In this document: piece by piece, positions 1-64,000 of the stretch
Layout: every line of letters starts with the position of its first letter
How positions within the stretch are numbered: the first letter of the stretch is position 1
From: Actinomycetes bacterium
GTDB lineage: Bacteria > Actinomycetota > Acidimicrobiia > Acidimicrobiales > Palsa-688
Assembly (NCBI GenBank): GCA_021811865.1
Contig: JAKAQB010000009.1
Location: 1-64,000 of the forward strand
Reading direction: 5' to 3'
DNA length: 64,000 nt
Program-made: the position numbers and the translations under genes
The notes under the pieces: generated by a model
Told to the model about the DNA's origin: nothing
Database searches by the model: none
The model's input: the letters and a program-made list of their open reading frames with translations, nothing else

Positions 1-72
1 CCCCCCAGGGTCGCCGTCTCACATCAGTCCTCACAGGACAAGCGCCGCTAGCGATCCCCGGGGGTCGGTCCC

Positions 73-591
73 ATGAGTAGTGGTACACCCATCAGCACCC
101 GGCGCCTGGCGACGGACCCGATTGCCGAGGCCCGGCGCCAGTGGGTGGACCACGACATGGCGCCCACCGCGGAGGCCATGGCCGCGGTGACTTCGGTGTT
201 CCGGGCGCAGCAGATATTCCTGGCCCGCATCGACCGGGCGCTGAGACCCTACGGCCTGACCTTCGCCCGCTACGAGGTGCTCATGCTCCTCACCTTCAGC
301 CGCCGGGGGACGCTGCCGCTCAGCATCCTCGGCTCGCGCCTTCAGGTGCACCCGACGAGCGTGACCAACGCCGTCGATCGCCTCGAAGCGCAGGGTCTCA
401 TCCGGCGTATCCCGCATCCGACGGACCGGCGGACGACGCTCGCCGAGCTCCTCGACGAGGGGCGGAAGGCGGCGTCTGGCGCCACCGATGCGATCAATGC
501 CGTGTTCGCCGAGCCGGGGCTGGATGATGCCGACGTGCGCACCCTCTTCGACGTGCTGGCCCGGCTGCGGGCCGGCGCAGGCGACTTCTAG
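73..591 (+). CDS. MarR-family transcriptional regulator
   Basis: A 172-residue protein with the MarR layout: an N-terminal helical dimerisation part (about 30-65), a winged helix-turn-helix at about 64-125, and a short C-terminal helix. The recognition helix lies around LQVHPTSVTNAVDRLEAQGL, and the wing carries the PTDRR signature usual for MarR. Family members are dimeric repressors that often sense phenolic ligands and control export or degradation genes next to them. The gene stands alone here, with no obvious target alongside, so its regulon is unknown. The ATG at 73 is the first good start. The 72 bases before it show no clear gene. Confidence 0.85.
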   Translation: MSSGTPISTRRLATDPIAEARRQWVDHDMAPTAEAMAAVTSVFRAQQIFLARIDRALRPYGLTFARYEVLMLLTFSRRGTLPLSILGSRLQVHPTSVTNAVDRLEAQGLIRRIPHPTDRRTTLAELLDEGRKAASGATDAINAVFAEPGLDDADVRTLFDVLARLRAGAGDF

Positions 592-637
592 GCCTCTTCT
601 CGTGTAGGTCCAAACCGGAAGCAGGCGGGCTCCAGCA

Positions 638-688
638 CGTTGTTTGGGCAGTTGTCTGCGATTATCGCGGTCAACTGCCCAAACAACG
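638..688. terminator. 17-bp perfect inverted repeat between convergent genes
   Basis: Arms at 638-654 and 672-688 are exact reverse complements around a 17-base loop. The element lies between the ends of the MarR gene and herA, which converge. There is no T-tract on either side. It could act as a two-way terminator of the high-GC type; a protein-binding site or a remnant of a small mobile element is also possible. Confidence 0.5.
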
Positions 689-802
689 CGATGGCCGTGG
701 CCCCATTGCCGGCCCTGCCGATGCCTCTGGATCTTCCGTCCCTCCGGCTCCTCCGGCCCTCCCGGGAGGATCTTTCCGGCTACGCGGGCCCGGCGCTGCA
801 GC

Positions 803-2416
803 TCAGTCCACCAGGGCGGCGATGTTGGCAGGATCCCTGGGCCGGGCGGCGGGCGCCGGCGGCGCCGCACGCACAGCGTCGACCCAGAGGTCGATGGCGG
901 CGGGCACGGCGAACGGCGCCGTCAGGTTGGCGATGAGGCACTCGCCAGGCATGAGCGTCTGGATCTCGGCGCCCTGGGCCGAGATGTCCTGCTTGGACGA
1001 CGACCGCAGGATGTTGCGGTCCTTCTCGTCGGCCAGGCCGAGGATGAAGAAGGTGTTGAACTGGCTGAGCAGCTCGTCATCGAGCAGCCGGGGCTGCTGG
1101 GTGACGGCGCACAACCCGACGCCGAACTTCCGCCCCTCGCGTGCCAACCGCGGGAACACGTTGGACTCCCGGTCCTTGCTCCCCGACAGCACCCGCTGCG
1201 CCTCCTCCAAGGCGACGGCGACGACCGGCATCCGCTCGTGGCGCCCGGGGTCCTCGAGGTACGCGCCCTGCCACTCGTCGAGCACCCGCCGGGTGAGGTA
1301 CGAGGCGACCAGCACCTCCTCGGTGGAGCCCAGGCCGCTCACGTCGACGAGGACGACCTTGCCGGCGAGGAGGTCGTCGAGGATGCGCCGGCCCACGGAG
1401 AGCCCCGGATCGGTCGCCACGCACCGCAGCCCGGCGATCCGTCGGGCCCGGCGGTGCACCACCTGCAGCGTAGAAAGGGCGACCCGTGAGGACATCTCGA
1501 CGTCGCGGAAGCCGGCCAGGTCTTCGATGGCGGCGAAACCGGTGATCCACCCGAGGCCTTCGGTGCCGTAGTGGCGCTCCAGCTCGTAGAGGGCCTCCTC
1601 CTGCGGGCGGCTCCACTCGTAGGCGGTGCGCAGGTCGTCGACCGAGAGCTCACCGAGCCCGACCTGCAGGGCGCTGGCGCCGGGCAGCGCCCGGTTGGCG
1701 TAGACGCGAAGCGACTCGGTCGACCAGGGGTGGCGTGCCAGCGCGCTGCGGTACTCCCCGTGCGGGTCGACGATCAACAGCCCGTAGCGACCGTTGGCCT
1801 GCATCACGCCGGCGGCGAGGACCTGCATGAGGTTGGACTTGCCCATGCCCGTCGTGGCGAAGATCCCGATGTGGGTGGCGAGCGTGGACCCCGGGATGCC
1901 CACCGCCAGGTCGACGACCGTCTCCCCGCTGCGGAGCTTCCCGACCGCCAGGTCGCCCATGCGGTCGGCGAGGAAGGCGAAATCCTCCCGCTCCGGCGCC
2001 ACCACAGCGGAGAACTGCGTCGGCAGGCTCTTGGGCTTGCGGAACGCCGAGCGCGCTGCGCCCGGCCGCTCGGGAGGAGCCAGGTAGCCGAGGCAGCGGC
2101 ACTCGGCTATGCGGTAGGTGCGCCGCTCCTGCTCGTGGACGGGATGGGCGCCGCTGTCGTCCCGGGCGTCGTCGGTGAGAAGTGTGCCCGCCACCCGCTC
2201 CGCCCAGCCCGGCTCACGGTGCTCCGTGCCGTAGGTGACGTCGACGACCCGGAACAGGTACCGGCGGTCGGTGGCCTCGTCCACCGCCACGAGCAGCTCG
2301 CCGAGGAACAGGTCCTCGTCGGGTGCGGCGCGGAAGACACCCTCGAGCACGTTCCTGCCGTAGAGGCGACCCCGGATGGTCCGGCCGGGTGAGCGGGGCG
2401 GGATGACGTCGGCCAC
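803..2416 (-). CDS. herA: HerA-like hexameric DNA-translocating ATPase
   Basis: A 537-residue protein with a beta-barrel-like N-terminal region (about 10-115) followed by an FtsK/HerA-type RecA core. Walker A is FATTGMGKSN (about 186-195), IVDPHGEY follows at 215-222, and Walker B is VVAVALEEAQ (398-407). HerA forms a hexameric ring that pumps DNA and works with the nuclease NurA in resecting double-strand breaks, as known from archaea and some bacteria. The gene lies 111 bases downstream of a nurA-like gene on the same strand, which strongly supports the pairing. The start is a GTG. Naming rests on motif order and context. Confidence 0.88.
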   Translation of the reverse strand: MADVIPPRSPGRTIRGRLYGRNVLEGVFRAAPDEDLFLGELLVAVDEATDRRYLFRVVDVTYGTEHREPGWAERVAGTLLTDDARDDSGAHPVHEQERRTYRIAECRCLGYLAPPERPGAARSAFRKPKSLPTQFSAVVAPEREDFAFLADRMGDLAVGKLRSGETVVDLAVGIPGSTLATHIGIFATTGMGKSNLMQVLAAGVMQANGRYGLLIVDPHGEYRSALARHPWSTESLRVYANRALPGASALQVGLGELSVDDLRTAYEWSRPQEEALYELERHYGTEGLGWITGFAAIEDLAGFRDVEMSSRVALSTLQVVHRRARRIAGLRCVATDPGLSVGRRILDDLLAGKVVLVDVSGLGSTEEVLVASYLTRRVLDEWQGAYLEDPGRHERMPVVAVALEEAQRVLSGSKDRESNVFPRLAREGRKFGVGLCAVTQQPRLLDDELLSQFNTFFILGLADEKDRNILRSSSKQDISAQGAEIQTLMPGECLIANLTAPFAVPAAIDLWVDAVRAAPPAPAARPRDPANIAALVD

Positions 2417-2474
2417 CCGGTCAGCTTGGCAGGTGGCTATGACAAGCGGCGGGAACCGGCGAGGGTCGCTCGCC

Positions 2475-2538
2475 CTGTGCCGTCTGGTCGCTCGCTCACG
2501 CTCGCTCTGTGCCGTCGGGTCGCTCGCTCACGCTCGCT
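2475..2538. repeat. 32-bp tandem repeat, two copies
   Basis: Two copies, 2475-2506 and 2507-2538, differ at one base. A partial third unit precedes them. The unit is built on an internally repeated GCTCGCTCACGCTCGCTC. It fills much of the gap between nurA and herA and overlaps the last codons and stop codon of nurA. Confidence 0.85.
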
Positions 2539-3496
2539 CCATCAGCCGGTGGCGGTCGGTGAAGGCACGGTCGCGCACCTCGGCAGGCACGCCGGCGCCG
2601 GCCAGGGCGGCGTCCACGTACAGCCACGCTTCGTCGCGCACCCACCGGGGGCAGGCCGCCAGCCGATCGGCGACGCTCAGCGGATACGGGTAGCCGGGGA
2701 AGGCGGCGTCGTCACAGAGCGCCGACAGGGCGCCGAGCGCCCCCGCCGGGTCGGCGTCGCCCGCCAGGTCGACGCGGAAGGCGAAGCGGGCGTCGGCGTC
2801 GAGGCGCGCCACGTAGACGGCGAGGCCGGGGCCGACGTCGGGGCGCGTGGTGGCGACCTTCACCCACCACAGGCTGCGCTCGCCGAGGCTGGCCTCCGCC
2901 TGGAGCTCGAGCGCTCCCACGAGTGGCGCCCCGCCCCGCGCCAGGGAGGAGTGCTTGGTGACCCCGGCGAGCAGCACGCCTCGGGACGCCGCCCGGACGA
3001 CAAGCGCCGACACCCACGCCGAAGGTATCCGCCAATCAGGCTGCAGGTCCCCGTCCACCAGCACCAGGCCACCCGGGTCGCAGCCGTCTACGGCCGCCGC
3101 CGTCGCCTGCCACTCGCCCCAGTCCCGGAGCAGGTTGACGTCGACGGCAGCGTCGGGCGCGGTGGGGGCCCCGGCGGCCGCCAGCGCGGCGCGCCCCTCG
3201 CCCAGCCCCAGCAGGTGGGCGGCGAGCACGCCCTCGTCCTCGAGCACGCAGGACCCGTCGCGCCAGCGGACCGTGGCTGCCCGGGTCACGTACAGCTGGA
3301 GGCATCGCGCGTCAGCGACGAGGGCCTGACCGCCGTCGACCGCCCACACGTCGACAGGCGGAGCCGCCCGGTGCAGCGGCCGGAGCTCCAGCGTCGGCTC
3401 GAACACGAGGTCGCTGCCCGTCGGGTCGAGCAGCCCATTGCCGCCGGCGGTCAGCAGCTCCGCGAGACGCCGGGCGGCCCCGTCCAGGTCGGCCAT
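2528..3496 (-). CDS. nurA: NurA-like nuclease
   Basis: A 322-residue protein that fits the NurA fold. An early acidic motif VDVWAVDGG has Asp54, a second strand LVLVDGDL carries Asp148/Asp150, and AGVTKHSSL supplies the conserved Lys181. NurA is a Mn-dependent 5'-3' exo/endonuclease that sits on the HerA ring and trims DNA ends. It is first in a two-gene unit with herA and divergent from ku, only 57 bases away. The last four codons and the stop (ATG GAG CGA GCG TGA) come from the 32-bp repeat, so the C-terminal tail was reshaped by repeat expansion. The start ATG at 3496 opens just before the conserved domain. Confidence 0.8.
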   Translation of the reverse strand: MADLDGAARRLAELLTAGGNGLLDPTGSDLVFEPTLELRPLHRAAPPVDVWAVDGGQALVADARCLQLYVTRAATVRWRDGSCVLEDEGVLAAHLLGLGEGRAALAAAGAPTAPDAAVDVNLLRDWGEWQATAAAVDGCDPGGLVLVDGDLQPDWRIPSAWVSALVVRAASRGVLLAGVTKHSSLARGGAPLVGALELQAEASLGERSLWWVKVATTRPDVGPGLAVYVARLDADARFAFRVDLAGDADPAGALGALSALCDDAAFPGYPYPLSVADRLAACPRWVRDEAWLYVDAALAGAGVPAEVRDRAFTDRHRLMERA

Positions 3497-3518
3497 CCCG
3501 GCAGCCTCGCACACGGCC

Positions 3519-3547
3519 GTGACGGCCCCTGTGGATTGGGGGACAAT
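3519..3547 (+). promoter_or_regulatory. Putative leaderless promoter of ku
   Basis: A -10-like GACAAT at 3542-3547 and a weak -35-like GTGACG at 3519-3524, 17 bases apart, place transcription start at about 3554, which is the A of the ku ATG. No Shine-Dalgarno sequence precedes this ATG. The element would share the 57-base gap with the nurA promoter. Confidence 0.45.
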
Positions 3548-3553
3548 GGGACC

Positions 3554-4381
3554 ATGCCCCGGTCGATCTGGAGCGGTTCTGTGAGCTTCGGCCTCGTCAA
3601 CGTGCCGGTGAAGCTCGTGACGGCGACGTCGCCGAAGGACATTCGCTTCAACCAGCTCCACGCCAACGACATGGGTCGCATCCAGCAGAAGCGGGTGTGC
3701 TCCCTCGACGGGGAGGAGGTCGACTACTCGGAGATAGCCAAGGGCTACGACCTGGGCGGCGGCAACTACGTCATGGTCGAGCCCGAGGAGCTGGCCGCCC
3801 TCGACCCGGGAGGGACGCGCTCGATCGACATCGAGGAGTTCGTCGACCTCGGCGACATCGACCCGCTGTACTTCGAGCGCAGCTACTACCTCGTGCCCGA
3901 CGAGCGCGCCGCCAAGCCGTACGCCCTGCTCGTAGAAGCCATGCAGCGGACGGGGAAAGTGGCGCTGGGCCGGTTCGTGCTGCGCACCAAGCAGTACTGG
4001 GTGACGTTGCGGGCTCGCGAAGGGGTGCTCGTGCTGGCCACGATGCTCTACGACGACGAGATCGTGAAGGTGGCCGACCTCGACGTGGCGACGACGGAGC
4101 GGACAGCGCCGAGCGACCGCGAGCTGTCGATGGCGGCGCAGCTCGTCGAGTCGCTGTCCAACGAGTTCGAACCGGCTCACTACCGCGACGAGCACCGGGA
4201 CAAGGTCCTCGCCCTCCTCGAGGCCAAGGCCGAAGGTCAGGTGCTCGTCGCGCCCGCGGAGCCGGCCCCCCCTGCTCAGGTCGTCGACCTCATGGCGGCC
4301 CTGGAGGCCAGCCTCGCAGCCGCCAAGGAGCGCGCCGGTGGTGCGGAGGCCCCGAGGGGCAGGCGGAAGGCCAGCGCGTGA
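3554..4381 (+). CDS. ku: Ku DNA-end-binding protein (NHEJ)
   Basis: A 275-residue bacterial Ku beginning with the hallmark MPRSIWSGSVSFGLVNVPVK. The Ku core ring covers about 1-250 and a basic tail (GRRKASA) ends the protein. The homodimer encircles broken DNA ends and recruits LigD for non-homologous end joining. The next gene, a LigD-type polymerase, overlaps it by 4 bases (GTGA), so the two are probably translated in a coupled way. The ATG at 3554 matches the family N-terminus exactly. No LigD ligase or nuclease domain is encoded in this window. Confidence 0.97.
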   Translation: MPRSIWSGSVSFGLVNVPVKLVTATSPKDIRFNQLHANDMGRIQQKRVCSLDGEEVDYSEIAKGYDLGGGNYVMVEPEELAALDPGGTRSIDIEEFVDLGDIDPLYFERSYYLVPDERAAKPYALLVEAMQRTGKVALGRFVLRTKQYWVTLRAREGVLVLATMLYDDEIVKVADLDVATTERTAPSDRELSMAAQLVESLSNEFEPAHYRDEHRDKVLALLEAKAEGQVLVAPAEPAPPAQVVDLMAALEASLAAAKERAGGAEAPRGRRKASA

Positions 4382-5265
4382 GCCCTGCCGTCGAGGTGGG
4401 CGGCCGGACCCTGCAGCTGTCCAACCTCGACAAGGTGCTCTGGCCTGCGACGGGGTTCACCAAGGGCCAGATGATCGGCTACTACGCCCGTGTCGCACCG
4501 GCCATGCTCCCGCACCTCGCCGGCCGACCCATCACGCTGCGGCGGTGGCCCAACGGCGTGGATGCGCCGTCGTTCTTCGAGAAGAACTGCCCGTCGCACC
4601 GACCGGCGTGGATGCGGACGGCGGCGCAGGGCAACGTGGCGTACTGCCTGCTGGAGGAGCCCGCCGACGTCGTCTGGACGGCCAACCTGGCAGCGATCGA
4701 GCTGCACCCGACACTGGCGTCGGCGCCGGACCTGGACCGGCCCAAGGCCATCGTGTTCGACCTCGACCCGGCTGCGCCGGCGGACGTCGTCACCTGCGCC
4801 CGGGTGGCGCTGCTCATCAGGGCGGTCCTCGACCGGCTGGACCTGGCCGGCTGGGTGAAGACCTCGGGGAGCAAGGGGCTCCAGCTGTACGTTCCGCTCA
4901 ACGGTCCCGTGGGCTACGAGGAGACGCGCTCGTTCGCGCTGGGGCTCGCCCGCCTGCTCGAGAAGGCGCACCCGGACCTGGTCGTGACCACCCAGGACCG
5001 CAGCGTCCGGCCCGGCAAGGTCCTCATCGACTGGAGCCAGAACCACCAGACCAAGACGACGGTCAGCGTGTACTCGCTTCGGGCGAGACCCGAGCCGGGC
5101 GTGTCCACCCCCGTGACCTGGGACGAGGTCGACGACGCTCTGCGGGACGGGGACAGCGGACGGCTGCGGTTTTCTCCCGAAGCCGTCCTCGAGCGGGTGA
5201 AGGCGAAAGGTGACCTGATGGCGCCCGTGCTCGAGGTGCGACAGGAGGTGCCCCGGCTCGGTTGA
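4378..5265 (+). CDS. Stand-alone LigD-type polymerase/primase
   Basis: A 295-residue PolDom of the archaeo-eukaryotic primase superfamily. Metal-binding aspartates are in FDLDP (Asp128, Asp130) and IDWSQN (Asp218). FFEKNCPSH and TSGSKGLQLYVPL are family blocks. LigD polymerases fill gaps and add ribonucleotides at ends held by Ku. At position 169 there is Gln, where the LigD polymerase of Mycobacterium tuberculosis has His (SGSKGLH). Stand-alone mycobacterial PolD proteins are the closest concept. The GTG start at 4378 overlaps the ku stop. The ligase partner must be elsewhere. Confidence 0.93.
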   Translation: MSPAVEVGGRTLQLSNLDKVLWPATGFTKGQMIGYYARVAPAMLPHLAGRPITLRRWPNGVDAPSFFEKNCPSHRPAWMRTAAQGNVAYCLLEEPADVVWTANLAAIELHPTLASAPDLDRPKAIVFDLDPAAPADVVTCARVALLIRAVLDRLDLAGWVKTSGSKGLQLYVPLNGPVGYEETRSFALGLARLLEKAHPDLVVTTQDRSVRPGKVLIDWSQNHQTKTTVSVYSLRARPEPGVSTPVTWDEVDDALRDGDSGRLRFSPEAVLERVKAKGDLMAPVLEVRQEVPRLG

Positions 5266-5270
5266 GGTCG

Positions 5271-5286
5271 GCCCGCTGATGCGGGC
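5271..5286. terminator. Hairpin between convergent polymerase and kinase genes
   Basis: GCCCGC and GCGGGC flank a 4-base TGAT loop in the 36-base gap between two convergent genes. There is no T-tract. It is a plausible shared intrinsic-like terminator. Confidence 0.4.
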
Positions 5287-5301
5287 GGCGGGCGAGTCGA
5301 A

Positions 5302-6741
5302 CTAGAACTCGACTGCCGTCAGTTCGGGGTACCAGGCCCGTGCACGGTCCACCGCCGCCCGCCAACGGTCGCGGTCGGCGCTGCTCCCGGGTTCGACCAC
5401 TTCTTGCGGGGACCAGCTGCGCGCCACGTCGTCCTCGCCGGCCCAGATTCCGACGGCCAGGCCGGCGAGGTAGCCGGCGCCGAGCGCGGTTGCCTCCCGC
5501 TCCCGGGACACTTCTACCGGGCGCCCGCAGGCGTCGGCGAGGGCCTGCACGAAAACGCGGTTGGCGCTCATCCCGCCGTCGATCCGGAGCGTCGCCGGCG
5601 CGATGGCGGCGTCCGCCTCCACCGCCTCGAGGAGGTCGGCGCCCGAATGGGCGATGCCCTCCAGCACGGCGCGCACCAGCTGTGGGCGGCCCACGCCGCG
5701 GCTGATCCCGAGGAAGGCGCCCCGCGCCCCGAAGTCCCATACCGGCGTCCCCAGCCCGAGCAGGGCGGGCACCATCAGCGCCCCCCCGGCGTCGGCACAG
5801 GCGGCTGCCGCGGCCTCCGATTCGGCGGCGGACGCCAGGAGGCCGAGATCCTCGACGAGCCAGTCGACCGCCGACCCGGCAGCGAGCATGATGGCCTCGA
5901 CGCCCCAGGTCACCACCTCGTCGCGCGACCAGGCAACGATCGGAAAGCAGCCGCGCGGCCCTCGTGTCGCGAAGCCGGGGCGCTCGGCCACGCAGGCGTC
6001 GAGCATGGCCCCGGTACCGAAGGTGGCCTTCGCCAGCCCGGGGCGGGTGCATCCCTGACCGATGAGGGAGGCCTGCTGGTCGCCGGCCATCCCGCAGATG
6101 GGCGGGGAGCCGGCCAGGGCCGAAGCGGTTCCGATGTGGCCACAGGAGTCCACGACGCGAGGCAGGAGGTCCACCGGGATACCCAGGCGGTCGAGGAGCG
6201 GGCCGCGCCACCCGGTGGCCTGGTCGCCGAGCAGCCCGGTCACAGCGGCGTTGCTGCGGTCGGTCACGTGCAGCGCGCCCCGGGAGAGGTGCCACGCCAC
6301 CCAGCTGTCCACGGTGCCGAGCCGCGTGTGCTCACTGCGGTGGGGGTCGTGGTCGTCCAGGAGCCTTGCGTACTTGGTGGCGGACTCGTTGGGGGAGAGC
6401 CGGAGCCCCTCGCCCTGCAGCTCCAGGCACGTGCCGGCCGTCCGGAGGTCCTGCCATCCGAGCCCCGGGCCGAGCGCACGCCCGCTGCGGGCGTCCCACG
6501 CGATGGCCGAGGCCCGCTGGTTGGCGATGCCGACCGCCTGCACGGGCCCTCCCGCGGCGAGCGAGCCAGCGGCTACATCCAGGGCGGCCGCGGCCAGTCC
6601 GTCGGCGTCGAGCTCCACGAGGCCGGGGAAGGGAACCTCAGGCGGGGTGGGGCGCCGGCGGGTGTGCTCGACCGTGCCGTCGGGCCGCACGATGGCGGCG
6701 CGGACGCTGCTGGTGCCGACGTCTATGACGAGGACGCTGAT
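5302..6741 (-). CDS. FGGY-family carbohydrate kinase, probably glycerol kinase-like
   Basis: A 479-residue FGGY kinase. The N-terminal phosphate loop reads SVLVIDVGTSSVRAAI, the middle has the GMAGDQQASLIGQG block with the GTGAML strand, and the C-terminal ATP lobe has LRIDGGMSANRVFVQ. It would phosphorylate a polyol with ATP in the cytosol. It is the third gene of a unit with an alkyl-DHAP-synthase-like enzyme and GlpD, so glycerol is the likely substrate. No in-frame ATG, GTG or TTG exists between the preceding stop region and residue 18. An ATC at 6741 sits 5 bases after GGAGG and exactly where the family Met belongs, so I place the start there. The next usable GTG (6690) would delete the phosphate loop. 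Confidence 0.85.
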   Translation of the reverse strand: MSVLVIDVGTSSVRAAIVRPDGTVEHTRRRPTPPEVPFPGLVELDADGLAAAALDVAAGSLAAGGPVQAVGIANQRASAIAWDARSGRALGPGLGWQDLRTAGTCLELQGEGLRLSPNESATKYARLLDDHDPHRSEHTRLGTVDSWVAWHLSRGALHVTDRSNAAVTGLLGDQATGWRGPLLDRLGIPVDLLPRVVDSCGHIGTASALAGSPPICGMAGDQQASLIGQGCTRPGLAKATFGTGAMLDACVAERPGFATRGPRGCFPIVAWSRDEVVTWGVEAIMLAAGSAVDWLVEDLGLLASAAESEAAAAACADAGGALMVPALLGLGTPVWDFGARGAFLGISRGVGRPQLVRAVLEGIAHSGADLLEAVEADAAIAPATLRIDGGMSANRVFVQALADACGRPVEVSREREATALGAGYLAGLAVGIWAGEDDVARSWSPQEVVEPGSSADRDRWRAAVDRARAWYPELTAVEF

Positions 6742-6774
6742 GGGGACCTCCCGGCCGTGGTGCGCTGGCGGATC

Positions 6775-8322
6775 CTAGGCCCGAGGCCAGGGCGCCACGC
6801 CCAACGGCGACGGCAGTCCGAGCTTCCCCGGGTTGAGGATCCCTGCGGGGTCGAGGGCGGCCTTCACGGCCGCGAGCACCGACAGGCCACCGTCGAGGGA
6901 GGCAGCCATGAACCGGCCGCGGTTGATCCCGATCCCGTGGTGATGGGAAAGGGCCCCGCCCCGCGCGGTCGTCGCGTCCATCACCGCGTCCCATGCTGCC
7001 CGGTAGTACGCCTCGGCGGCGGCGATGGCTTCCGGCCCGCCCGACGGACCCGCTGCCGCCGCCTGGGGGCGGCCTGCAAAAGTGAAGTACAGGCATGCGC
7101 CGTCCGGGTAGGCGTGGGACTGGTGGGCGGAGACGGCGAGAGTCCCCTGCAGGGCGCCGACGGCGGCAACGGCGGCCCCGTAGATCCCTGGGAGCGCCGA
7201 CCAGGCGGCGGCGATCTCGACGGTGTCGGCGATGATGCCGGCGTCAGCCAGCCCCTCCAGGGAGGGAACCTCGTTGCGCCGGGCGAGCCAGTCGTCGGCA
7301 AGGGAGTCGTCGAGGCGGTCAGCGCCACCCCGCAGGCATTCCTCGGCGGTCACAGACACCGTGGCGTCGACGAGCGCGGGGTCGCCCTCGTCGACCACGA
7401 TCATCGCGCAGCGATCGAGCCCGTCGAAGTGGCGGGCAGACTCCGTCGGGTCGTAGAGGCGGAGCACGGCCGGCGTGGCTGCCCTTCGGAGGATGCGCCG
7501 GCAGCCATCGAGGCCCGCAGTGAAGCTGGGCCAGGCCCACGCCGCCCGCCGTTCGTGCTCGGGGGCGGGATGCGCCCGCAACCGGATCTCCGTGATCACG
7601 CCGAGCGTTCCTTCCGAGCCGCAGAACAGCTGGGTGAGATCGGGGCCCGTCGCCGACCTCGGTGCGCGTCCCCCCGTACGGATCACCCTCCCGCCGGCCA
7701 GCACGACCTCGAGGCCGGCGACCATGTCCTCGACCTTGCCGTAGCGCGTCGAGTACTGGCCGGCGCCGCGGCACGCGACCCAGCCCCCGACCGTTGACAT
7801 CGCCATCGACTGTGGCCAGTGCCCGACGCTCAAGTGATGGTCCCGGCGTAGCGCCGCCTCGAGATCGTCCCCCCAGGTGCCGGGCGCCACGTCCACGAGC
7901 AGGTCTCGGCTGGCGACGGCCGTGATGCCCGTGATTGCCGTGAGGTCGACCACGACGCCGCCGAAGACGGGAACAGCACCACCGCAGACGCCGCTGCGGC
8001 CGGCCGCCGGCGTGACCGGTACCTGAGCGCTCTCGCAGAGCGACAGGATGGCGGCTACCTCCTCTCTGGTCCGGGGCCGTGTCACCGCTGCAGGTAGAGC
8101 TGGGACCATCCCGGCCAGTGCCCACCAGACGGAGAGCGGCCACCAGTCCCGCCCGGTGGCAGCGAGGGCTGCTGGCTCCACCGACACATCGGCACAAGCA
8201 TCCCGCAGCCGGTCGACAACCCCGTCGGGCACCTCGACGCCCGGACCGAACACCGCGCCTACCGGTCCGCCGCGCAGCCGCGACGGTGGGGAGGGACGAG
8301 GCTGCCGGACCGGGCGGTTCAC
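6775..8322 (-). CDS. FAD-binding oxidase, alkyl-DHAP synthase-like
   Basis: A 515-residue vanillyl-alcohol-oxidase-fold flavoprotein. The FAD part (about 75-260) includes a VTPAAGRSGVCGG phosphate loop and GGWVACRGAGQYSTRYGK, close in pattern to alkylglycerone-phosphate synthase. The C-terminal part has the triple-His block LSHHHGIG, known to be needed for catalysis in that enzyme, and ends LDPAGILNPGKLG. It could make ether-lipid precursors from acyl-DHAP, or oxidise a hydroxy acid. Its place between glpD and a glycerol-type kinase ties it to glycerol or DHAP phosphate chemistry. The GTG start overlaps the glpD stop by 4 bases. Confidence 0.8.
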   Translation of the reverse strand: MNRPVRQPRPSPPSRLRGGPVGAVFGPGVEVPDGVVDRLRDACADVSVEPAALAATGRDWWPLSVWWALAGMVPALPAAVTRPRTREEVAAILSLCESAQVPVTPAAGRSGVCGGAVPVFGGVVVDLTAITGITAVASRDLLVDVAPGTWGDDLEAALRRDHHLSVGHWPQSMAMSTVGGWVACRGAGQYSTRYGKVEDMVAGLEVVLAGGRVIRTGGRAPRSATGPDLTQLFCGSEGTLGVITEIRLRAHPAPEHERRAAWAWPSFTAGLDGCRRILRRAATPAVLRLYDPTESARHFDGLDRCAMIVVDEGDPALVDATVSVTAEECLRGGADRLDDSLADDWLARRNEVPSLEGLADAGIIADTVEIAAAWSALPGIYGAAVAAVGALQGTLAVSAHQSHAYPDGACLYFTFAGRPQAAAAGPSGGPEAIAAAEAYYRAAWDAVMDATTARGGALSHHHGIGINRGRFMAASLDGGLSVLAAVKAALDPAGILNPGKLGLPSPLGVAPWPRA

Positions 8323-10022
8323 GTCGCCTTGCTTACCAGGTGCGGCTCCGGGCCCACCTCGAGGCTCCGCTGCACGGCGTCGACCTCCTCCGCCACGCGC
8401 CGCTCGTCCCACCCGAGCTCGGTGGCGAGGAGCCGGGCGACGTCGGGCGCGGCGGCGACCGTCGCCGCCCGGTCCAGCAGGGCAGCGCGCGTCCGGCGGG
8501 CGAGCACGTCCTCGAGGGTCACAGCCATCTCCCGGCGGACCGCCCACACCGCTTCGGCCCTCAGGTAAGGCAGGCCCGGCACCAGCGGCTGGGCGAGGGA
8601 CGGGTCGACGGTGCACATCCCGACGACCGCTCTCGCCTCGGCGCCGTACCGGCCGACGAGGTGATGGTGGGTGTCTCGGTGCTCGAGGAGCGGGCCGCCA
8701 TTCGGCACCCGCTCCGATCCGAGCGCGCCGACGAGCGGCAAGCGTTTCGTGCGGCACCGGTGTGCCTGGCGGCGCACCCCGAGAAGCGGGAGGAGGGCGT
8801 CGACCGTATCCTCCGCCATCCGGCGGTACGTCGTCAGCTTGCCGCCGGTGACGGTGACGAGGCCCTCTGTGGACGTCACCACCCGATGGCGACGGGAGAG
8901 GTCGGCGGACCGCACGTGGTGGTCGCCGGCCAGCAGCGGACGCAGGCCGGCCCAGGAGCCGGTGACGTCCTGCCGCGTGAGACGGGAAGTCGTCCATGTG
9001 TTGACCGTGGCGAGCAGGTTGTCGATGTCGGCGTCGTCGCAGGCCGGAGATCGCAGCCCGCCTTCGTAGTCGCTGTCGGTGGTGCCGACATACGTGTACC
9101 GGCCCGTCGCCGAGGGCGCCTCGACGCCCTGGGCATCCCAAGGGGCGACGAAGATCGTCCGCCGCCCGCCGGGGACGGTCAGGACGGTGGCCCACGAGCA
9201 CGGCAGGCGGTGGGACGGGAGGGCGAGGTGGACGCCCTTGGCTGGCCGGAGATGGGGGACCTCGCGGTCTGCCGGTGACCCCGGCAGGCTCGCCACCTCC
9301 TCGCTCCAGACCCCGGCGGCGTTGACTACCGCTCGGGCGCGCACGATCGTGCCGTCGGCGAGGCGGACGCCGCCGACACGGCCGGCAGGACGGCGGAGGA
9401 GCGCTACGACGGGCGATCGGGTCGCGATGACGGCGCCGTGCACGGCTGCGGTGCGGGCGATGGCGAGGGTCAGGCGAGCGTCGTCGGCTTGGGCGTCCCA
9501 GTAGACGAAGCTGGCGACGAGCCGGTCCGCCCGCAGCCCCGGCACGTGCCGCAGGGTGTCCTCGGCGGTGGTGCGGTGATGGCGGTGGCCGATCCTGACG
9601 CCGCCGCTCAGGTCATAGAGCCACAGGGCAGTCGAGTAGGCGCGGGCGATCCCTTCGGCGACGACGCCTTCACGGCCGAACAGCGGCACGCAGAAGGGCA
9701 ACGGGCGAACGAGGTGCGGGGCGTTGCGCAGCAGGGTCTGGCGCTCGGCGAGCGCCTCGCGGACCAGCCCGAGCTCCCGTTGGTGCAGGTACCGGAGCCC
9801 TCCGTGGACGAACTTGGACGATCGAGACGACGTACCGGACGCCAGGTCCGCCGCCTCGACCAGCGCCGTCCGCAAACCCCGGGTCACGGCGTCGAGGGCC
9901 ACCCCACACCCGGTGATCCCCCCGCCGACGACTACGACGTCGAACTCCTCGGCGGCCAGACGAGCCCGGCTGGCGGTGGCGTCGAAGCGGGCCGGCGGCG
10001 GCAGAGGTCGAGGCGCGGCCAT
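8319..10022 (-). CDS. glpD: Glycerol-3-phosphate dehydrogenase (FAD, aerobic)
   Basis: A 567-residue flavoenzyme with the dinucleotide fold FDVVVVGGGITGCGVALDA near residue 25, the GTSSRSSKFVHGGLRYL signature of GlpD, and the C-terminal helical domain starting around TKRLPLVGA. It oxidises glycerol-3-phosphate to DHAP at the membrane, passing electrons to quinone. It heads a three-gene unit with an alkyl-DHAP-synthase-like enzyme and an FGGY kinase. The start chosen (ATG at 10022) gives the normal family length; longer in-frame starts add an unlikely low-complexity extension and would run into the whiB promoter region. Confidence 0.93.
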   Translation of the reverse strand: MAAPRPLPPPARFDATASRARLAAEEFDVVVVGGGITGCGVALDAVTRGLRTALVEAADLASGTSSRSSKFVHGGLRYLHQRELGLVREALAERQTLLRNAPHLVRPLPFCVPLFGREGVVAEGIARAYSTALWLYDLSGGVRIGHRHHRTTAEDTLRHVPGLRADRLVASFVYWDAQADDARLTLAIARTAAVHGAVIATRSPVVALLRRPAGRVGGVRLADGTIVRARAVVNAAGVWSEEVASLPGSPADREVPHLRPAKGVHLALPSHRLPCSWATVLTVPGGRRTIFVAPWDAQGVEAPSATGRYTYVGTTDSDYEGGLRSPACDDADIDNLLATVNTWTTSRLTRQDVTGSWAGLRPLLAGDHHVRSADLSRRHRVVTSTEGLVTVTGGKLTTYRRMAEDTVDALLPLLGVRRQAHRCRTKRLPLVGALGSERVPNGGPLLEHRDTHHHLVGRYGAEARAVVGMCTVDPSLAQPLVPGLPYLRAEAVWAVRREMAVTLEDVLARRTRAALLDRAATVAAAPDVARLLATELGWDERRVAEEVDAVQRSLEVGPEPHLVSKAT

Positions 10023-10194
10023 GCGTGCACGGTAGGCCAGCGCTTCGATCCCCTTGCAACAGCCGGGCGTCGGGTATGGACACCCGGGGACGGTTCCGGC
10101 AAGAATGGCCTTCTTCCCAGAGCCCCCACCAGTCCCGCTGCCGGCAGGACCAGGTGGCGGGAGACCGTCGACCCCACGAGGAACCGCTGTGGAC

Positions 10195-10431
10195 ATGCCC
10201 AAGACCCTCGGTTGGCGCAACAAGGCGGCCTGCCGGGGCGTCGATCCGGACATCTTCTACCCGCTGACCGACGACGAAGCGGAAGAAGCCCGGGCGATCT
10301 GCTACGGCTGCCATGTCCGCCAGGCCTGCCTCGAGTGGGCGATCGGCAACCGGGAGCGCGACGGCGTGTGGGGCGGCGCCACCGAACGCGAGCGGCGACG
10401 GATGATCCGCCAGCGCCGCCGGTCCGCCTAG
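10195..10431 (+). CDS. WhiB-family [4Fe-4S] transcription factor
   Basis: A 78-residue WhiB-like protein. The cluster ligands are Cys13, Cys36, Cys39 and Cys45 (C-x22-C-x2-C-x5-C), followed by the GVWGG turn and a basic tail (ERRRMIRQRRR) that contacts DNA. These proteins occur in Actinomycetota and their phages; they bind the housekeeping sigma factor and respond to redox or nitric oxide. Which WhiB paralogue this is cannot be told from the sequence alone. An in-frame GTG lies 6 bases upstream. It is divergent from glpD, sharing a 172-base gap. Confidence 0.93.
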   Translation: MPKTLGWRNKAACRGVDPDIFYPLTDDEAEEARAICYGCHVRQACLEWAIGNRERDGVWGGATERERRRMIRQRRRSA

Positions 10432-10507
10432 CGACCTCGGGGGCCTCAGCCTCACGCCGCCGACTCCGCCACGCCGCTGCGTGCCGGCGGGCCTTGCCGA
10501 CCTGCCC

Positions 10508-10538
10508 GGCGGGCGGTCGCCGGCCCCGACCGCCCGCC
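10508..10538 (+). terminator. 12-bp hairpin between whiB and trpD
   Basis: GGCGGGCGGTCG (10508-10519) and CGACCGCCCGCC (10527-10538) are perfect partners around a 7-base loop, 16 bases before the trpD start. It probably ends the whiB transcript, but its closeness to trpD leaves room for a role in the trpD leader. No T-tract follows. Confidence 0.55.
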
Positions 10539-10554
10539 CGCTACGGTCAGGTCC

Positions 10555-11640
10555 GTGTCCGATCCCGTGACGTTGGAGGAGCTCGGCGGGTGGCCGGGCG
10601 TCTTCGGGCGCCTGGCGAGGCGTTCCAACCTGAGCGCCGAGGAGGCGGCGGTGGCCCTCGGTGAGATCCTTGCCGGGGAGGCGAGCCCGGCGCAGATCGC
10701 GGCCTTCGCATTTGGGCTGCGGTGCAAGGGCGAGACCGTCGACGAGATGCGGGGGCTCGTGGCGGCGATGCTCGCTGCCGCGGAGCCGGTGCAGCTCCCC
10801 GCGGCGGTGCGGGAACGGGCGGTGGACACCTGCGGCACCGGGGGCGACCGGAGCGGGACGATCAACGTGTCGACCATCGCCGCTGTCGTCGTCGCCGGCG
10901 CTGGCGTCCCGGTCTGCAAGCACGGCGGCCGGGCAGCCAGCTCCCTCGCTGGATCAGCCGACGTGCTGGAGTCGCTCGGGGTCGCCGTCGCGCTCGGCCC
11001 GGTAGGCGTCACCCGGTGTGTCGAGGAAGCGGGCATCGGGTTTTGCTTCGCGCCCCGCTACCACGCGGCGATGCGCCACGCGATCCCCGTCCGGCGAGAG
11101 CTCGGCGTCCCGACGGCATTCAACTTCCTCGGTCCTCTTGCCAACCCGGCACGGATCGTGCGCCAGGTCGTCGGCGTCGGCGACCCGGCGATGGCTCCCA
11201 CCATGCTCGGGGTCCTGACCGGCAACGGCGCGACCCACGTCGCCGTCGTCCACGGGGCAGGCGGTCTGGACGAGCTGTCCACCACGGGCGTGTCGACGCT
11301 GCTCACCACTCGTGGTGAGCAGCAGGTGCACCCGTCCGAGGTGGGGTTGGGCACGGCCCGGCTCGAGGATCTACGTGGCGGCGACGCTGCTGCCAACGCG
11401 ACCGCCGCCCTCCGCGTCCTGGCGGGGGAGCGAGGGCCGCACAGGGACATCGTGGTCCTCAACGCCGCTGCCGGCCTGGTGGTCGGGGGGGCGGCCGACG
11501 ACCTCGGCGCCGGGGTGGCGCTGGCGGCGGAGGCCATCGACTCGGGGGCGGCGCAGGGTGCCCTCGACCGCCTGGTACGCCTGTCGAGGGAGGAGGCCCG
11601 CCGGGAGGGCGCCTCGCTCGCAGGGTCAGGGTCCAGCTGA
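10555..11640 (+). CDS. trpD: Anthranilate phosphoribosyltransferase
   Basis: A 361-residue type III phosphoribosyltransferase. The PRPP loop DTCGTGGD, NVSTIAA, KHGGRAASSLAGSADVLE and NFLGPLANP appear in the expected order. It joins anthranilate to PRPP, the second committed step of tryptophan synthesis. The usual HGNRAAS reads HGGRAAS here, an Asn-to-Gly change in a substrate-contact loop that deserves a look. The gene stands apart from other trp genes. The GTG at 10555 gives a normal N-terminus. Confidence 0.94.
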   Translation: MSDPVTLEELGGWPGVFGRLARRSNLSAEEAAVALGEILAGEASPAQIAAFAFGLRCKGETVDEMRGLVAAMLAAAEPVQLPAAVRERAVDTCGTGGDRSGTINVSTIAAVVVAGAGVPVCKHGGRAASSLAGSADVLESLGVAVALGPVGVTRCVEEAGIGFCFAPRYHAAMRHAIPVRRELGVPTAFNFLGPLANPARIVRQVVGVGDPAMAPTMLGVLTGNGATHVAVVHGAGGLDELSTTGVSTLLTTRGEQQVHPSEVGLGTARLEDLRGGDAAANATAALRVLAGERGPHRDIVVLNAAAGLVVGGAADDLGAGVALAAEAIDSGAAQGALDRLVRLSREEARREGASLAGSGSS

Positions 11641-11698
11641 CGGCTCCGCCCGGGAGCTGCGGCTGGTGCGGGCCCGCGGGTCCCCTCCGGGGCCATGG

Positions 11699-12712
11699 TC
11701 ACGGCGCAGCTCCGACGTCGACGATGACCTTGCCGAACCTCGTCGGCTCCTCCATGGCGGTGAGCGCTTGGGCTGCTGCCTCCAACGGGTAGCGGCGGTC
11801 GACGACGGGCCGCCAGGTCGCCCGCCTCACGTGCTGCAGGAGATGCTGGCAGTCGCGGGGGCTGCCCATCGACGTGCCGAGCAGGCTGCGCCACTGCCAG
11901 TAGACCTCGTCGACGGCCAGGGTCGCCGTGGAGCCGCCCGTGTCGCCGAATGACACCAGACGGCCACCAGGGCGGAGCACGCGCAGTGCCGACGGCCATG
12001 TCGGGGCGCCGTAGCCGTCGACCACGGCGTCCAACGGCCCGCCGGCCATCTCGAGGAGTTGGTGGGGCCACAGCGGATCGCGGTAGGAGACACCGCCGGC
12101 GCAGCCCAAGGCGACGGCTCTGTCGATCTTCGCCGCCTGCCCCGAGGTGACGTAGACCCGGGCGCCGAGGGCAACGCCGATCTGGAGGGCGAAGGTCGCG
12201 ACGCCTCCCCCAGCCCCGGTCACGAGGAGGGATTGCTCCGGGCCGGCTCGGGCGCAGACGTTGACCGCACGCCACGCTGTCAGGCCACTGAGGCCGAGGG
12301 CTGCCGCTTCCGCCCAGTCGAGGTGGGGCGGCTTGGGGTGGGCGTTGGGGGCGGGTACGACGACGCGATCAGCGAGGGTCCCCGGCGTAGGGGCACCGAG
12401 GATGTCGAACGCCGGCCCGGGGCAGTCCTCCCGGTCACCCCAACCGAGGGTGGGGTCGATCACGACCTCCTCCCCGACGGTCGGCGCGGACACTCCTGCG
12501 CCGACGGCGACGACCCGACCGGCGGCGTCGGAACCCAACGTGACGGGGAGCTCGCAATAGCCGTCGTAGCGGACGACCCAGAGATCCCGACGGTTCAGGG
12601 CCGCTGCCATCACCGCTACGGCGACCTCGCCCGGTCCGGGCTCGGGGTCAGGCACCTCCCGGACACTGACCGAGGGCGGCCAGCCGAAGGCGGAGAGCTG
12701 AGCGGCGCGCAC
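11699..12712 (-). CDS. Medium-chain alcohol dehydrogenase/quinone oxidoreductase
   Basis: A 337-residue MDR-family enzyme with the GroES-like N-terminal half (LNRRDLWVVRYDGY, LGSDAAGRVVAVG) and an NAD(P)-binding half with LLVTGAGGGVATFALQIG at about 160. The structural-zinc cysteine cluster of classic alcohol dehydrogenases is missing; only a lone CPG remains at about residue 98, so a zinc-free quinone oxidoreductase type is more likely. The substrate is unknown. It converges with trpD (58-base gap). Confidence 0.85.
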   Translation of the reverse strand: MRAAQLSAFGWPPSVSVREVPDPEPGPGEVAVAVMAAALNRRDLWVVRYDGYCELPVTLGSDAAGRVVAVGAGVSAPTVGEEVVIDPTLGWGDREDCPGPAFDILGAPTPGTLADRVVVPAPNAHPKPPHLDWAEAAALGLSGLTAWRAVNVCARAGPEQSLLVTGAGGGVATFALQIGVALGARVYVTSGQAAKIDRAVALGCAGGVSYRDPLWPHQLLEMAGGPLDAVVDGYGAPTWPSALRVLRPGGRLVSFGDTGGSTATLAVDEVYWQWRSLLGTSMGSPRDCQHLLQHVRRATWRPVVDRRYPLEAAAQALTAMEEPTRFGKVIVDVGAAP

Positions 12713-12718
12713 GGCGGG

Positions 12719-12832
12719 TCAGCCGGTGTGACCGTCGGCGCTGGCCGGCGCCTCGGCACCGCTGCAACGGTAGGAGATCTTGTGCATCTTGAGCTCCATG
12801 AAGGTCTCGGTGCCCCGCACGCCAGGATGGGC
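12719..12832 (-). pseudogene. C-terminal remnant of an Lrp/AsnC-type regulator
   Basis: The minus strand reads AHPGVRGTETFMELKMHKIS and then a short tail to a TGA at 12719. The GVRGTETF pattern is the last strand of the Lrp/AsnC ligand-binding (RAM) domain, where a xPGVxxTET motif is typical. Everything upstream is missing, because the frame opens directly after the stop codon of the 12836-13411 gene. A 33-residue peptide from the GTG at 12820 is possible, but a decayed gene end is likelier. Confidence 0.45.
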
Positions 12833-12835
12833 CGG

Positions 12836-13411
12836 TCAGCGAAGGGGTGGTGACGCCGGCCCGGGCCGGGCCCGCAGGTCAGCCAGCGCGGCCTCGTAGG
12901 CGTCGAGCAGCTCCTCCGCCGGCGCGGCGGGCGTCGGCGGAGGGGATCGGTCCAGCTCGGCCCGGAGCCGGGCGAGTCGCCTGGCCCCGGCCTCGACGGC
13001 CCGGACCTCGGAGGCGAGCGCCGGCAGGTGCACGCGTCGCCACGCCCCGCCGCGCCGGTCCATCTCCGCAAGGCGGGCGTCGGTCTGCAGCGCCCGCTGG
13101 AGCAGCTCCTCGGCGGCGGCGTCCAGCACCGAGGGAGAAGGGTCACGCCCTCGGCGCCGACGGCCTGGCCGCCCTGGGCCCATGAGGGAGGTGGCGGCGG
13201 ACTGGAGCAACGCGCACGCCCGCTGAAGGCGACGGTGGAGCAGAGCCGGGCGCCGGGGGCTCCACCGCCAGGCGAGCGGTGCGTCCGTCCGGTGGTCCGG
13301 CACGAGGCGGTTGGCTCGCCGCAGGCCCCGCAACGCGACACCAACGGTGAGCGAGACCGCGACGGCGCTCGCGGCGAGCACACCTGCCAGCACCTCGAGC
13401 ACAACGTGCAC
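12836..13411 (-). CDS. Hypothetical protein with one N-terminal membrane helix
   Basis: A 191-residue protein I do not recognise. Residues 1-30 (VLEVLAGVLAASAVAVSLTV) form a hydrophobic helix with a short outer end, followed by a basic stretch (LRGLRRANR). A long alpha-helical, Arg/Glu/Ala-rich cytoplasmic part follows, containing heptad-like LEEQ-type segments at about 100-150. It looks like a membrane-anchored coiled-coil protein. It is divergent from the small Cys-rich gene at 13622. GTG start. Confidence 0.6.
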   Translation of the reverse strand: MHVVLEVLAGVLAASAVAVSLTVGVALRGLRRANRLVPDHRTDAPLAWRWSPRRPALLHRRLQRACALLQSAATSLMGPGRPGRRRRGRDPSPSVLDAAAEELLQRALQTDARLAEMDRRGGAWRRVHLPALASEVRAVEAGARRLARLRAELDRSPPPTPAAPAEELLDAYEAALADLRARPGPASPPLR

Positions 13412-13621
13412 GCCACCGATCGTACGGCCCGTCCCGCCGGCGCCGGTAGGGGTGGCTCAGGAGGCTCGGTGCGCCAACGCGACGTCCCCTGCACCCGGGC
13501 TGCGGGCCGGACCAACACGTGGTCGGACGCTGGACGCGTGCAACCTGACCGCACACTGTAGGCGCACATGCGTTCGCTGTCCTGCACTTGGCGGTCACAC
13601 CCTGTCGTCAGTATGGAGGGC

Positions 13622-13822
13622 ATGACGCTCACGATTGATTGCGCCGACTGCCGGATGCAGCACACCCCGGTGTGCGAGGACTGCGTGGTGACCTTCATCT
13701 GCGGGCACGACGCTGGCGACGCGCTGGTGATCCACGCCGCCGAGGAGCGAGCCGTCCGGTTGCTCTCGCGGGCCGGTCTCGTGCCCCGCCTCCGCCACGA
13801 AGCCAGAGCCGGCTGCGCGTGA
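13622..13822 (+). CDS. Small Cys-rich protein, possible zinc knuckle
   Basis: A 66-residue protein with cysteines in CADC, CEDC and a later FICGH: Cys7, Cys10, Cys18, Cys21 and Cys28. The two CxxC pairs 8 residues apart suggest one zinc or iron-sulfur site. I believe similar short proteins are common in Actinomycetota, but I cannot name a function. GGAGG lies 5 bases before the ATG, which fixes the start; an in-frame upstream ATG at 13568 lacks such a site. The next gene, sepH, starts 110 bases downstream on the same strand. Confidence 0.72.
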   Translation: MTLTIDCADCRMQHTPVCEDCVVTFICGHDAGDALVIHAAEERAVRLLSRAGLVPRLRHEARAGCA

Positions 13823-13932
13823 AGCCGCTTGATCGCCTGTCGCTCCCCTGGGGCCTCCCCGGCGGTGGGAGAGGCAACTGCTAGCGTTCCGGCGACCGGC
13901 CCGGGGAGCGGGCCTTACCCGTCGCCGCGGGA

Positions 13933-15327
13933 GTGCCCTTGCTCGAGCTCCATGTCGTCGGAGTGGACGCCGAGGCCCGTGCCCTCCTGCTGTCGGACCG
14001 CACCGATGGGCGTGGTGGGCGGTTCTGGGTGCGGGTGGATGACCACTTCGTGGTCACCGTCGACCAGGCGATCGTCGAGACAGCTCGGCAACCGGGGAGC
14101 TCCCGCCGTCCGGCGCGGGCAGCCCCGGCCTACCCGCCGGCGTCCCCGGCGCCACTCGGTGACCAGTCTCCCCAAGCCACACCGGGCCAGCCGCCACGGG
14201 GCAAGGCCCCGCCGCCCCCGTCTGCTGCGCCGCCCCCGTCTGCTGCGCCACCCTCGCCTGCGGCGCCGCCCCCGTCTGCTGCGCCACCCTCGCCTGCGGC
14301 GCCACCCTCGCCTGCGGCACCGTCGTGGCCGGCGCGGGCTGTTCCATCGTCGCATCCGGCGGCCCGGCCGCTTCCCGGTCCGGTCAGCGCGCTCAGCCCT
14401 CGGGAGATCCAGGCCCGCCTCCGGCAGGGTCGGACCGTCGCCGAGGTGGCGAAGGAGGCAGGCGTCGGGGTCGACTGGATCGAGCGGTTCGCGGCGCCGA
14501 TCCTCGCCGAGCAGCATGCGGCCGTCGAGCGGGCAGGCGCCCTGCGCTTCGCCGCCCCCCACAAGGGCGAATCCGCCCTGCCGCTCGCCGAGGCGGTCCG
14601 CCGGAACCTGCTGCGGCGTGGTGTCCGGCTGTCCCCGGCTGAGATCGCCGCCCGGTGGTCGGCATTCCACCAGGACGCCGGCCAGTGGATCGTCCGCTTC
14701 GAGTACGAGCACCGCCAGCGCGCCTACCGGGCCGACTGGCTCGTCGACCTCCATTCCCGGACGCTGTCGGCCATCAGCCCCCTGGGGGCCCAGCTTGCCT
14801 TCGCCGACGACGCTTCGACAGCGTCCGTGCTCCTTCCAGCTGACCAGCGGCCAGCCCGCCCGGCGCGACCCGCCGCCGGCCGCCCGGCCCGCTCCGGGCG
14901 CCCTGCCCCCTTTACCGCCGCCGGCCTCGCCGGCGACCGGGGCTCGCCCCCGCGCTCGACGTCGGCGTCCTCCTCTGACGAAGAGAGCGACGGGAGCCTC
15001 GCCGGCGACCGGGGCTCGCCCCCGCGCTCGGCGAGGGCACCCCGGGAGCGGGTTGCGGCGACGACCCGGGTGCCTGCGGGCGCTCGCGCCACGCTGCCGC
15101 CCAACACGCCGGGCGACCACGCCGAGGAGCGACGGGTGGATGGCGAGGCGGCCGGAGCGGGTGGGAAGGCGCCGCCCGGCGGCCGGTCGCGGGTGACCGG
15201 GGTGCCGAGGGGGGCAGGAGGAGAGGTCCCTGCCGACGTGCCCGATGCTCTGCCGCCGACTGGCGCCGGGCCCTCCCGCCGGCGACGGACCGAGCCGCCG
15301 CCTGGACGGGCCCAGCGCCTCCGCTGA
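13933..15327 (+). CDS. sepH: SepH-like septation protein
   Basis: A 464-residue protein. An N-terminal beta-rich domain (1-50, LLELHVVGVDAEARALLLS) and a helix-turn-helix block from about residue 153 (SPREIQARLRQGRTVAEVAKEAGV, cut here by a few residues) match the DUF3071/SepH family. SepH binds FtsZ through its HTH-like domain and promotes Z-ring assembly in Actinomycetota. Between the two parts lies a Pro/Ala/Ser linker made of six 18-bp repeats. The C-terminal 170 residues are disordered, rich in Arg/Pro/Gly, and contain a duplicated LAGDRGSPPRS. The linker is longer than I would expect. GTG start. Confidence 0.85.
   Translation: MPLLELHVVGVDAEARALLLSDRTDGRGGRFWVRVDDHFVVTVDQAIVETARQPGSSRRPARAAPAYPPASPAPLGDQSPQATPGQPPRGKAPPPPSAAPPPSAAPPSPAAPPPSAAPPSPAAPPSPAAPSWPARAVPSSHPAARPLPGPVSALSPREIQARLRQGRTVAEVAKEAGVGVDWIERFAAPILAEQHAAVERAGALRFAAPHKGESALPLAEAVRRNLLRRGVRLSPAEIAARWSAFHQDAGQWIVRFEYEHRQRAYRADWLVDLHSRTLSAISPLGAQLAFADDASTASVLLPADQRPARPARPAAGRPARSGRPAPFTAAGLAGDRGSPPRSTSASSSDEESDGSLAGDRGSPPRSARAPRERVAATTRVPAGARATLPPNTPGDHAEERRVDGEAAGAGGKAPPGGRSRVTGVPRGAGGEVPADVPDALPPTGAGPSRRRRTEPPPGRAQRLR
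14212..14319. repeat. Six 18-bp tandem repeats inside sepH
   Basis: Six in-frame units, each 18 bases, starting CCGCCCCCGTCTGCTGCG or the variant CCACCCTCGCCTGCGGCG. They encode PPPSAA/PPSPAA and form the flexible linker. Near-identity of units suggests recent slippage. Confidence 0.9.
14925..15030. repeat. 34-bp direct repeat inside sepH
   Basis: Perfect 34-base copies at 14925-14958 and 14997-15030, in the same reading frame, encode LAGDRGSPPRS twice in the disordered tail. The 72-base period marks a recent duplication. Confidence 0.9.
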
Positions 15328-15335
15328 CGGCGGAG
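15319..15335 (+). terminator. Hairpin spanning the sepH stop codon
   Basis: CTCCGC and GCGGAG flank a 5-base loop that contains the sepH TGA. No T-tract follows. It is a possible terminator or 3'-end stabiliser before the glycosyltransferase gene. Confidence 0.35.
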
Positions 15336-15451
15336 CTCCGGATGAGCTAAGGAGCTGCCCTTGGTGGACGAGTGAGGAAGGCGAGTGATCGAACGGATCG
15401 GCACCTGCCATGCTGACCGTCACCGGAGCCCCTCGACGGAGCCCCTCGCCC

Positions 15452-16588
15452 ATGCGCCACCTCCTCGTCACCAACGACTTCCCGCCCAAGACCGGGGGCA
15501 TCCAGTCCTACCTCTGGGAGCTGTGGCGCCGGCTGCCGCCCGGCGACGTGGTGGTGCTCACGACGCCGCATCCGCGAGCGGCGCGCTTCGACCCCGAACA
15601 GTCGTTCCCAATCGTCCGCACCCATGAGCCCGTCCTCCTCCCCAACCCGCTCGTCACCCGGCGGATACGCAGCCTCGCCCGGGAGAGCGGTGCCGGGGCG
15701 GTGGTCCTCGACCCCGCCCTGCCCCTCGGGCTCCTCGGTCCGGGTATCGGGATGCCATACGCAGTCGTGCTGCACGGCGCCGAGGTGGCCGTGCCCGGTC
15801 GCCTGCCCGGCACCCGCCAGGCGCTGGAGCGGGTGCTCTCCCACGCCTCACTGGTCATCGCCGCCGGCGGGTACCCCGAGGCCGAGGCGCGTCGCGCCAT
15901 GGGGGGCGCCCCCCTGCCGCCTGTGGCGCGGATACCCCCGGGCGTCGACGTGGGGCGGTTCACGCCGCTGCCCGCCATCGAGCGTGCCGCCATGCGGACC
16001 CGCCTCGGCCTCGATCCTTCTGCCCCGCTCGTCGTCAGCGTCAGCCGGCTCGTGCCCCGCAAGGGGATGGACACGCTCATCCACGCCGCCACCCGCCTTC
16101 GGCCGACGTACCCGGACCTGCAGGTCGTCATCGGCGGCACCGGGCGCGACGAGGGGCGCCTCGCCCGCCTCGTAGGCCGGACTGGCGCCTCGGTCCGCAT
16201 GCTCGGTTGGGTGGCCGATGCCGACCTGCCCGGCCTGTACGCCTGCGCCGACGTGTTCGTCCTGTGCTGCCGCAACCGGTGGGGCGGCCTCGAACAGGAG
16301 GGCTTCGGGACCATATTCCTCGAGGCGGCGGCGGCAGGGGTCCCCTCGGTCGCCGGGCGCAGCGGCGGTGCGGCCGAGGCGGTCGTCGACGGCGAGACGG
16401 GGACGGTGGTCGAACGCTCCGATGACCCCGCGGCGCTGGCCGACGCCATCAGCGACCTCCTCGCCGACCCGCAGCGGGCCCGCAAGGAAGGCCAGGCGGC
16501 GCGCTCACGGGTGGAGGAGTCGTTCTCCTACGACGTCCTCGCCGGACAGCTGTCGGCGGCGCTGGCGAGCCTCGGGGCGCGCCGGTGA
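15452..16588 (+). CDS. GT4 glycosyltransferase, PimB-like
   Basis: A 378-residue GT-B glycosyltransferase. It begins MRHLLVTNDFPPKTGGIQSY, the donor/acceptor start typical of actinobacterial PimB (mannosyltransferase of phosphatidylinositol mannoside synthesis). The C-terminal nucleotide-sugar half has SVSRLVPRKGMDTLI and the EX7E region EQEGFGTIFLEAAAAG. It likely transfers mannose or another hexose to a lipid at the inner membrane face. The start ATG at 15452 matches the family; an earlier ATG adds a nonconserved tail. The next gene's region overlaps its end. Confidence 0.85.
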   Translation: MRHLLVTNDFPPKTGGIQSYLWELWRRLPPGDVVVLTTPHPRAARFDPEQSFPIVRTHEPVLLPNPLVTRRIRSLARESGAGAVVLDPALPLGLLGPGIGMPYAVVLHGAEVAVPGRLPGTRQALERVLSHASLVIAAGGYPEAEARRAMGGAPLPPVARIPPGVDVGRFTPLPAIERAAMRTRLGLDPSAPLVVSVSRLVPRKGMDTLIHAATRLRPTYPDLQVVIGGTGRDEGRLARLVGRTGASVRMLGWVADADLPGLYACADVFVLCCRNRWGGLEQEGFGTIFLEAAAAGVPSVAGRSGGAAEAVVDGETGTVVERSDDPAALADAISDLLADPQRARKEGQAARSRVEESFSYDVLAGQLSAALASLGARR

Positions 16589-16662
16589 GCCCGGGGACGA
16601 CCGGAGCCGGGAGTGGGTTGGGTACCGTAAATGCGGGCGAAGCAGCCCGAGGAGGGACGCAC

Positions 16663-17124
16663 GTGCAGGAGCAGGTCACAGAGCGCATGGTGATCCGGGG
16701 CCGCCCCCAACACTGCTACGCCGTGCTGACGGCCTTCGAGGCGTACCCGGAGTGGGCAGCGGACATAAAGGCGGTTACCGTCGACGAGCGCGATGAGGAG
16801 GGCCGGGCCCGGTTGGTGACGTTCCGTGCGGCCGCCTTCGGTCGCAGCACCTCGTACACGCTGCGCTACGACTACGACCGGGCCCCCGGCGAGCTGGCGT
16901 GGGTCCAGGTCACCGGCGACCTGACCCGCCGCCTCGACGGCGCCTACGTCCTCGAACCGGCGGGTGACGAAGCGACCGAGATCCGCTACGACCTCGTGGT
17001 CGAGCTGAAGGTGCCCCTGCCCGGCTTCGTGAAGCGCCGGGCCGAGGGCCGGATCATGGGCACCGCCCTCCGGGAGCTGAAGGCCCGGGTCGAGCAGGAC
17101 GAGGCCCTCCGCCAGCCGCGGTAG
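16663..17124 (+). CDS. SRPBCC-fold (START-like) protein
   Basis: A 153-residue protein of the polyketide cyclase/dehydrase (SRPBCC) type: ERMVIRGRPQHCYAVLTAFE followed by YPEWAADIKAV and a beta-rich middle, ending in a long C-terminal helix. The fold makes a hydrophobic cavity for lipids or aromatic ligands; the ligand is unknown. The GTG at 16663 follows an AGGAGGG by six bases, so I prefer it to the GTG at 16585, which would overlap the glycosyltransferase stop (GTGA). The stop codon lies in a 9-bp tandem repeat. Confidence 0.8.
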   Translation: MQEQVTERMVIRGRPQHCYAVLTAFEAYPEWAADIKAVTVDERDEEGRARLVTFRAAAFGRSTSYTLRYDYDRAPGELAWVQVTGDLTRRLDGAYVLEPAGDEATEIRYDLVVELKVPLPGFVKRRAEGRIMGTALRELKARVEQDEALRQPR

Positions 17125-17170
17125 CAGCGGTAGCAGCGGTAGCAGCGGTAGCAGCGGTAGCAGCGGTAGC
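17118..17170. repeat. 9-bp tandem repeat with serial in-frame stops
   Basis: Nearly six copies of GCGGTAGCA. As 9 is a multiple of 3, each copy places another TAG in the frame of the upstream SRPBCC gene, giving six consecutive in-frame stops. Confidence 0.92.
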
Positions 17171-17178
17171 GTCCCGGC

Positions 17179-17328
17179 ATGTCCCTCCACGGCGCCTCCA
17201 TCGCCGCCCTGGACGGAACGCCGCTCGAGCTCGGGCAGTTCCGGGGCAGCGCCGTGCTCGTCGTGAACGTCGCGTCCAACTGCGGGCTCACCCCGCAGTA
17301 CGAGGGGCTGGAGGTGCTGCCGGGCTGA
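17179..17328 (+). pseudogene. Truncated glutathione peroxidase (N-terminal third)
   Basis: A 49-residue open frame starting MSLHGASIAALDGTPLELGQ and containing VVNVASNCGLTPQYEGLE, the hallmark active-site block of glutathione/thioredoxin peroxidases with Cys35 as the peroxidatic residue. Full enzymes are about 160 residues; here the frame ends with LPG and TGA just after the block, so the Gln and Trp catalytic partners are gone. Its TGA overlaps the CTG proposed as start of the next gene. It may survive only as a leader that couples translation to that gene. Confidence 0.75.
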
Positions 17329-18116
17329 TCCGCATCGACGACGCCGACGACGCCCGCCTGGCGGGTTACCGCGACCTGCGCGACGCCGACCTGCGGCGAG
17401 GCGATGTCTTCGTCGCCGAAGGCAGGCTGGCGGTGGAGCGGCTGCTGGCATCCACCTACCCGGTCCAGTCGGTGCTGCTCGCCGAGGAAAGAGCCCTCGC
17501 CCTCCCCGGCATCCTGGCGGCGACGGCGGCGCGGGGCGTAGCCGGGTACGTCGCTTCCCGTGAGGTCCTGCGCCGGACCGTGGGCTTCGACCTACACCGT
17601 GGCGTCGTGGCGCTCGGCCGGCGGCTGCCGCCCCGGGAGGTGCGGGACGTGCTCGGCAGCCCGGGCCCGCTGGTGGTCGCCGAGGGGCTCAACGACCACG
17701 AGAACCTCGGGGCTCTCTTCCGCAACGCTGCAGCGCTGGGGGCCGGTGGGGTGGTCCTCGACCGCCGCGGCGCCGACCCGCTCTACCGCCGGAGCGTCCG
17801 GGTGAGCCTCGGCCATGTGCTCGGGGTGCCGTGGGCGCGCAGCACCGAGTGGCCGGCGGACCTCCACCACCTGCGGGCCGCCGGCTGGCACCTGCTCGCC
17901 CTGACGCCTGCTGCGTCGGCCCGCCCCCTGCGGACGGTGGCGAGGGTCACCCGGACGGCGGTGCTCGTCGGGGCAGAGGGGCCGGGGCTCTCGGGTGCCG
18001 CCCTCGCCGCTGCCGATGTCGTCGCGCGCATCCCGATGGCGCCCGGCGTGGACTCCCTCAACGTGGCGACTGCGGCCGCCATCGCGCTGTACCACCTAGG
18101 GTTGGTCGATGACTGA
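17325..18116 (+). CDS. TrmH/SpoU-family RNA 2'-O-methyltransferase
   Basis: A 263-residue SPOUT methyltransferase. The substrate-binding N-terminal part (LIRIDDADDARLAGYRDL) is followed by the three SpoU motifs: NLGALFRNAAALGA, VLVGAEGPGLS and SLNVATAAAIALYHLG. It methylates a ribose in rRNA or tRNA using SAM through a knotted C-terminal fold. No ATG, GTG or TTG is available at the family N-terminus. A CTG at 17325 sits there, overlapping the TGA of the peroxidase relic (CTGA), so coupled re-initiation is likely. The first ordinary start (GTG 17433) would remove 36 conserved residues. Confidence 0.88.
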   Translation: MIRIDDADDARLAGYRDLRDADLRRGDVFVAEGRLAVERLLASTYPVQSVLLAEERALALPGILAATAARGVAGYVASREVLRRTVGFDLHRGVVALGRRLPPREVRDVLGSPGPLVVAEGLNDHENLGALFRNAAALGAGGVVLDRRGADPLYRRSVRVSLGHVLGVPWARSTEWPADLHHLRAAGWHLLALTPAASARPLRTVARVTRTAVLVGAEGPGLSGAALAAADVVARIPMAPGVDSLNVATAAAIALYHLGLVDD

Positions 18117-18306
18117 GGGCGTGGCGGTGGTGACGGGGGGCGCCCTCCTCGAGCCGGAGGCGGTGGCCGACGCGGTCGTCGCCGCCATGACGTCGGCCGA
18201 GCTCCTCATCACCCCGCACATCGAGGCGCGGGCGTACGAGGCCCGCAAGGTCGCCGACCGCGACCGCTGGCTGGCCGGGATGCGCAGGCTCCGTGACCGG
18301 CTCTGA
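18109..18306 (+). pseudogene. Internally deleted short-chain dehydrogenase
   Basis: A 65-residue frame whose first 12 residues (MTEGVAVVTGGA) are the start of a Rossmann-type short-chain dehydrogenase. The rest (LEPEAVADAVVAAM, then DRDRWLAGMRRLR) looks like the C-terminal end of the same family. The 190 or so residues between, with the cofactor loop and Ser-Tyr-Lys triad, are missing while the frame is kept. It overlaps the TrmH gene by 8 bases and the ROK gene by 14. It could still be translated, but it cannot be an active dehydrogenase. Confidence 0.65.
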
Positions 18307-19219
18307 CGCGGTCACCTACGGGATCGACATCGGGGGCACCAAGCTCCTCGCCGTGCGACTCGGCGATGGCGGCGCCAGGCGGGTGGCGAGCCCGCGGCGG
18401 CCGGAGGATGTCATCGCAGCCGTCCGGGATGCCGTCTGCGGCTCGGAGCCGGTGGCGATCGGGGTGGGTGTGCCAGGCCTCGTCGACACCGATGGGGTCC
18501 TGGTCTTCTCCCCGCACCTGCCCGGCCTAGCCGGCACGCCGATGGCGGCTCTCATCCGGGATGCCTGGCCGCACGCGGCCGTGTGGGTGGGCAACGACGC
18601 CACCGCCGCCGCCTGGGCGGAGGCCACCGCCGGTGCCGGTCGGGGCGCCGGCGACGTCCTGACGGTGACGCTCGGCACGGGCATCGGCGGGGGGATCGTG
18701 AGCGGTGGGAGGCTCCAGGAGGGCGCCAGGCGGTTCGCTGGGGAGTGGGGGCACATGGTGGTGGACCCCCACGGGCCGCCTTGCCCCTGCGGTCAGCGCG
18801 GCTGCTGGGAGCGTTTCGCGTCGGGAGACGGCCTCGGGCGCCTCGCCCGGGAGGCCGCGTACGCCGGGCGTCTCGACCTGGCCGGCGGGGACCCCGAAGC
18901 GGTGCGCGGCGAGCACGTCACCGCCGCCGCCGCTGCCGGTGACGCTGGTGCGCTGGCCGTCATGCAGGAGCTGGCCTGGTGGCTGGCGCTCGGGCTCGCC
19001 AACTTGGCCAACATCTTCGACCCCGAGGTGATCGTCCTGGGTGGCGGCCTGGTCGACGCCCGCGAGGTGCTGGTGGCACCGACCAGGGAGGCCTTCTCCC
19101 GCCTCGTCCAGGCCGGCGACCAGCGGGACCGGATCCGCATCGTGCCGGCGGAGCTGGGCTCCCGGGCAGGAGCCGTGGGCGCTGCCCTTCTCGTCTCCCG
19201 CCAGCTAGCCGTGACGTAA
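18293..19219 (+). CDS. ROK-family sugar kinase, glucokinase-like
   Basis: A 308-residue ROK protein. ATP loop YGIDIGGTKLLAV near the start, catalytic GNDATAAAWAE (Asp about 103), LGTGIGGGIVSGG, and the zinc motif CPCGQRGCWE are all present. There is no N-terminal helix-turn-helix, so it is an enzyme and not a NagC-type repressor. It probably phosphorylates glucose. The GTG start overlaps the dehydrogenase relic; plsC follows after 31 bases. Confidence 0.9.
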   Translation: MTGSDAVTYGIDIGGTKLLAVRLGDGGARRVASPRRPEDVIAAVRDAVCGSEPVAIGVGVPGLVDTDGVLVFSPHLPGLAGTPMAALIRDAWPHAAVWVGNDATAAAWAEATAGAGRGAGDVLTVTLGTGIGGGIVSGGRLQEGARRFAGEWGHMVVDPHGPPCPCGQRGCWERFASGDGLGRLAREAAYAGRLDLAGGDPEAVRGEHVTAAAAAGDAGALAVMQELAWWLALGLANLANIFDPEVIVLGGGLVDAREVLVAPTREAFSRLVQAGDQRDRIRIVPAELGSRAGAVGAALLVSRQLAVT

Positions 19220-19250
19220 CCTGCCGGCTGGTCGGAGCGGAGGGTTGCCG

Positions 19251-20066
19251 ATGGGGAGCGCCTTGGCGAGGGACGGGGGCAGCGCGACTCGCACGGCGTA
19301 CTGGGCGGCACGGGTCGTGCTCAGCCCCGCGCTGCTGTTGGTGTGGCGCGTGCGCCGGGAGGGCCACCGCAACGTCCCCCGGCGAGGGGCAGTGGTGCTG
19401 GCCTCCAACCACCAATCGTTCATTGACTCCCTGTTCATCCCCCTCTGCGTGCCGCGGCGTGTCACCTTCCTCGCCAAGGCCGAGTACTTCGACAACCCGC
19501 GGACCGCGTGGTTCTTCCGCATGATGGGGCAGATACCGATCCGGAGGACGGGCGGCTCGGTGTCGGAGGGGGCGCTGCTCTCGGCGAAGTCCGTGCTCGA
19601 CGCCGGCGGCGTCCTGGCGATCTACCCCGAGGGAACCCGCTCCCCCGACGGCCGCCTGTACAGGGGCCACACCGGAGTGGCCCGCGTCGCGCTGACCTGC
19701 GGGGTTCCTGTCGTCCCAGTGGCGTGCTTCGGCACGGCTGATGTGCAGCCCATCGGCGTGCGGTGGCCACGGCCGGGGAAGCGTGTGCTCGTGCGGTTCG
19801 GGGTGGCGCTGCGCTTCGCCGAGCCGGCGTCGGCCGCCGACGATCCGGCCACCCTGAGAGCGGCCACCGAGCGGATCATGAACGCCGTCGCCGGCCTCTC
19901 GGGCCAGGCGAGGGTAGATGTCTACGCGAAGCGTCGCTGGGACGGGCGGCAGTGGGTGGCCGAGGGCGCCGACATCGTCGGTGGCGCTCGCGGCACCGGC
20001 CGCGCCCTGGAATGCGGAGGCGACCGGCACCAGCGACACGGTGAGCGGCGGCGTCGCACCAGATGA
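19251..20066 (+). CDS. plsC: 1-acylglycerol-3-phosphate acyltransferase
   Basis: A 271-residue PlsC-type acyltransferase. The catalytic NHQSFID (H-x4-D) is at about 52-58 and the substrate-binding YPEGTRSPDG at about 128. It acylates lysophosphatidic acid at the inner membrane to make phosphatidic acid. The last 25 residues are Arg/Gly-rich and unusual for the family. ATG at 19251 has a GGAGG-like site ahead; a TTG six bases upstream is less likely. Confidence 0.9.
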   Translation: MGSALARDGGSATRTAYWAARVVLSPALLLVWRVRREGHRNVPRRGAVVLASNHQSFIDSLFIPLCVPRRVTFLAKAEYFDNPRTAWFFRMMGQIPIRRTGGSVSEGALLSAKSVLDAGGVLAIYPEGTRSPDGRLYRGHTGVARVALTCGVPVVPVACFGTADVQPIGVRWPRPGKRVLVRFGVALRFAEPASAADDPATLRAATERIMNAVAGLSGQARVDVYAKRRWDGRQWVAEGADIVGGARGTGRALECGGDRHQRHGERRRRTR

Positions 20067-20135
20067 CAGGTGGAGGTAATGGCGCGTTCTCCCGGTCGAA
20101 ACACTCCCGACACGACGGGGGCTTAGGGTTTGGCC

Positions 20136-20816
20136 GTGCCCACCTACGTCGTGCGCGTCTGGATGCCAGACCGGCCCGGCGCCCTCGGGGCGGTCGCCAG
20201 CCGGATCGGTGCGGTGCGCGGCGACCTCGTCGGCATCGACATCCTTGAGCGCGGCGCCGGGCGTGCCATAGACGAACTGGTGGTCGACCTCCCCCAACAC
20301 GCGCTCGTGTCCCTCCTGGTCTCCGAGATCGGGCAGGTGGACGGCGTCGACGTCGAGGACATCAGCCCCGCACCGGAGACACCTGTCGATGCCCGTCTCG
20401 ACGCCCTCGAGACAGCCACCGTGCTCGTCGGACAGACGACTGTGCCAGAGTTGCTCGACTCGCTGGCCCATCACGCAGCCCGGGATTTCTCGGCGGATTG
20501 GGCGGCGGTGCTGGAGCTGGACCGGGCCGTGGCCGTGGCCGCCGTCGGGCCCGTGCCGCCGGCCCCGTGGCTGGCTGCCTTCGTGGCCGGCAGCCACGCC
20601 CCTGCGCGGCCGGTGACGGCGGAGGCCGGTCCCGACGACGTGGCATGGGCCGATCTCGACGCTGCCGCCCACGTCGTGCTCCTCGGCCGGCGGGGCCGGC
20701 CCCTCCGCGCTCGAGAGCGGCGCCAGCTCGCCGCCCTGGCCCGCATAGTCGACCACCGCTGGAGCGAGCTCGGGCTGCGGGGCGCTCGACGGCTGCATCC
20801 GAGCGCGGCGACGTAG
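20136..20816 (+). CDS. ACT-domain protein
   Basis: A 226-residue protein that opens with an ACT domain (YVVRVWMPDRPGALGAVASR, then GDLVGIDILE), a small ligand-binding fold found in amino-acid-regulated proteins. The C-terminal half (from about 90) contains a second alpha/beta region with LETATVLVGQTTVPELLDSL and may be GAF-like. No enzyme domain is attached, so it may be a sensor for an unknown partner. The start is uncertain: GTG 20136 or TTG 20130. Confidence 0.75.
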   Translation: MPTYVVRVWMPDRPGALGAVASRIGAVRGDLVGIDILERGAGRAIDELVVDLPQHALVSLLVSEIGQVDGVDVEDISPAPETPVDARLDALETATVLVGQTTVPELLDSLAHHAARDFSADWAAVLELDRAVAVAAVGPVPPAPWLAAFVAGSHAPARPVTAEAGPDDVAWADLDAAAHVVLLGRRGRPLRARERRQLAALARIVDHRWSELGLRGARRLHPSAAT

Positions 20817-20854
20817 ACATGGGCCGCCTCGCCGCCGGCGCGCTGGATGGGATC

Positions 20855-21475
20855 TCAGAACCCGATCTTGGCGGCGTCGAGGCGGGCCATCGCCTCTTCG
20901 CTGCCCTCCCGCTGCACCCGAGCGTGCCCGCCGCGGCCGGAGGCCACCAACACGAGCTCGGAGGGCTGGCCTACCAGCCTGACCGTGCCGGGGCCCCGCC
21001 CGGCACGGATCATGCCGTGCCCAGGCGACTCGAGCTCGACCGCTACGCCGGCGCCGCGGAAGGTGAGCATCGCCATGGGGCGCAGCCGGCGCCACAGCCC
21101 CGCTTCTTGGGCGGGTTCGAGCATCCGGGGTTGCCATCCCTCGCCGGCTCTTCGTACGTCCTCGTGGTGGACGAAGTACTCCAACGCGTTCACCGGCTCG
21201 TCGAGGGGGCGGAGCCAGGGTGGGGGACCGGAGCGGACGCGGTGGACCAGTTGGGTCCACTCCGAGGCGGCGAGTCCCCGCCGCACCCGGTCCGCATGGG
21301 CGGCGAGTGGCGGGAAGAGCATGCCGGCTGCTGCGTCTGGCCGGGTCTCTCGCAGCAGCAGGTGAGCGGCCAGGTCCCGGGTCCGCCAACCCTCGCAGAG
21401 CGTCGGCGCGTCAGCACCCACCTCGAGGAGTAGCCGAGCGAGATCTGCACGTTCGGCTCGGGCGTAGCGGGCCAT
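20855..21475 (-). CDS. DinB-like metal-binding protein (TIGR03085 type)
   Basis: A 206-residue helical protein of the DinB/mycothiol-dependent maleylpyruvate isomerase superfamily: ARAERADLARLLLEVG, CEGWRTRDLAAHLLLRE, and EYFVHHEDVRRAGEGW. His residues in the AAHLLLRE and VHHEDV segments are the expected metal ligands. Relatives in Actinomycetota often use mycothiol, but this subgroup has no known reaction. It converges with the ACT gene (38-base gap) and is divergent from nrdJ. ATG start at 21475. Confidence 0.85.
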   Translation of the reverse strand: MARYARAERADLARLLLEVGADAPTLCEGWRTRDLAAHLLLRETRPDAAAGMLFPPLAAHADRVRRGLAASEWTQLVHRVRSGPPPWLRPLDEPVNALEYFVHHEDVRRAGEGWQPRMLEPAQEAGLWRRLRPMAMLTFRGAGVAVELESPGHGMIRAGRGPGTVRLVGQPSELVLVASGRGGHARVQREGSEEAMARLDAAKIGF

Positions 21476-21989
21476 GGCCAGATCGTACGACCGCTGGCCG
21501 GCGGCGGGGCGCGAAAGGCCCCGGCGCAGCCTCCCCGTCGAAGGGGCGGGGACTGGAGAGGCCGGCGCCGGGGCAGACCGCCGAAGGGGCAGCTTCGGCG
21601 GCGACAAGGATCCTACCTGGCACCGCTGGATCAAACACCGCGATCGGTGACAAATTTTCCACAAGGCCTGCAGGTGCCCCTCCCGTTCGTCGGGCTCCGT
21701 TGCGCCAGGTGGGCGGGTCCCCGGGGAATCCACAGGGATGCCCCCTACCGGTCCACAAGGGGCCCCCCGTAGCGTGCCGGCAGGCAGGTGCCGACCGGTA
21801 TCCTGCCCGTTGACAACGAGGAACCACAGTGATGTAATTACGGGGCTGCATCTTGTGGTCCCGGTGCTGCGGGGCCGCTGCAAACCACCACAGCTTGTGT
21901 GGCTTGGGTGGTGACGCAGGGGGAGCAGCGGATCAGCAATCGGGCGGCTCGGGCCGGGCCCGCGGCACCCAGGACGAGGGAGATCACGT
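21476..21989. promoter_or_regulatory. 514-base control region before nrdJ
   Basis: No gene is visible here. The stretch holds three TCCACA sites resembling DnaA boxes (21655-21663 TTTTCCACA, 21726-21734 GAATCCACA, 21749-21757 CGGTCCACA), a strong promoter (21810-21838) and a 145-base leader. It also contains the start-proximal promoter of the divergent DinB-like gene. It is the longest gene-free stretch in the window. Confidence 0.6.
21810..21838 (+). promoter_or_regulatory. Sigma-70-type promoter of nrdJ
   Basis: A perfect -35 TTGACA (21810-21815), a 17-base spacer and a -10 TGTAAT (21833-21838, five of six consensus bases). The AT-rich -10 stands out in this GC-rich DNA. The predicted RNA start is near 21845, leaving a 145-base leader with a nested hairpin: ACCACC 21884 with GGTGGT 21907, and CCACA 21888 with TGTGG 21898 as an alternative. 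Confidence 0.7.
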
Positions 21990-24900
21990 ATGGCTATCGC
22001 ACCGGAGCGGGTCGGCATCGGCATCCGTCGGGTGTTCACGACCCCCGGCCAGGACCCCTACGACACCGTCACCTGGGAGCGCCGGGACGCCCGGATCATC
22101 CACTGGTCCACCGGGGCGGTCGCCTTCGAGCAGCTGGGCGTCGAGGTGCCCTCCACCTGGAGCGTGAACGCCACCAACATCCTCGCGCAGAAGTACTTCC
22201 GGGGGACGCTCGGCACGCCCGAGCGGGAGTGGTCCCTGCGGCAGGTCGTGGACCGGGTGGTGGATGCGATCACCGCCTGGGGCCGGAAGGACGGCTACTT
22301 CGTCGACGACACCGAGGCGCGGACTTTCAGCGACGAGCTCCGGTACGCCATCATCCACCAGCGGGCCGCCTTCAACTCCCCGGTGTGGTTCAACATCGGC
22401 GTGGCCGGTGTGCCGCAGCAGGGCTCCGCCTGCCAGCCGTACGACGCCCCGGTGAGCACCCCGGAGGGCCTCGTGCCGATCGGTCGGCTGGTCGAAGAGG
22501 GAGCCGTTGGCACCAAGGTGTACGACGCCCACGGGGTGACGCGGGTCGTCGCCGTCAAGAGCAACGGCGTCAAGCCGGTGCTCCGCGTCCACACCCGCGT
22601 CGGTGTCACCCTCGACGTGACCGCCGACCATCTCGTGTGGCGGTCCGGGGGACCCGGTGGCAGTGCCTTCGTCCCCGCCGGCGAGCTGCGGCCCGGCGAT
22701 GCCGTCAGCTGGTGCCGCACGGAGAGCTACGGCACCGGTGAGATCACCCACCGGCGCCTGTCGGAGGCCGCCCTGGCCGGTTGGATCCAGAGCGACGGGG
22801 AGGTGGGTGCCGCCTCGCTCGAGGCACGCACGGTCACCCGGGACGAGCTGGCGTGGGTGTCTGCGGCGCTCCAGCGGGCCTTCCCGGCTGGGAGGCTCCT
22901 CGTCGACGAGGAGGCGGACCGTCGCCGGATCCGGGTCTCGGGGGACGACGGCCTGCGGGACTTCCTCCGTCGTTGGCAGTTGAGCACCGACGCGGCGGGT
23001 GCCGTTCCCGCATCCCTGTGGGGCGCGCCCCTTCCGATCGTCCGGGCCTACCTGCGGAGCCTGTTCCAGGCTCGCGGCTACGTCGCCGACCGCCGGGACG
23101 GGCCGGTGATCGGCCTGGACCTCGACAGCGAGGACGTGGCGCGCGCAACCCAGCTCCTCCTAGGTCGGTTCGGGATCCTCGCCGCCGTGGGCGACGACGA
23201 CGACGGCTGGTCGGTGGCCGTGCGAGACCTGGGTGACCGCTCGCGGTTCTGCGAGGAGATCGGCTTCGTCGACCGCCACAAGGCACTCGAGCTCGAGCAG
23301 TCGCTCGCCATGCCCGGCCGCTGCCTGCGCGACGTCGAGCGGCTCGAGATCGAGAGGATCGAGCCCCTCGGCGAGCGGCCCGTCTATGACATCCAGACCG
23401 AGAGCGGCGAGTACCTGAGCGGCAACGTCCGGGTCCACAACTGCTTCATCCTCTCGGTCGACGACTCGATGGACTCGATCCTCAACTGGTACACGGAGGA
23501 GGGGATCATCTTCAAGGGGGGCTCAGGCGCCGGGGTCAACCTGTCCAGGATCCGCTCCTCCAAGGAGGGCCTCCGCGGTGGTGGGACCGCATCCGGGCCG
23601 GTCAGCTTCATGCGCGGTGCCGACGCGTCGGCGGGGACCATCAAGTCCGGAGGCAAGACGAGGCGTGCGGCAAAGATGGTGATCCTCAACGTCGACCACC
23701 CTGACGTCCAGGACTTCGTCTGGTGCAAGGCGATCGAGGAGCGCAAGGCCCGCGCCCTCCGCGATGCCGGCTTCGACATGGACCTCGACGGCAAGGACAG
23801 CCATTCGATCCAGTACCAGAACGCCAACAACTCGGTCCGGGTCACCGACGAGTTCATGCAGGCGGTCCTCGACGACGCCGACTGGCACCTGCGCGCCGTC
23901 ACCGACGGGCGGATCCTGCAGACGGTGAAGGCCCGCGACCTCTTCCGGGAGATCGCTGAGGCCGCCTGGCAGTGCGCCGACCCGGGCCTGCAGTTCGACA
24001 CCACCATCAACAAGTGGCACACCGCCCCGCGCTCCGGGCGCATAAATGGAAGCAACCCATGCTCGGAGTACATGCATGTCGACAATTCAGCATGCAATCT
24101 GGCCAGCTTGAATCTCCTGGCATTCCTCGAGCCTGACGGGACCTTCGACGTCGAGGGGTTCCGGTCAACGGTGGAGGTGGCGTTCACCGCCCAGGAGATC
24201 ATCGTCGGCAACGCCGACTACCCCACCGAGAAGATCGCCGACAACTCCCGGCGGTTCCGCCAGCTCGGCATCGGCTACGCCAATCTCGGCGCACTGCTGA
24301 TGGCTCAGGGTCTGCCGTACGACTCGGACGCCGGCCGGGCATGGGCCGCGTCCCTCACCGCACTGCTCACCGGCCACGCCTACGCGACGTCCGCCCGCAC
24401 GGCCGCCAGGATGGGACCGTTCGCCGGGTACACGGAGAATCGTGAGGCGATGCTCGACGTGCTGCGCATGCACCGCGACGCGGCGGCGCACATCGACGAG
24501 GACCTGGTGCCGCCGGAACTGCTCTCCGCCGCCCAGGAGTCGTGGGACACCGCCGTGGAGGTCGCTCAGGAGTTCGGCGTCCGCAACGCCCAGGCGAGCG
24601 TTCTGGCTCCCACGGGATGCTTGGTGGGCGGATCGCTGGTCGCCACGGAGAGGGGGCTCGTGCGGCTCCGATCACTCGGGGACCCTGAAGGCGCCGAGTG
24701 GCAGGACCTCGGCATCGCCGTGCAGACCGACGATGGCCCTCGGGCGGCGACGAAGTTCTATGTCAACGGCCTGGAGCCTGTCGTCACGGTCACCACGGGC
24801 AGCGGCTACCGGATCCAGGGCACGCCGCAGCATCGGGTGAAGGTGGTCGACGAGCGTACCGGGGCGTGGGAGTGGAGGCGGTTCGCCGACCTCCGCGAGG

Positions 24901-27128
24901 GTGACCTCGTGCCCCTTGCCATGCGCCAGCTCGTCGGCGACCCGCGGGTGGTCCCCCTCCCGCCGCTGCCCGAGGCCCATTGGACAGGGGAGCACCAACA
25001 GGGCGTGACGCGGGTGATGACCCCGGAGCTCGCCGAGCTCGTCGGCTACTTCATGGGTGACGGTTCCCTCAACAGCAGCGGGCTGCGGTTCTGCGTCGCT
25101 TCGGGCGACCTCGACGTCGTGGCCCGCCTGCGTGATCTCGGAAAGGCGGCATTGGGGCTGGAGGCCGTGGTGATCCCCCGGCAGGGCTACGAGGAGGTCC
25201 GGTTCGACTCCGTGCGGCTGACCATGTGGTGGGAGGCCTGTGGCTTCGCCAAGCAGGCGGCCGGAGGCCGTCCGGGCGAGGGTGGCGAAGCCCACATTCC
25301 CGACGCCGTCCTGCACGCCAACGACCCCGAAACCTACGCCGCTTTCGTTCGGGGGCTGTTCGAGGCCTGCGGCGCCACCAGCGCCGGGTGCCCGACGCTC
25401 GAGAGCACGTCTGTGCAGATGGTGCGGGACGTTCAATCGATGTCGCTGGCGCTCGGCTACCCGACGACCCTCGCGGTGCGGGGACGGACCGACCGCTGGG
25501 AGCGGGGGACGGCACCACTGGCGGAGCTCCGCCTCCTGAGCCAAGCTGCGAACACCCGGTGGCTCGGGGAGATCGGCTTCATCGGCCGGCGGAAGAGCGC
25601 CGCTGTCCTGTCGGGCGACGCTGCGCAGGGCGCTCCGGGGGACTGGATCCCCCTGAGCCGGGAGTTGATCGACCGGCTGGCGCCGTACGACGACCGGCTG
25701 CGCAGCGTCCTTCTTCGCGAGCACTCCCGGGGTCGGGTCACCCGGCCAACGGCGCGAGAGCTCTTCGATCGCACCGGCGACGTCGAGCTCGGGCGCCTCC
25801 TCGGGTTCTTCTTCGACCGGATCGAGGCGGCGACGCTCGGCGACGAAGAGCTCACCTACGACCTGTCCGTCCCGGACACCGTCACGTACGTGGCCAACGG
25901 TTTCGTCAGCCACAACACCATCGGTCTCCTGATGGACTGTGACACGACAGGCATCGAGCCCGATCTGGGCTTGGTGAAGCTCAAGAAGCTGGTCGGCGGC
26001 GGCACGATGTCGATCGTCAACCAGACGGTGCCTCGGGCACTCACGCGACTCGGCTACACCGGCTCGCAGACTGCCGCCATCACGGCGTACATCGACGAGC
26101 ACAAGTCGATCGTCGGCGCGCCCCACCTGCGATCCGAGGACCTTCCGGTGTTCGCCTGTTCCATGGGCGACAACACCATCCACTACCGGGGCCACATCCG
26201 CATGATGGGAGCGGTGCAACCGTTCATCTCGGGCGCTATCTCCAAGACGGTCAATGTCCCAGAGGAAGTGACCATCGAAGACGTCGAGCAGCTCAACATC
26301 GAGGCCTGGCAGCTCGGGCTGAAGGCGGTTGCCATCTACAGGGACAACTGCAAGGTTGCGCAGCCACTCGCCACCGCCAAGAAGGACGCCGAGAAGGTGT
26401 CGGACGCAGCAGCCCACGATGCGGAGCTGGCGCGCAAGGTGGCCGACCTCGAGAAGGCGCTCGCCAACCAGACGACGGTTGTCGTCAAGCAGCCCATCCG
26501 GCAGCGCATGCCCCGCCGGCGCCGGTCCAACACCTTCGCGTTCCGTGTGGCGGATTGCGAGGGTTACGTCACCGTTGGCGAGTACGACGACGGGCGGCCG
26601 GGAGAGGTGTTCGTGAAGGTGGCCAAGCAGGGCTCGACCCTCGCCGGGATCATGGACGCCTTTGCCGTCTCGGTCAGCCTGGGGCTGCAGCACGGTGTGC
26701 CGCTGGCGACGTACGTGCGCAAGTACACCAACATGCGCTTCGAGCCGGCGGGCATGACCGACGACCCCGACCTGCGGATCGCCCAGTCCCTCGTCGACTA
26801 CATCTTCCGGCGGCTGGCCGTCGACTACCTGCCGTACGACGAGCGCTTGGAGCTCGGTGTCCTGACGACGGGGGAGCGGACGCAGCAGACCCTGCCCGGC
26901 GTGGAGGAGTCCACCACCCCAAACCTGTCCCTGGTCACCGACCGCGACTACGACGCCGGCGACGACGATGGCCCGCAGCTGCGGCTCGCGCCCCTGCCTC
27001 GGGAGGTGGCCAAGCCGGTCCCTGTCGAATCCGACGCCCCGTACTGCTTCCAATGCGGCGTGCAGATGCAGCGGGCGGGCAGCTGCCACGCCTGCCCGAG
27101 CTGCGGGACGACCAGCGGCTGCTCGTGA
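21990..27128 (+). CDS. nrdJ: B12-dependent ribonucleotide reductase with two inteins
   Basis: A 1712-residue precursor of class II ribonucleotide reductase. The mature enzyme would be about 942 residues after two inteins (residues 148-484 and 877-1309) are removed. Extein landmarks are NSPVWFNIGV, the redox Cys485 in CFILSVDDSMDSIL, the radical-site triad N689-P-C691-S-E693 (NPCSEYM), and APTG joined to TIGLLMDCDTTGIEPD. The C-terminus has a Cys-rich tail (CFQCG, CHACPSCG) that passes electrons. It makes deoxynucleotides using adenosylcobalamin, with or without oxygen. Its stop lies in a TGAG repeat. A short stretch around the active site (24040-24117) uses AT-ending codons unlike the rest. 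Confidence 0.96.
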   Translation: MAIAPERVGIGIRRVFTTPGQDPYDTVTWERRDARIIHWSTGAVAFEQLGVEVPSTWSVNATNILAQKYFRGTLGTPEREWSLRQVVDRVVDAITAWGRKDGYFVDDTEARTFSDELRYAIIHQRAAFNSPVWFNIGVAGVPQQGSACQPYDAPVSTPEGLVPIGRLVEEGAVGTKVYDAHGVTRVVAVKSNGVKPVLRVHTRVGVTLDVTADHLVWRSGGPGGSAFVPAGELRPGDAVSWCRTESYGTGEITHRRLSEAALAGWIQSDGEVGAASLEARTVTRDELAWVSAALQRAFPAGRLLVDEEADRRRIRVSGDDGLRDFLRRWQLSTDAAGAVPASLWGAPLPIVRAYLRSLFQARGYVADRRDGPVIGLDLDSEDVARATQLLLGRFGILAAVGDDDDGWSVAVRDLGDRSRFCEEIGFVDRHKALELEQSLAMPGRCLRDVERLEIERIEPLGERPVYDIQTESGEYLSGNVRVHNCFILSVDDSMDSILNWYTEEGIIFKGGSGAGVNLSRIRSSKEGLRGGGTASGPVSFMRGADASAGTIKSGGKTRRAAKMVILNVDHPDVQDFVWCKAIEERKARALRDAGFDMDLDGKDSHSIQYQNANNSVRVTDEFMQAVLDDADWHLRAVTDGRILQTVKARDLFREIAEAAWQCADPGLQFDTTINKWHTAPRSGRINGSNPCSEYMHVDNSACNLASLNLLAFLEPDGTFDVEGFRSTVEVAFTAQEIIVGNADYPTEKIADNSRRFRQLGIGYANLGALLMAQGLPYDSDAGRAWAASLTALLTGHAYATSARTAARMGPFAGYTENREAMLDVLRMHRDAAAHIDEDLVPPELLSAAQESWDTAVEVAQEFGVRNAQASVLAPTGCLVGGSLVATERGLVRLRSLGDPEGAEWQDLGIAVQTDDGPRAATKFYVNGLEPVVTVTTGSGYRIQGTPQHRVKVVDERTGAWEWRRFADLREGDLVPLAMRQLVGDPRVVPLPPLPEAHWTGEHQQGVTRVMTPELAELVGYFMGDGSLNSSGLRFCVASGDLDVVARLRDLGKAALGLEAVVIPRQGYEEVRFDSVRLTMWWEACGFAKQAAGGRPGEGGEAHIPDAVLHANDPETYAAFVRGLFEACGATSAGCPTLESTSVQMVRDVQSMSLALGYPTTLAVRGRTDRWERGTAPLAELRLLSQAANTRWLGEIGFIGRRKSAAVLSGDAAQGAPGDWIPLSRELIDRLAPYDDRLRSVLLREHSRGRVTRPTARELFDRTGDVELGRLLGFFFDRIEAATLGDEELTYDLSVPDTVTYVANGFVSHNTIGLLMDCDTTGIEPDLGLVKLKKLVGGGTMSIVNQTVPRALTRLGYTGSQTAAITAYIDEHKSIVGAPHLRSEDLPVFACSMGDNTIHYRGHIRMMGAVQPFISGAISKTVNVPEEVTIEDVEQLNIEAWQLGLKAVAIYRDNCKVAQPLATAKKDAEKVSDAAAHDAELARKVADLEKALANQTTVVVKQPIRQRMPRRRRSNTFAFRVADCEGYVTVGEYDDGRPGEVFVKVAKQGSTLAGIMDAFAVSVSLGLQHGVPLATYVRKYTNMRFEPAGMTDDPDLRIAQSLVDYIFRRLAVDYLPYDERLELGVLTTGERTQQTLPGVEESTTPNLSLVTDRDYDAGDDDGPQLRLAPLPREVAKPVPVESDAPYCFQCGVQMQRAGSCHACPSCGTTSGCS
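22431..23441 (+). other. Intein 1 of NrdJ (337 residues)
   Basis: It begins with Cys148 (CQPYDAPVSTPEGL) and ends VRVHN before Cys485, so splicing would use Cys1 and Cys+1. Block B is the VTADH histidine motif near residue 211; block F is VYDIQTESGEYLSG. A LAGLIDADG-type endonuclease sits inside (AGWIQSDGEV near 262; LRSLFQARGYV near 353). The second motif reads QARG where the catalytic Asp is expected, so the endonuclease is probably dead. The insertion lies directly before the redox-active cysteine. Confidence 0.93.
24618..25916 (+). other. Intein 2 of NrdJ (433 residues)
   Basis: It begins with Cys877 (CLVGGSLVATERGL), has block B GTPQHRV, and ends NGFVSHN before Thr1310. The endonuclease core has LAELVGYFMGDGSL (Asp kept) near 1013-1026, but the second motif is FVRGLFEACG, with Cys in place of the catalytic Asp. 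It splits the conserved sequence APTG and TIGLLMDCDTTG. Because both splice ends are intact, self-splicing should still work. Confidence 0.93.
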
Positions 27129-27151
27129 GTGAGTGAGTGAGTGAGTGAGTG
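27126..27151. repeat. TGAG tetranucleotide repeat at the nrdJ stop
   Basis: Six TGAG units followed by TG. The nrdJ stop TGA is its first codon. With a 4-base period the repeat places TGA in all three frames. Confidence 0.95.
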
Positions 27152-27349
27152 CCGGCGGCAGCGCCGTCGCCGGCCCTCGACAGGCGCCGAGCGGGTAGCT
27201 CGGTGCACAGCGGTGACCTCGGGAGATTTCACGGCCGGATCGGTCGCCAGCGCACCGACCTCGACGCACGGTGCCGGTTGGTCGAGCGGCCTGCTCAGCT
27301 GTGGCACGGGCGTCGGGCGTTGGTCGCTGCCACGGGGTAGGGCACGGTC

Positions 27350-27610
27350 GTGCCGGCACGCCTGAAGCTGGACCTCCACGACATCTACAACAACGGCGAC
27401 GAGATCGACCGGGCGCTGCGGGCGGTGATGGAGGAGGCGGTGCGCAAGCGGGCCAGCGTGATCGAGATCATCCCGGGGAAGGGGAGCGGGCAGCTGAAGA
27501 AGCACGTGCTGCGCTTCCTCGACCAGCGGGAGATGAAGGCGCTGTACCACCGGGTGGAGAAGGACAGCGACAACTTCGGGCGGGTCTTCGTGCACTTCCG
27601 GTGGAAGTGA
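27350..27610 (+). CDS. Smr-domain protein
   Basis: An 86-residue single-domain Smr protein: LDLHDI at the start and IEIIPGKGSGQLKKHVLRFL, which matches the conserved HGxGxG-type loop of Smr (here PGKGSGQL). Smr domains occur at the end of MutS2 and alone; several are DNA or RNA endonucleases. The LDLHD histidine and the GKGSG loop needed for nicking are kept. It follows nrdJ after 221 bases in which I see no gene. GTG start. Confidence 0.85.
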   Translation: MPARLKLDLHDIYNNGDEIDRALRAVMEEAVRKRASVIEIIPGKGSGQLKKHVLRFLDQREMKALYHRVEKDSDNFGRVFVHFRWK

Positions 27611-27649
27611 CGCCGAAAGAGGGACTGCTCGCCGGAGGACCCCCGCTGT

Positions 27650-27662
27650 CCCCGCTGCGGGG
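27650..27662. terminator. Short hairpin between smr and acyl-CoA dehydrogenase genes
   Basis: CCCCG and CGGGG flank CTG in the 56-base gap between convergent genes. It is a weak candidate terminator without T-tract. Confidence 0.3.
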
Positions 27663-27666
27663 CCGA

Positions 27667-28839
27667 TCAGCGGGCGGGCCAGGGGTGCAGGAGCTGGTCC
27701 AGGCCGCGCTTGGCGATCTCGTTGCTCACGATCAACCGCTGGATCTCGCTGGTGCCCTCCCAGATGCGATCGACGCGGATGTCCCGGTAGAGCCGCTCCA
27801 CCGCGTACTCCCGCATATAGCCCCGGCCGCCGAAGATCTGCACGGCCCGGTCGATCACCCGGCCGGCCGCCTCCGACGCGACCGTCTTCGCCATGGCGGC
27901 CTTGGCGTGCACCAGCTTGCGGGGCATGCCTGCGTCGCACTCGGACGCCACCTGGTAGGTGAGGGCCCGCATGGTCGCGATGTCCATCGCGCTGTCGGCG
28001 AGCATGCCCTCGATCATCTGGTTGTCCATGAGCACCCGGCCGAACTGGCGGCGGGCCCGGGCCCACTCGGTCGCCTCCCGCAGGGCGCGCTCCGCCGCGC
28101 CGGCGCAGCGCGCCGCGATCATGAGGCGCTCCTCGACGAACCACTCCCGCGTCAGCTCGGCACCCGCCCCCACGCCTCCGAGCACCGAGGCCCCAGCGAC
28201 CCGCACCCCCTCGAGGGTGAAGATGGGGTGCTTGTAGACGAAGGTGTGCATGTAGCGGGGGGTGCGCTTGATGCTCACGCCGGGCGTGTCCCGGTCCACC
28301 AGGAACAACGTGGGCAGGTGGTCGGGCTCCACGATCGCCATGACGATGAGGAAGTCGGCCACGTCCCCAACGGTCACGAACCACTTCTCGCCGTCGAGGC
28401 GGTAGCCGTCGCCGTCGGGCGTCGCCGTTGTCGTGATGGCCGTGAAGTCGGAGCCGGCCGATTCCTCGGTCACGGCGTAGCTGTCCCGCCGGTCGCCCCG
28501 GGCGGCCGGCAGGAGGTAGCGCTCGCGCTGAACGGCGTCACACGCCGTGAGGGCGTTCGCCGGCCGCCACACAACGTCCCACAAGGCGTTGGTGAGCTGG
28601 CCCAGCTCCTCTTGCACCAGGACCTGATCGAGCACCGACAGGCCCTGGCCGCCCCACTCCTCGGGAACGTTGACGGCGTTGAGGCGAAGCTCGAGGACGT
28701 GCGCCCTGAGCTCCGTGAGGGTCTCGGCCGGCAGGCCGTCGCCCTCCTCGCACGCCTGCTCGAACGGTGCGATCAGCTTCGTCAGCTCGGCAGCTCGCGC
28801 CTTCAGCTCGTTCTGGGCAGGGGTGTAGGTGAGATCCAC
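27667..28839 (-). CDS. Acyl-CoA dehydrogenase
   Basis: A 390-residue flavoenzyme of the acyl-CoA dehydrogenase fold. YAVTEESAGSDFTAI and GEKWFVTVGDVADF form the FAD/substrate middle domain. The C-terminal helical domain has QIFGGRGYMREYAVERLYRD and ends with WEGTSEIQRL. The catalytic base is uncertain: Glu in YMREYAVER or elsewhere. It oxidises an acyl-CoA to the trans-2-enoyl-CoA. A TetR gene lies 47 bases upstream on the same strand and likely controls it. Confidence 0.92.
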   Translation of the reverse strand: MDLTYTPAQNELKARAAELTKLIAPFEQACEEGDGLPAETLTELRAHVLELRLNAVNVPEEWGGQGLSVLDQVLVQEELGQLTNALWDVVWRPANALTACDAVQRERYLLPAARGDRRDSYAVTEESAGSDFTAITTTATPDGDGYRLDGEKWFVTVGDVADFLIVMAIVEPDHLPTLFLVDRDTPGVSIKRTPRYMHTFVYKHPIFTLEGVRVAGASVLGGVGAGAELTREWFVEERLMIAARCAGAAERALREATEWARARRQFGRVLMDNQMIEGMLADSAMDIATMRALTYQVASECDAGMPRKLVHAKAAMAKTVASEAAGRVIDRAVQIFGGRGYMREYAVERLYRDIRVDRIWEGTSEIQRLIVSNEIAKRGLDQLLHPWPAR

Positions 28840-28850
28840 GGCCGGCCTCC

Positions 28851-28882
28851 TCTGTCAACTCGACCGATCATAACATGACAGA
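28851..28882. promoter_or_regulatory. Operator/promoter of the acyl-CoA dehydrogenase gene
   Basis: TCTGTCA (28851-28857) and TGACAGA (28876-28882) are perfect 7-base arms around 18 bases. The spacer contains a -10-like TATGAT on the minus strand (28867-28872). This is the layout expected of a TetR operator that blocks the promoter. Confidence 0.55.
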
Positions 28883-28886
28883 CGTA

Positions 28887-29495
28887 CTACAAAGAGCGGG
28901 AGGCCGGGGAGCGCAGTGCGGCGAGGTAGTCGGTGGTGAGCTGCACCAGCCGCCGGCGCGAGAGCCGCTCGGGCTCGAAGACCGCCTGGATGCTCAGGCC
29001 GTCGACGAGCGCGGCGAGCCGGCGGGCCTCGTTGGCGGGACGGAGGTCGGCGGGGACCTCGCCGGCGTGCACGGCTTCCTCGAAGTGGCGGCGGAGCAGC
29101 GCCCGCCACTCGCCGTAGTAGCGCCGTTGCTCAGCGGCGAGGTCCCCGTCGCCGAACGCCCGGCTCCAGAAGTTGAGCCAGACGGTCATCTCGAGGGTCT
29201 GTTCCTCGCCGACGGGGAGCACGGACCCGACAACCGCCTCGAGGGCCGCCAGGCCTGACATGCCCGCCGTCCGGGCGGTGATCCGGTGGCGCTCCCGGTC
29301 CCAGACCTGCCGCAGGGCGGTGCGGAGGATCTCGTCCTTGTCGCGGAAGTAGTGGCTGATGACGCCGGTCGAGTAGCCCGCCTCGACCGCGATGTCCCTG
29401 ATGCTCACCCGGTCCAGCCCGACGCGGGCGACGAGTCGCCAGGTCGCCTCCACGACCTGCTCGCGCCGGGCTTGTCGATCGACGATCTTCGGCAC
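28887..29495 (-). CDS. TetR-family repressor
   Basis: A 202-residue TetR protein. The helix-turn-helix is at about 25-50 (SIRDIAVEAGYSTGVISHYF), followed by a BetI-like C-terminal ligand-binding domain. It is upstream of an acyl-CoA dehydrogenase on the same strand and divergent, with only 29 bases between, from a short-chain dehydrogenase. A palindrome between it and the dehydrogenase is a likely operator. The ligand is probably an acyl-CoA or related compound, by context only. Confidence 0.92.
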   Translation of the reverse strand: MPKIVDRQARREQVVEATWRLVARVGLDRVSIRDIAVEAGYSTGVISHYFRDKDEILRTALRQVWDRERHRITARTAGMSGLAALEAVVGSVLPVGEEQTLEMTVWLNFWSRAFGDGDLAAEQRRYYGEWRALLRRHFEEAVHAGEVPADLRPANEARRLAALVDGLSIQAVFEPERLSRRRLVQLTTDYLAALRSPASRSL

Positions 29496-29524
29496 CTTCA
29501 GCCCACTCCCGTTAGGATCGGGCG

Positions 29525-30364
29525 ACGCCCCGGTCGGTCCTCGCCCCTGACGCCAACGCCGGCGCCGTAGCGCTCGTCTCGGGCGGCGGCACGGGCATCG
29601 GGCGCGCCACCGCGCTGGAACTGGCCCGTACCGGGGCGGACGTGGTCGTGTGCGGGCGGCGTGCCGGTTTGCTCGAGGAGACCGTGGCTGCCGTCGAGGA
29701 GGCCGGCGGCACGGCGCTGGCGGTCCCCTCTGACCTGCGTGAGCACGACGCGGTGGTGGCTGTCGTGGACGCCGCCGTCGATCGCTTCGGTTGCGTGGAC
29801 GTGCTCGTCAACAACGCGGGGGGTCAGTTCGCCGCCGCACCGGAGGAGATCAGCGCCAACGGGTGGAGGGCGGTGCACCGCTTGTCGGTGGAGGCGGTTT
29901 GGGACCTCACCCACGAGGTTGCGACCCGCTCGATGATCCCGAGACGACGTGGGGTGGTCGTGTTCATCGGGTTCAGCCCGCGCCGTGGCCTGCCCGACAT
30001 GGTGCATGCGGCCGCCGCCCGGGCAGCGGTGGAGAACCTCGCCGGGGGCCTGGCCTGCGCTTGGAGCCGCTACGGGATCCGCTCGGTGTGCGTAAGCCCG
30101 GGCAACATCGCCACCGAGGCGCTCGACGGCTACGGGGAGCAGGCCGTTGCCGCATGGGGGCGGTCGGTGCCGCTCGGGCGGCTCGGGACCGCTGACGAGG
30201 TCGCGACGGTGATCGCCTTCCTCGCGTCGGTCGGGGCGGCGTACGTCACCGGTTCGACCGTGCTCGTCGACGGGGGCGCCGACGCCTGGGGACAGGGCGG
30301 ACCGCCGCCCGCGCGTCACAGCGACCCGACGGTGGACACGACCAGCCGGGCGTCTACACCGTAG
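29525..30364 (+). CDS. Short-chain dehydrogenase, dienoyl-CoA reductase-like
   Basis: A 279-residue Rossmann protein. The cofactor loop is VALVSGGGTGIGRAT, then LVNNAGG, then the region GLPDMVHAAAARAAVENL in which the usual catalytic Tyr is absent, as in 2,4-dienoyl-CoA reductases. It probably acts in fatty-acid oxidation, fitting the nearby acyl-CoA dehydrogenase and CoA ligase. No ATG, GTG or TTG exists between an in-frame TAG (29513) and the cofactor loop. An ACG at 29525 lies where the family Met belongs, and a TAGGAT -10 box (29513-29518) puts transcription start at about this base. The next GTG (29642) would cut off the cofactor site. Confidence 0.85.
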   Translation, partial: TPRSVLAPDANAGAVALVSGGGTGIGRATALELARTGADVVVCGRRAGLLEETVAAVEEAGGTALAVPSDLREHDAVVAVVDAAVDRFGCVDVLVNNAGGQFAAAPEEISANGWRAVHRLSVEAVWDLTHEVATRSMIPRRRGVVVFIGFSPRRGLPDMVHAAAARAAVENLAGGLACAWSRYGIRSVCVSPGNIATEALDGYGEQAVAAWGRSVPLGRLGTADEVATVIAFLASVGAAYVTGSTVLVDGGADAWGQGGPPPARHSDPTVDTTSRASTP

Positions 30365-32418
30365 GCGCCGGCGTGCCCGACGACGAGAGGGTTGACCTCG
30401 AGCTCCGCGACGGCGGGGTGGGCGGCGGCCGCCTGGGAGAGGGCTGCGGCGGCGGCGCCGGCCGCGGCCACGTCGAGGGCCGGCCGGCCCCGGGCCCCTG
30501 TCAGCAGCGGTGCACCCCGTAGGGACCTGACCAGCGCCTCCCCCTGGACGGCGGTGAGCGGGGCGAGGGCGGCGGCCACGTCGCCAAGGACCTCGGTGTG
30601 GACGCCCCCCAACCCGACGACGGCGACCGGGCCGAAGCGGGGATCGCGCACGCAGCCGACGAGCAGCTCGACCGCCCCGTCGAGGGGCACCATGGTCTCG
30701 ACCGACAGGGGCGCCGGCCCGAGGCGTGACCACAGGTCGGCGGCAGCACGGGCGAGTTGGTCCTCGTCGCCGACGTCGAGGACCACCCCGCCCTGGTCGG
30801 ACTTGTGCTCGAGCGCCACCGCCTTGACCACGACCGGCCAGCCGAGGAGATCGGCCGCCACGGTCGCCTCGCTGATGTCGGAGACGCGGTGGGCGGCGAC
30901 GAGAGGGAACCCGTGGGACTCGAGCAGCGCCCGCGCCGCGAAGTAGCCGCCCAACGCCGGACCGGGGCACGGCGCCGGCAGGTCCGGCACGCCGAGCGGC
31001 GGTTGGGTCGCGCGCCGCCACAGCCGTGCGGCCACCCAGGCGGCGTCGGCGACGTCCAGGAACACCGGGATGCCGCCGGCTCGTAGCCGGCCGACTGGTG
31101 AGTCGGGGTCCGTTCGGCTGTTTCCGGCGGGCATGGTGTTGGCGTACATGGTGTGCGTGAGGACGGGCTTGCCCGACTTGGCTGCTTGCTCGACCATCGT
31201 GGAGGCGACCTCGAGCTCGACCGCGGCGATCTCCGGCCCGTAGTCCCCGTAGCCCCCGAAATATCCGGTCATGAGGACAGCATCGACGTCGTCGGCGTCG
31301 AGCAGGGTTCCGAGCACGCGGGAGAACGACCACAGGTCCTTCTCGCCCGCGCCGGCCAGGTCGACGGGATTGGCGGTGCCCCCGGCCGTGCCGGTGGCAT
31401 CTGCGAGCCGCGCCGCCAGGTCGGCATCGAAGGCGGGCACGACCAGGCCGCTGCGCTCGGCCACGTCGGCGGCGATGGCACCGTGACCGCCGCCGTCGGC
31501 CAGGATCCCCACCTTCGGTCCCCGTGGGGCCGGCACGAGGAGCCCCTGGACGAGGTTGATCAGCTCCTTCGGAGTGGTGACGCGTTGGATGCCGGCGGCG
31601 CGGCAGGCGGCGTCGATGGATCGCTCCCCTGACACCATCGCGCCGGTGTGGGACCGGGCGGCGCGCTCCGCTGCTCCTCCGCCACCGACGGAGATCATGA
31701 CGACCGGCTTGCCTGACCGGGCGATCGCCTCAGCGGCTCGTAGGAAGCGGCGCCCGTCGCGGACGTCCTCGCAGTAGACGGTGACGGCCTCGACCGTGGG
31801 GGAGCGGCCGAAGTCCTCGACGAGATCGGCGACCTCGAGGTCGGCCTGGTTGCCGATGGACGCGAAGCGGGAGAAGCCCAGGCCGGCGGCGCCGGCGAGC
31901 ATGCCGAGCTCCAGGGCGAGGTTGCCGCTCTGGGAGATGAGGCCGATGCTCCCTTCTGGTAGATCGTTGGATGCCAGGTGGAGATCGGCGGCGGTGTCGG
32001 CCAGGCCAAGGCAGTTGGGCCCGAGCAGCACGGCGCCGGCGGCCCGGATGCGTTCGACGGCGGCCCGCTCGCGCGCCGCTCCCTGCGGACCGGTCTCGGC
32101 CAGGCCGGCGGTGATGCCGAGCAGCGCCGTGGCGCCCGCCTCCAAGGCGTCGTCCACGGCCTGTTCGAACGACGTCGCCGGGACGCATAGGACCACGAGC
32201 TCGGGCTTTGCCGGCAGCTCGCGCAGCGACGGGTACGCCCGGCGACCGAGCACGGTCGCCGCCCGGCGGTTGACGAGGTAGACGTCGCGGCGGTGCTCGC
32301 CCCGCAGCGCGTTGCGGGCCAGCCAATGGCCCCACTTCCGCTGATCGTCGGAGGCCCCGAGCACGGCGAGCGACCTCGGGTCGAAGAGCGGCCGCAGGTC
32401 CCGGGTCAAGGGCCCCAC
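30316..32418 (-). CDS. ADP-forming acyl-CoA synthetase
   Basis: A 700-residue single-chain enzyme: CoA-binding domain (LFDPRSLAVLGASDDQRKWG), succinyl-CoA-ligase-like domains with the phospho-His region LADGGGHGAIAADVAERSG, and a C-terminal ATP-grasp domain (GWPVVVKAVALEHKSDQGGV). It makes acyl-CoA from acid, CoA and ATP with ADP and phosphate as products, or runs in reverse. The GTG at 32418 precedes the family start; the open frame continues upstream into an ABC-transporter relic. Its 3' end overlaps that of the convergent dehydrogenase by 49 bases. Confidence 0.9.
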   Translation of the reverse strand: MGPLTRDLRPLFDPRSLAVLGASDDQRKWGHWLARNALRGEHRRDVYLVNRRAATVLGRRAYPSLRELPAKPELVVLCVPATSFEQAVDDALEAGATALLGITAGLAETGPQGAARERAAVERIRAAGAVLLGPNCLGLADTAADLHLASNDLPEGSIGLISQSGNLALELGMLAGAAGLGFSRFASIGNQADLEVADLVEDFGRSPTVEAVTVYCEDVRDGRRFLRAAEAIARSGKPVVMISVGGGGAAERAARSHTGAMVSGERSIDAACRAAGIQRVTTPKELINLVQGLLVPAPRGPKVGILADGGGHGAIAADVAERSGLVVPAFDADLAARLADATGTAGGTANPVDLAGAGEKDLWSFSRVLGTLLDADDVDAVLMTGYFGGYGDYGPEIAAVELEVASTMVEQAAKSGKPVLTHTMYANTMPAGNSRTDPDSPVGRLRAGGIPVFLDVADAAWVAARLWRRATQPPLGVPDLPAPCPGPALGGYFAARALLESHGFPLVAAHRVSDISEATVAADLLGWPVVVKAVALEHKSDQGGVVLDVGDEDQLARAAADLWSRLGPAPLSVETMVPLDGAVELLVGCVRDPRFGPVAVVGLGGVHTEVLGDVAAALAPLTAVQGEALVRSLRGAPLLTGARGRPALDVAAAGAAAAALSQAAAAHPAVAELEVNPLVVGHAGAYGVDARLVVSTVGSL

Positions 32419-32451
32419 TGTTGGGCGGGGGTCGCCTCGCGCCAGGCGAGG

Positions 32452-32526
32452 CTCGACGATGACGGCTTGGACGGAGACGTCGAGGGCGGAGGTGACCTCG
32501 TCGCAGACCAGCAGGGTGGGTTCGAC
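32452..32526 (-). pseudogene. ABC-transporter ATPase relic (Walker B segment)
   Basis: In frame with and just upstream of the acyl-CoA synthetase start, the minus strand encodes EPTLLVCDEVTSALDVSVQA. This is the Walker B and following loop of an OppF/DppF-type peptide transporter ATPase. Upstream codons look like an eroded signature region. Nothing else of the transporter is left, so this is a decayed gene piece. Confidence 0.7.
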
Positions 32527-32683
32527 ATCGGGTGCCGCTCGCCCCACCGCAGCACTGCGACCGGTTGCGCCGGAGCGGTGTCCAGCATCTCGTCGACGAG
32601 CATCGGCTTTCCCCCGGTTGTACGACGCCCGTACTGTAACCACCCCGGGGCGGCCGGTCGGCTCGCACGCTACCGTGGCCACC

Positions 32684-33652
32684 GTGCGAGCCGTCGTGGC
32701 CACAGCGGCGGGGGGCCCTGAGGTCCTGGAGGTACAGGACCGGGACGACCCTTCCCCCGCTACCGGGCAGCTGCTGGTGGACGTCGCCGCCGCCGGGGTC
32801 AACTTCATGGACATCTACGGCCGGGAGGGGCGCCGACCCTACGCCGGGACGCCCCCGTGGGTGCCCGGCGCCGAGGGTGCCGGCACCGTCTCTGCCGTCG
32901 GCGAGGGCGTGAGCGGGTTCTCGGTCGGCGACCTGGTGGCCTGGGCGTCGGCTCCCGGCAGCTACGCCCAACGGGTGGTCGTCGACGCGGGGCGTGCCGT
33001 CCACGTCCCGCCCGGGGTGGGCGCCGAGCGGGCCGCAGCGGTGATGTTGCAGGGGATCACAGCGCACTACCTCTGCCACAGCACGTACCCGGTCGCGACT
33101 GGCGACGTGGTCGTGGTCCACGCCGCCGGCGGCGGCGTCGGCCTGTTGCTGACCCAGATGGTGAAGCGACTCGGCGGCGTGGTGGTTGCCACCACCTCTG
33201 GGGGCGACAAGGAGGAGGCGGCGAGGCGCGCCGGGGCCGACCACAGCATTGCCTACGACGACGTCGGCGAGGTCGTGCGCCAGGTGACCGGCGGGGCGGG
33301 CGCGGCGGCCGTCTACGACGGGGTCGGTGCAGCCACCTTCGATGCCAGCCTCGCGGCGCTCCGCCGCCGAGGCGTCCTCGTGCTGTACGGGGCCGCGAGC
33401 GGGCCGGTCCCGCCGTTGGAGCTGACCCGCCTGATGACAGGCGGTTCGCTGTACATCACCCGGCCGACCATGGGCGACTACATCGCCACCCGGGAGGACC
33501 TCGACTGGCGGGCAGGAGACCTTTTTGGCTGGGTCGCCGACGGCTCCTTGACGGTGAGCGTCGGCGGCCGCTATCCCCTCGACGCCGCCGCTTCCGCCCA
33601 GGAGGACCTCGCCCGCCGCCGGACCTCGGGCAAGCTGCTGCTCCTGCCCTGA
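32684..33652 (+). CDS. NADPH:quinone oxidoreductase, MDR family
   Basis: A 322-residue zinc-free MDR enzyme with GVNFMDIYGREG, VPGAEGAGTVSAVG, and VVVHAAGGGVGLLLTQMVKR as the NADPH loop. It reduces quinones by one or two electrons. It begins VRAVVATAAGGPEVLEV, matching the family; the GTG at 32684 is chosen, with another GTG nine bases earlier. Its stop is overlapped by the CTG start proposed for thpR (CTGA). A small palindrome (GTACG-N5-CGTAC, 32620-32634) lies upstream. Confidence 0.9.
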   Translation: MRAVVATAAGGPEVLEVQDRDDPSPATGQLLVDVAAAGVNFMDIYGREGRRPYAGTPPWVPGAEGAGTVSAVGEGVSGFSVGDLVAWASAPGSYAQRVVVDAGRAVHVPPGVGAERAAAVMLQGITAHYLCHSTYPVATGDVVVVHAAGGGVGLLLTQMVKRLGGVVVATTSGGDKEEAARRAGADHSIAYDDVGEVVRQVTGGAGAAAVYDGVGAATFDASLAALRRRGVLVLYGAASGPVPPLELTRLMTGGSLYITRPTMGDYIATREDLDWRAGDLFGWVADGSLTVSVGGRYPLDAAASAQEDLARRRTSGKLLLLP

Positions 33653-34158
33653 CCACCAGCCGTCTGTTCGTGGCTGTCTGGCCCCCTCCGGCCGTCCTCG
33701 ACCGGATCGCGTCGCTCGACCGGCCGGAGATGCCGGGCATCCGCTGGACGACGCGCCAGCACTGGCACGTGACCCTCCGCTTCCTCGGCGACGTCGCCGA
33801 CCTCGAGCGGAGCGACCTCGACACCGCCCTGGCCGCCGTAGCCGCCTCGGCCGGTCCGGCGACTGTGACGGTCGGGCCGGCGACGAGGACGCTCGGCCAG
33901 GCGCTGCTGGTCGTGCCGGTCGGCGGTCTCGACCGCTTGGCGGCTGCCGTGCATGCCGTGACCGGGGCCGGCGACCGCCCTTTTGTCGGGCACATGACCC
34001 TGGCCCGGGCCCGCCGGAAGGCGCGGGTCCCGCACGGCCTCGGGGGTACCCCGCTCGAAGCGGTGTGGACGGCGACCGAGATGGTCCTTGCCCGGAGCCG
34101 CCTCGACGCCGCCGGCGCCGTGTACGAGCCAGCGGCTCGGTACCGCCTCGGCGGGTAG
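33649..34158 (+). CDS. thpR: RNA 2',3'-cyclic phosphodiesterase (2'-5' RNA ligase family)
   Basis: A 169-residue 2H phosphoesterase. The two catalytic HxT motifs are in WHVTLRFLG and FVGHMTLAR. It opens 2',3'-cyclic phosphates on RNA or joins tRNA halves in vitro. There is no ATG, GTG or TTG near the N-terminus. A CTG at 33649 overlaps the upstream TGA (CTGA) and gives LTTSRLFVAVWPP, the normal family beginning. This is the second CTGA overlap in the window. Confidence 0.88.
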   Translation: MTTSRLFVAVWPPPAVLDRIASLDRPEMPGIRWTTRQHWHVTLRFLGDVADLERSDLDTALAAVAASAGPATVTVGPATRTLGQALLVVPVGGLDRLAAAVHAVTGAGDRPFVGHMTLARARRKARVPHGLGGTPLEAVWTATEMVLARSRLDAAGAVYEPAARYRLGG

Positions 34159-34351
34159 CGTCCCACGCCACGCGGACCCTCGATGGGCTCCTCGGCGACG
34201 TGCTAGGCGACCGCATCGACGTCGGCCAGGTGCTCGGCGTCAAACCCGATCGCGGCCGCTCCGGGATGCCGTCGCGGCTGCGCTCCGGCGCCTGAGCCCA
34301 CGGAGCGCATCCGTAGACTGGATCGACCACCACGCCTGGAGGACCCTTTCT
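34159..34351. other. Gap with a possible small gene fragment
   Basis: The plus-strand frame ending at the TGA at 34295 reads LDGLLGDVLGDRIDVGQVLG and then a basic tail, which looks protein-like. It has no credible start and no recognised family. It may be a gene end left after a deletion between thpR and ychF. Its last part lies over the ychF leader. Confidence 0.3.
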
Positions 34352-35431
34352 GTGGGACTGTCGATCGGGATCGTAGGGCTGCCCAACGTCGGCAAGTCCA
34401 CCCTCTTCAATGCCCTGACGGGCAACGCCGCCCTCGCCGCCAACTACCCCTTCGCCACCATCGACCCCAACGTCGGCGTCGTCAACGTGCCCGACCCGAG
34501 GCTCGACCGCCTTGCCGAGCTCTACGCCAGCGAGCGCGTCGTCCCCGCCACGGTCACCTTCGTCGACATCGCCGGGCTGGTCCGGGGAGCGTCGGCGGGC
34601 GAGGGGCTCGGCAACCAGTTCCTCGCCGCCATCCGCGAGACCGACGCCATATGCCAGGTGGTGCGGGTGTTCTCCGATCCGGACGTCGTCCACGTCGAGG
34701 GTGCCGTCGACCCCCGCGCCGACATCGAGACCGTCAACACCGAGCTCGTGCTGGCAGACATCCAGACCATCGACAACCGCCGTGCGAGGCTCCAGCGGGA
34801 AGTCAAGGGCAGGCCGGAGCTGCGTGGCACCCTGGACGCCGTTGAGCGTGCCCGTGCCGTCCTGGATGCCGGCGTGCCGGTGTCCGCCGCCGGCGACCGG
34901 GTCGACGCGGCGCTGCTGGCCGATCTGCACCTTCTGACAGCGAAGCCTTTCATCTATGCCTTCAACATCGATGAGGCCGAGATCGGCGACGACGCCCGGG
35001 CCAAGGAGCTGGTGACCCCGGTCGCGCCGGCGCCTGCCGTCGTCGTATGCGCCGGGATCGAAGCGGAGCTCGTCGGCTTGGGTGCCGAGGAGGCCGCCGA
35101 GCTCCTCGCGGGGTACGGGCAGTCGACATCGGGCCTCGAGCAGCTCGTGCACGTCGGCTTCGGGGCCCTCGGGCTGCAGACGTTCCTCACCGCCGGGCCC
35201 AAGGAGTCCCGGGCCTGGACGATCCGGCTCGGTGCTACCGCTCCTCAGGCGGCCGGCGTCATCCACACCGACTTCCAGAGGGGCTTCGTGAAGGCAGAGG
35301 TGGTGAGCTACGACGACCTCTTGGAGCTCGGGTCCGTGCCTGCCGTGCGGGCCGCTGGCAGGGCTCGTCTGGAGGGCAAGGACTATGTGATGCGCGACGG
35401 CGACGTCGTGGAGTTCCGCTTCAACGTGTGA
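34352..35431 (+). CDS. ychF: YchF/OLA1 redox-responsive ATPase
   Basis: A 359-residue Obg-family P-loop protein: GLPNVGKST at the start, DIAGLVRGASAGEGLGN as switch II, and NIDE instead of the GTPase NKxD, which makes it prefer ATP. The C-terminal TGS domain begins about residue 275 (GLQTFLTAGPKESRAW). It binds ribosomes and affects stress resistance and translation start-site choice in E. coli. GTG at 34352 follows a GGAGG at 34339, ten bases apart. Confidence 0.95.
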   Translation: MGLSIGIVGLPNVGKSTLFNALTGNAALAANYPFATIDPNVGVVNVPDPRLDRLAELYASERVVPATVTFVDIAGLVRGASAGEGLGNQFLAAIRETDAICQVVRVFSDPDVVHVEGAVDPRADIETVNTELVLADIQTIDNRRARLQREVKGRPELRGTLDAVERARAVLDAGVPVSAAGDRVDAALLADLHLLTAKPFIYAFNIDEAEIGDDARAKELVTPVAPAPAVVVCAGIEAELVGLGAEEAAELLAGYGQSTSGLEQLVHVGFGALGLQTFLTAGPKESRAWTIRLGATAPQAAGVIHTDFQRGFVKAEVVSYDDLLELGSVPAVRAAGRARLEGKDYVMRDGDVVEFRFNV

Positions 35432-35624
35432 GTCGAGTCCCGCTTCGATTGCCGTCAGCACGGGTTGCCACCAGTGGCACGAAGTCCTTGCGCGTGGCAG
35501 GAGTCACTCCTAGCCTTCGTGGGTACGGGCCGGGGCCGGCCGCTGGTCGCAGCAAGGGGGAGACCGGACCGCCTCGGCTCGATCAGCGCTCGTGGCAGCG
35601 GCTGCCATGGGTAGCCTGACGAAC

Positions 35625-36047
35625 ATGAGTAGCCACGCCGATGTCCCGCCCGAGGTGGTGAAGAGCGACGAGGAGTGGCGGTCCCATCTCGGCGAGGAGC
35701 GCTATGACGTGCTCCGGCGAGGCGGGACCGAGCCGCCCTGGTCGGGGAAGTACGTCCACAACCACGATGACGGGACGTACCGTTGCGGCGCTTGCGGCAA
35801 CGTCTTGTTCCGCTCGGAGACGAAGTTCGACTCCGGCAGCGGGTGGCCGAGCTTCACGGAGCCAGCCGTCGTTGACGCCGTCGTCTTGCTGGAGGACCGC
35901 AGCCACGGCATCACCCGCACCGAGGTGCGCTGTCGGCGGTGCGGCGGCCACCTCGGCCACGTGTTCGCCGACGGGCCGGCGCCGACCGGCTTGCGGTACT
36001 GCATGAACTCGCTGTCGCTCGACTTCGAGCCTTTCACCCTCGGCTAG
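35625..36047 (+). CDS. msrB: Peptide-methionine (R)-S-oxide reductase
   Basis: A 140-residue MsrB. Zinc cysteines are in YRCGACG and RCRRCGGHLGHVF, and the catalytic Cys is in LRYCMNSLSLDF. It repairs methionine-R-sulfoxide in proteins. The ATG at 35625 is the best start; upstream GTG/ATG options add a nonconserved tail. An AGGAGT-C-ACTCCT palindrome (35499-35511) lies 113 bases before the start and could bind a regulator. Confidence 0.95.
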   Translation: MSSHADVPPEVVKSDEEWRSHLGEERYDVLRRGGTEPPWSGKYVHNHDDGTYRCGACGNVLFRSETKFDSGSGWPSFTEPAVVDAVVLLEDRSHGITRTEVRCRRCGGHLGHVFADGPAPTGLRYCMNSLSLDFEPFTLG

Positions 36048-36107
36048 CAAGCGGGGCCGAGGACGCCTGGCCGCCGGTGCCACAGCGCACCGGTAAGGTT
36101 CGATCCG

Positions 36108-38834
36108 GTGTTGCCGCCGCCGGATGCCTTCGGGCGCGGCGTCGTCGTGACCGGCGACGCTGCGCCTCCCGCGCCGTGGTCGTCGGCGCCGGCCGTTGTG
36201 GTGGACGAGGCGACGCTCGACTCCCCGGGAGCGGTGGTGGGCCAGTTGCACGAGGCCTGGGCCAGGCGGCGCCCGGTCACTGTGCGGCTCTTCGTCGACC
36301 CGGCGCGCTTTCGGGTGCCGGTCCCGGTGACAGCGGAGCCATGGACGCTCACCGCCGACTTCGAGCCGTTGGCTGACCGCCTCCAGTTCCTGGTCTGGGC
36401 CAACACCTACGACGCTCGCGGGGTGGCGGGGGCCGGCGGGGGGGAGCCGGTGTGGTGGTGGGCCCGCAAGGCGGGGCGCCTCGGTGCCCTACCGGTCGGG
36501 GCCGGCAGTGCCGGAGATGTGGTCCTCCCCGATGGGCGGCAGGCTTGGATCGACGCCGGCCCGCGCCGCACCTGGCCTGCCGGCTCGATCGACGGCGCCG
36601 TGGTGGTCCACGCCGAATCCGTCGAGCGCGACCGGCTCACCGTCGCCCCTTCTCTCGTAGGACCGCAGGGGGTGGCGGCCGGTGACCTGGCGCCGGACCA
36701 GCTGGCTGCGGTCACGAGCGACGCCGGTGCCGCCCGGGTGATCGCGCCGGCCGGATCAGGCAAGACCAGGGTCCTGACCGAGCGCCTCCGGCACCTTCTC
36801 GTCGACCGCGGATGGGAGCCGGACTGCGTGCTGGCCGTCGCATACAACAAGAAGGCGCAGGAGGAGCTCGACCAGCGCACGGCCGGAACCGGCGCCCGGA
36901 CCCGAACGCTCAACTCGCTCGGCCTGGCCGTCCTCACCCGCGCCCGGGGGGCTGCGCCTGCGGTCCTCGCCGAGCGGGACGTCCGGCGGGTGGTCGAGCG
37001 CCTGGCTCCGCCGGCGCGCCGGCGGAGCAACACCGACCCCATCGCTCCGTACCTCGAGGGGCTGTCCGCTGTCAGGCTCGGCCTGCGGGACCCCGGCGAC
37101 GTGGAAGCCTCACGCGACGACGTGCCCGGGTTGGCGGTGATGTGGCCCCGGTTCCGCGCTGCGTTGGCCGAGGCCGGAGCGGTGGACTTCGACGAGCAGG
37201 TCTACGGCGCCGTCGAGGCGCTGCTGCGTGACGGGAGCCTGAGGGCGGAGATGCGCCTCGGGTGCCGTCACCTACTCGTGGACGAGTTCCAGGACCTCAC
37301 GCCGGCGCACGTCTTGCTCCTACGCCTCCTGGCCGGCCCGGCCCTCGACTGCTTCGGCGTCGGCGACGACGACCAGGTCATCTACGGGCACGCCGGCGCC
37401 GACCCGCGGTTCCTGCTCGAGTACGACCGGCTGTTCCCCGGCGCCGCCGACCACCGCTTGGAGGTCAACTACCGGTGCCGTCCAGCGGTCGTCACCGCCG
37501 CGGTAGCCCTGCTGGGGCACAACCGGCAGCGGGTGGACAAGACCATCAGGGCCTCCCGCCCGCCAGCGCCTGCGGGATCGCCGCCGGCGCTGGACATCCA
37601 CCTGCACGGCCGTGGTGAGGGCATCACCTCCCTGGTCGAGGTCGTCCGCGCCCGGCTCGCGCTCGGGGCGGCAGCGGGCGACATCGCCGTGCTCGCGCGA
37701 GTGAACGCCCTGTTGCTCGGGCCGGTCATCGCCCTCGGCGAGGCAGGAGTCGCGGTGCAGTCGGCCGTCAGCCCGGACGTCCTCGAGCGCACCGGCATGC
37801 GCGCCGCCCTGGCTTACCTGCGCATCGCTGTTGCCGATGGGGCCATCTCTTCCGGTGACCTGGTCGAAGTCCTGCGACGCCCGAGCCGGGGCCTGCCCCC
37901 GTGGTTCACGGATCGGCTCCGCCGCAGGAAGGCTTGGTCGATCCCGGCGCTCGAGGGCATCGGGGCCACGATCCCTCACAAGGACAGCGCGAGGATCGAG
38001 CGCTTCGTGGACGACATCGTCGCCCTGCGCGCTGCGGCCACCCAGCTCGACACCGCCGGGCTGCTCCGATTCGTCCAGGATGACGTCGGCCTCGGTGGAG
38101 CGATGAACCTGCTCGACGCCAGCCGCGGCGGCGAAGGCTCCAGCCACGTCGACGACCTGGAGGCCCTCGAGGCAGTGGCCGCCTTGCATCCCACACCAGA
38201 CGGCTTCGACGCCTGGCTGCGCACCGGGCTCGCCCGGCCGCCGCAGCCGTGCGGGGTGACGGTGGCGACCGTGCACCGGGTGAAGGGCATGGAGTGGGAT
38301 CACGTCGTCGTCGCAGCGGTCAACGCCGGCATCGTCCCTCACCGCTTGGCGGAGGACGTGGAGGAGGAGCGGCGGGTCCTCCACGTGGCGCTCACCCGCG
38401 GCCGCGAGACCGTCACCCTGCTCGCCGATCGGAGCCGGCCGTCACCCATGCTGGACGAGCTCCGGGGGATCGTCGGATCGGATCCGAAGGCGGTGCCGGC
38501 GGGTGCCGCAGCGCGTGGAGGCGGGGGGGCGGGACCCCGGGTTTCCTCGCCCGCCACTCGCGTCCCCCTGCCTGTCTCAGGTGCTGGCCGCAGCGACCCA
38601 GCGCTCGAGGCGGCGCTGCGCTCGTGGCGCAAGCAGCGGGCGTCAGCGGACGGTGTGCCCGCTTACATGGTCTTCGCCGATCGGACCCTGCTGGCCATTG
38701 CTGCTCGCCGACCGGCGAACCTTGTCGCGCTCCGGCGGGTGGATGGCATCGGCCCCGCAAAGCTCGAGCGCTACGGCGCGGAGATCATCGCTTTGGTCTC
38801 AGCGATGGGCTGCGGTACCGGCGGCGGCGCGTAG
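36108..38834 (+). CDS. UvrD2-like superfamily-1 helicase with HRDC domain
   Basis: A 908-residue SF1A helicase. Walker A APAGSGKTR at about 213-221, DEFQDLTPAH at about 390, the 2A motif VHRVKGMEWDHVVV near 722, and VALTRGRETV complete the motor. The C-terminus (about 835-905) is an HRDC domain (VFADRTLLAIAARRPANL, then VDGIGPAKLERYG). This is the UvrD2 layout of mycobacteria, a 3'-5' helicase in DNA repair. Residues 1-190 form an extra N-terminal region I do not recognise, with LFVDPARFRVPVPVTAEPW and LVWANTYDARG. GTG start. Confidence 0.93.
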   Translation: MLPPPDAFGRGVVVTGDAAPPAPWSSAPAVVVDEATLDSPGAVVGQLHEAWARRRPVTVRLFVDPARFRVPVPVTAEPWTLTADFEPLADRLQFLVWANTYDARGVAGAGGGEPVWWWARKAGRLGALPVGAGSAGDVVLPDGRQAWIDAGPRRTWPAGSIDGAVVVHAESVERDRLTVAPSLVGPQGVAAGDLAPDQLAAVTSDAGAARVIAPAGSGKTRVLTERLRHLLVDRGWEPDCVLAVAYNKKAQEELDQRTAGTGARTRTLNSLGLAVLTRARGAAPAVLAERDVRRVVERLAPPARRRSNTDPIAPYLEGLSAVRLGLRDPGDVEASRDDVPGLAVMWPRFRAALAEAGAVDFDEQVYGAVEALLRDGSLRAEMRLGCRHLLVDEFQDLTPAHVLLLRLLAGPALDCFGVGDDDQVIYGHAGADPRFLLEYDRLFPGAADHRLEVNYRCRPAVVTAAVALLGHNRQRVDKTIRASRPPAPAGSPPALDIHLHGRGEGITSLVEVVRARLALGAAAGDIAVLARVNALLLGPVIALGEAGVAVQSAVSPDVLERTGMRAALAYLRIAVADGAISSGDLVEVLRRPSRGLPPWFTDRLRRRKAWSIPALEGIGATIPHKDSARIERFVDDIVALRAAATQLDTAGLLRFVQDDVGLGGAMNLLDASRGGEGSSHVDDLEALEAVAALHPTPDGFDAWLRTGLARPPQPCGVTVATVHRVKGMEWDHVVVAAVNAGIVPHRLAEDVEEERRVLHVALTRGRETVTLLADRSRPSPMLDELRGIVGSDPKAVPAGAAARGGGGAGPRVSSPATRVPLPVSGAGRSDPALEAALRSWRKQRASADGVPAYMVFADRTLLAIAARRPANLVALRRVDGIGPAKLERYGAEIIALVSAMGCGTGGGA

Positions 38835-38844
38835 GGTGCCGGCG

Positions 38845-39738
38845 ATGGCATACGCGACCGACGAGTTCTCCCTACTGCAGGAGAACGCCGCCGAGGCCGG
38901 CGTCGCCTGGACGGCGCCGGCGGTGCGGAGGGTGGAGGTGCCGCTGACCGGCGGGGTTCTCAGCGCGATCGTCTGGGGGGAGGCTCCTCCGCAGGTGGTC
39001 CTGGTGCACGGCAGCGCGCAGAATGCCCACACCTGGGACACGGTTGCCATCGCCCTGGGACGCCCGGTCGTCGCCGTCGACCTTCCGGGCCACGGACGCT
39101 CCGCCTGGCGGCCGGACCACGACTACTCGCCGGCCACGCTCGCCAGCGCGCTCGCCGGCGGCATCGAGGCGCTGGCACCGGACGCCCGCCTGCTCGTCGG
39201 CATGTCCCTCGGGGGACTCGCCGGCATCGCCCTCGCTGCCCGACGCCCCGAGCTGGTCCGCTCCCTCGCCCTCGTGGACATCACCCCCGGCGTCGACGCC
39301 GCCAAGGCGCGGGCCATCACCGCCTTCGTGTCGGGACCGACGCGCTTCGCTTCCTTCGACGAGATCCTGGATCACACCATCCGCCACAACCCAGGTCGGA
39401 GCGAGGCTTCCCTGCGACGCGGGGTGATCCACAACGCCCGGGAGCTCGAGGACGGGTCATGGACGTGGCGGTGGGACCCGGAGGGGATGGCCGTACGGTC
39501 CGAGGACGCGGGGCGTGACCAACGGTGGCTGTGGGACGACCTGGCGGCGACGGCCATGCCCGTCACGCTGGTGCAGGGCGGCCGGTCCCCCGTCGTCGAC
39601 GATGCCGACATCGCCGCGCTGCTCCAACGCCGGCCCGACGCGCAGGTCATGGTGGTGCACGAGGCGGGCCACAGCGTGCAAGGGGACCGGCCGCTCGAGC
39701 TGGCCCGGCTGCTCGGCGGGCTCCTCGAGCAGCGGTGA
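38845..39738 (+). CDS. Alpha/beta hydrolase
   Basis: A 297-residue alpha/beta hydrolase. The oxyanion VLVHGSAQNAHTWD at about 55, nucleophile GMSLGGLAG (Ser about 116), an acidic residue in SPVVDDADIA, and the His in HEAGHSVQGDRP give the full triad. Substrate unknown. It is coupled to an acyl-ACP thioesterase-like gene (GTGA overlap), which hints at lipid or acyl metabolism. ATG at 38845, 10 bases after the helicase. Confidence 0.9.
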   Translation: MAYATDEFSLLQENAAEAGVAWTAPAVRRVEVPLTGGVLSAIVWGEAPPQVVLVHGSAQNAHTWDTVAIALGRPVVAVDLPGHGRSAWRPDHDYSPATLASALAGGIEALAPDARLLVGMSLGGLAGIALAARRPELVRSLALVDITPGVDAAKARAITAFVSGPTRFASFDEILDHTIRHNPGRSEASLRRGVIHNARELEDGSWTWRWDPEGMAVRSEDAGRDQRWLWDDLAATAMPVTLVQGGRSPVVDDADIAALLQRRPDAQVMVVHEAGHSVQGDRPLELARLLGGLLEQR

Positions 39739-40535
39739 CCCAGCCGAGTGTGCGCCGGCCCGATGGTGCTGCGCCGCCCCTCCCGGTTGCGCCCGGTGCG
39801 GGAGCACGGGTCTTCCGTGCCGCTCGCAGGGTCCGGCTGGGCGACGTCTTGCCCGGCGACGGCGCTCGCCTCGACGCCTTGGCGCGCTACCTCCAGGATG
39901 TCGCCGCCGACGACATCGGCGAAACCGAAGTTGCCGGAGACCAGCGGTGGGTGGTCCGCCGCACCCGCCTCGAGCTTCGACGACGCCCCCGGTACGAGGA
40001 GCCGGTGGAGCTCGTGACCTGGTGCTCGGGGATCGGCGCCGCCTGGGCAGAACGGCGGACCTCCATCGTCGGATCGGCCGGAGTGGCGGCGGAGGCGGTC
40101 TCCCTGTGGGTGAGCCTGGACCCGGTCACGATGCGCCCGGCGCCTCTCGGGGAACGCTTCAGGGGGATCTACGGACCGGCGGCGGCGGGGCGGTCGGTGG
40201 CCGCGCGGCTCCTCCACGGCCCAGCCCCAGCGGACACCCCGGGGCGGGGGTGGCCGCTCCGGGTTGCCGACTTCGACGTCCTCGGCCACGTCAACAACGC
40301 CGCCGGCTGGGCCATGCTCGAGGACGAACTGGCACGCCACGCCCCCGGCGCATGCGTCGGGACCGCCGAGGTCGAGTACCGCAGGGCGATCGGTGCCGGC
40401 GGCGAGCCTGGCTCCCCCGGTCAGGTTGCGGTCTGCAGCGCCCGTTGCGGAGACGTCGTATGCGTGTGGGTCTCCGACGACGCCGGCGAGGTGGCGCTCT
40501 CGGCTGTCGCCAGCGTCGTGGCGCCGGGCGGGTAG
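39735..40535 (+). CDS. Acyl-ACP thioesterase-like protein (double hotdog)
   Basis: A 266-residue protein with two hotdog-like halves: ALARYLQDVAADDIGE in the first and DFDVLGHVNNAAGWAMLEDE in the second, the latter with the conserved N-N of acyl-ACP thioesterases. It would release fatty acids from acyl carrier protein or CoA. The GTG start overlaps the stop of the upstream hydrolase (GTGA). Confidence 0.85.
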   Translation: MTQPSVRRPDGAAPPLPVAPGAGARVFRAARRVRLGDVLPGDGARLDALARYLQDVAADDIGETEVAGDQRWVVRRTRLELRRRPRYEEPVELVTWCSGIGAAWAERRTSIVGSAGVAAEAVSLWVSLDPVTMRPAPLGERFRGIYGPAAAGRSVAARLLHGPAPADTPGRGWPLRVADFDVLGHVNNAAGWAMLEDELARHAPGACVGTAEVEYRRAIGAGGEPGSPGQVAVCSARCGDVVCVWVSDDAGEVALSAVASVVAPGG

Positions 40536-40562
40536 GCCGGCGCCGGCCTGACCCCCACACCG

Positions 40563-40609
40563 AACTGTGAGTGAAAACATCACACCCTGTGTACTTTCCA
40601 CTCACAGTT
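40563..40609. terminator. Nested inverted repeat, 11-bp arms
   Basis: AACTGTGAGTG (40563-40573) and CACTCACAGTT (40599-40609) are perfect partners. The 25-base loop holds a second hairpin, ACAC-CCT-GTGT (40582-40592). The AT content is above that of the surroundings. It lies 27 bases after the thioesterase stop. A terminator is likeliest; a small mobile-element relic is possible. Confidence 0.5.
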
Positions 40610-40683
40610 TGGATGGGATGGGCGGGACCGAGGCCGGCGGGGGACCGGGCGGGGCGGCGCCGCCGTCCGGTAGCGTCCCGCCC

Positions 40684-40974
40684 ATGGTCCATGCTTTCGT
40701 GCTCATCGACGCCGTCCCCTCCCGGGTGGCGTCGCTGGCTGCCGAGCTGGCCGACGTGGAAGGCGTAGCGGAGGTGTACTCGGTGGCCGGCCATGCCGAC
40801 CTCGTTGCCGTTGTCCGGGTGCGCCGCCACGAGGACCTCGCCGACGTCGTGACGCGGCGCATCCATGCCCTCGAGGGGATCACCGATACGAGGACGCTGA
40901 TCGCCTTCCAAGCGTTCAGCCGCCACGACCTCGAGGCGATCTGGGACCTGGGCGGTGACCCGGGACGGTCGTAG
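40684..40974 (+). CDS. Stand-alone Lrp/AsnC ligand-binding (RAM) domain
   Basis: A 96-residue protein that is only the RAM/AsnC ligand-binding fold: MVHAFVLIDAVPSRVASLAA, VEGVAEVYSVAGHADLVAVV and LEGITDTRTLIAFQAFSRHD. There is no DNA-binding helix-turn-helix. Such single-domain proteins may bind amino acids and modulate other Lrp-type regulators. ATG start at 40684. Confidence 0.9.
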   Translation: MVHAFVLIDAVPSRVASLAAELADVEGVAEVYSVAGHADLVAVVRVRRHEDLADVVTRRIHALEGITDTRTLIAFQAFSRHDLEAIWDLGGDPGRS

Positions 40975-41016
40975 GCCGGGGCGGGCAACCCGGGCACGGA
41001 CCGCCGGCTCGGCGGC

Positions 41017-41328
41017 CTACGTCTTGCGGGTCAGGTCCCGGAGGGCGGCGTTGCGAGCGGCGCGCTGCGCTTTGCGCCGCTTCCAGTAAGGGGTCTTCCA
41101 GACCTTGAAGCCCCCGCGGCGGCCGTCTTTGGGTGGCTGTGGCGGGCGCGGCGAAGCCCGGCGCCCGAGGTCGTGCACCTCCTTGGGGCAGCGGGCGTCG
41201 GCGTCCTCGAGCAGCTCCTCGTCGGTGCCCGCTGTCCGCAGCCGGGCTCTCGCCTCGTGCCGTACCTGGCGCCGGGTCCGCCTGCGGTGGTCCTGGGCGC
41301 CGGGGAGGAAGGTGTCGGCTGGACGCAT
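41017..41328 (-). CDS. Hypothetical basic protein
   Basis: A 103-residue, strongly basic protein with a Lys/Arg-rich C-terminal end (YWKRRKAQRAARNAALRDL) after a low-complexity Pro/Gly stretch. The N-terminal half (PGAQDHRRRTRRQVRHEARA) is also helical and basic. I think similar short proteins occur in Actinomycetota, but I cannot name a function. Nucleic-acid binding is a guess from charge. ATG start at 41328. Confidence 0.5.
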   Translation of the reverse strand: MRPADTFLPGAQDHRRRTRRQVRHEARARLRTAGTDEELLEDADARCPKEVHDLGRRASPRPPQPPKDGRRGGFKVWKTPYWKRRKAQRAARNAALRDLTRKT

Positions 41329-41347
41329 GAATTGCCTCCTCGAGACC

Positions 41348-41364
41348 ACCGGCCTGAGGCCGGT
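41348..41364. terminator. 7-bp hairpin between orn and the basic-protein gene
   Basis: ACCGGCC-TGA-GGCCGGT is perfect. The two neighbouring genes are on the minus strand, so it could end the orn transcript or lie in the leader of the small gene. Confidence 0.4.
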
Positions 41365-41439
41365 TCCTTCAATCCACTGTGCCACGCACACGGGGTTACG
41401 CGTGGGGATTCTCGCGACCGGTGGGAGCCGGAAGGGTCC

Positions 41440-41997
41440 TCAAGCGGTGGTCGTCGGGGGCCGAAAGACCGTGTCCCGGTAGTAGCGGAGCTCGGCGACG
41501 CTCTCCTTGACGTCGTCGAGGGCCCGGTGGTTCCCACCCTTTTGGGGGGCGCCTGCCAGCGCTTCGGGGTACCACCGGCGTACCAGCTCCTTGACGGTCG
41601 AGACGTCGACGCTGCGGTAGTGGAAGAAGGTGTCGAGCTCCGGGAGCCACGCGGCGAGGAACCGGCGGTCGGTGCCGATCGAGTTCCCGCACAGCGGCAC
41701 GGTGCCCGGCTGGGGCACGTGCTCGCGCAGGAAGGCGAGCGTGGCGGCGCAGGCCTGCTCCAGCGTGGTGGTGGCGGAGGTGACCTCCGCGAGCAGCCCC
41801 GAACGTGTGTGCATCCCCCGCACCACCTCGTCCATCCCTGCCAGCCGCTCCTGCGGGGCGGCGACCACCAGGTCGGGGCCTTCGGCCACGATCTCGAGAC
41901 GGTCGTCTGTCACCAGCGTGGCGATCTCGATGATGCGGTCACGGGACGGGTCGAGCCCGGTCATCTCCAGGTCCATCCACGCCAGCACCGCCAGCAC
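41440..41997 (-). CDS. orn: Oligoribonuclease
   Basis: A 185-residue DEDDh exonuclease. WMDLEMTGLDP carries the first Asp and Glu, NSIGTDRRFL the next Asp, and GNHRALDDVKES the His and last Asp. It degrades 2-5 nucleotide RNAs and pGpG, an essential clean-up step. I take the GTG at 41997, which gives the family N-terminus and avoids overlap with the divergent dut; an upstream ATG at 42039 would run into dut. Confidence 0.94.
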   Translation of the reverse strand: MLAVLAWMDLEMTGLDPSRDRIIEIATLVTDDRLEIVAEGPDLVVAAPQERLAGMDEVVRGMHTRSGLLAEVTSATTTLEQACAATLAFLREHVPQPGTVPLCGNSIGTDRRFLAAWLPELDTFFHYRSVDVSTVKELVRRWYPEALAGAPQKGGNHRALDDVKESVAELRYYRDTVFRPPTTTA

Positions 41998-42020
41998 GGT
42001 AGCGGGGTCGGTAGCGTGAA

Positions 42021-42461
42021 GTGGTGCTGCGCGTGCCACTGGTGAGCGTCGATCCCGACCTGGCCCTGCCGCGCTACGCCCTCCCCGGGGACGCCGGGGT
42101 CGACCTCGTCGCGAGAGCGGGGGTGCTGGTGGCGCCGGGGGGCGGTCGGGCCCTGGTGCCGACCGGCGTGCGGGTCGCCATCCCGGAGGGATACGCCGGG
42201 CTCGTGCTGCCCCGCAGCGGCCTCGCCCTTCGGCACGGCTTGACGCTCGCCAACAGCCCGGGGCTGATCGACTCCGGCTACCGGGACGAGCTGTGCGCCG
42301 TGGTCATCAACACCGACCCGGAGAAGGCCTATGAGATCCGCCGCGGCGATCGCGTCGCCCAGCTGGTGGTGATCCCCGTCGCCGAGGTGGAGTGGGAGGT
42401 CGTCGCAGAGCTGGAGCCGTCGGAGCGGATGTACGGGCGTTTCGGTCACACGGGGTCGTAG
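42021..42461 (+). CDS. dut: dUTP diphosphatase
   Basis: A 146-residue trimeric dUTPase with all five motifs: DAGVDLVA, PRSGLALRHGL, GLIDSGYRDEL, RGDRVAQLVV and the C-terminal RMYGRFGHTGS that closes over substrate. It makes dUMP and keeps uracil out of DNA. mutM follows with no gap, so two DNA-sanitation genes are joined. GTG at 42021 or 42024. Confidence 0.96.
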   Translation: MVLRVPLVSVDPDLALPRYALPGDAGVDLVARAGVLVAPGGGRALVPTGVRVAIPEGYAGLVLPRSGLALRHGLTLANSPGLIDSGYRDELCAVVINTDPEKAYEIRRGDRVAQLVVIPVAEVEWEVVAELEPSERMYGRFGHTGS

Positions 42462-43322
42462 GTGCCCGAACTGCCGGAAGTGGAGGCTCTCGCCCGGTTC
42501 CTCACGGATCGGACCGGTGGTCGCGCGATCGAGAGGGTGGAGGTCGGGGCGCTGTCCGCCCTGAAGACGTTCGACCCGCCGGCGGAGGCCCTCGTCGGTC
42601 GGATCATCGAGGCCTGCGAGCGGCGGGGCAAGTACCTGTGCCTGCGGGCGCGGGGGCCGCTGTGGGTGGTCGTGCACCTGGCGCGCGGCGGATGGGTCCA
42701 GTGGCGGGACGAGGCCCCTGCGGCGCGCGCTCGTCCAGGGAAAGGCCTCCTGGCTCTGCGGGTCGGGCTTTCCCAGGGGGGGTTCGATCTCACCGAGGCG
42801 GGCACAGAGAAGCGCCTCGCTGTGTGGGTCGTCAACGATCCGGACCGGGTCGAGGGGATCGCCCGCCTGGGCCCGGACCCGCTCTCGCCGGGGTTCGGGG
42901 TCGACGCCCTCACCGCTGCGTTGGGCGGCCGCACCGCCAACGTGAAGACTGTGTTGACCGACCAGTCGGTGATCGCCGGGGTTGGCAACGCCTATTCCGA
43001 CGAGGTATTGCACGCCGCGAAGCTCTCGCCGTTCAAACCGGCCGGCAACCTGACCCCGCAGGAGGTCGCCCGGCTCCACGCCGCCGTGGTCGGCGTCCTC
43101 GGCGACGCCGTGCAGCGGTCGCTCGGCCTGCCCGCCAAAGGCCTGAAGGGGGAGAAGAAGGGGGGTCTCGCCGTTCACGGCCGGACGGGACAGCCCTGCC
43201 CGGCGTGCGGGGACGTCGTGCGGGAGGTGTCGTTCGCCACCAAGTCGCTCCAGTACTGCCCCACCTGCCAGACAGGGGGCAGGCCACTTGCCGACCGGCG
43301 CCTGTCGCGCCTGCTCAAGTGA
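42462..43322 (+). CDS. mutM: Formamidopyrimidine-DNA glycosylase
   Basis: A 286-residue Fpg/Nei-family enzyme. The N-terminal PELPEVEA supplies the catalytic Pro2/Glu3, and the zinc finger near the end is CPAC...CPTC. It cuts out 8-oxoguanine and formamidopyrimidines. The last residues (GRPLADRRLSRLLK) differ from the most common ending, and an insert KGLKGEKKGGL precedes the finger, so a subfamily with different lesion choice is possible. The next gene overlaps its stop (GTGA). Confidence 0.92.
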   Translation: MPELPEVEALARFLTDRTGGRAIERVEVGALSALKTFDPPAEALVGRIIEACERRGKYLCLRARGPLWVVVHLARGGWVQWRDEAPAARARPGKGLLALRVGLSQGGFDLTEAGTEKRLAVWVVNDPDRVEGIARLGPDPLSPGFGVDALTAALGGRTANVKTVLTDQSVIAGVGNAYSDEVLHAAKLSPFKPAGNLTPQEVARLHAAVVGVLGDAVQRSLGLPAKGLKGEKKGGLAVHGRTGQPCPACGDVVREVSFATKSLQYCPTCQTGGRPLADRRLSRLLK

Positions 43323-43921
43323 GTGGCCGAACCGGCGCCCGCCGGCCCGCCGCCGCTTCTACGCCGGCGCCGCCGAGCGGCGTGCGGGAGGTGGCCACCT
43401 ACCGCGGCGTCCGCTGGCGGAAGGACCCTGACGGCACCATCGGCTGGTTCAACGAGGACGCCGGGGGATGGCTCCGGTGGCGCCCGGGGGCGGACGCCCC
43501 GCCCCTGCCGCCGCGCTGGGAGGAGGTCGCCGCCCGCATCCCCGTGCCGCCACGGGTCCGGCGCGCCCCGTGGAGCAGCCCGTACCGGCTCGTTCCGGTC
43601 GCCCTCATCCTCGGGGCGATCTCGGTCGGCGCCTGGCAGGCGACGCGCTACAGCGGTGCGGCCGCCGCCCGGATGGCGGCGCGCCAGGCCCACGCCCTGG
43701 TCGGCAGGTGCCTGGTCCGAACCTCCGTTCCCGGTGCGCCGGTGGCATACGCGACGACCCCGGTGCCATGCTCGTCGAGCAGTGCCGCCGTCCGGGTGGT
43801 GTCCGTGCACGCTGCCCGGCGGACCGGGGCGCAGTGCCCGGCGGGCGACAAGGTGCTGCAGTTGGCCTACGCCGGGGCCCGGACGGTCGACATCGAGTGT
43901 GCCGTCCCTGCTCACCCGTGA
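43319..43921 (+). CDS. Hypothetical single-pass membrane protein
   Basis: A 200-residue protein. The cytoplasmic N-terminal part (YRGVRWRKDPDGTIGWFNED, then GGWLRWRPG) is a Trp-rich segment like those in actinobacterial small membrane proteins. A transmembrane helix (LVPVALILGAISVGAW) at about 90 follows. The outer C-terminal 90 residues contain Cys in GRCLV, PCSSS, QCPAG and ECAV, which may form disulfides. Function unknown. GTG start overlaps mutM by four bases, so it belongs to that operon. Confidence 0.75.
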   Translation: MSGRTGARRPAAASTPAPPSGVREVATYRGVRWRKDPDGTIGWFNEDAGGWLRWRPGADAPPLPPRWEEVAARIPVPPRVRRAPWSSPYRLVPVALILGAISVGAWQATRYSGAAAARMAARQAHALVGRCLVRTSVPGAPVAYATTPVPCSSSSAAVRVVSVHAARRTGAQCPAGDKVLQLAYAGARTVDIECAVPAHP

Positions 43922-43976
43922 CGGCGCCTGCGGTGAGCGAGGACGGGAGCCCGGGGCGAGGTACAGTCACGGCGCC

Positions 43977-44168
43977 ATGAGGGTGCGGATCGATCCCGAA
44001 GCCTGCCAGGGCCACGGGCGCTGCTATTCGCTCGCCCCCGAGCTCTTCGGGGCGGACGACGACGGGTTCGGCACGGTCCTGGTGGACCCCATCCAGCCGT
44101 CCGGCGAGGGGCGGGCGCGGCTCGCTGCCGCCAACTGCCCCGAGCAGGCGATCAGCATGGAGGGATGA
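43977..44168 (+). CDS. [3Fe-4S] ferredoxin
   Basis: A 63-residue ferredoxin of the type that serves cytochromes P450: CQGHGRC gives Cys10 and Cys16, and NCPEQAI gives the third ligand Cys54. Position 13 is His where a four-iron protein would have Cys, so a 3Fe-4S cluster is expected. No P450 or reductase gene is in the window, so its partner is unknown. ATG at 43977, 55 bases after the upstream gene. Confidence 0.9.
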   Translation: MRVRIDPEACQGHGRCYSLAPELFGADDDGFGTVLVDPIQPSGEGRARLAAANCPEQAISMEG

Positions 44169-44212
44169 CCCGGCTCACGTCCCGGATCACCACGTCCCCG
44201 CCGCTCTGGAGC

Positions 44213-44842
44213 TCAGCGGTCGGGTAGGGGCCCGGGGAAGGCAGCCTCGGCGGCATCCTCGAGCTGCCTGGCCTTGCGGCGGACGAGCAGGATCCCGCCG
44301 GCGACGGCCACCGAAGCGGCGACGCCGAGGCCGATCGAGACGGTGCGCGACGCCTTGGTCACGGCTCCGCCGACCTCGTAGGGCACGAAGCTGTAGATCG
44401 CCGCCCAGAGGATCCCGCCGGCGGCGTTGGAGGGGAGGAACCGCCGCCAGTGCATCTTGAGGGTGCCGGCGAGGAACGCCGCGTAGGTGCGCAGCACTGA
44501 GACGAACCGGCCGAGGAACACCACCTTCCCGCCGTGGCGGTCGAACAGCAGCCGCCCGACCTTGATCTCCTTCTCCCGCACGTGGATGTACCGGCCGTAG
44601 CGGTGCAGCAGGCGGTAGCCACCCTTGTCGCCGATCAGGAAGCCGATGTTGTCGCCGGTGATCGCCGCCGCTGCCGCCACGGCGAAGATCAGCCAGACCG
44701 ACAGGGCGTGCCGGCTGCCGGCGTAGAGGGCCGCCGTGATGAGGATGGTCTCCCCGGGGAGCGGCACGCCGAGGCTCTCGGCTCCGACCAGGACGAACAC
44801 CGCCAGGTACCCGTACTGGCTGATGAGGTGGTGGAGGTTCAT
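44213..44842 (-). CDS. DedA-family membrane protein
   Basis: A 209-residue integral membrane protein of the DedA (SNARE-associated/VTT) family. The hallmark FLGRFVSVLRTYAAFLAG matches the GRF...RT block; several helices precede and follow it. The N-terminus MNLHHLISQYGYLAVFVLVG leads into VPLPGETILI, the usual beginning. DedA proteins move polyprenyl phosphate or phospholipids across the membrane. It lies just downstream of tRNA-Gly on the same strand. Confidence 0.92.
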   Translation of the reverse strand: MNLHHLISQYGYLAVFVLVGAESLGVPLPGETILITAALYAGSRHALSVWLIFAVAAAAAITGDNIGFLIGDKGGYRLLHRYGRYIHVREKEIKVGRLLFDRHGGKVVFLGRFVSVLRTYAAFLAGTLKMHWRRFLPSNAAGGILWAAIYSFVPYEVGGAVTKASRTVSIGLGVAASVAVAGGILLVRRKARQLEDAAEAAFPGPLPDR

Positions 44843-44852
44843 CTGTCGGGGC

Positions 44853-44928
44853 TGGAGCGGACGACGGGACTCGAACCCGCGACCCCAACCTTGGCAAGGT
44901 TGTGCTCTACCAACTGAGCCACGTCCGC
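44853..44928 (-). tRNA. glyT: tRNA-Gly (anticodon GCC)
   Basis: A full cloverleaf with acceptor stem GCGGACG/CGTCCGC, D-arm, anticodon stem CAACC/GGTTG with loop TTGCCAA (anticodon GCC), and a T-loop GGTTCGAGTCC. The discriminator is T and the CCA end is encoded. The gene symbol is only nominal. Confidence 0.97.
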
Positions 44929-45021
44929 AGTCGGCTTGGACGCTAGCAGATCGCCGGCCCGCCCCAGCGCCTGACCGTCGCGCCCGGGTAGGGTCCCCGC
45001 CACCGAACGGGAGGTGCGGAC

Positions 45022-46005
45022 ATGGGCATAAGGGCAGTGGTGGCACCAGCAGAGGGTCGGGCACGGCTGACCGAGCTCGAGGAAGGGGACCTGCCCGAGG
45101 GTGACGTGACCGTCGATGTCGCCTACTCGTCGCTCAACTACAAGGACGGCCTGGCGGTGACCGGACGGGCCCCGATCGTCCGGCGGCCCCCGCTGGTCTG
45201 CGGCATCGATCTCGCCGGCACGGTCACGGACTCCTCCTCAGCGCGCTGGTCGCCGGGAGACGAGGTCGTCGTCACCGGGTGGGGGTTGTCTGAGACCTAT
45301 CCGGGGGGCTACACGGGGCGCCAGCGGGTCCGCAGCGAGTGGCTGGTGGCCCGCCCTCCCGGCCTGACCCTTGCCCAGACGATGGCGGTCGGCACGGCGG
45401 GTCTCACCGCCATGCTGTGCGTCCTCGCCTTGGAGGACGCCGGCCTCCAGCCTGGCGTGGACGGCCCCGTCCTCGTCACCGGAGCAGCGGGCGGCGTGGG
45501 CAGCGTCGCCATCGCCGTCCTCAGCCGGCTGGGCTACCGCGTGGCGGCTTCGACCGGGCGCCCGGAGCTGCACGACTACCTGAGCGAGCTGGGCGCGGCG
45601 GAGATCGTGGCTCGAGAGGAGCTGGCAGGGGACTCCGGCCGCCCCCTCGAGTCGTCCCGGTGGGCGGCGGCGGTGGACGCCGTCGGCGCCACGACGCTGG
45701 CGTCGGTGCTGCGCCAGGCCCGCTACGGAGCTGCCGTCGCCGCGTGCGGCCTCGCCGGCGGTACCAACCTCCCGACCACGGTGCACCCGTTCGTCCTCCG
45801 CGGGGTGCGGCTGCTCGGGGTCGATTCGGTCATGTGCCCGACACCCCGACGGGAGCAGGCCTGGGGCCGCCTCGCCACGGACCTCGACCCGAACCTGCTC
45901 GATGGCATGACGACGGTCGAGCCGCTCGGCGCGGTGCCGGAGTTGGCCGACGACATCCTCGACGGCCGCACCCGGGGACGGGTTGTCATCGACGTGCGGG
46001 CGTGA
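45022..46005 (+). CDS. Acrylyl-CoA reductase-like oxidoreductase (AcuI/YhdH)
   Basis: A 327-residue MDR protein of the AcuI/YhdH subgroup: SSLNYKDGLAVTGRAPIVR, GIDLAGTV, and VLVTGAAGGVGSVAIAVL. It reduces acryloyl-CoA or quinone-like acceptors with NADPH. A flavin reductase overlaps its end (GTGA). ATG at 45022. Confidence 0.9.
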   Translation: MGIRAVVAPAEGRARLTELEEGDLPEGDVTVDVAYSSLNYKDGLAVTGRAPIVRRPPLVCGIDLAGTVTDSSSARWSPGDEVVVTGWGLSETYPGGYTGRQRVRSEWLVARPPGLTLAQTMAVGTAGLTAMLCVLALEDAGLQPGVDGPVLVTGAAGGVGSVAIAVLSRLGYRVAASTGRPELHDYLSELGAAEIVAREELAGDSGRPLESSRWAAAVDAVGATTLASVLRQARYGAAVAACGLAGGTNLPTTVHPFVLRGVRLLGVDSVMCPTPRREQAWGRLATDLDPNLLDGMTTVEPLGAVPELADDILDGRTRGRVVIDVRA

Positions 46006-46523
46006 GCGGGGTCGGCTCCGATGGTTCGGACAGCGAGGTCTCGGGAGGGACGGGCCTCGGTGAGGCGGCGATTCGGGCGGTGCTCGGGCGCTTCGCCAGC
46101 GGGGTGACGGTGGTGAGCGGGATCGGCACGGAGGGGCCGGTCGGCTTCACCTGCCAGTCGTTCTTCTCCCTGTCCCTCGTCCCTCCCCTCGTGGCACTGG
46201 CGCCGTCGCGCCTGTCGGTGAGCTGGCCGCACATGCACACCCGGGCGGCGTTCACGGCCAGCGTCCTGACCGACAGGCAGGAGGCCTTGGCCAGGGCCTT
46301 CTCGGTGAGGGGCCGGGACAAGTTCCGCGGCGTCGGCTGGACGCCTGGCACCAACGGCGCCCCCCGGATCCACGACGCCTTGGCGTGGGTCGATTGCCGT
46401 GTCGAGCGGGTCTACGACGGGGGTGACCACCACCTCGTCATCGGCCGCATCCTCGCCATGGAGCTCGGCGACGGCCAGCCGCTCGTGTTCTACCGGGGCG
46501 GGTTCGGGTCCTTCCGGGCGTGA
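46002..46523 (+). CDS. Flavin reductase-like protein
   Basis: A 173-residue protein of the flavin reductase (FMN-binding split-barrel) family: FASGVTVVSGIG, GFTCQSFFSLSLVPPLVALA, and the end DGQPLVFYRGGFGSF. It supplies reduced flavin to a partner monooxygenase, or is a flavoprotein itself. The first 25 residues are Gly/Ser-rich. GTG start overlaps the upstream stop by 4 bases. Confidence 0.9.
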   Translation: MSGVGSDGSDSEVSGGTGLGEAAIRAVLGRFASGVTVVSGIGTEGPVGFTCQSFFSLSLVPPLVALAPSRLSVSWPHMHTRAAFTASVLTDRQEALARAFSVRGRDKFRGVGWTPGTNGAPRIHDALAWVDCRVERVYDGGDHHLVIGRILAMELGDGQPLVFYRGGFGSFRA

Positions 46524-46735
46524 ACCCCGAGGCGGGGTGGTGCGCCACCGACGAGTCGGCGGGGTGTGGCACCCTAAGGGCCACGCGGAGGCTATCGTGG
46601 AGGTGGCGCCGAGGTGTCGCCCGGCCGGTTTCCGGCCAGGGGGGCGCCGGACGGCGGAGAGCAAGCCGGGCGGGAGCCCGGAGGAGAGTTCGGCCCTCGG
46701 GACCGGAGTGACATGGGCCGCACGGCCCGACGGCG

Positions 46736-49700
46736 GTGGAGTGCCGCCTGGGGTCGATCGGGCGGCACGTAGCGGAACTGGAGAGACAACTGGACCCCAA
46801 CACGTTCGAGGCTGCCGTCGCCGCCCACGCGGCGGGGGTCGCCTCGGCGAGCGAGCTGGAGTTGCTCGCGGCCCACCCGGACGACTGGACCAGGGTGCTG
46901 CGGCAGCTCGTGCACGAGACCGACGACGCCTTGCGATCGGCGCAGCGCATGGCAGGAGACGAGCGCGGGCAGGTCCTCGCCGATCTGCGCCAGGAGCGGG
47001 CGCGGCTGGCCGAGGTCCTCCTCGAGCGCACCGGGGACCGGATCGACGGAGTCGGCGAGCCGCCGGTGGTCCCGGCAGCGCAGCCGGAACGGGCGGACGC
47101 CGGTGCCGCGGCTGCAGACCGGCCGCTGCTGCAGGCGTCCTGGGCGGACGGCAGGGTCGTGGTGTGGGCGGGGGGTCCGGGGGCGCCGGCCGGCAGCCAC
47201 GACGTGGTCGAGCGCCTCCTCGGCCAAGCCGATGCCGGCGGCATCGGCTGGGAGCGCCACGGTGCGGTGCCGCTCCCGAGTGGCCAGGCGGCCGAGGCGC
47301 GGTCGGCGCCGATAGCACAGACGCTCGGATGGCTGGTGGGGATCGGCTCGGGCCAACTCCCCGCCGAGGGCGCCGGCCCCAGCCTGCACTGGCTCGGAGA
47401 GGCGGCGGTGTGGGCCACGCAGCTGGTCGCCGAGGGGCGGATGGTGCCCGTGCTGCGCGGCTCGGCCACCCCCTCGGGCGGCGGGCGACACGCCACGGGC
47501 AGGCACCGGGTGCGTTGGGTGCCGGCCCTGGTCGACCGGGAGCACCTGGTGAACCTCACTGCGGCCATGCCCGGCTGCGTCGGCGCCCTCCAGGCGACCC
47601 CGCAGCCCGACGGGTTGCTGCGGGCGGTGCTGGCGGCGGTCGTCGACGCCGTGTCCCGGGCCGGGGCGGCCCGCCTGGTGGCTCCCGCCGCGGCTCCTTT
47701 GGCGACCACCCGGGCGGAGGTGTCCGAAGCGGTGCTCTCGGGCCTCGACGGCCGGCCTTTCGTCGCCTCCACGGACGTGGCGGGGCGGCTTGCCGAGGAC
47801 CTGAAGCGGTGGGCGGCGCCGGTCACAGCGGCGACGCGGATCGGCCTGTCAGTAGCGCTCGACCCGCCTGCCGACGACGGCGGGTGGCTGCTCAGCGTGC
47901 AGGTGACCGGCGTCGACAAGCAGCCGTTGCCGGTCGAGCTCGCCCTCGTCGTCGCCTCGGGCGCGAAGGCGCAGCAGGTCGAAGCGCAGATGCGACGCCT
48001 CGAGCGGCTGCTACCTGCCCTCCGAAGGCCGTCGACCCGACGGGGCCAGGTGGTCCTCGACGTCGAGGAGGCCACCGACCTGATGTTCCGTGCGGGCCCT
48101 GCCCTCGCCTCCGCCGGCTTCGACGTGTACTTCCCGAAGGTGTCCCGGCGGCGCCCGAGCCCCCAGCTACGCCTGTTCGCCGAGGCGATGAGCGGCCCGT
48201 CGCAGGTGGGGATCAACCAGCTCGCGTCGGTGCGGTGGTCCGTGCTGTTCGACGACCTCGAGCTCGATGCCGCTGCCGTCGCCAGGCTGGCGTCGCAAGC
48301 GGCGCCGCTGGTGCAGGTGCGGGGCCGGTGGGTGCACATCGACCGCGCCAACCTGGTCGCCGCAGCCGACGCCCTGGCCGAGCGGGCCGGCATCACGGAG
48401 CTGTCCGGCGCCGCCCTCCTCCGCCACGCCGTCGGCCTCGAGGGCTCGTCGCTCGGCGGGGCGCTCCGCGTCGACGGCAACGGCTGGGCCGTGGAGCTGT
48501 TGCGTGGCGCCCGCACGTCACCGCCGGCGCCCATCGCCAACCCGGAGGGCTTCGTGGGGGAGCTGCGCCACTACCAGGCCGACGCGCTCGGCTGGCTCGC
48601 CTTCCTCGACCGCGCCGGGCTCGGCGGCTGCCTGGCGATGGACATGGGGCTCGGCAAGACGCCGACGGTCCTGGCGCACCTCCGCCTCGACGCCGGTCAC
48701 GGCCCCGCGCTCGTCGTCTGCCCGCCGGCGGTCCTCTCCAACTGGGCGACCGAAGCCCGCCGCTTCACGCCCTCCCTGCGCGTCGCGCTGCACCACGGGC
48801 CGCGCCGGGTCTCCGGGTCGGACCTGGTGGCCCTCGCCGGTCGGAGTGACGTGGTGCTGTCCACCTACGCCACAGCGGTGCGTGACATGGACACCCTGGC
48901 CGGCGTCGAGTGGCGCCGGGTCGTCGTCGACGAGGCGCAGGCGATCAAGAACCCCCAGAACGAGACCGCCCAGGTCCTCCGGCGCCTGAAGAGCTGGTCC
49001 CGGCTCGCCCTCACCGGCACGCCGATCGAGAACGGGCTCGGCGACCTGTGGGCCATCCTCGACTTCGTCAACCCGGGCCTGGTCGGTACCCGCCCGTCCT
49101 TCGTCGAGCAGCTGTCCCGCGTGGCCGACGGCGGCGGGCCGGCGCAGGGCCAGGAGGGCGCGCTGCAGGCGCTCAACGGGCTGCTCGTCTTCCGCCGGAC
49201 CAAGAGCGAGCCGGAGATCGCCGCCGAGCTGCCCGACAAGGTCGACAAGATCGACCACTGCGGGATGACACCCGAGCAGGTCGGGCTGTACCAGGCAGTG
49301 ATCAACCGGCTGCTCGACGGCGGGCTCGACAGCGACGTCAACCGCCGCAAGGGGCAGGTCCTGGCTGCCATCACGGCCCTCAAGCAGATCTGCGACCACC
49401 CCGCCGCCTACCTGGACGAGGACGCGGACCGGCCCCTCACGGGGCGCAGCGGGAAGCTGTCCCGGCTGGAGGACATCCTCGGCGACGTGTTCGCCGCCGG
49501 CGAGCGGGCGCTCATCTTCACCCACTTCGCCCAGTGGGGCGAGCGCATGTCCAGGTACCTCACGGCCCGCACCGGGCGCCCGATCCGCTGCTACCACGGT
49601 GGTCTGGCCCGGGGGGCGCGGGACTTGATGGTCGAGGAGTTCCAGCGGGGCAAGGGGCCCGGGGCCCTCGTGCTGTCGATCAAGGCGGGAGGCTCCGGCC

Positions 49701-50032
49701 TGAACCTGACGGCCGCCAACCACGTGATCCTCTACGACCGGTGGTGGAACCCGGCAGTGGAGGACCAGGCCCGGGACCGGGCGTGGCGGCTCGGCCAGCG
49801 CAACACCGTCGTCGCCCACCGGCTCGTCTGCCCGGGCACCGTCGACGAACGGGTCGAGGAGATCGTCGCCGGCAAGCGCCGGGTCGCCGGGCTGGTGCTC
49901 CCGGCGCGCAGCAGCCTCGGCGACCTCGACGCTGAGCAGCTGCGCATCGCCCTCGGTCTCGACGCCGACCAGGTCATCGAGGACGAACCCGGCGGGGGCG
50001 ACGACACCGACCGGGAGGAGGCGGCAGCATGA
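46736..50032 (+). CDS. SNF2-family ATPase (HepA-like) with helicase-associated domain
   Basis: A 1098-residue SWI2/SNF2 motor. The DEAD-like half has MDMGLGKTPTVLAHL (about 634) and VVVDEAQAIKNPQNETAQVL (about 730); the C-terminal half has FTHFAQWGERM, SIKAGGSGLNLTAA and WRLGQRNTVVAHRLVCPGTV. Residues about 420-560 form the bacterial SNF2-associated domain. The first 400 residues are of unclear role. It probably remodels or translocates on DNA. The start is the only plausible one (GTG 46736); the 212 bases before it are rich in hairpins, such as GGCCGG-TTT-CCGGCC. A small gene overlaps its end (ATGA). Confidence 0.93.
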   Translation: MECRLGSIGRHVAELERQLDPNTFEAAVAAHAAGVASASELELLAAHPDDWTRVLRQLVHETDDALRSAQRMAGDERGQVLADLRQERARLAEVLLERTGDRIDGVGEPPVVPAAQPERADAGAAAADRPLLQASWADGRVVVWAGGPGAPAGSHDVVERLLGQADAGGIGWERHGAVPLPSGQAAEARSAPIAQTLGWLVGIGSGQLPAEGAGPSLHWLGEAAVWATQLVAEGRMVPVLRGSATPSGGGRHATGRHRVRWVPALVDREHLVNLTAAMPGCVGALQATPQPDGLLRAVLAAVVDAVSRAGAARLVAPAAAPLATTRAEVSEAVLSGLDGRPFVASTDVAGRLAEDLKRWAAPVTAATRIGLSVALDPPADDGGWLLSVQVTGVDKQPLPVELALVVASGAKAQQVEAQMRRLERLLPALRRPSTRRGQVVLDVEEATDLMFRAGPALASAGFDVYFPKVSRRRPSPQLRLFAEAMSGPSQVGINQLASVRWSVLFDDLELDAAAVARLASQAAPLVQVRGRWVHIDRANLVAAADALAERAGITELSGAALLRHAVGLEGSSLGGALRVDGNGWAVELLRGARTSPPAPIANPEGFVGELRHYQADALGWLAFLDRAGLGGCLAMDMGLGKTPTVLAHLRLDAGHGPALVVCPPAVLSNWATEARRFTPSLRVALHHGPRRVSGSDLVALAGRSDVVLSTYATAVRDMDTLAGVEWRRVVVDEAQAIKNPQNETAQVLRRLKSWSRLALTGTPIENGLGDLWAILDFVNPGLVGTRPSFVEQLSRVADGGGPAQGQEGALQALNGLLVFRRTKSEPEIAAELPDKVDKIDHCGMTPEQVGLYQAVINRLLDGGLDSDVNRRKGQVLAAITALKQICDHPAAYLDEDADRPLTGRSGKLSRLEDILGDVFAAGERALIFTHFAQWGERMSRYLTARTGRPIRCYHGGLARGARDLMVEEFQRGKGPGALVLSIKAGGSGLNLTAANHVILYDRWWNPAVEDQARDRAWRLGQRNTVVAHRLVCPGTVDERVEEIVAGKRRVAGLVLPARSSLGDLDAEQLRIALGLDADQVIEDEPGGGDDTDREEAAA

Positions 50033-50322
50033 GCAAGCGACGGCGCACGTTGGGGGGCCGCAAGGCCGCCGAGGCGAAGTTCTGGGGCATCACCTCCACC
50101 GTCCCAGAGGGGGAGGACGCGCCGGTGGCGGCGGCCGCGGCGGTGGTCCGGCCCACCCCGGAGCCGGGCGCGCTGGTGCGCTCTCTCGGCGTCCCGCCAC
50201 TGGCCGTGGACGCCGCCGTGGCCGAGAGGCACCTGACGGCGGTCTACGAGGAGGCGGTCCGGGCTGCGACCGCTCTCGCCGCCGCCAACGGCATGCTCCA
50301 GGCCGGCGGCGACGACGGTTGA
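50029..50322 (+). CDS. Small protein coupled to the SNF2 ATPase
   Basis: A 97-residue protein with a basic N-terminus (MSKRRRTLGGRKAAEAKFWG) and an Ala-rich helical C-terminal half. It starts at an ATG that overlaps the stop of the SNF2 gene (ATGA), so the two are almost certainly translated together. I do not recognise a fold. It could be an accessory subunit of the ATPase. Confidence 0.6.
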   Translation: MSKRRRTLGGRKAAEAKFWGITSTVPEGEDAPVAAAAAVVRPTPEPGALVRSLGVPPLAVDAAVAERHLTAVYEEAVRAATALAAANGMLQAGGDDG

Positions 50323-50376
50323 CGTCGCCGCGGCGCGCCAAAGCGGCGGCCGTTGCCGCCGGGGGGCCGTGACGCG

Positions 50377-50601
50377 CTACTTGTAGCGGTAGGTGATGCG
50401 ACCCCGCGTCAGGTCGTACGGGCTGATCTCGACCTGGACCTTGTCGCCAGGGAGCACCCGGATGCGGTTCATGCGCATCTTCCCGGAGTTGTGGGCGAGC
50501 ACCTCGTGGCCGTTGGCCAGCGACACCTTGAACGTGGCGTTCTTCAACGCCTCGCTCACCGTGCCCTCGAGCACGATCGCGTCTTCCTTGTTGTTGGGCA
50601 G
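50377..50601 (-). CDS. infA: Translation initiation factor IF-1
   Basis: A 74-residue S1/OB-fold protein: [37 protein letters not shown] and [15 protein letters not shown]-1 helps IF-2 and IF-3 choose the start codon. The family N-terminus ([12 protein letters not shown]) is preceded by CTG at 50601, six bases after AAGGA, and there is no ATG, GTG or TTG there. A GTG at 50574 would lose ten residues. The codon 'AHNSGK' has Asn where Ile or Val is usual. Confidence 0.93.
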
Positions 50602-50727
50602 GGCCGTTCCTTTCGTCGGGGGTGGGCGCGGGGCGCCGCGCCGCTCACCAGCGTAAACGACGCCTGCCTCGGAGCGGGTCTCGCCGGTATGCTTAGGAAA
50701 ACGAAGTATCTCTGGCCGGGAGCGTGG

Positions 50728-52470
50728 ATGCGAGTGGTGGAGCGGGCCGGCGCGGGAGGGGCGGACCCGCGCGGCGAGGGTTACAAGTGGGTGGCGCTGA
50801 CCAACACGACGATGGGTGTCCTCCTGGCGACCATCGACTCCTCGATCATGCTCATCGCCATGCCGGACATCTTCGACGGGGTCAAGCTCGACCCTCTGAC
50901 GCCGGGCAACAGCTTCTACCTGCTGTGGATGATCCTCGGCTTCCTCATCGTCTCGAGCGTGCTCGTGGTGAGCCTGGGCCGGCTCGGGGACATGTTCGGC
51001 CGCGTCAAGATGTACAACCTCGGGTTCGTGGTCTATACGGCGTCGTCGTTCGTGCTCACCGTCGACCCGCTCGTCGGGCGGGCCGGTGCCATGTGGCTCA
51101 TCGTCGGGCGCATCGCCCAGGGGGTCGGGGCGGCGTTCCTCGTCGCCAACTCCGCTGCCATCCTCACCGACGCCTTCCCGACCAACCAGCGGGGCCTGGC
51201 CCTCGGCATCAACAACGTCGCCGGCATCAGCGGGTCTTTCATCGGGCTCATCCTCGGCGGGATCCTGGCTCCGATCGACTGGCGCTTGGTGTTCCTCGTC
51301 TCGGTCCCCTTCGGGCTGTTCGGCACCGTATGGGCCTACACCCGGCTCGAGGATCGCGGCGTCCGACAGCGGGCCCCGATCGACTGGGCCGGCAACGTCA
51401 CCTTCGCCGCCGGCCTAATCCTTGTCATGGTCGGCATCACCTACGGCATCGAGCCCGCCGGCGGGCGGGAGATGGGCTGGTCGAGCGGGCCGGTGCTCGC
51501 CGAGCTGGTGGCGGGCGCCGCCCTGCTGGCGGCGTTCCTGGTCATCGAGACCCGCGTCGCCAACCCGATGTTCCGCCTGAAGCTGTTCCGGATACGCGCC
51601 TTCACTTTCGGGACGCTGTCGACGTTCCTGTCCGCGATCGGGCGGGGTGGCCTCATGTTCATGCTGATCATCTGGCTGCAGGGGATCTGGCTCCCCGAGC
51701 ACGGCTACAGCTTCACGCAGACACCGTTGTGGGCCGGGATCTACATGCTGCCGCTCACCTTTGGGTTCCTGCTGGCCGGGCCGGTGTCGGGTGTCCTGTC
51801 CGACCGGTACGGGTCCCGGCCGTTCGCGACCGGCGGCATGGCCGTGGCCAGCCTGACGTTCCTCCTCATGCTCCTCCTCCCCGTCGACTTCAGCTACTGG
51901 CAGTTCGCCCTCCTGCTGGCGCTCAACGGCCTCGCCATGGGAGCGTTCGCGTCCCCCAACCGGGCGGGGGTGATGAACAGCCTGCCGGCCGACCAGCGCG
52001 GAGCCGGGGGCGGGATGAACGCGACGTTCCAGTCCTCGGCGCAGGTCCTGTCGATCGGCATCTTCTTCACGCTCATGATCCTCGGGCTGTCGTCGGCGCT
52101 GTCCGGCCAGCTGACGAGGGGCCTTGCCGCCCACGGGGTGCCGGCCGGCGCAGCGGCCCGAGTCGGGCACCTGCCGCCGGTGTCGGTGCTCTTCGCCGCC
52201 TTCCTCGGCTACAACCCCGTGCGCTCGCTCGTCGGCGGCAGCGTGCTCAGGGGGCTGTCGGCCCACAACCGTTCCGTGCTCACCGGCCACTCGTTCTTCT
52301 CCCGGCTGATCGCGGCGCCGTTCCACTCCGGTCTGGTCGAGGCGTTCGCCTTCGCGGCGGCGGCCTGCCTGGTGGCGGCGACCGCCAGCTGGTTCCGGGG
52401 CCAGCGCTACGTCGACGACGTAGCGCTGGCGGGACCGGTGCGGGTGGCTCAGCCGGCCACCAGGTCGTAG
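50728..52470 (+). CDS. MFS drug exporter, 14 helices (EmrB/QacA type)
   Basis: A 580-residue DHA2-family transporter. Helix 1 begins [19 protein letters not shown], motif A-like [14 protein letters not shown] comes after helix 2, and motif C-like [20 protein letters not shown] follows helix 5. About 14 hydrophobic segments are visible. It would export drugs or lipids using the proton gradient. ATG at 50728 is chosen; an earlier ATG (50689) lies in what looks like a promoter (TATGCTTAGG). Its 3' end overlaps the convergent glgA by 22 bases. Confidence 0.9.
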
Positions 52471-53672
52471 ATCGCGGCGGTCCGGGCCGCCACGCCCGCC
52501 CAGGTGAAGTGCCGGAGGACGCGAGCCCGTCCCGCCCGTCCCATGGCGCTGGCGCGCGCCGGGTCGGCGAGCACCTCCTCGATCGCCGCCGCCAGCCCGG
52601 CGGCGAGACCGCCGGGGTCCAGCGGGGTGCCGGAGCCGTCGCCGGCGGCCTCGAAGGGGACGAGGATCCCGGTCTCGCCGTCGACGACGATCTCGGGGAT
52701 CCCGCCCACGGAGGTGGCGACCACCGGCGTCTCGCAGGCCATCGCCTCGAGGTTGATCAACCCGAAGGGCTCGTACGTAGAGGGGCAGACGAACACGGCG
52801 GCGTGGCTCATCAGCTGGGCGACGTCGGGCTGCGCCAGCATGCCGTCGATCCAGTGCACCCCAGAGCGCTCCCGCCGGAGGCGCTCGACGGCGGCTGCGA
52901 TCTCGGCGGCGAGCTCGGGCGTGTCGGCCGCTCCGGCGCAGAGCACGAAGCCGGCACCAGGGTCGACCGCGTGGGCTGCCTCGAGGAGGTGGGCTATCCC
53001 CTTCTGCCGTGTCACCCGCCCGATCCACATCACGTAAGGCCGGTCCGCCTCGATCCCCAGGCGCTCCAGCGCGCCGGCGTGCCCGTCAGGGGCCCACCGG
53101 GTGGGGTCGATGCCGTTGTGCACGACGTGGATCCGGTCCGGGTCCACCTCCGGGTAGACGGTCAGGACGTCGTCGCGCATCCCCGCCGACACGGCGATCA
53201 CGGCGTCGGCGTCGAGCAGGCCCGCCCGTTCGGCCCAGCAGGACACCCCGTAGCCGCCGCCGAGCTGCTCGGCCTTCCACGGCCGCAGCGGCTCGAGGCT
53301 GTGGCAGGTCGCGACGTGGGGCACGTCCCACAGTCGCTTGGCGAGGACCCCGGCGATGTTGGCGTACCACGTGTGGCTGTGCACGACGTCGCTCCCGCCG
53401 GCGGCTGCGGCGAGCACGAGGTCGGCGGACAGCGCCCGCAGGGCCGAGCCCTCGGGGGTGGCGGCGATGGCCTCCCACGGCTCTGCGGTCGCCACGACGA
53501 GCGGGTCGTCGCGCGGTGGGCCGAAGCAGGCGACGCCGACGTCGACGTGGGCCGTGAGTGCCATGGACAGCTCTGCGACATGGACCCCGGCGCCGCCGTA
53601 GACGTCGGGGGGGTACTCCCTGGTGAGGATCGTGACGCGGCGGCGGCGTGGACTTTCTCCGGAGCCGCTCAC
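52449..53672 (-). CDS. glgA: Glycogen synthase, Corynebacterium type (GT4)
   Basis: A 407-residue GT-B enzyme: [18 protein letters not shown] at the start, the donor region [18 protein letters not shown], and the EX7E block [19 protein letters not shown]. This is the GT4 glycogen-synthase group of Actinomycetota, which in mycobacteria (GlgM) makes maltose-1-phosphate from ADP-glucose. It overlaps glgC by 4 bases (GTGA), so both are one unit. GTG at 53672. Confidence 0.92.
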
Positions 53673-54907
53673 GCCCCGGTGACCTTGTCCCCCTTGCCGA
53701 CCACGACCACCCCGCGCTCGGAGACGGCGAAGCGCCCCCGGTCGAAGTCGGCGTCGACGCCCAGGCCGCAGCCGGCGGCGACCTCCACGTTCTTGTCCAC
53801 GATCGCCCGGCGCACCACCCCTCCCGGGTGGACCGTCACCCCGTCCATCAGCACCGCGTCCTCCACGAGGGCCCCCGACTCGACGCGCACCCCCGGCGAC
53901 AGCACCGAGCGCCGGACGGTCCCCCCGGCGATGATCACGCCGGCGCTCACCAGGGAGTCGAACGCCTGCCCCCGCCGGTCGTGGTCCTCGAAGACGAACT
54001 TCGCCGGCGGCAGCTGCACCCCTGCTGTGTAGATCGGCCACTGCTGGTTGTAGAGGTTGAACACCGGGTGGACCGACACGAGGTCCATGCTCGCCTCGTA
54101 GTAGCTGTCGAGCGTCCCGACGTCGCGCCAGTAGCCCCGGTCCCGCTCGGTTGCACCGGGCACGTCGTTGCGCGAGAAGTCGTACACGTGGGCGTCGCCG
54201 GCGGCGGCGAGGGCGGGGACGATGTCACCCCCGAAGTCGTGGCGCGACAGGTCGTTGGCGGCGTCGGTGTGCAGCGCGTCGAGGAGCGCCTCCGTCGTGA
54301 AGACGTAGTTGCCCATCGACGCGAACACCTGGTCGGCAGCGTCGGGTAGGCCCGGCGGGTCGGAGGGCTTCTCGTCGAAGCGGGCGATCCTCGTGCCCTC
54401 CCCGACGGTGACCACGCCGAAGTGGTGCGCCTCCCACCGCGGCACGCGTATGGCTGCCACCGTGAGGCCGGCGCCGGTGGCGACGTGCTGGTCGAGCACC
54501 TGGCGGGGGTCCATCCGGTAGATGTGGTCGGCACCGAAGACGCACACGTACTCGGGCTTCTCGTCGCCGATGATGTTCAGGTTCTGGAAGACGGCGTCGG
54601 CCGACCCGGAGAACCACTGCCGGCCGCGGCGCATCTGGGCCGGCACCGGCGTCACGTAGTTGCCGAGGAGCGTGGACATCCGCCACGTCCGGGTGAGGTG
54701 GAGGTCCAGGCTGTGGCTCTTGTACTGCGTGAGGACGACGATCCGCAGGATCCCGCCGTTCGCCAAGTTGGAGAGGGCGAAGTCGATCAGGCGGTACTGC
54801 CCGCCGAAGGGCACCGCCGGCTTGGCGCGGTCGAGGGTGAGGGGCATGAGCCGCTTCCCCTCCCCCCCGGCGAGGACGATGGCGAGGACGCGGGGCACGC
54901 CGCGCAT
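53669..54907 (-). CDS. glgC: Glucose-1-phosphate adenylyltransferase
   Basis: A 412-residue nucleotidyltransferase: [19 protein letters not shown] (nucleotide site), [16 protein letters not shown], and a C-terminal left-handed beta-helix ([20 protein letters not shown]). It makes ADP-glucose for the neighbouring GlgA. It lies 1 base after the short-chain dehydrogenase, so the unit may extend upstream to the hopanoid operon. Confidence 0.95.
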
Positions 54908-54908
54908 G

Positions 54909-55853
54909 CTACGCAGAGTGAAGGGCGGCCGGCGTGGAGGTCAACCGCCGGGCCAGGGTGCGGTACAGGCCCGGGAGCCCGCCGTGGAGGCGGGCGGGCA
55001 GGGACAGCCATCCTGGCACCATCACCTCGTCACGGCCGTCGAGGAGGCAGGTGAGGATGGCGGTGGCGAGGCGTTCGGGGGGCAGGGGGCGGGGGCGGGC
55101 GCGGTCGTACCCGCGGTTGCGGCGGTCGAAGAAGCGGGTCGCGACGACCCCTGGCGTGACCAGGGTGACGCCCATGCCGGAGGGCGCCACCTCGGCTCGG
55201 AGGGCCTCGGCGAAGCCGTGCAAGCCGGCCTTGGTCGCCGAGTACCACGCCTCCCCGGGCACGCCGAGGACCCCCGCTATCGAACCCACCAGCACGAGGC
55301 GACCACCCGGGCGGGCGAGGTGGGGGAGCGCGGCATGCACCAGGTGCGCCGCCGACCGCAGGTTGACGTCGAGCAGGCGGTCGATTTCCCCGGATGCCAT
55401 GTCCTCGAAGCGACCCGCCCAGCCGACGCCGGCGTTGCTCACCACCACGTCGAGGCCACCCAGTTCGGCGAGGGCTGCCTCCACCGTGTGGCGGGCGGTG
55501 GCAGGCTGGAGCAGGTCTCCCGGTGCGGGCCGTGCACCGGTCTCGGCGGCCAGGCAAGCGAGGGCAGCACGGTCACGCCCGCCGGCCACGACGTACGCCC
55601 CCTCCGCCGCCAGGAGCCGGACGGTCGCCGCGCCGATCCCACTCGATGCCCCGGTGACCAGCACCCGTGCCCCGGCGAGGGTGCCCGTCGGTGCAGCCGG
55701 CTCGGGCGGCGGCAGGTCGGTGGAGCACGCGCCGACCGCCGGGCGAGCCGAGCGGGGGCGGGCGGCCGCGGCGGTCGGTGGGGCTGCGGCGGTCGGTGGG
55801 GCGGCGGCGGTCGATGGGGCGGCGGCGGTCGATGGGGCGGCGGCGGGTGCCAC
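54909..55853 (-). CDS. Short-chain dehydrogenase with repeat-built N-terminal tail
   Basis: A 314-residue SDR. The catalytic core from about residue 58 has [25 protein letters not shown], a Ser in VGSIAGVLG and the YSATK pair. The first 57 residues are an Ala/Pro/Ser/Thr tail coded by four 18-bp repeats, unusual for the family. The substrate is unknown; its place between hpnH and glgC may mean it belongs to the hopanoid unit. Start at GTG 55853; an internal start without the tail cannot be excluded. Confidence 0.8.
55771..55842. repeat. Four 18-bp tandem repeats in the dehydrogenase N-terminus
   Basis: Plus-strand units GCGGTCGGTGGGGCTGCG and close variants, four in a row, in frame. The length (18 bases) equals that of the sepH linker repeats, and both encode Ala/Pro-rich hexapeptides. 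Confidence 0.9.
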
Positions 55854-55921
55854 GGTGAGCTCTCTACCCACCTGCGGGGCCGTGCGCTGACATCGGTCGC
55901 TGCGGGCCGGGAACGGGCGCT

Positions 55922-56926
55922 CTAGCCGGCGAGGGCGGCGCGGATCGACTGCCTCAGCGACTTGGTGGTCGCCAGCACCGCCGTCGGCTCGTAGCCGCAG
56001 TGCGCCATGCAGTTGGCGCAGCGGGGGTCGCGGCCCCGCCCGTACCGGTCCCAGTCCGTCGTCTCGATCAGCTCCTTGTACGTCTCGGCGTACCCGTCGG
56101 CCATCAGGTAGCACGGCCGCTGCCAGCCGAACACCGAGTAGGAGGGGATCCCCCACGGTGTGCACTCGTAGTCGACCTTGCCCTCCAGGAAGTCGAGGAA
56201 CAAGGGGCTGTGGTTGAGGCGCCACCGCTTGCGCCTGCCGTCGGCGAACGCCTGCTCGAACAGCTGCGTGCTGGACCTGGTGGAGAGGAAGTTCACCTGG
56301 TCCGGGGCCTTCTCGTAGGCGTACCCGGGGGAGATCATCATCTGGTCGACACCGAGGTCTTCGTTCAGGAAGTCGAGGATCTCCCGCACCGTCGTCGGGG
56401 AGTCGGTGTTGAAGAAGGTTGTGTTAGTCGTCACCCGGAAGCCCTTCTCCTTGGCCGCTTTGATGGCAGCGACGGCCTTGTCGAAGGTGCCCGCCCGGCT
56501 GACCGACTCGTCGTGGCGGTCGCGCAGGCCGTCGACGTGCACCACCCAGCTGAACCGGGGATGGGGGCTGAAGCGGTCCATCTTCCGCTCGGCCAGCAAG
56601 GCGTTGGTGCAGAGGTACACGTAGCGGCCACGGTCGAGCAGGGCCTGGACCATCTCGGCGATGTGGGGGTGCAACAGCGGTTCCCCACCGGCGATGGACA
56701 CCATCGGCGCCCGGCACTCCTCGACGGCCGCCACCACCTGCTCCACGCTGAGGCGCTGGCGAAGGATCTCGGTGGGGTGCTGGATCTTGCCGCACCCGTT
56801 GCACGCAAGGTTGCACGCGAACAGCGGCTCCACCTCCACGATCAGCGGGAACTTGTCGCGCCCGGCCAGCTTCTGCCTGGCCATGTAGGTGCCGACCTTG
56901 ATGCTCTGGCGTAGCGGTACTCCCAT
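55922..56926 (-). CDS. hpnH: Adenosyl-hopene transferase (radical SAM)
   Basis: A 334-residue radical SAM enzyme. The cluster motif is CNLACNGC (Cys38, Cys42, Cys45), followed by GGEPLLHP for SAM binding. C-terminal CANCMAHCGYEP supplies further cysteines. It joins the 5'-deoxyadenosyl group to diploptene, the first step of extended hopanoids. It starts at ATG 56926, overlapping the TGA of the upstream fusion gene by one base (TGATG). Confidence 0.95.
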   Translation of the reverse strand: MGVPLRQSIKVGTYMARQKLAGRDKFPLIVEVEPLFACNLACNGCGKIQHPTEILRQRLSVEQVVAAVEECRAPMVSIAGGEPLLHPHIAEMVQALLDRGRYVYLCTNALLAERKMDRFSPHPRFSWVVHVDGLRDRHDESVSRAGTFDKAVAAIKAAKEKGFRVTTNTTFFNTDSPTTVREILDFLNEDLGVDQMMISPGYAYEKAPDQVNFLSTRSSTQLFEQAFADGRRKRWRLNHSPLFLDFLEGKVDYECTPWGIPSYSVFGWQRPCYLMADGYAETYKELIETTDWDRYGRGRDPRCANCMAHCGYEPTAVLATTKSLRQSIRAALAG

Positions 56927-58443
56927 CAGCGGACCTCCTGGGGGAGGGAGAAGGCGACGGTCTCGTTGCGGACGGCCTCGGTGCGGATGTCGAGGGGGCC
57001 GGCGCCACCGAGGGCACGCAGCACCCGGGTGACGATGGCCTCGGGGGCGGACGCGCCGGCCGTCACGCCCACTGTGGCGGCGGTCGCCAGCCAGTCCAGG
57101 TCGAGATCGTCCTCGTCGTCGACGAGGTGGGCGGGGGCGCCGGCGCGCTCCGCCACCTCGACCAGCCTACGGCTGTTGGAGCTGGTAGCCGACCCGACCA
57201 CCACCACGACGTCGCACGCCCCCGCGATCGCCCGCACCGCCTCTTGGCGGTTGTGGGTGGCGTAGCAGATGTCCGACGCCGGCGGACCGACGAGTTGCGG
57301 ATAGCGCGCTCTGAGGGCGGCGACAGTCTCGGCTGTCTCGTCCGGGGCGAGTGTCGTCTGGGTGATGTACGCCACCGGTCGCTGCGGGTCGAGGTCGAGC
57401 CGTTCGACGTCGGCGGCCGTCTCGACCAGCCGGATGCCGTCCGCCTCGCCGAGCGTGCCCTCCGTCTCGTCGTGACCCGGGTGGCCGATGAGCACGAGCT
57501 GGTAGCCGCGGTCCCGGAACCGGCGGACCTCGGTGTGCACCTTGCCGACGAGGGGACAGGTGGCGTCCACCGCGGTGAGCCCCCGCCGGCGGGCCTCCTC
57601 CCGCACGGCGGGAGCGACGCCGTGCGCGGAGAACACCACCGTGGCGCCGTCGGGCACCTCCCCCAGCTCGCGGACGAAGACGGCGCCGATGGCTTCCAGC
57701 TCCGCGACGACGTGCTCGTTGTGCACGATCTGGCGGCGGACGTACAGCGGCGCCCCGTAGCGGGCGAGCCCCCGCCGGACGGTTTCGATCGCCCGCTCGA
57801 CGCCGGCGCAGAAGGAGCGGGGCCCGGCCAGCAGCACCGTGCGAGGCCTGACGGCGGCGGCCCAGCGCTCGACGGCGGGCGCCGTCCGCTGGAGCACGCG
57901 CAGCGCCCGGGCGAGGTCGGACGCCGTGCCCGGCGAGACGAGGCGGCGCCCGGGGGCGTCGGCCACGACCCGGACCACCGCCGTCGGGCGGCCCCAGTCG
58001 TCGGCGAGCAGGGCGACCGATTCGAGGTCCACCGCCAGGGCGCCGGTCGCTTCCGCCAGCGCCTGGCGCTGGCGGTCGTCGTGCACCAGCCGGGCGGTGC
58101 TGACCACAGCGCCGACGGCGACGGTGAGCCCGTCGCGCCGCAGCGCCCGCGCCACCAGCGGAGCGGCGGGGATCTCCGCCACGAGCGAGGCGTCCGGGCG
58201 CAGGACCCGGTCGGCGACGACGACGTCGCCGCAGCCGAGCGAGGCGGAGAGCCCCCCGGCCACGCCGGTCACCGCCACGGCACGCACGCTCCCGGTGAGC
58301 GCCACCGCCCGGTGCGTGGCGGCGCCGGCCGCGGCCCGGCCGGCGCCGGTCCCGGTCCGGGCCACCAGGGCGCCGGGGGCACCCCGCCCGACGGCGCGGG
58401 CCTCCAGGCGCATCGGCGCCAGCGCCAGGAGAGAGCCGCTCAT
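56926..58443 (-). CDS. Fused HpnG-like phosphorylase and IspH reductase
   Basis: A 505-residue fusion. Residues 1-195 are a nucleoside-phosphorylase fold of the hopanoid-associated type (VTGVAGGLSASLGCGDVVVA; VDLESVALL), expected to remove adenine from adenosylhopane (HpnG). Residues 200-505 are IspH, which makes IPP and DMAPP from HMBPP. Its 4Fe-4S ligands are Cys212 (GPRSFCAGVERA), Cys296 (DATCPLVGKVH) and Cys393 (DICYATHNRQ), with the proton-relay Glu328 in HDETEGT. I see no stop or start between the halves. ATG start overlaps the cyclase stop (ATGA). Confidence 0.93.
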   Translation of the reverse strand: MSGSLLALAPMRLEARAVGRGAPGALVARTGTGAGRAAAGAATHRAVALTGSVRAVAVTGVAGGLSASLGCGDVVVADRVLRPDASLVAEIPAAPLVARALRRDGLTVAVGAVVSTARLVHDDRQRQALAEATGALAVDLESVALLADDWGRPTAVVRVVADAPGRRLVSPGTASDLARALRVLQRTAPAVERWAAAVRPRTVLLAGPRSFCAGVERAIETVRRGLARYGAPLYVRRQIVHNEHVVAELEAIGAVFVRELGEVPDGATVVFSAHGVAPAVREEARRRGLTAVDATCPLVGKVHTEVRRFRDRGYQLVLIGHPGHDETEGTLGEADGIRLVETAADVERLDLDPQRPVAYITQTTLAPDETAETVAALRARYPQLVGPPASDICYATHNRQEAVRAIAGACDVVVVVGSATSSNSRRLVEVAERAGAPAHLVDDEDDLDLDWLATAATVGVTAGASAPEAIVTRVLRALGGAGPLDIRTEAVRNETVAFSLPQEVR

Positions 58444-60419
58444 TCCCTGGCCCCGATGGCCGCCACGTACCGGCCCAGCGCTGTGAGTGGGAACACGTGC
58501 CGGTAGAGGTGGTAGTTGATGCTGAAGTCCCACGGGAAGCCCGTACCCGTGAACCACGGCTCGTCCCAGGTGCCATCCTCGGTCTGGTGGCGGGTGAGCC
58601 AGCGTATGCCGTCCCGGGTTGCGTCCCCTGCCGGGCCGTCGCCCACCTCCCCGGCGGCGAGGAGGGCGAGCAGCGCCCAGGCGGTCTGCGACGCCGTGGA
58701 GGCGCCCCGCCCCCTCCAGGCCGGATCGATGTAGGACCGGAGGTCCTCGCCCCACCCACCGTCGTCGTTGCGGTGCTCGACGAGCCAGTCGACCGCCCGG
58801 CGGATCCGGTGGTCCGCCGGCGGGATGCCGGCGGTGACGAGGGCGGGCACGACGGCACCCACGCCGTAGACGTAGTTGACACCCCACCGGCCGAACCAGG
58901 AACCGTCGTCCTCCTGCTCGTCGGTCAGCCAGCGCAGCGCCCCGGCGATCACGTCGTCGCCGGCGCCCGGCTCGGCGGCGAGCATCTCGAGCACGTGGCC
59001 GGTCACGTCGGCGGACGGCGGGTCGGTCACCTCGCCGAAGTCGCAGAAGGGGATGGCCTTCACCAACTCGCTGTCGTTGTCGACGTCGAAGGCGCCCCAC
59101 CCGCCGCCCCGGCTGCGCATGCCAGCCGTCCAGACCACACCCCGCCGGCAGGCGTCGTCGCCGGCGTCGCCGGGAGCGATGCCCGCCCGTCGGAGCGCCA
59201 GGACCACCAGAGCGGTGTCGTCGATGTCGGGGTACAGATCGTTGGCGAACTCGAAGGCCCACCCCCCGGGGGCCAGGTGCGGGCGCCGGATCGCCCAGTC
59301 GCCCCGGACCCGGATCTCCTCCCGCAGCAGCCAGTCCCGGGCTCGCCGGATCGCCGGGTGGGCCGGGTCGACGCCGGCGTCCACGAGGGCGATGACCGAC
59401 AGCGCCGTGTCCCACACCGGTGACTGGCAGGCCTCGATGCGCCGGCCGGCCTCGTCCTCGAGCACGAAGCCGTCGATGCCGTCGAGGGCAGCGGCGAGGA
59501 CGGGGTGGTCCAGGGCGTAGCCCTGCAGGTGCAGGGCGATGACCGAGTACACGATCGGTGGTTGGATCCCGCCCCAGCAGCCGTCGGCCTCCTGGCGGCG
59601 CACTATCCAGCGCTCGGCGGTGCTGAGGGCCGCCCGGCGCAGGAGGGTGCGTGGGAGGAACCAACCGGGGAGCCGCTCCCAGGCGTGCAGCGCCCGGTCC
59701 AGGGAGCGGAACGCGGGCCCGGCGAGCGGGTCCCGCCGGCGGGGCTTGCGCTGGGGGGCCTCTGCCAGGAGGGCAGCCCGGTCGGCCGGTGAGTTGCCGG
59801 GCGGCCCCAGGAGCTCGTCGAGGCCGAACGGCAGCGGGCGCGATGGCCGGTGGGCCATGACGACGCCCAAAGCGACGATGGTCTGGCGGGCCCAACACCC
59901 GAACCGGTAGATGCTGAGCGGCGCGTTGGGCGGGAGGAAGATCAGCTCGGGCGGCATGACGGGCAGCTCGTCCCACGACCACGCCCCGACCATGGCCAGC
60001 CAGATCCGGGTGAACACCCGTGCGGCCGCCGGGCCGCCGTGAAGCCGGACCCAAGCGGCCGCCGCCTGCATGTGGGTTTCGTCGGGTCCGTCGCCGGCCA
60101 GCCGGAGGGCGACGTAGGCCTCCACGGTCGCCGACAGGTCGGGCGGGGCGCCGTGGAACGTCCCCCACGTGCCGTCCTGGCGCTGCTGGCTGCGGATCCA
60201 CCGGGCGGCGCGCGCCGCCAGGCCGGGGCGGAGGATGCCGAGGAAATGGCGCAGGAGGAGGTCCTCGGCGTCCATCGTCACGTTGGTCTCGAGCTCGCCC
60301 TTCCACCAGCCGTCGGGGTGCTGCCGGGCGAGGAGGTGATCGCAGCCTCGATCGCGCGCTTCACCGGCCGCTGCGAGCAGCGGTTCCCACGACGGCTCCT
60401 CGCTGGGGAGGGCGCTCAC
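58440..60419 (-). CDS. shc: Squalene-hopene cyclase
   Basis: A 659-residue cyclase with the catalytic DIDDT (Asp398, Asp400, Asp401) and several QW repeats (QDGTWG, GGWGAF, DGSWFG, DGGWGE, DGTWDE). It folds squalene into hopene at the membrane. The N-terminal region starts with CDHLLARQHPDGWWKGEL, typical of the family. The DxDD motif has Ile where Val is common. GTG start overlaps the upstream gene (GTGA). Confidence 0.96.
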   Translation of the reverse strand: MSALPSEEPSWEPLLAAAGEARDRGCDHLLARQHPDGWWKGELETNVTMDAEDLLLRHFLGILRPGLAARAARWIRSQQRQDGTWGTFHGAPPDLSATVEAYVALRLAGDGPDETHMQAAAAWVRLHGGPAAARVFTRIWLAMVGAWSWDELPVMPPELIFLPPNAPLSIYRFGCWARQTIVALGVVMAHRPSRPLPFGLDELLGPPGNSPADRAALLAEAPQRKPRRRDPLAGPAFRSLDRALHAWERLPGWFLPRTLLRRAALSTAERWIVRRQEADGCWGGIQPPIVYSVIALHLQGYALDHPVLAAALDGIDGFVLEDEAGRRIEACQSPVWDTALSVIALVDAGVDPAHPAIRRARDWLLREEIRVRGDWAIRRPHLAPGGWAFEFANDLYPDIDDTALVVLALRRAGIAPGDAGDDACRRGVVWTAGMRSRGGGWGAFDVDNDSELVKAIPFCDFGEVTDPPSADVTGHVLEMLAAEPGAGDDVIAGALRWLTDEQEDDGSWFGRWGVNYVYGVGAVVPALVTAGIPPADHRIRRAVDWLVEHRNDDGGWGEDLRSYIDPAWRGRGASTASQTAWALLALLAAGEVGDGPAGDATRDGIRWLTRHQTEDGTWDEPWFTGTGFPWDFSINYHLYRHVFPLTALGRYVAAIGARE

Positions 60420-61459
60420 GACTCCCTCTCGACGACGTAGACGGCCAGGTCCGCCAGCTGGCGGTGGGGCACGGCGGAGATCCGCACCCGCTCGAGCGCG
60501 CCGAGGGCGGCGTCGAGATGGGCCTTGGCCTGCACCGTCGTCCACTCCCTCCCGCCGCAGGCGTCGACGAGGTAGGCGGCCCGCCCGACGACCTCCGGCT
60601 CGAGGGGAGGGAGGGGCTGGTCGCCGCCGGCGGGACCGAGCAGCAGCTCCCGCAGCTCCTCCGCCTCGTCCCCGCCGGCCGCCAGGGCGGAGACAACCGG
60701 CATGGACTTCTTGCGCTGGCGCAGGTCGTTGCCTGCCGGCTTGCCCGTCCGGGCGGGGTCGCCCCAGATGCCGAGCAGGTCGTCGACCGCCTGGAACGAC
60801 AGGCCCAGGTGGCGTCCGAAGTCCCGGAGCGCTCCGACCGTCGCCGCCGGTGCCCCGGCCAGGACGGCACCGATCGAGGAGGCGCAGCCGAGCAGCGCAC
60901 CGGTCTTGGCGGCCGACATGGCGGTGCACTCGTCGACGCCGACGTCCCGGCGCTTCTCGAAGGCGATGTCGTCGGCCTGGCCGGAGATCATCGCCGCCGT
61001 CGCCTCCGCGAGGGTGGCGGAGGCGGCGGCGCCGGCCACGGGGGCGGCGGCGAGGAGCACCTGGTGGGCCAGCGTCTCGAGAGCATCGCCGGCGATGATC
61101 GCCGGCCCGATGCCGAACACGGACCAGACCGTCGGCCGGTGGTGACGCTCCAGGTCCTGGTCGATGATGTCGTCGTGTATCAGCGAGAAGTTGTGGACCA
61201 GCTCGACGGCGACGGCACCCGGCACGCCTACGCCGGCCTCGGCCCACACCGCCTCGGTCGACAGCAGCGCCAGCGCCGGGCGGATGCCCTTGCCGCCGGG
61301 CGCACCGGAGGGGCGCCCGTCCCGGTCGGTCCAACCGAAGTGGTAGGTGGCCAGCCGCCGGATGTCCGGGGCAAGCCGCTCGATGGCCGCGCGCATGGCC
61401 GGGGCCACGGTGTCGCGGGATCGGGCGAGCACCTCGGGCACGCCCGTCGTCGGGGTCAT
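60416..61459 (-). CDS. Polyprenyl diphosphate synthase
   Basis: A 347-residue trans-isoprenyl diphosphate synthase. The first Asp-rich motif HDDIIDQD and the second DDLLGIWGD are in place; GKGIRPALALL lies before. It makes farnesyl or a longer diphosphate. Inside the hopanoid operon it most likely supplies farnesyl diphosphate for squalene. ATG start overlaps the upstream stop (ATGA). Confidence 0.93.
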   Translation of the reverse strand: MTPTTGVPEVLARSRDTVAPAMRAAIERLAPDIRRLATYHFGWTDRDGRPSGAPGGKGIRPALALLSTEAVWAEAGVGVPGAVAVELVHNFSLIHDDIIDQDLERHHRPTVWSVFGIGPAIIAGDALETLAHQVLLAAAPVAGAAASATLAEATAAMISGQADDIAFEKRRDVGVDECTAMSAAKTGALLGCASSIGAVLAGAPAATVGALRDFGRHLGLSFQAVDDLLGIWGDPARTGKPAGNDLRQRKKSMPVVSALAAGGDEAEELRELLLGPAGGDQPLPPLEPEVVGRAAYLVDACGGREWTTVQAKAHLDAALGALERVRISAVPHRQLADLAVYVVERES

Positions 61460-62904
61460 GCGACCTCCTCGCTGAAGCTTCGATCGGTGAGCCGGTGGAG
61501 GGCGACGGCGGAGGCGGCGTGGCCGCTGCGGACGGCGCCCTCCATCGTGGCGGGCCACCCGGTGGCGGTCCACGCCCCGGCCACGGCGAGCCCGCCGAAG
61601 GCGGTCTCTGCGGTGGGCCGGAGGTGTGCGGTCCCCGGCACCGCCCGGAACGTGGCGGTGCGCTCCTTGGTCACCAGCGTGTCGAGGACGGTGGCGCCGC
61701 CGGCTGCGGGCAGCAGGCGGGGGAGCTCGGCGAGGACCTCGCCGGCGATGGCGTCGGGGTGGCGGCGGAGGAGGCGGTCGGCGGCAGACAGGGACACGGC
61801 CAGGTACTGCGGGCCGGTGCCTGCCGGCGGGGCGAGGCCGCTCGAGACGGTGCGGTCGAACACCCACTGCACCGCGCTGCCGACGCCGGCGAGCAGTGGT
61901 CGATCCGTGACGCGGCGGTCGAAGACCACGTGCACGTTGACGATGGCGGAGGTGCCGAGCTGCCCGAGGGACTCCTGAGCCCTGATCGCCCCCGCAGGCA
62001 GGACGTCGCCGGCGGCACCGTGGGGAACGGCGATGACGACCGCGTCCGCCTCGACGGCGTCGCCGGCCCCGCCTGCCCCGTCCGGTCGCGTCGGCACCAA
62101 GAACCTGCCCCGTCCGGCGAGCGGCGGCTCGAGCAGCTGGACGCGCCCGGCCCGACGGCCGAGCGCCACCTCGACACCGGCTCGACCGAGGGCGTCGGCG
62201 GCGCGGGCGCCGTGGAGCTGGCCGAGCGGCACGCGGGCCCACCCGATGTCGGCGGCGGCCGGGTCGGTCAGCAACCCCGTCTTTAGGACCATGGCGGCCA
62301 CGGCCAGGGACGCCTCCCGCGCCGGGAGGTTGACGGTCGCCACGGTGATGAGGTCCCAGAGGGCGGCGACGGCGGCGGGGCCCTGGCCGTGGCGGGCCAG
62401 CCACGCCGCGAAGGTCTCGGTGTCCAAGGCGGGGTCAGAGAGGTCGACCCGGCGCAGGGCGAGGGCAGCGCGGCCGGCGCCGATGCGGTCTGCGACGCCG
62501 AGGTGGGGGTAGCGCAGCAGTGCCGGGCCGAGCTGCAACGGCGCCGGCAGGTCACTGCGGCGGAGGGTGCCGACCCGGGGGCGCCCCCCGGGCGCACCGG
62601 CGGGGCGGACGGCGGTCACCTCGAGGCGCCCCTGCAGCTCGACGTCGCCGGCCGATCCGATCCGCTCCAGGAACCCGAGATAGGCCTCGCAGCACCGGAG
62701 GAAGACGTGCTGGCCGTTGTCGATCCACCGGCCGGCGTGCTCGAACGACCAAGTCAACCCGCCGAGGCGTCGCCGGCGCTCGACGAGCACGACGCTGGCA
62801 CCGGCGTCGGCGAGATCCAAGGCGGCGGTGACTCCCGCCAGGCCTCCCCCGACCACGACGGCGTCGGCACGGCGGGGTGGCGCCGGGCGCTCTGCCGCCG
62901 TCAC
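61456..62904 (-). CDS. hpnE: Hydroxysqualene dehydroxylase
   Basis: A 482-residue FAD enzyme of the squalene-associated desaturase type. The dinucleotide loop AVVVGGGLAGVTAALDLADA is at about 17 and LVERRRRLGGLTWSF follows; the C-terminal FAD end has GLAVAGAWTATGWPATMEGA. It reduces hydroxysqualene to squalene in the three-step HpnCDE route. GTG start overlaps the upstream gene (GTGA). Confidence 0.93.
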   Translation of the reverse strand: MTAAERPAPPRRADAVVVGGGLAGVTAALDLADAGASVVLVERRRRLGGLTWSFEHAGRWIDNGQHVFLRCCEAYLGFLERIGSAGDVELQGRLEVTAVRPAGAPGGRPRVGTLRRSDLPAPLQLGPALLRYPHLGVADRIGAGRAALALRRVDLSDPALDTETFAAWLARHGQGPAAVAALWDLITVATVNLPAREASLAVAAMVLKTGLLTDPAAADIGWARVPLGQLHGARAADALGRAGVEVALGRRAGRVQLLEPPLAGRGRFLVPTRPDGAGGAGDAVEADAVVIAVPHGAAGDVLPAGAIRAQESLGQLGTSAIVNVHVVFDRRVTDRPLLAGVGSAVQWVFDRTVSSGLAPPAGTGPQYLAVSLSAADRLLRRHPDAIAGEVLAELPRLLPAAGGATVLDTLVTKERTATFRAVPGTAHLRPTAETAFGGLAVAGAWTATGWPATMEGAVRSGHAASAVALHRLTDRSFSEEVA

Positions 62905-63755
62905 GCCGTACCCCTGGTCAGGGCCCGCGCCGCCACGGCGGCCTTCTCCCGGGTCGGCAGCGACAGCCGGCCGCTCAGCACCGCAGCGGGATCCCGCTGG
63001 ATGCGCCCCAGCAGGCGGCGGTAGATGCCCGCCATGGCGGCCGTGCAGGCCCGGCTCCGCCGGTCGAGCAGGGGCAGCAGGTGGAGGCCCCGGTCGTACC
63101 ACTCGGCGGCGCGGGCCGCCTCGAACGACACGAGCCCGAGGACGGCGTCGGGGGGCCCGGTGACGTCCGGGGCGCAGCCGAAGCGGGCCAGGTCCTCGGC
63201 GGGGAGGTAGACCCGCCCCATGGTGTCCCGGTCCTCGACTATGTCGCGCAGGACGTTGGTCAGCTGAAGGGCGACACCCAACGTGTCTGCCAAGGGGACC
63301 GCACGGTCCCCGTCGGTGGACCCGTAGATCGCCAGGGAGAGACGGCCGACGGTGCCAGCCACCGCCCGGCAGTACCCGAGCAGGTCCTCGAAGGTGTCGT
63401 AGCGTGCGCCGTCCACGTCCATGCCGCAGCCGTCCACCAGCTCGTGGAGGGCGCTCATCGGCAGCGCCCAGCGGCGGGAGGCGTCGGCAAGAGCCACGAG
63501 GACCGCATCCCCCGCACCGGCGTTGGGATCCCGCTCGATGGCGTACAGGTCCTTGTGGAGAGCGTCGAGCGCCTTGCGCTTGAGGGCGGGCGGGTCGTCG
63601 CCGTCGCCCACGTCGTCGATGCGCCTGGCCATGGCGTACAGGGCGGACATGGCCCGGCGCTTGGGGACGGGGAGGAGGCGGATGCCGTAGGAGAAGTTGC
63701 GGGCTTCCCGCCGGGTGATCTCCTCGCAGCGATCGTAGGCCTCGTCGAGGTTCAC
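62901..63755 (-). CDS. hpnD: Presqualene diphosphate synthase
   Basis: A 284-residue trans-isoprenyl synthase of the squalene/phytoene type. The Asp-rich motifs are RRIDDVGD and LRDIVEDRD, and FEDLLGYCRAVAGTVGRL is a family block. It joins two farnesyl diphosphates head to head into presqualene diphosphate. It is tied by GTGA overlaps to hpnE and to the partial gene upstream. Confidence 0.94.
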   Translation of the reverse strand: MNLDEAYDRCEEITRREARNFSYGIRLLPVPKRRAMSALYAMARRIDDVGDGDDPPALKRKALDALHKDLYAIERDPNAGAGDAVLVALADASRRWALPMSALHELVDGCGMDVDGARYDTFEDLLGYCRAVAGTVGRLSLAIYGSTDGDRAVPLADTLGVALQLTNVLRDIVEDRDTMGRVYLPAEDLARFGCAPDVTGPPDAVLGLVSFEAARAAEWYDRGLHLLPLLDRRSRACTAAMAGIYRRLLGRIQRDPAAVLSGRLSLPTREKAAVAARALTRGTA

Positions 63756-64000
63756 GATCTCCTCCCGGGCCTCACTGCCAGCAGCGCTGTGGCGTGTCGG
63801 AGGGTGCGGGCTCGCGACGGTCGGGGTGTCCCGGCGAAGGGGTCGAAGCCGCAGTCGGCGACGGCGTCGAGGGCAGCCTGGCCGCCGCCGGCAAACCCGG
63901 CGACCGCCAACCTCGCCCCGCCGCGCAGGTCAGCGACGAGCGGCGCACCCTCGGCGAGGATCCTGCGGGCACGGGCCACCTCGAAGGCCACCAGTCCCCG
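63752..64000 (-). CDS. hpnC: Hydroxysqualene synthase, partial (C-terminal end)
   Basis: The last 82 codons of a squalene-synthase-family gene cut by the window edge. LVAFEVARARRILAEGAPLV and the final segment match the C-terminal helices of HpnC, which converts presqualene diphosphate to hydroxysqualene. Identity rests on position before hpnD and on this fragment. It overlaps hpnD by 4 bases (GTGA). Confidence 0.85.
   Translation of the reverse strand, partial: RGLVAFEVARARRILAEGAPLVADLRGGARLAVAGFAGGGQAALDAVADCGFDPFAGTPRPSRARTLRHATALLAVRPGRRS

Follow-up and report, generated by a model that had tools for sequence, protein, structure and literature searches.

Two class 1 inteins with apparently degenerate homing endonucleases in an actinobacterial class II ribonucleotide reductase

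We describe a nrdJ gene of an Actinomycetes bacterium (assembly GCA_021811865.1) that very probably encodes an AdoCbl-dependent ribonucleotide reductase into which two class 1 inteins have homed, with a precursor that splices itself to a 942-aa enzyme and homing endonucleases that have decayed while splicing was kept. The gene lies in the window, by which we mean the entire 64,000-nucleotide stretch analysed (positions 1 to 64,000 of contig JAKAQB010000009.1), and has the following features; a slash marks a splice junction.

21990..27128, + strand: nrdJ ORF with two in-frame inteins, a single open frame of 1712 aa
21990..22430, + strand: N-extein, NrdJ aa 1-147, ending ...QQGSA, with PF08471 at aa 41-124
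22431..23441, + strand: intein 1 (site A), aa 148-484, 337 aa, 36.6 kDa, directly before Cys485 (C1...VHN/C)
22731..23330, + strand: intein 1 LAGLIDADG endonuclease region, approximate bounds chosen by us; D122 kept, R215 replacing the motif-2 acid
23073..23075, + strand: intein 1 R215 codon; E or D in 126 of the 135 site-A family rows having a residue there
23442..24617, + strand: middle extein, NrdJ aa 485-876, including Cys691 (SNPCSE) and Cys702, from domain matches and the 1xje alignment
23442..23444, + strand: codon of Cys485, the intein 1 +1 residue and, by homology in the 1xje alignment, an NrdJ redox cysteine
24618..25916, + strand: intein 2 (site D), aa 877-1309, 433 aa, 47.1 kDa, before Thr1310 in the APTG/TIG loop (C1...SHN/T)
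25005..25607, + strand: intein 2 LAGLIDADG endonuclease region, approximate bounds chosen by us; D148 kept, position 251 Cys
25368..25370, + strand: intein 2 Cys251 codon; Asp in 132 of 145 site-D family rows, Cys in the window alone
25917..27125, + strand: C-extein, NrdJ aa 1310-1712, with TSCPD at aa 1524-1610
27045..27122, + strand: C-terminal six-cysteine array (Cys1686, 1689, 1699, 1702, 1705, 1711), recognised by spacing

The ORF matched the Pfam families Ribonuc_red_2_N, Ribonuc_red_lgC, TSCPD, LAGLIDADG_3 and Intein_splicing, and the NCBIfam models for vitamin B12-dependent reductase and intein_Nterm. With both inserts removed, NrdJ is 942 aa long and matches uninterrupted NrdJ across residues 1-942, with the best match at 87% identity (locus L001). 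Membership of class II follows from the match to the B12-dependent family and from alignments with solved enzymes of that class. Cys485 opens the match to 1xje_A, a solved B12-dependent reductase, where it aligns with residue 134, which we take to be the Thermotoga maritima redox cysteine, one of a redox-active pair; Cys691 of the SNPCSE motif is presumably, by homology, the radical-bearing cysteine. A literature search on the roles of T. maritima C134/C333 returned nothing. The six C-terminal cysteines, with spacing 3-10-3-3-6, make the enzyme NrdJd-like, and Cys920/923/933/936/939/945 of S. nassauensis NrdJd are spaced alike (PMC5704485; comparisons here and below draw on excerpts of the cited papers). 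GC content is 0.698 in the N-extein, 0.723 in intein 1, 0.669 in the middle extein, 0.706 in intein 2, 0.669 in the C-extein and 0.730 in the window, and the inteins are therefore not conspicuous as recent foreign DNA.

Class 1 inteins have Cys or Ser at position 1, a block B TxxH motif, a C-terminal Asn and Cys, Ser or Thr at +1, usually with a penultimate His, and both inserts show this sequence pattern. Each is in frame and missing from homologues, with flanks that rejoin. Predicted models of both, matched to PDB structures, have a Hint fold and a LAGLIDADG fold, the latter also recognised by PF14528, and resemble the endonuclease-bearing VMA inteins 7qst, 7qss and 7qsu; by sequence, no PDB chain matched either intein at E 1e-3. 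Scored alone, intein 1 fell below the Pfam Intein_splicing cut-off (23.9 versus 35.8 bits) and passed TIGR01445 (28.5 versus 24.5), while intein 2 fell below TIGR01445 (19.4 versus 24.5) and passed PF14890 (43.3) and TIGR01443 (25.0). These results bear out the first-pass annotation, which had read the gene as a class II reductase with rejoining flanks and two inteins with intact splice ends, the first immediately before the redox residue Cys485; the boundaries, the 942-aa match and the alignment to 1xje residue 134 all agree with it, and only its excised masses of 38 and 48 kDa are revised, to 36.6 and 47.1 kDa.

Each intein would excise itself after translation by an acyl shift at its Cys1, transfer to the +1 residue (Cys or Thr) and Asn cyclisation, joining its flanks to yield the working 942-aa enzyme. 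The Pfam barrel domain has intein 1 at its start and intein 2 within it, and a precursor with unspliced inteins can therefore soundly be expected to be inactive; selection for active enzyme would have retained splicing. The two class 1 inteins would have homed into different sites of nrdJ, at the redox cysteine and in the APTG/TIG loop, because homing targets conserved codons and imprecise intein loss is impossible there. Inteins in general favour conserved positions (PMC2814812), which makes that of intein 1 typical, as does the intein between metal ligands in A. aeolicus R2.

Both inserts belong to widespread intein families, and two inteins in one NrdJ are not rare. We gathered 235 relatives by intein similarity (best 120 of 1784 plus best 120 of 1714), making 236 proteins with that of the window. 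In extein numbering, inserts fall at positions 147 (143, plus 3 a few residues off), 215/219 (14), 353/354 (120), 539 (145) and 648/649 (36); three outliers occur singly. One distinct site is filled in 69 proteins, two in 114, three in 47, four in 5 and five in 1 (P0130), so that 167 of these 236 NrdJ, a sample chosen for intein similarity, are interrupted at two or more sites. Site A is filled in 145, site D in 145 and both in 54. Cys occupies column 1 of the site-A alignment in 137 of 145 rows; in 7 further rows the junction is the same, but the aligner opened its gap one residue too late. From the class of L002/G002 (named Acidiferrimicrobium) we drew 395 genomes evenly, and intein 1 was matched in 43 at E 1e-3, strongly (at least 57% identity) in only 7, each time adjoining a Ribonuc_red_lgC match. 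Intein 2 was matched in 48, strongly (at least 57% identity) in 15; two genomes (G198 and G382) had both inteins, and matches in other genomes were at most 46% identical.

The joined exteins, scanned against genomes, matched at least 592 stretches, at least 586 of them confirmed relatives, and the best 80 were kept (L001-L080). The first-pass annotation had expected empty sites in related genomes, and a motif scan found both junctions uninterrupted in all 80 loci, a ranking that favours uninterrupted genes and therefore demonstrates that empty sites exist nearby rather than how frequent they are. In none of these loci was an insert present as ordinary coding sequence of an intein-free homologue. 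Outside this count, the same scan left 10 of the loci L081-L092 undecided and showed the site-A motif in the other 2. L001, the best match among the kept loci, has neither site filled, and intein 1 had no match in the genomes of L001 and the next three neighbours (0/4). In a FastTree phylogeny built from 182 NrdJ rows (122 of the 236 proteins, with extein identity >0.72 and >820 aligned, plus 60 of the 80 loci), P0001 is the sister of the window (support 100), and the pair is joined next by the empty L001 (98) and then by three proteins that have the site-D but not the site-A intein (99). Counted without direction, at least 39 occupancy changes are needed at site A (62 carriers) and at least 35 at site D (89 carriers), and both sites are therefore patchy in this tree, most rows of which were picked for carrying an intein.

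Splicing-domain identity follows extein identity only moderately (Spearman 0.34 at site A, 141 proteins; 0.56 at site D, 133 proteins). At site A, mean splicing identity is 0.704 at extein identity 0.5-0.6 and 0.669 at 0.6-0.7; being no lower in the more distant interval, it fits some horizontal movement. The site-D intein of P0206, named as a deltaproteobacterium, is 62% identical to that of the window, with exteins only 53% identical, values that suggest a transfer between phyla. A phage origin was considered and rejected: intein 1 had no relative in viral_contigs or phage records, intein 2 had none in viral_contigs and only remote matches (23-32%) in 5 phage records, of which four are annotated and none of these four as a reductase, and the gene neighbours look chromosomal (acyl-CoA dehydrogenase, TetR, Smr).

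Active LAGLIDADG homing endonucleases carry a catalytic acid in each of their two motifs. Each intein here has lost the motif-2 acid of its endonuclease, through E to R at position 215 of intein 1 and D to C at position 251 of intein 2, leaving D122 and D148 as the acids of motif 1. Within the families, 120 of 132 site-A members over 330 aa have acids at both 122 and 215, and 128 of 143 site-D members over 400 aa have them at both 148 and 251. P0001 has D and R in intein 1, as in the window, and D and G in intein 2. For pairs with <0.9 splicing identity, we regressed endonuclease identity on that of the splicing domain, using members >330 aa at site A (132/145) and >400 aa at site D (143/145). 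Among the 132 site-A members the mean residual was lowest for intein 1 of the window (-0.163; sd 0.034), with that of P0001 next (-0.151); intein 2 ranked 9 of 143 (-0.046; sd 0.029), eight site-D inteins scoring lower. Members lacking an acid scored lower at site A (12 versus 120, p 1.6e-5) and site D (15 versus 128, p 2.1e-5; Mann-Whitney), with p values that overstate significance because family rows are related by kinship and not independent. The endonuclease parts have also diverged faster between the window and P0001: exteins are identical at 917/942 positions and splicing segments at 98/100, 37/37, 102/105 and 37/38, as against 187/200 and 178/200 for the endonuclease segments and 54/65 for the tail of intein 2. 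Intein 1 of the window is ~20 aa shorter than most of the site-A family, with gaps within the endonuclease region.

Judged from these sequences, both homing endonucleases look degenerate and the splicing parts conserved; the decay would have taken place in this lineage, probably after fixation. Endonuclease loss with kept splicing fits a late point in the homing cycle, which predicts an endonuclease-decay stage (PMC4071816). The gene thus offers a clear case of two inteins in one gene with homing function apparently lost and splicing parts conserved, and the close relative with both sites empty alongside is useful for testing the homing cycle. Correlated endonuclease loss at the two sites was examined in 53 of the 54 proteins with both inserts (one of odd length left out) and rejected: the site-D intein is dead in 5 of the 17 proteins whose site-A intein is dead or mini and in 5 of the 36 whose site-A intein is live, a difference that is not significant (Fisher p 0.26), and we therefore make no claim of linked decay.

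Should the motif-2 changes be tolerated, both endonucleases might still cut and both inteins be mobile. The motif-1 Asp is kept in both, so residual nicking is possible, and the families as wholes look live, most members having both acids, and are patchy and partly horizontal. Set against this, neither intein has an acid at motif 2, whether in the window or in P0001, and no site-A endonuclease has a lower residual than that of intein 1, and we consider continued mobility very unlikely. That the inserts no longer splice and nrdJ is becoming a pseudogene has nothing found in its favour and is barely credible, given an open frame without stops, intact splice residues and splicing segments 97-100% identical to those of P0001 while the endonuclease parts drift.

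The first-pass annotation had further proposed that splicing could act as a redox switch for dNTP supply. In such a switch, oxidative stress would lower that supply by stalling the splicing of intein 1, whether Cys1, Cys485 or both become oxidised or a disulfide forms with Cys95, Cys274 or Cys298. In its favour, Cys1 and Cys+1 can both be oxidised, and homology makes Cys485 the redox cysteine of the enzyme itself. The idea can be tested in this gene, since its +1 residue is that catalytic cysteine, though the same goes for every site-A carrier. A precedent comes from M. smegmatis, where DnaBi1 and DnaBi2 are likewise two inteins in one DNA-metabolism protein with an oxidisable catalytic cysteine and the trap cysteine is non-conserved, although DnaBi1, an oxidative stress sensor, is class 3 and has an identified partner, Cys48 (PMC6195587). 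Among 11 genomes of unstated completeness (four neighbours and seven site-A carriers), NrdB occurs in 2, NrdD in 0 and a second RNR large-subunit match in 3, one a short piece; NrdJ is therefore often the only reductase seen, and a stall would often matter. On the other side, we found no partner cysteine conserved in the site-A family, and the -3 extein residue is Gly. Of the non-catalytic cysteines of intein 1, Cys95 is found in 21 of 145 site-A rows, Cys274 in 2 and Cys298 in 1. Intein 1 lacks the common site-A cysteines 164 (122/145) and 259 (95/145), and Cys1 is the sole cysteine in 4 of the 132 site-A members longer than 330 aa. Cys+1 is present in empty homologues as well and is thus a requirement fixed by the enzyme itself, and a gate would be dispensable, since near relatives manage with both sites empty. 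Since the DnaBi1 trap cysteine is itself non-conserved, the missing partner weighs against a trap without refuting a switch. The switch thus finds no specific support here, and we regard it as very improbable. We hold as highly improbable a double gate, in which the inteins, their endonucleases dead, would be domesticated, intein 1 sensing thiol oxidation through the enzyme's catalytic cysteine and intein 2 delaying completion of the active-site loop, so that NrdJ awaits a reducing cell.

Among the papers listed on inteins in NrdJ, RIR1 or actinobacterial reductases, none was on this gene by title or abstract start. Its inteins are ordinary in kind, and rir1 alleles in Actinobacteria are already listed (PMC4071816). 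The RIR1 inteins (rir1-b, -g, -k, -l, -m) likewise occupy reductase genes, have Actinobacteria among their carriers and include accessions under two alleles, comparable to the two inteins here (PMC4071816); by contrast, both endonucleases here have lost an acid. The fold matches 7qst, 7qss and 7qsu cover degenerate PhoVMA and active TliVMA. As here, PhoVMA has lost catalytic acids and kept the intein, but its host is archaeal, active-site residues are missing in both motifs and it was biochemically tested (PMC8966425). The A. aeolicus R2 (NrdB) intein is also a LAGLIDADG intein between reductase catalytic residues; it differs in being a single intein in a class I small subunit, between iron ligands (PMC8772380).

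Some further observations concern other inserts and genes. Ten of the 145 site-A inteins (position 147) are endonuclease-free mini-inteins of 135-152 aa. Two insertion points one codon apart flank the radical cysteine, SNP/C in 93/236 proteins (~400 aa in the examples displayed) and SNPC/S in 27/236 (146-154 aa in the examples displayed); P0002, P0009 and P0051 are among the proteins with site 354, P0003 and P0008 among those with site 353, and no protein of the 236 has both. At SNPC/S the radical cysteine (-1) adjoins Cys1, making a vicinal disulfide possible. Elsewhere in the window, 36108-38834 (+) encodes a UvrD-like helicase with a C-terminal HRDC domain and no intein family among its Pfam matches, and 2426-4381 (+) is a Ku-domain ORF of 651 aa with a Ku match only at 387-569, whose long extra N-terminal part possibly reflects a wrong start or a fusion.
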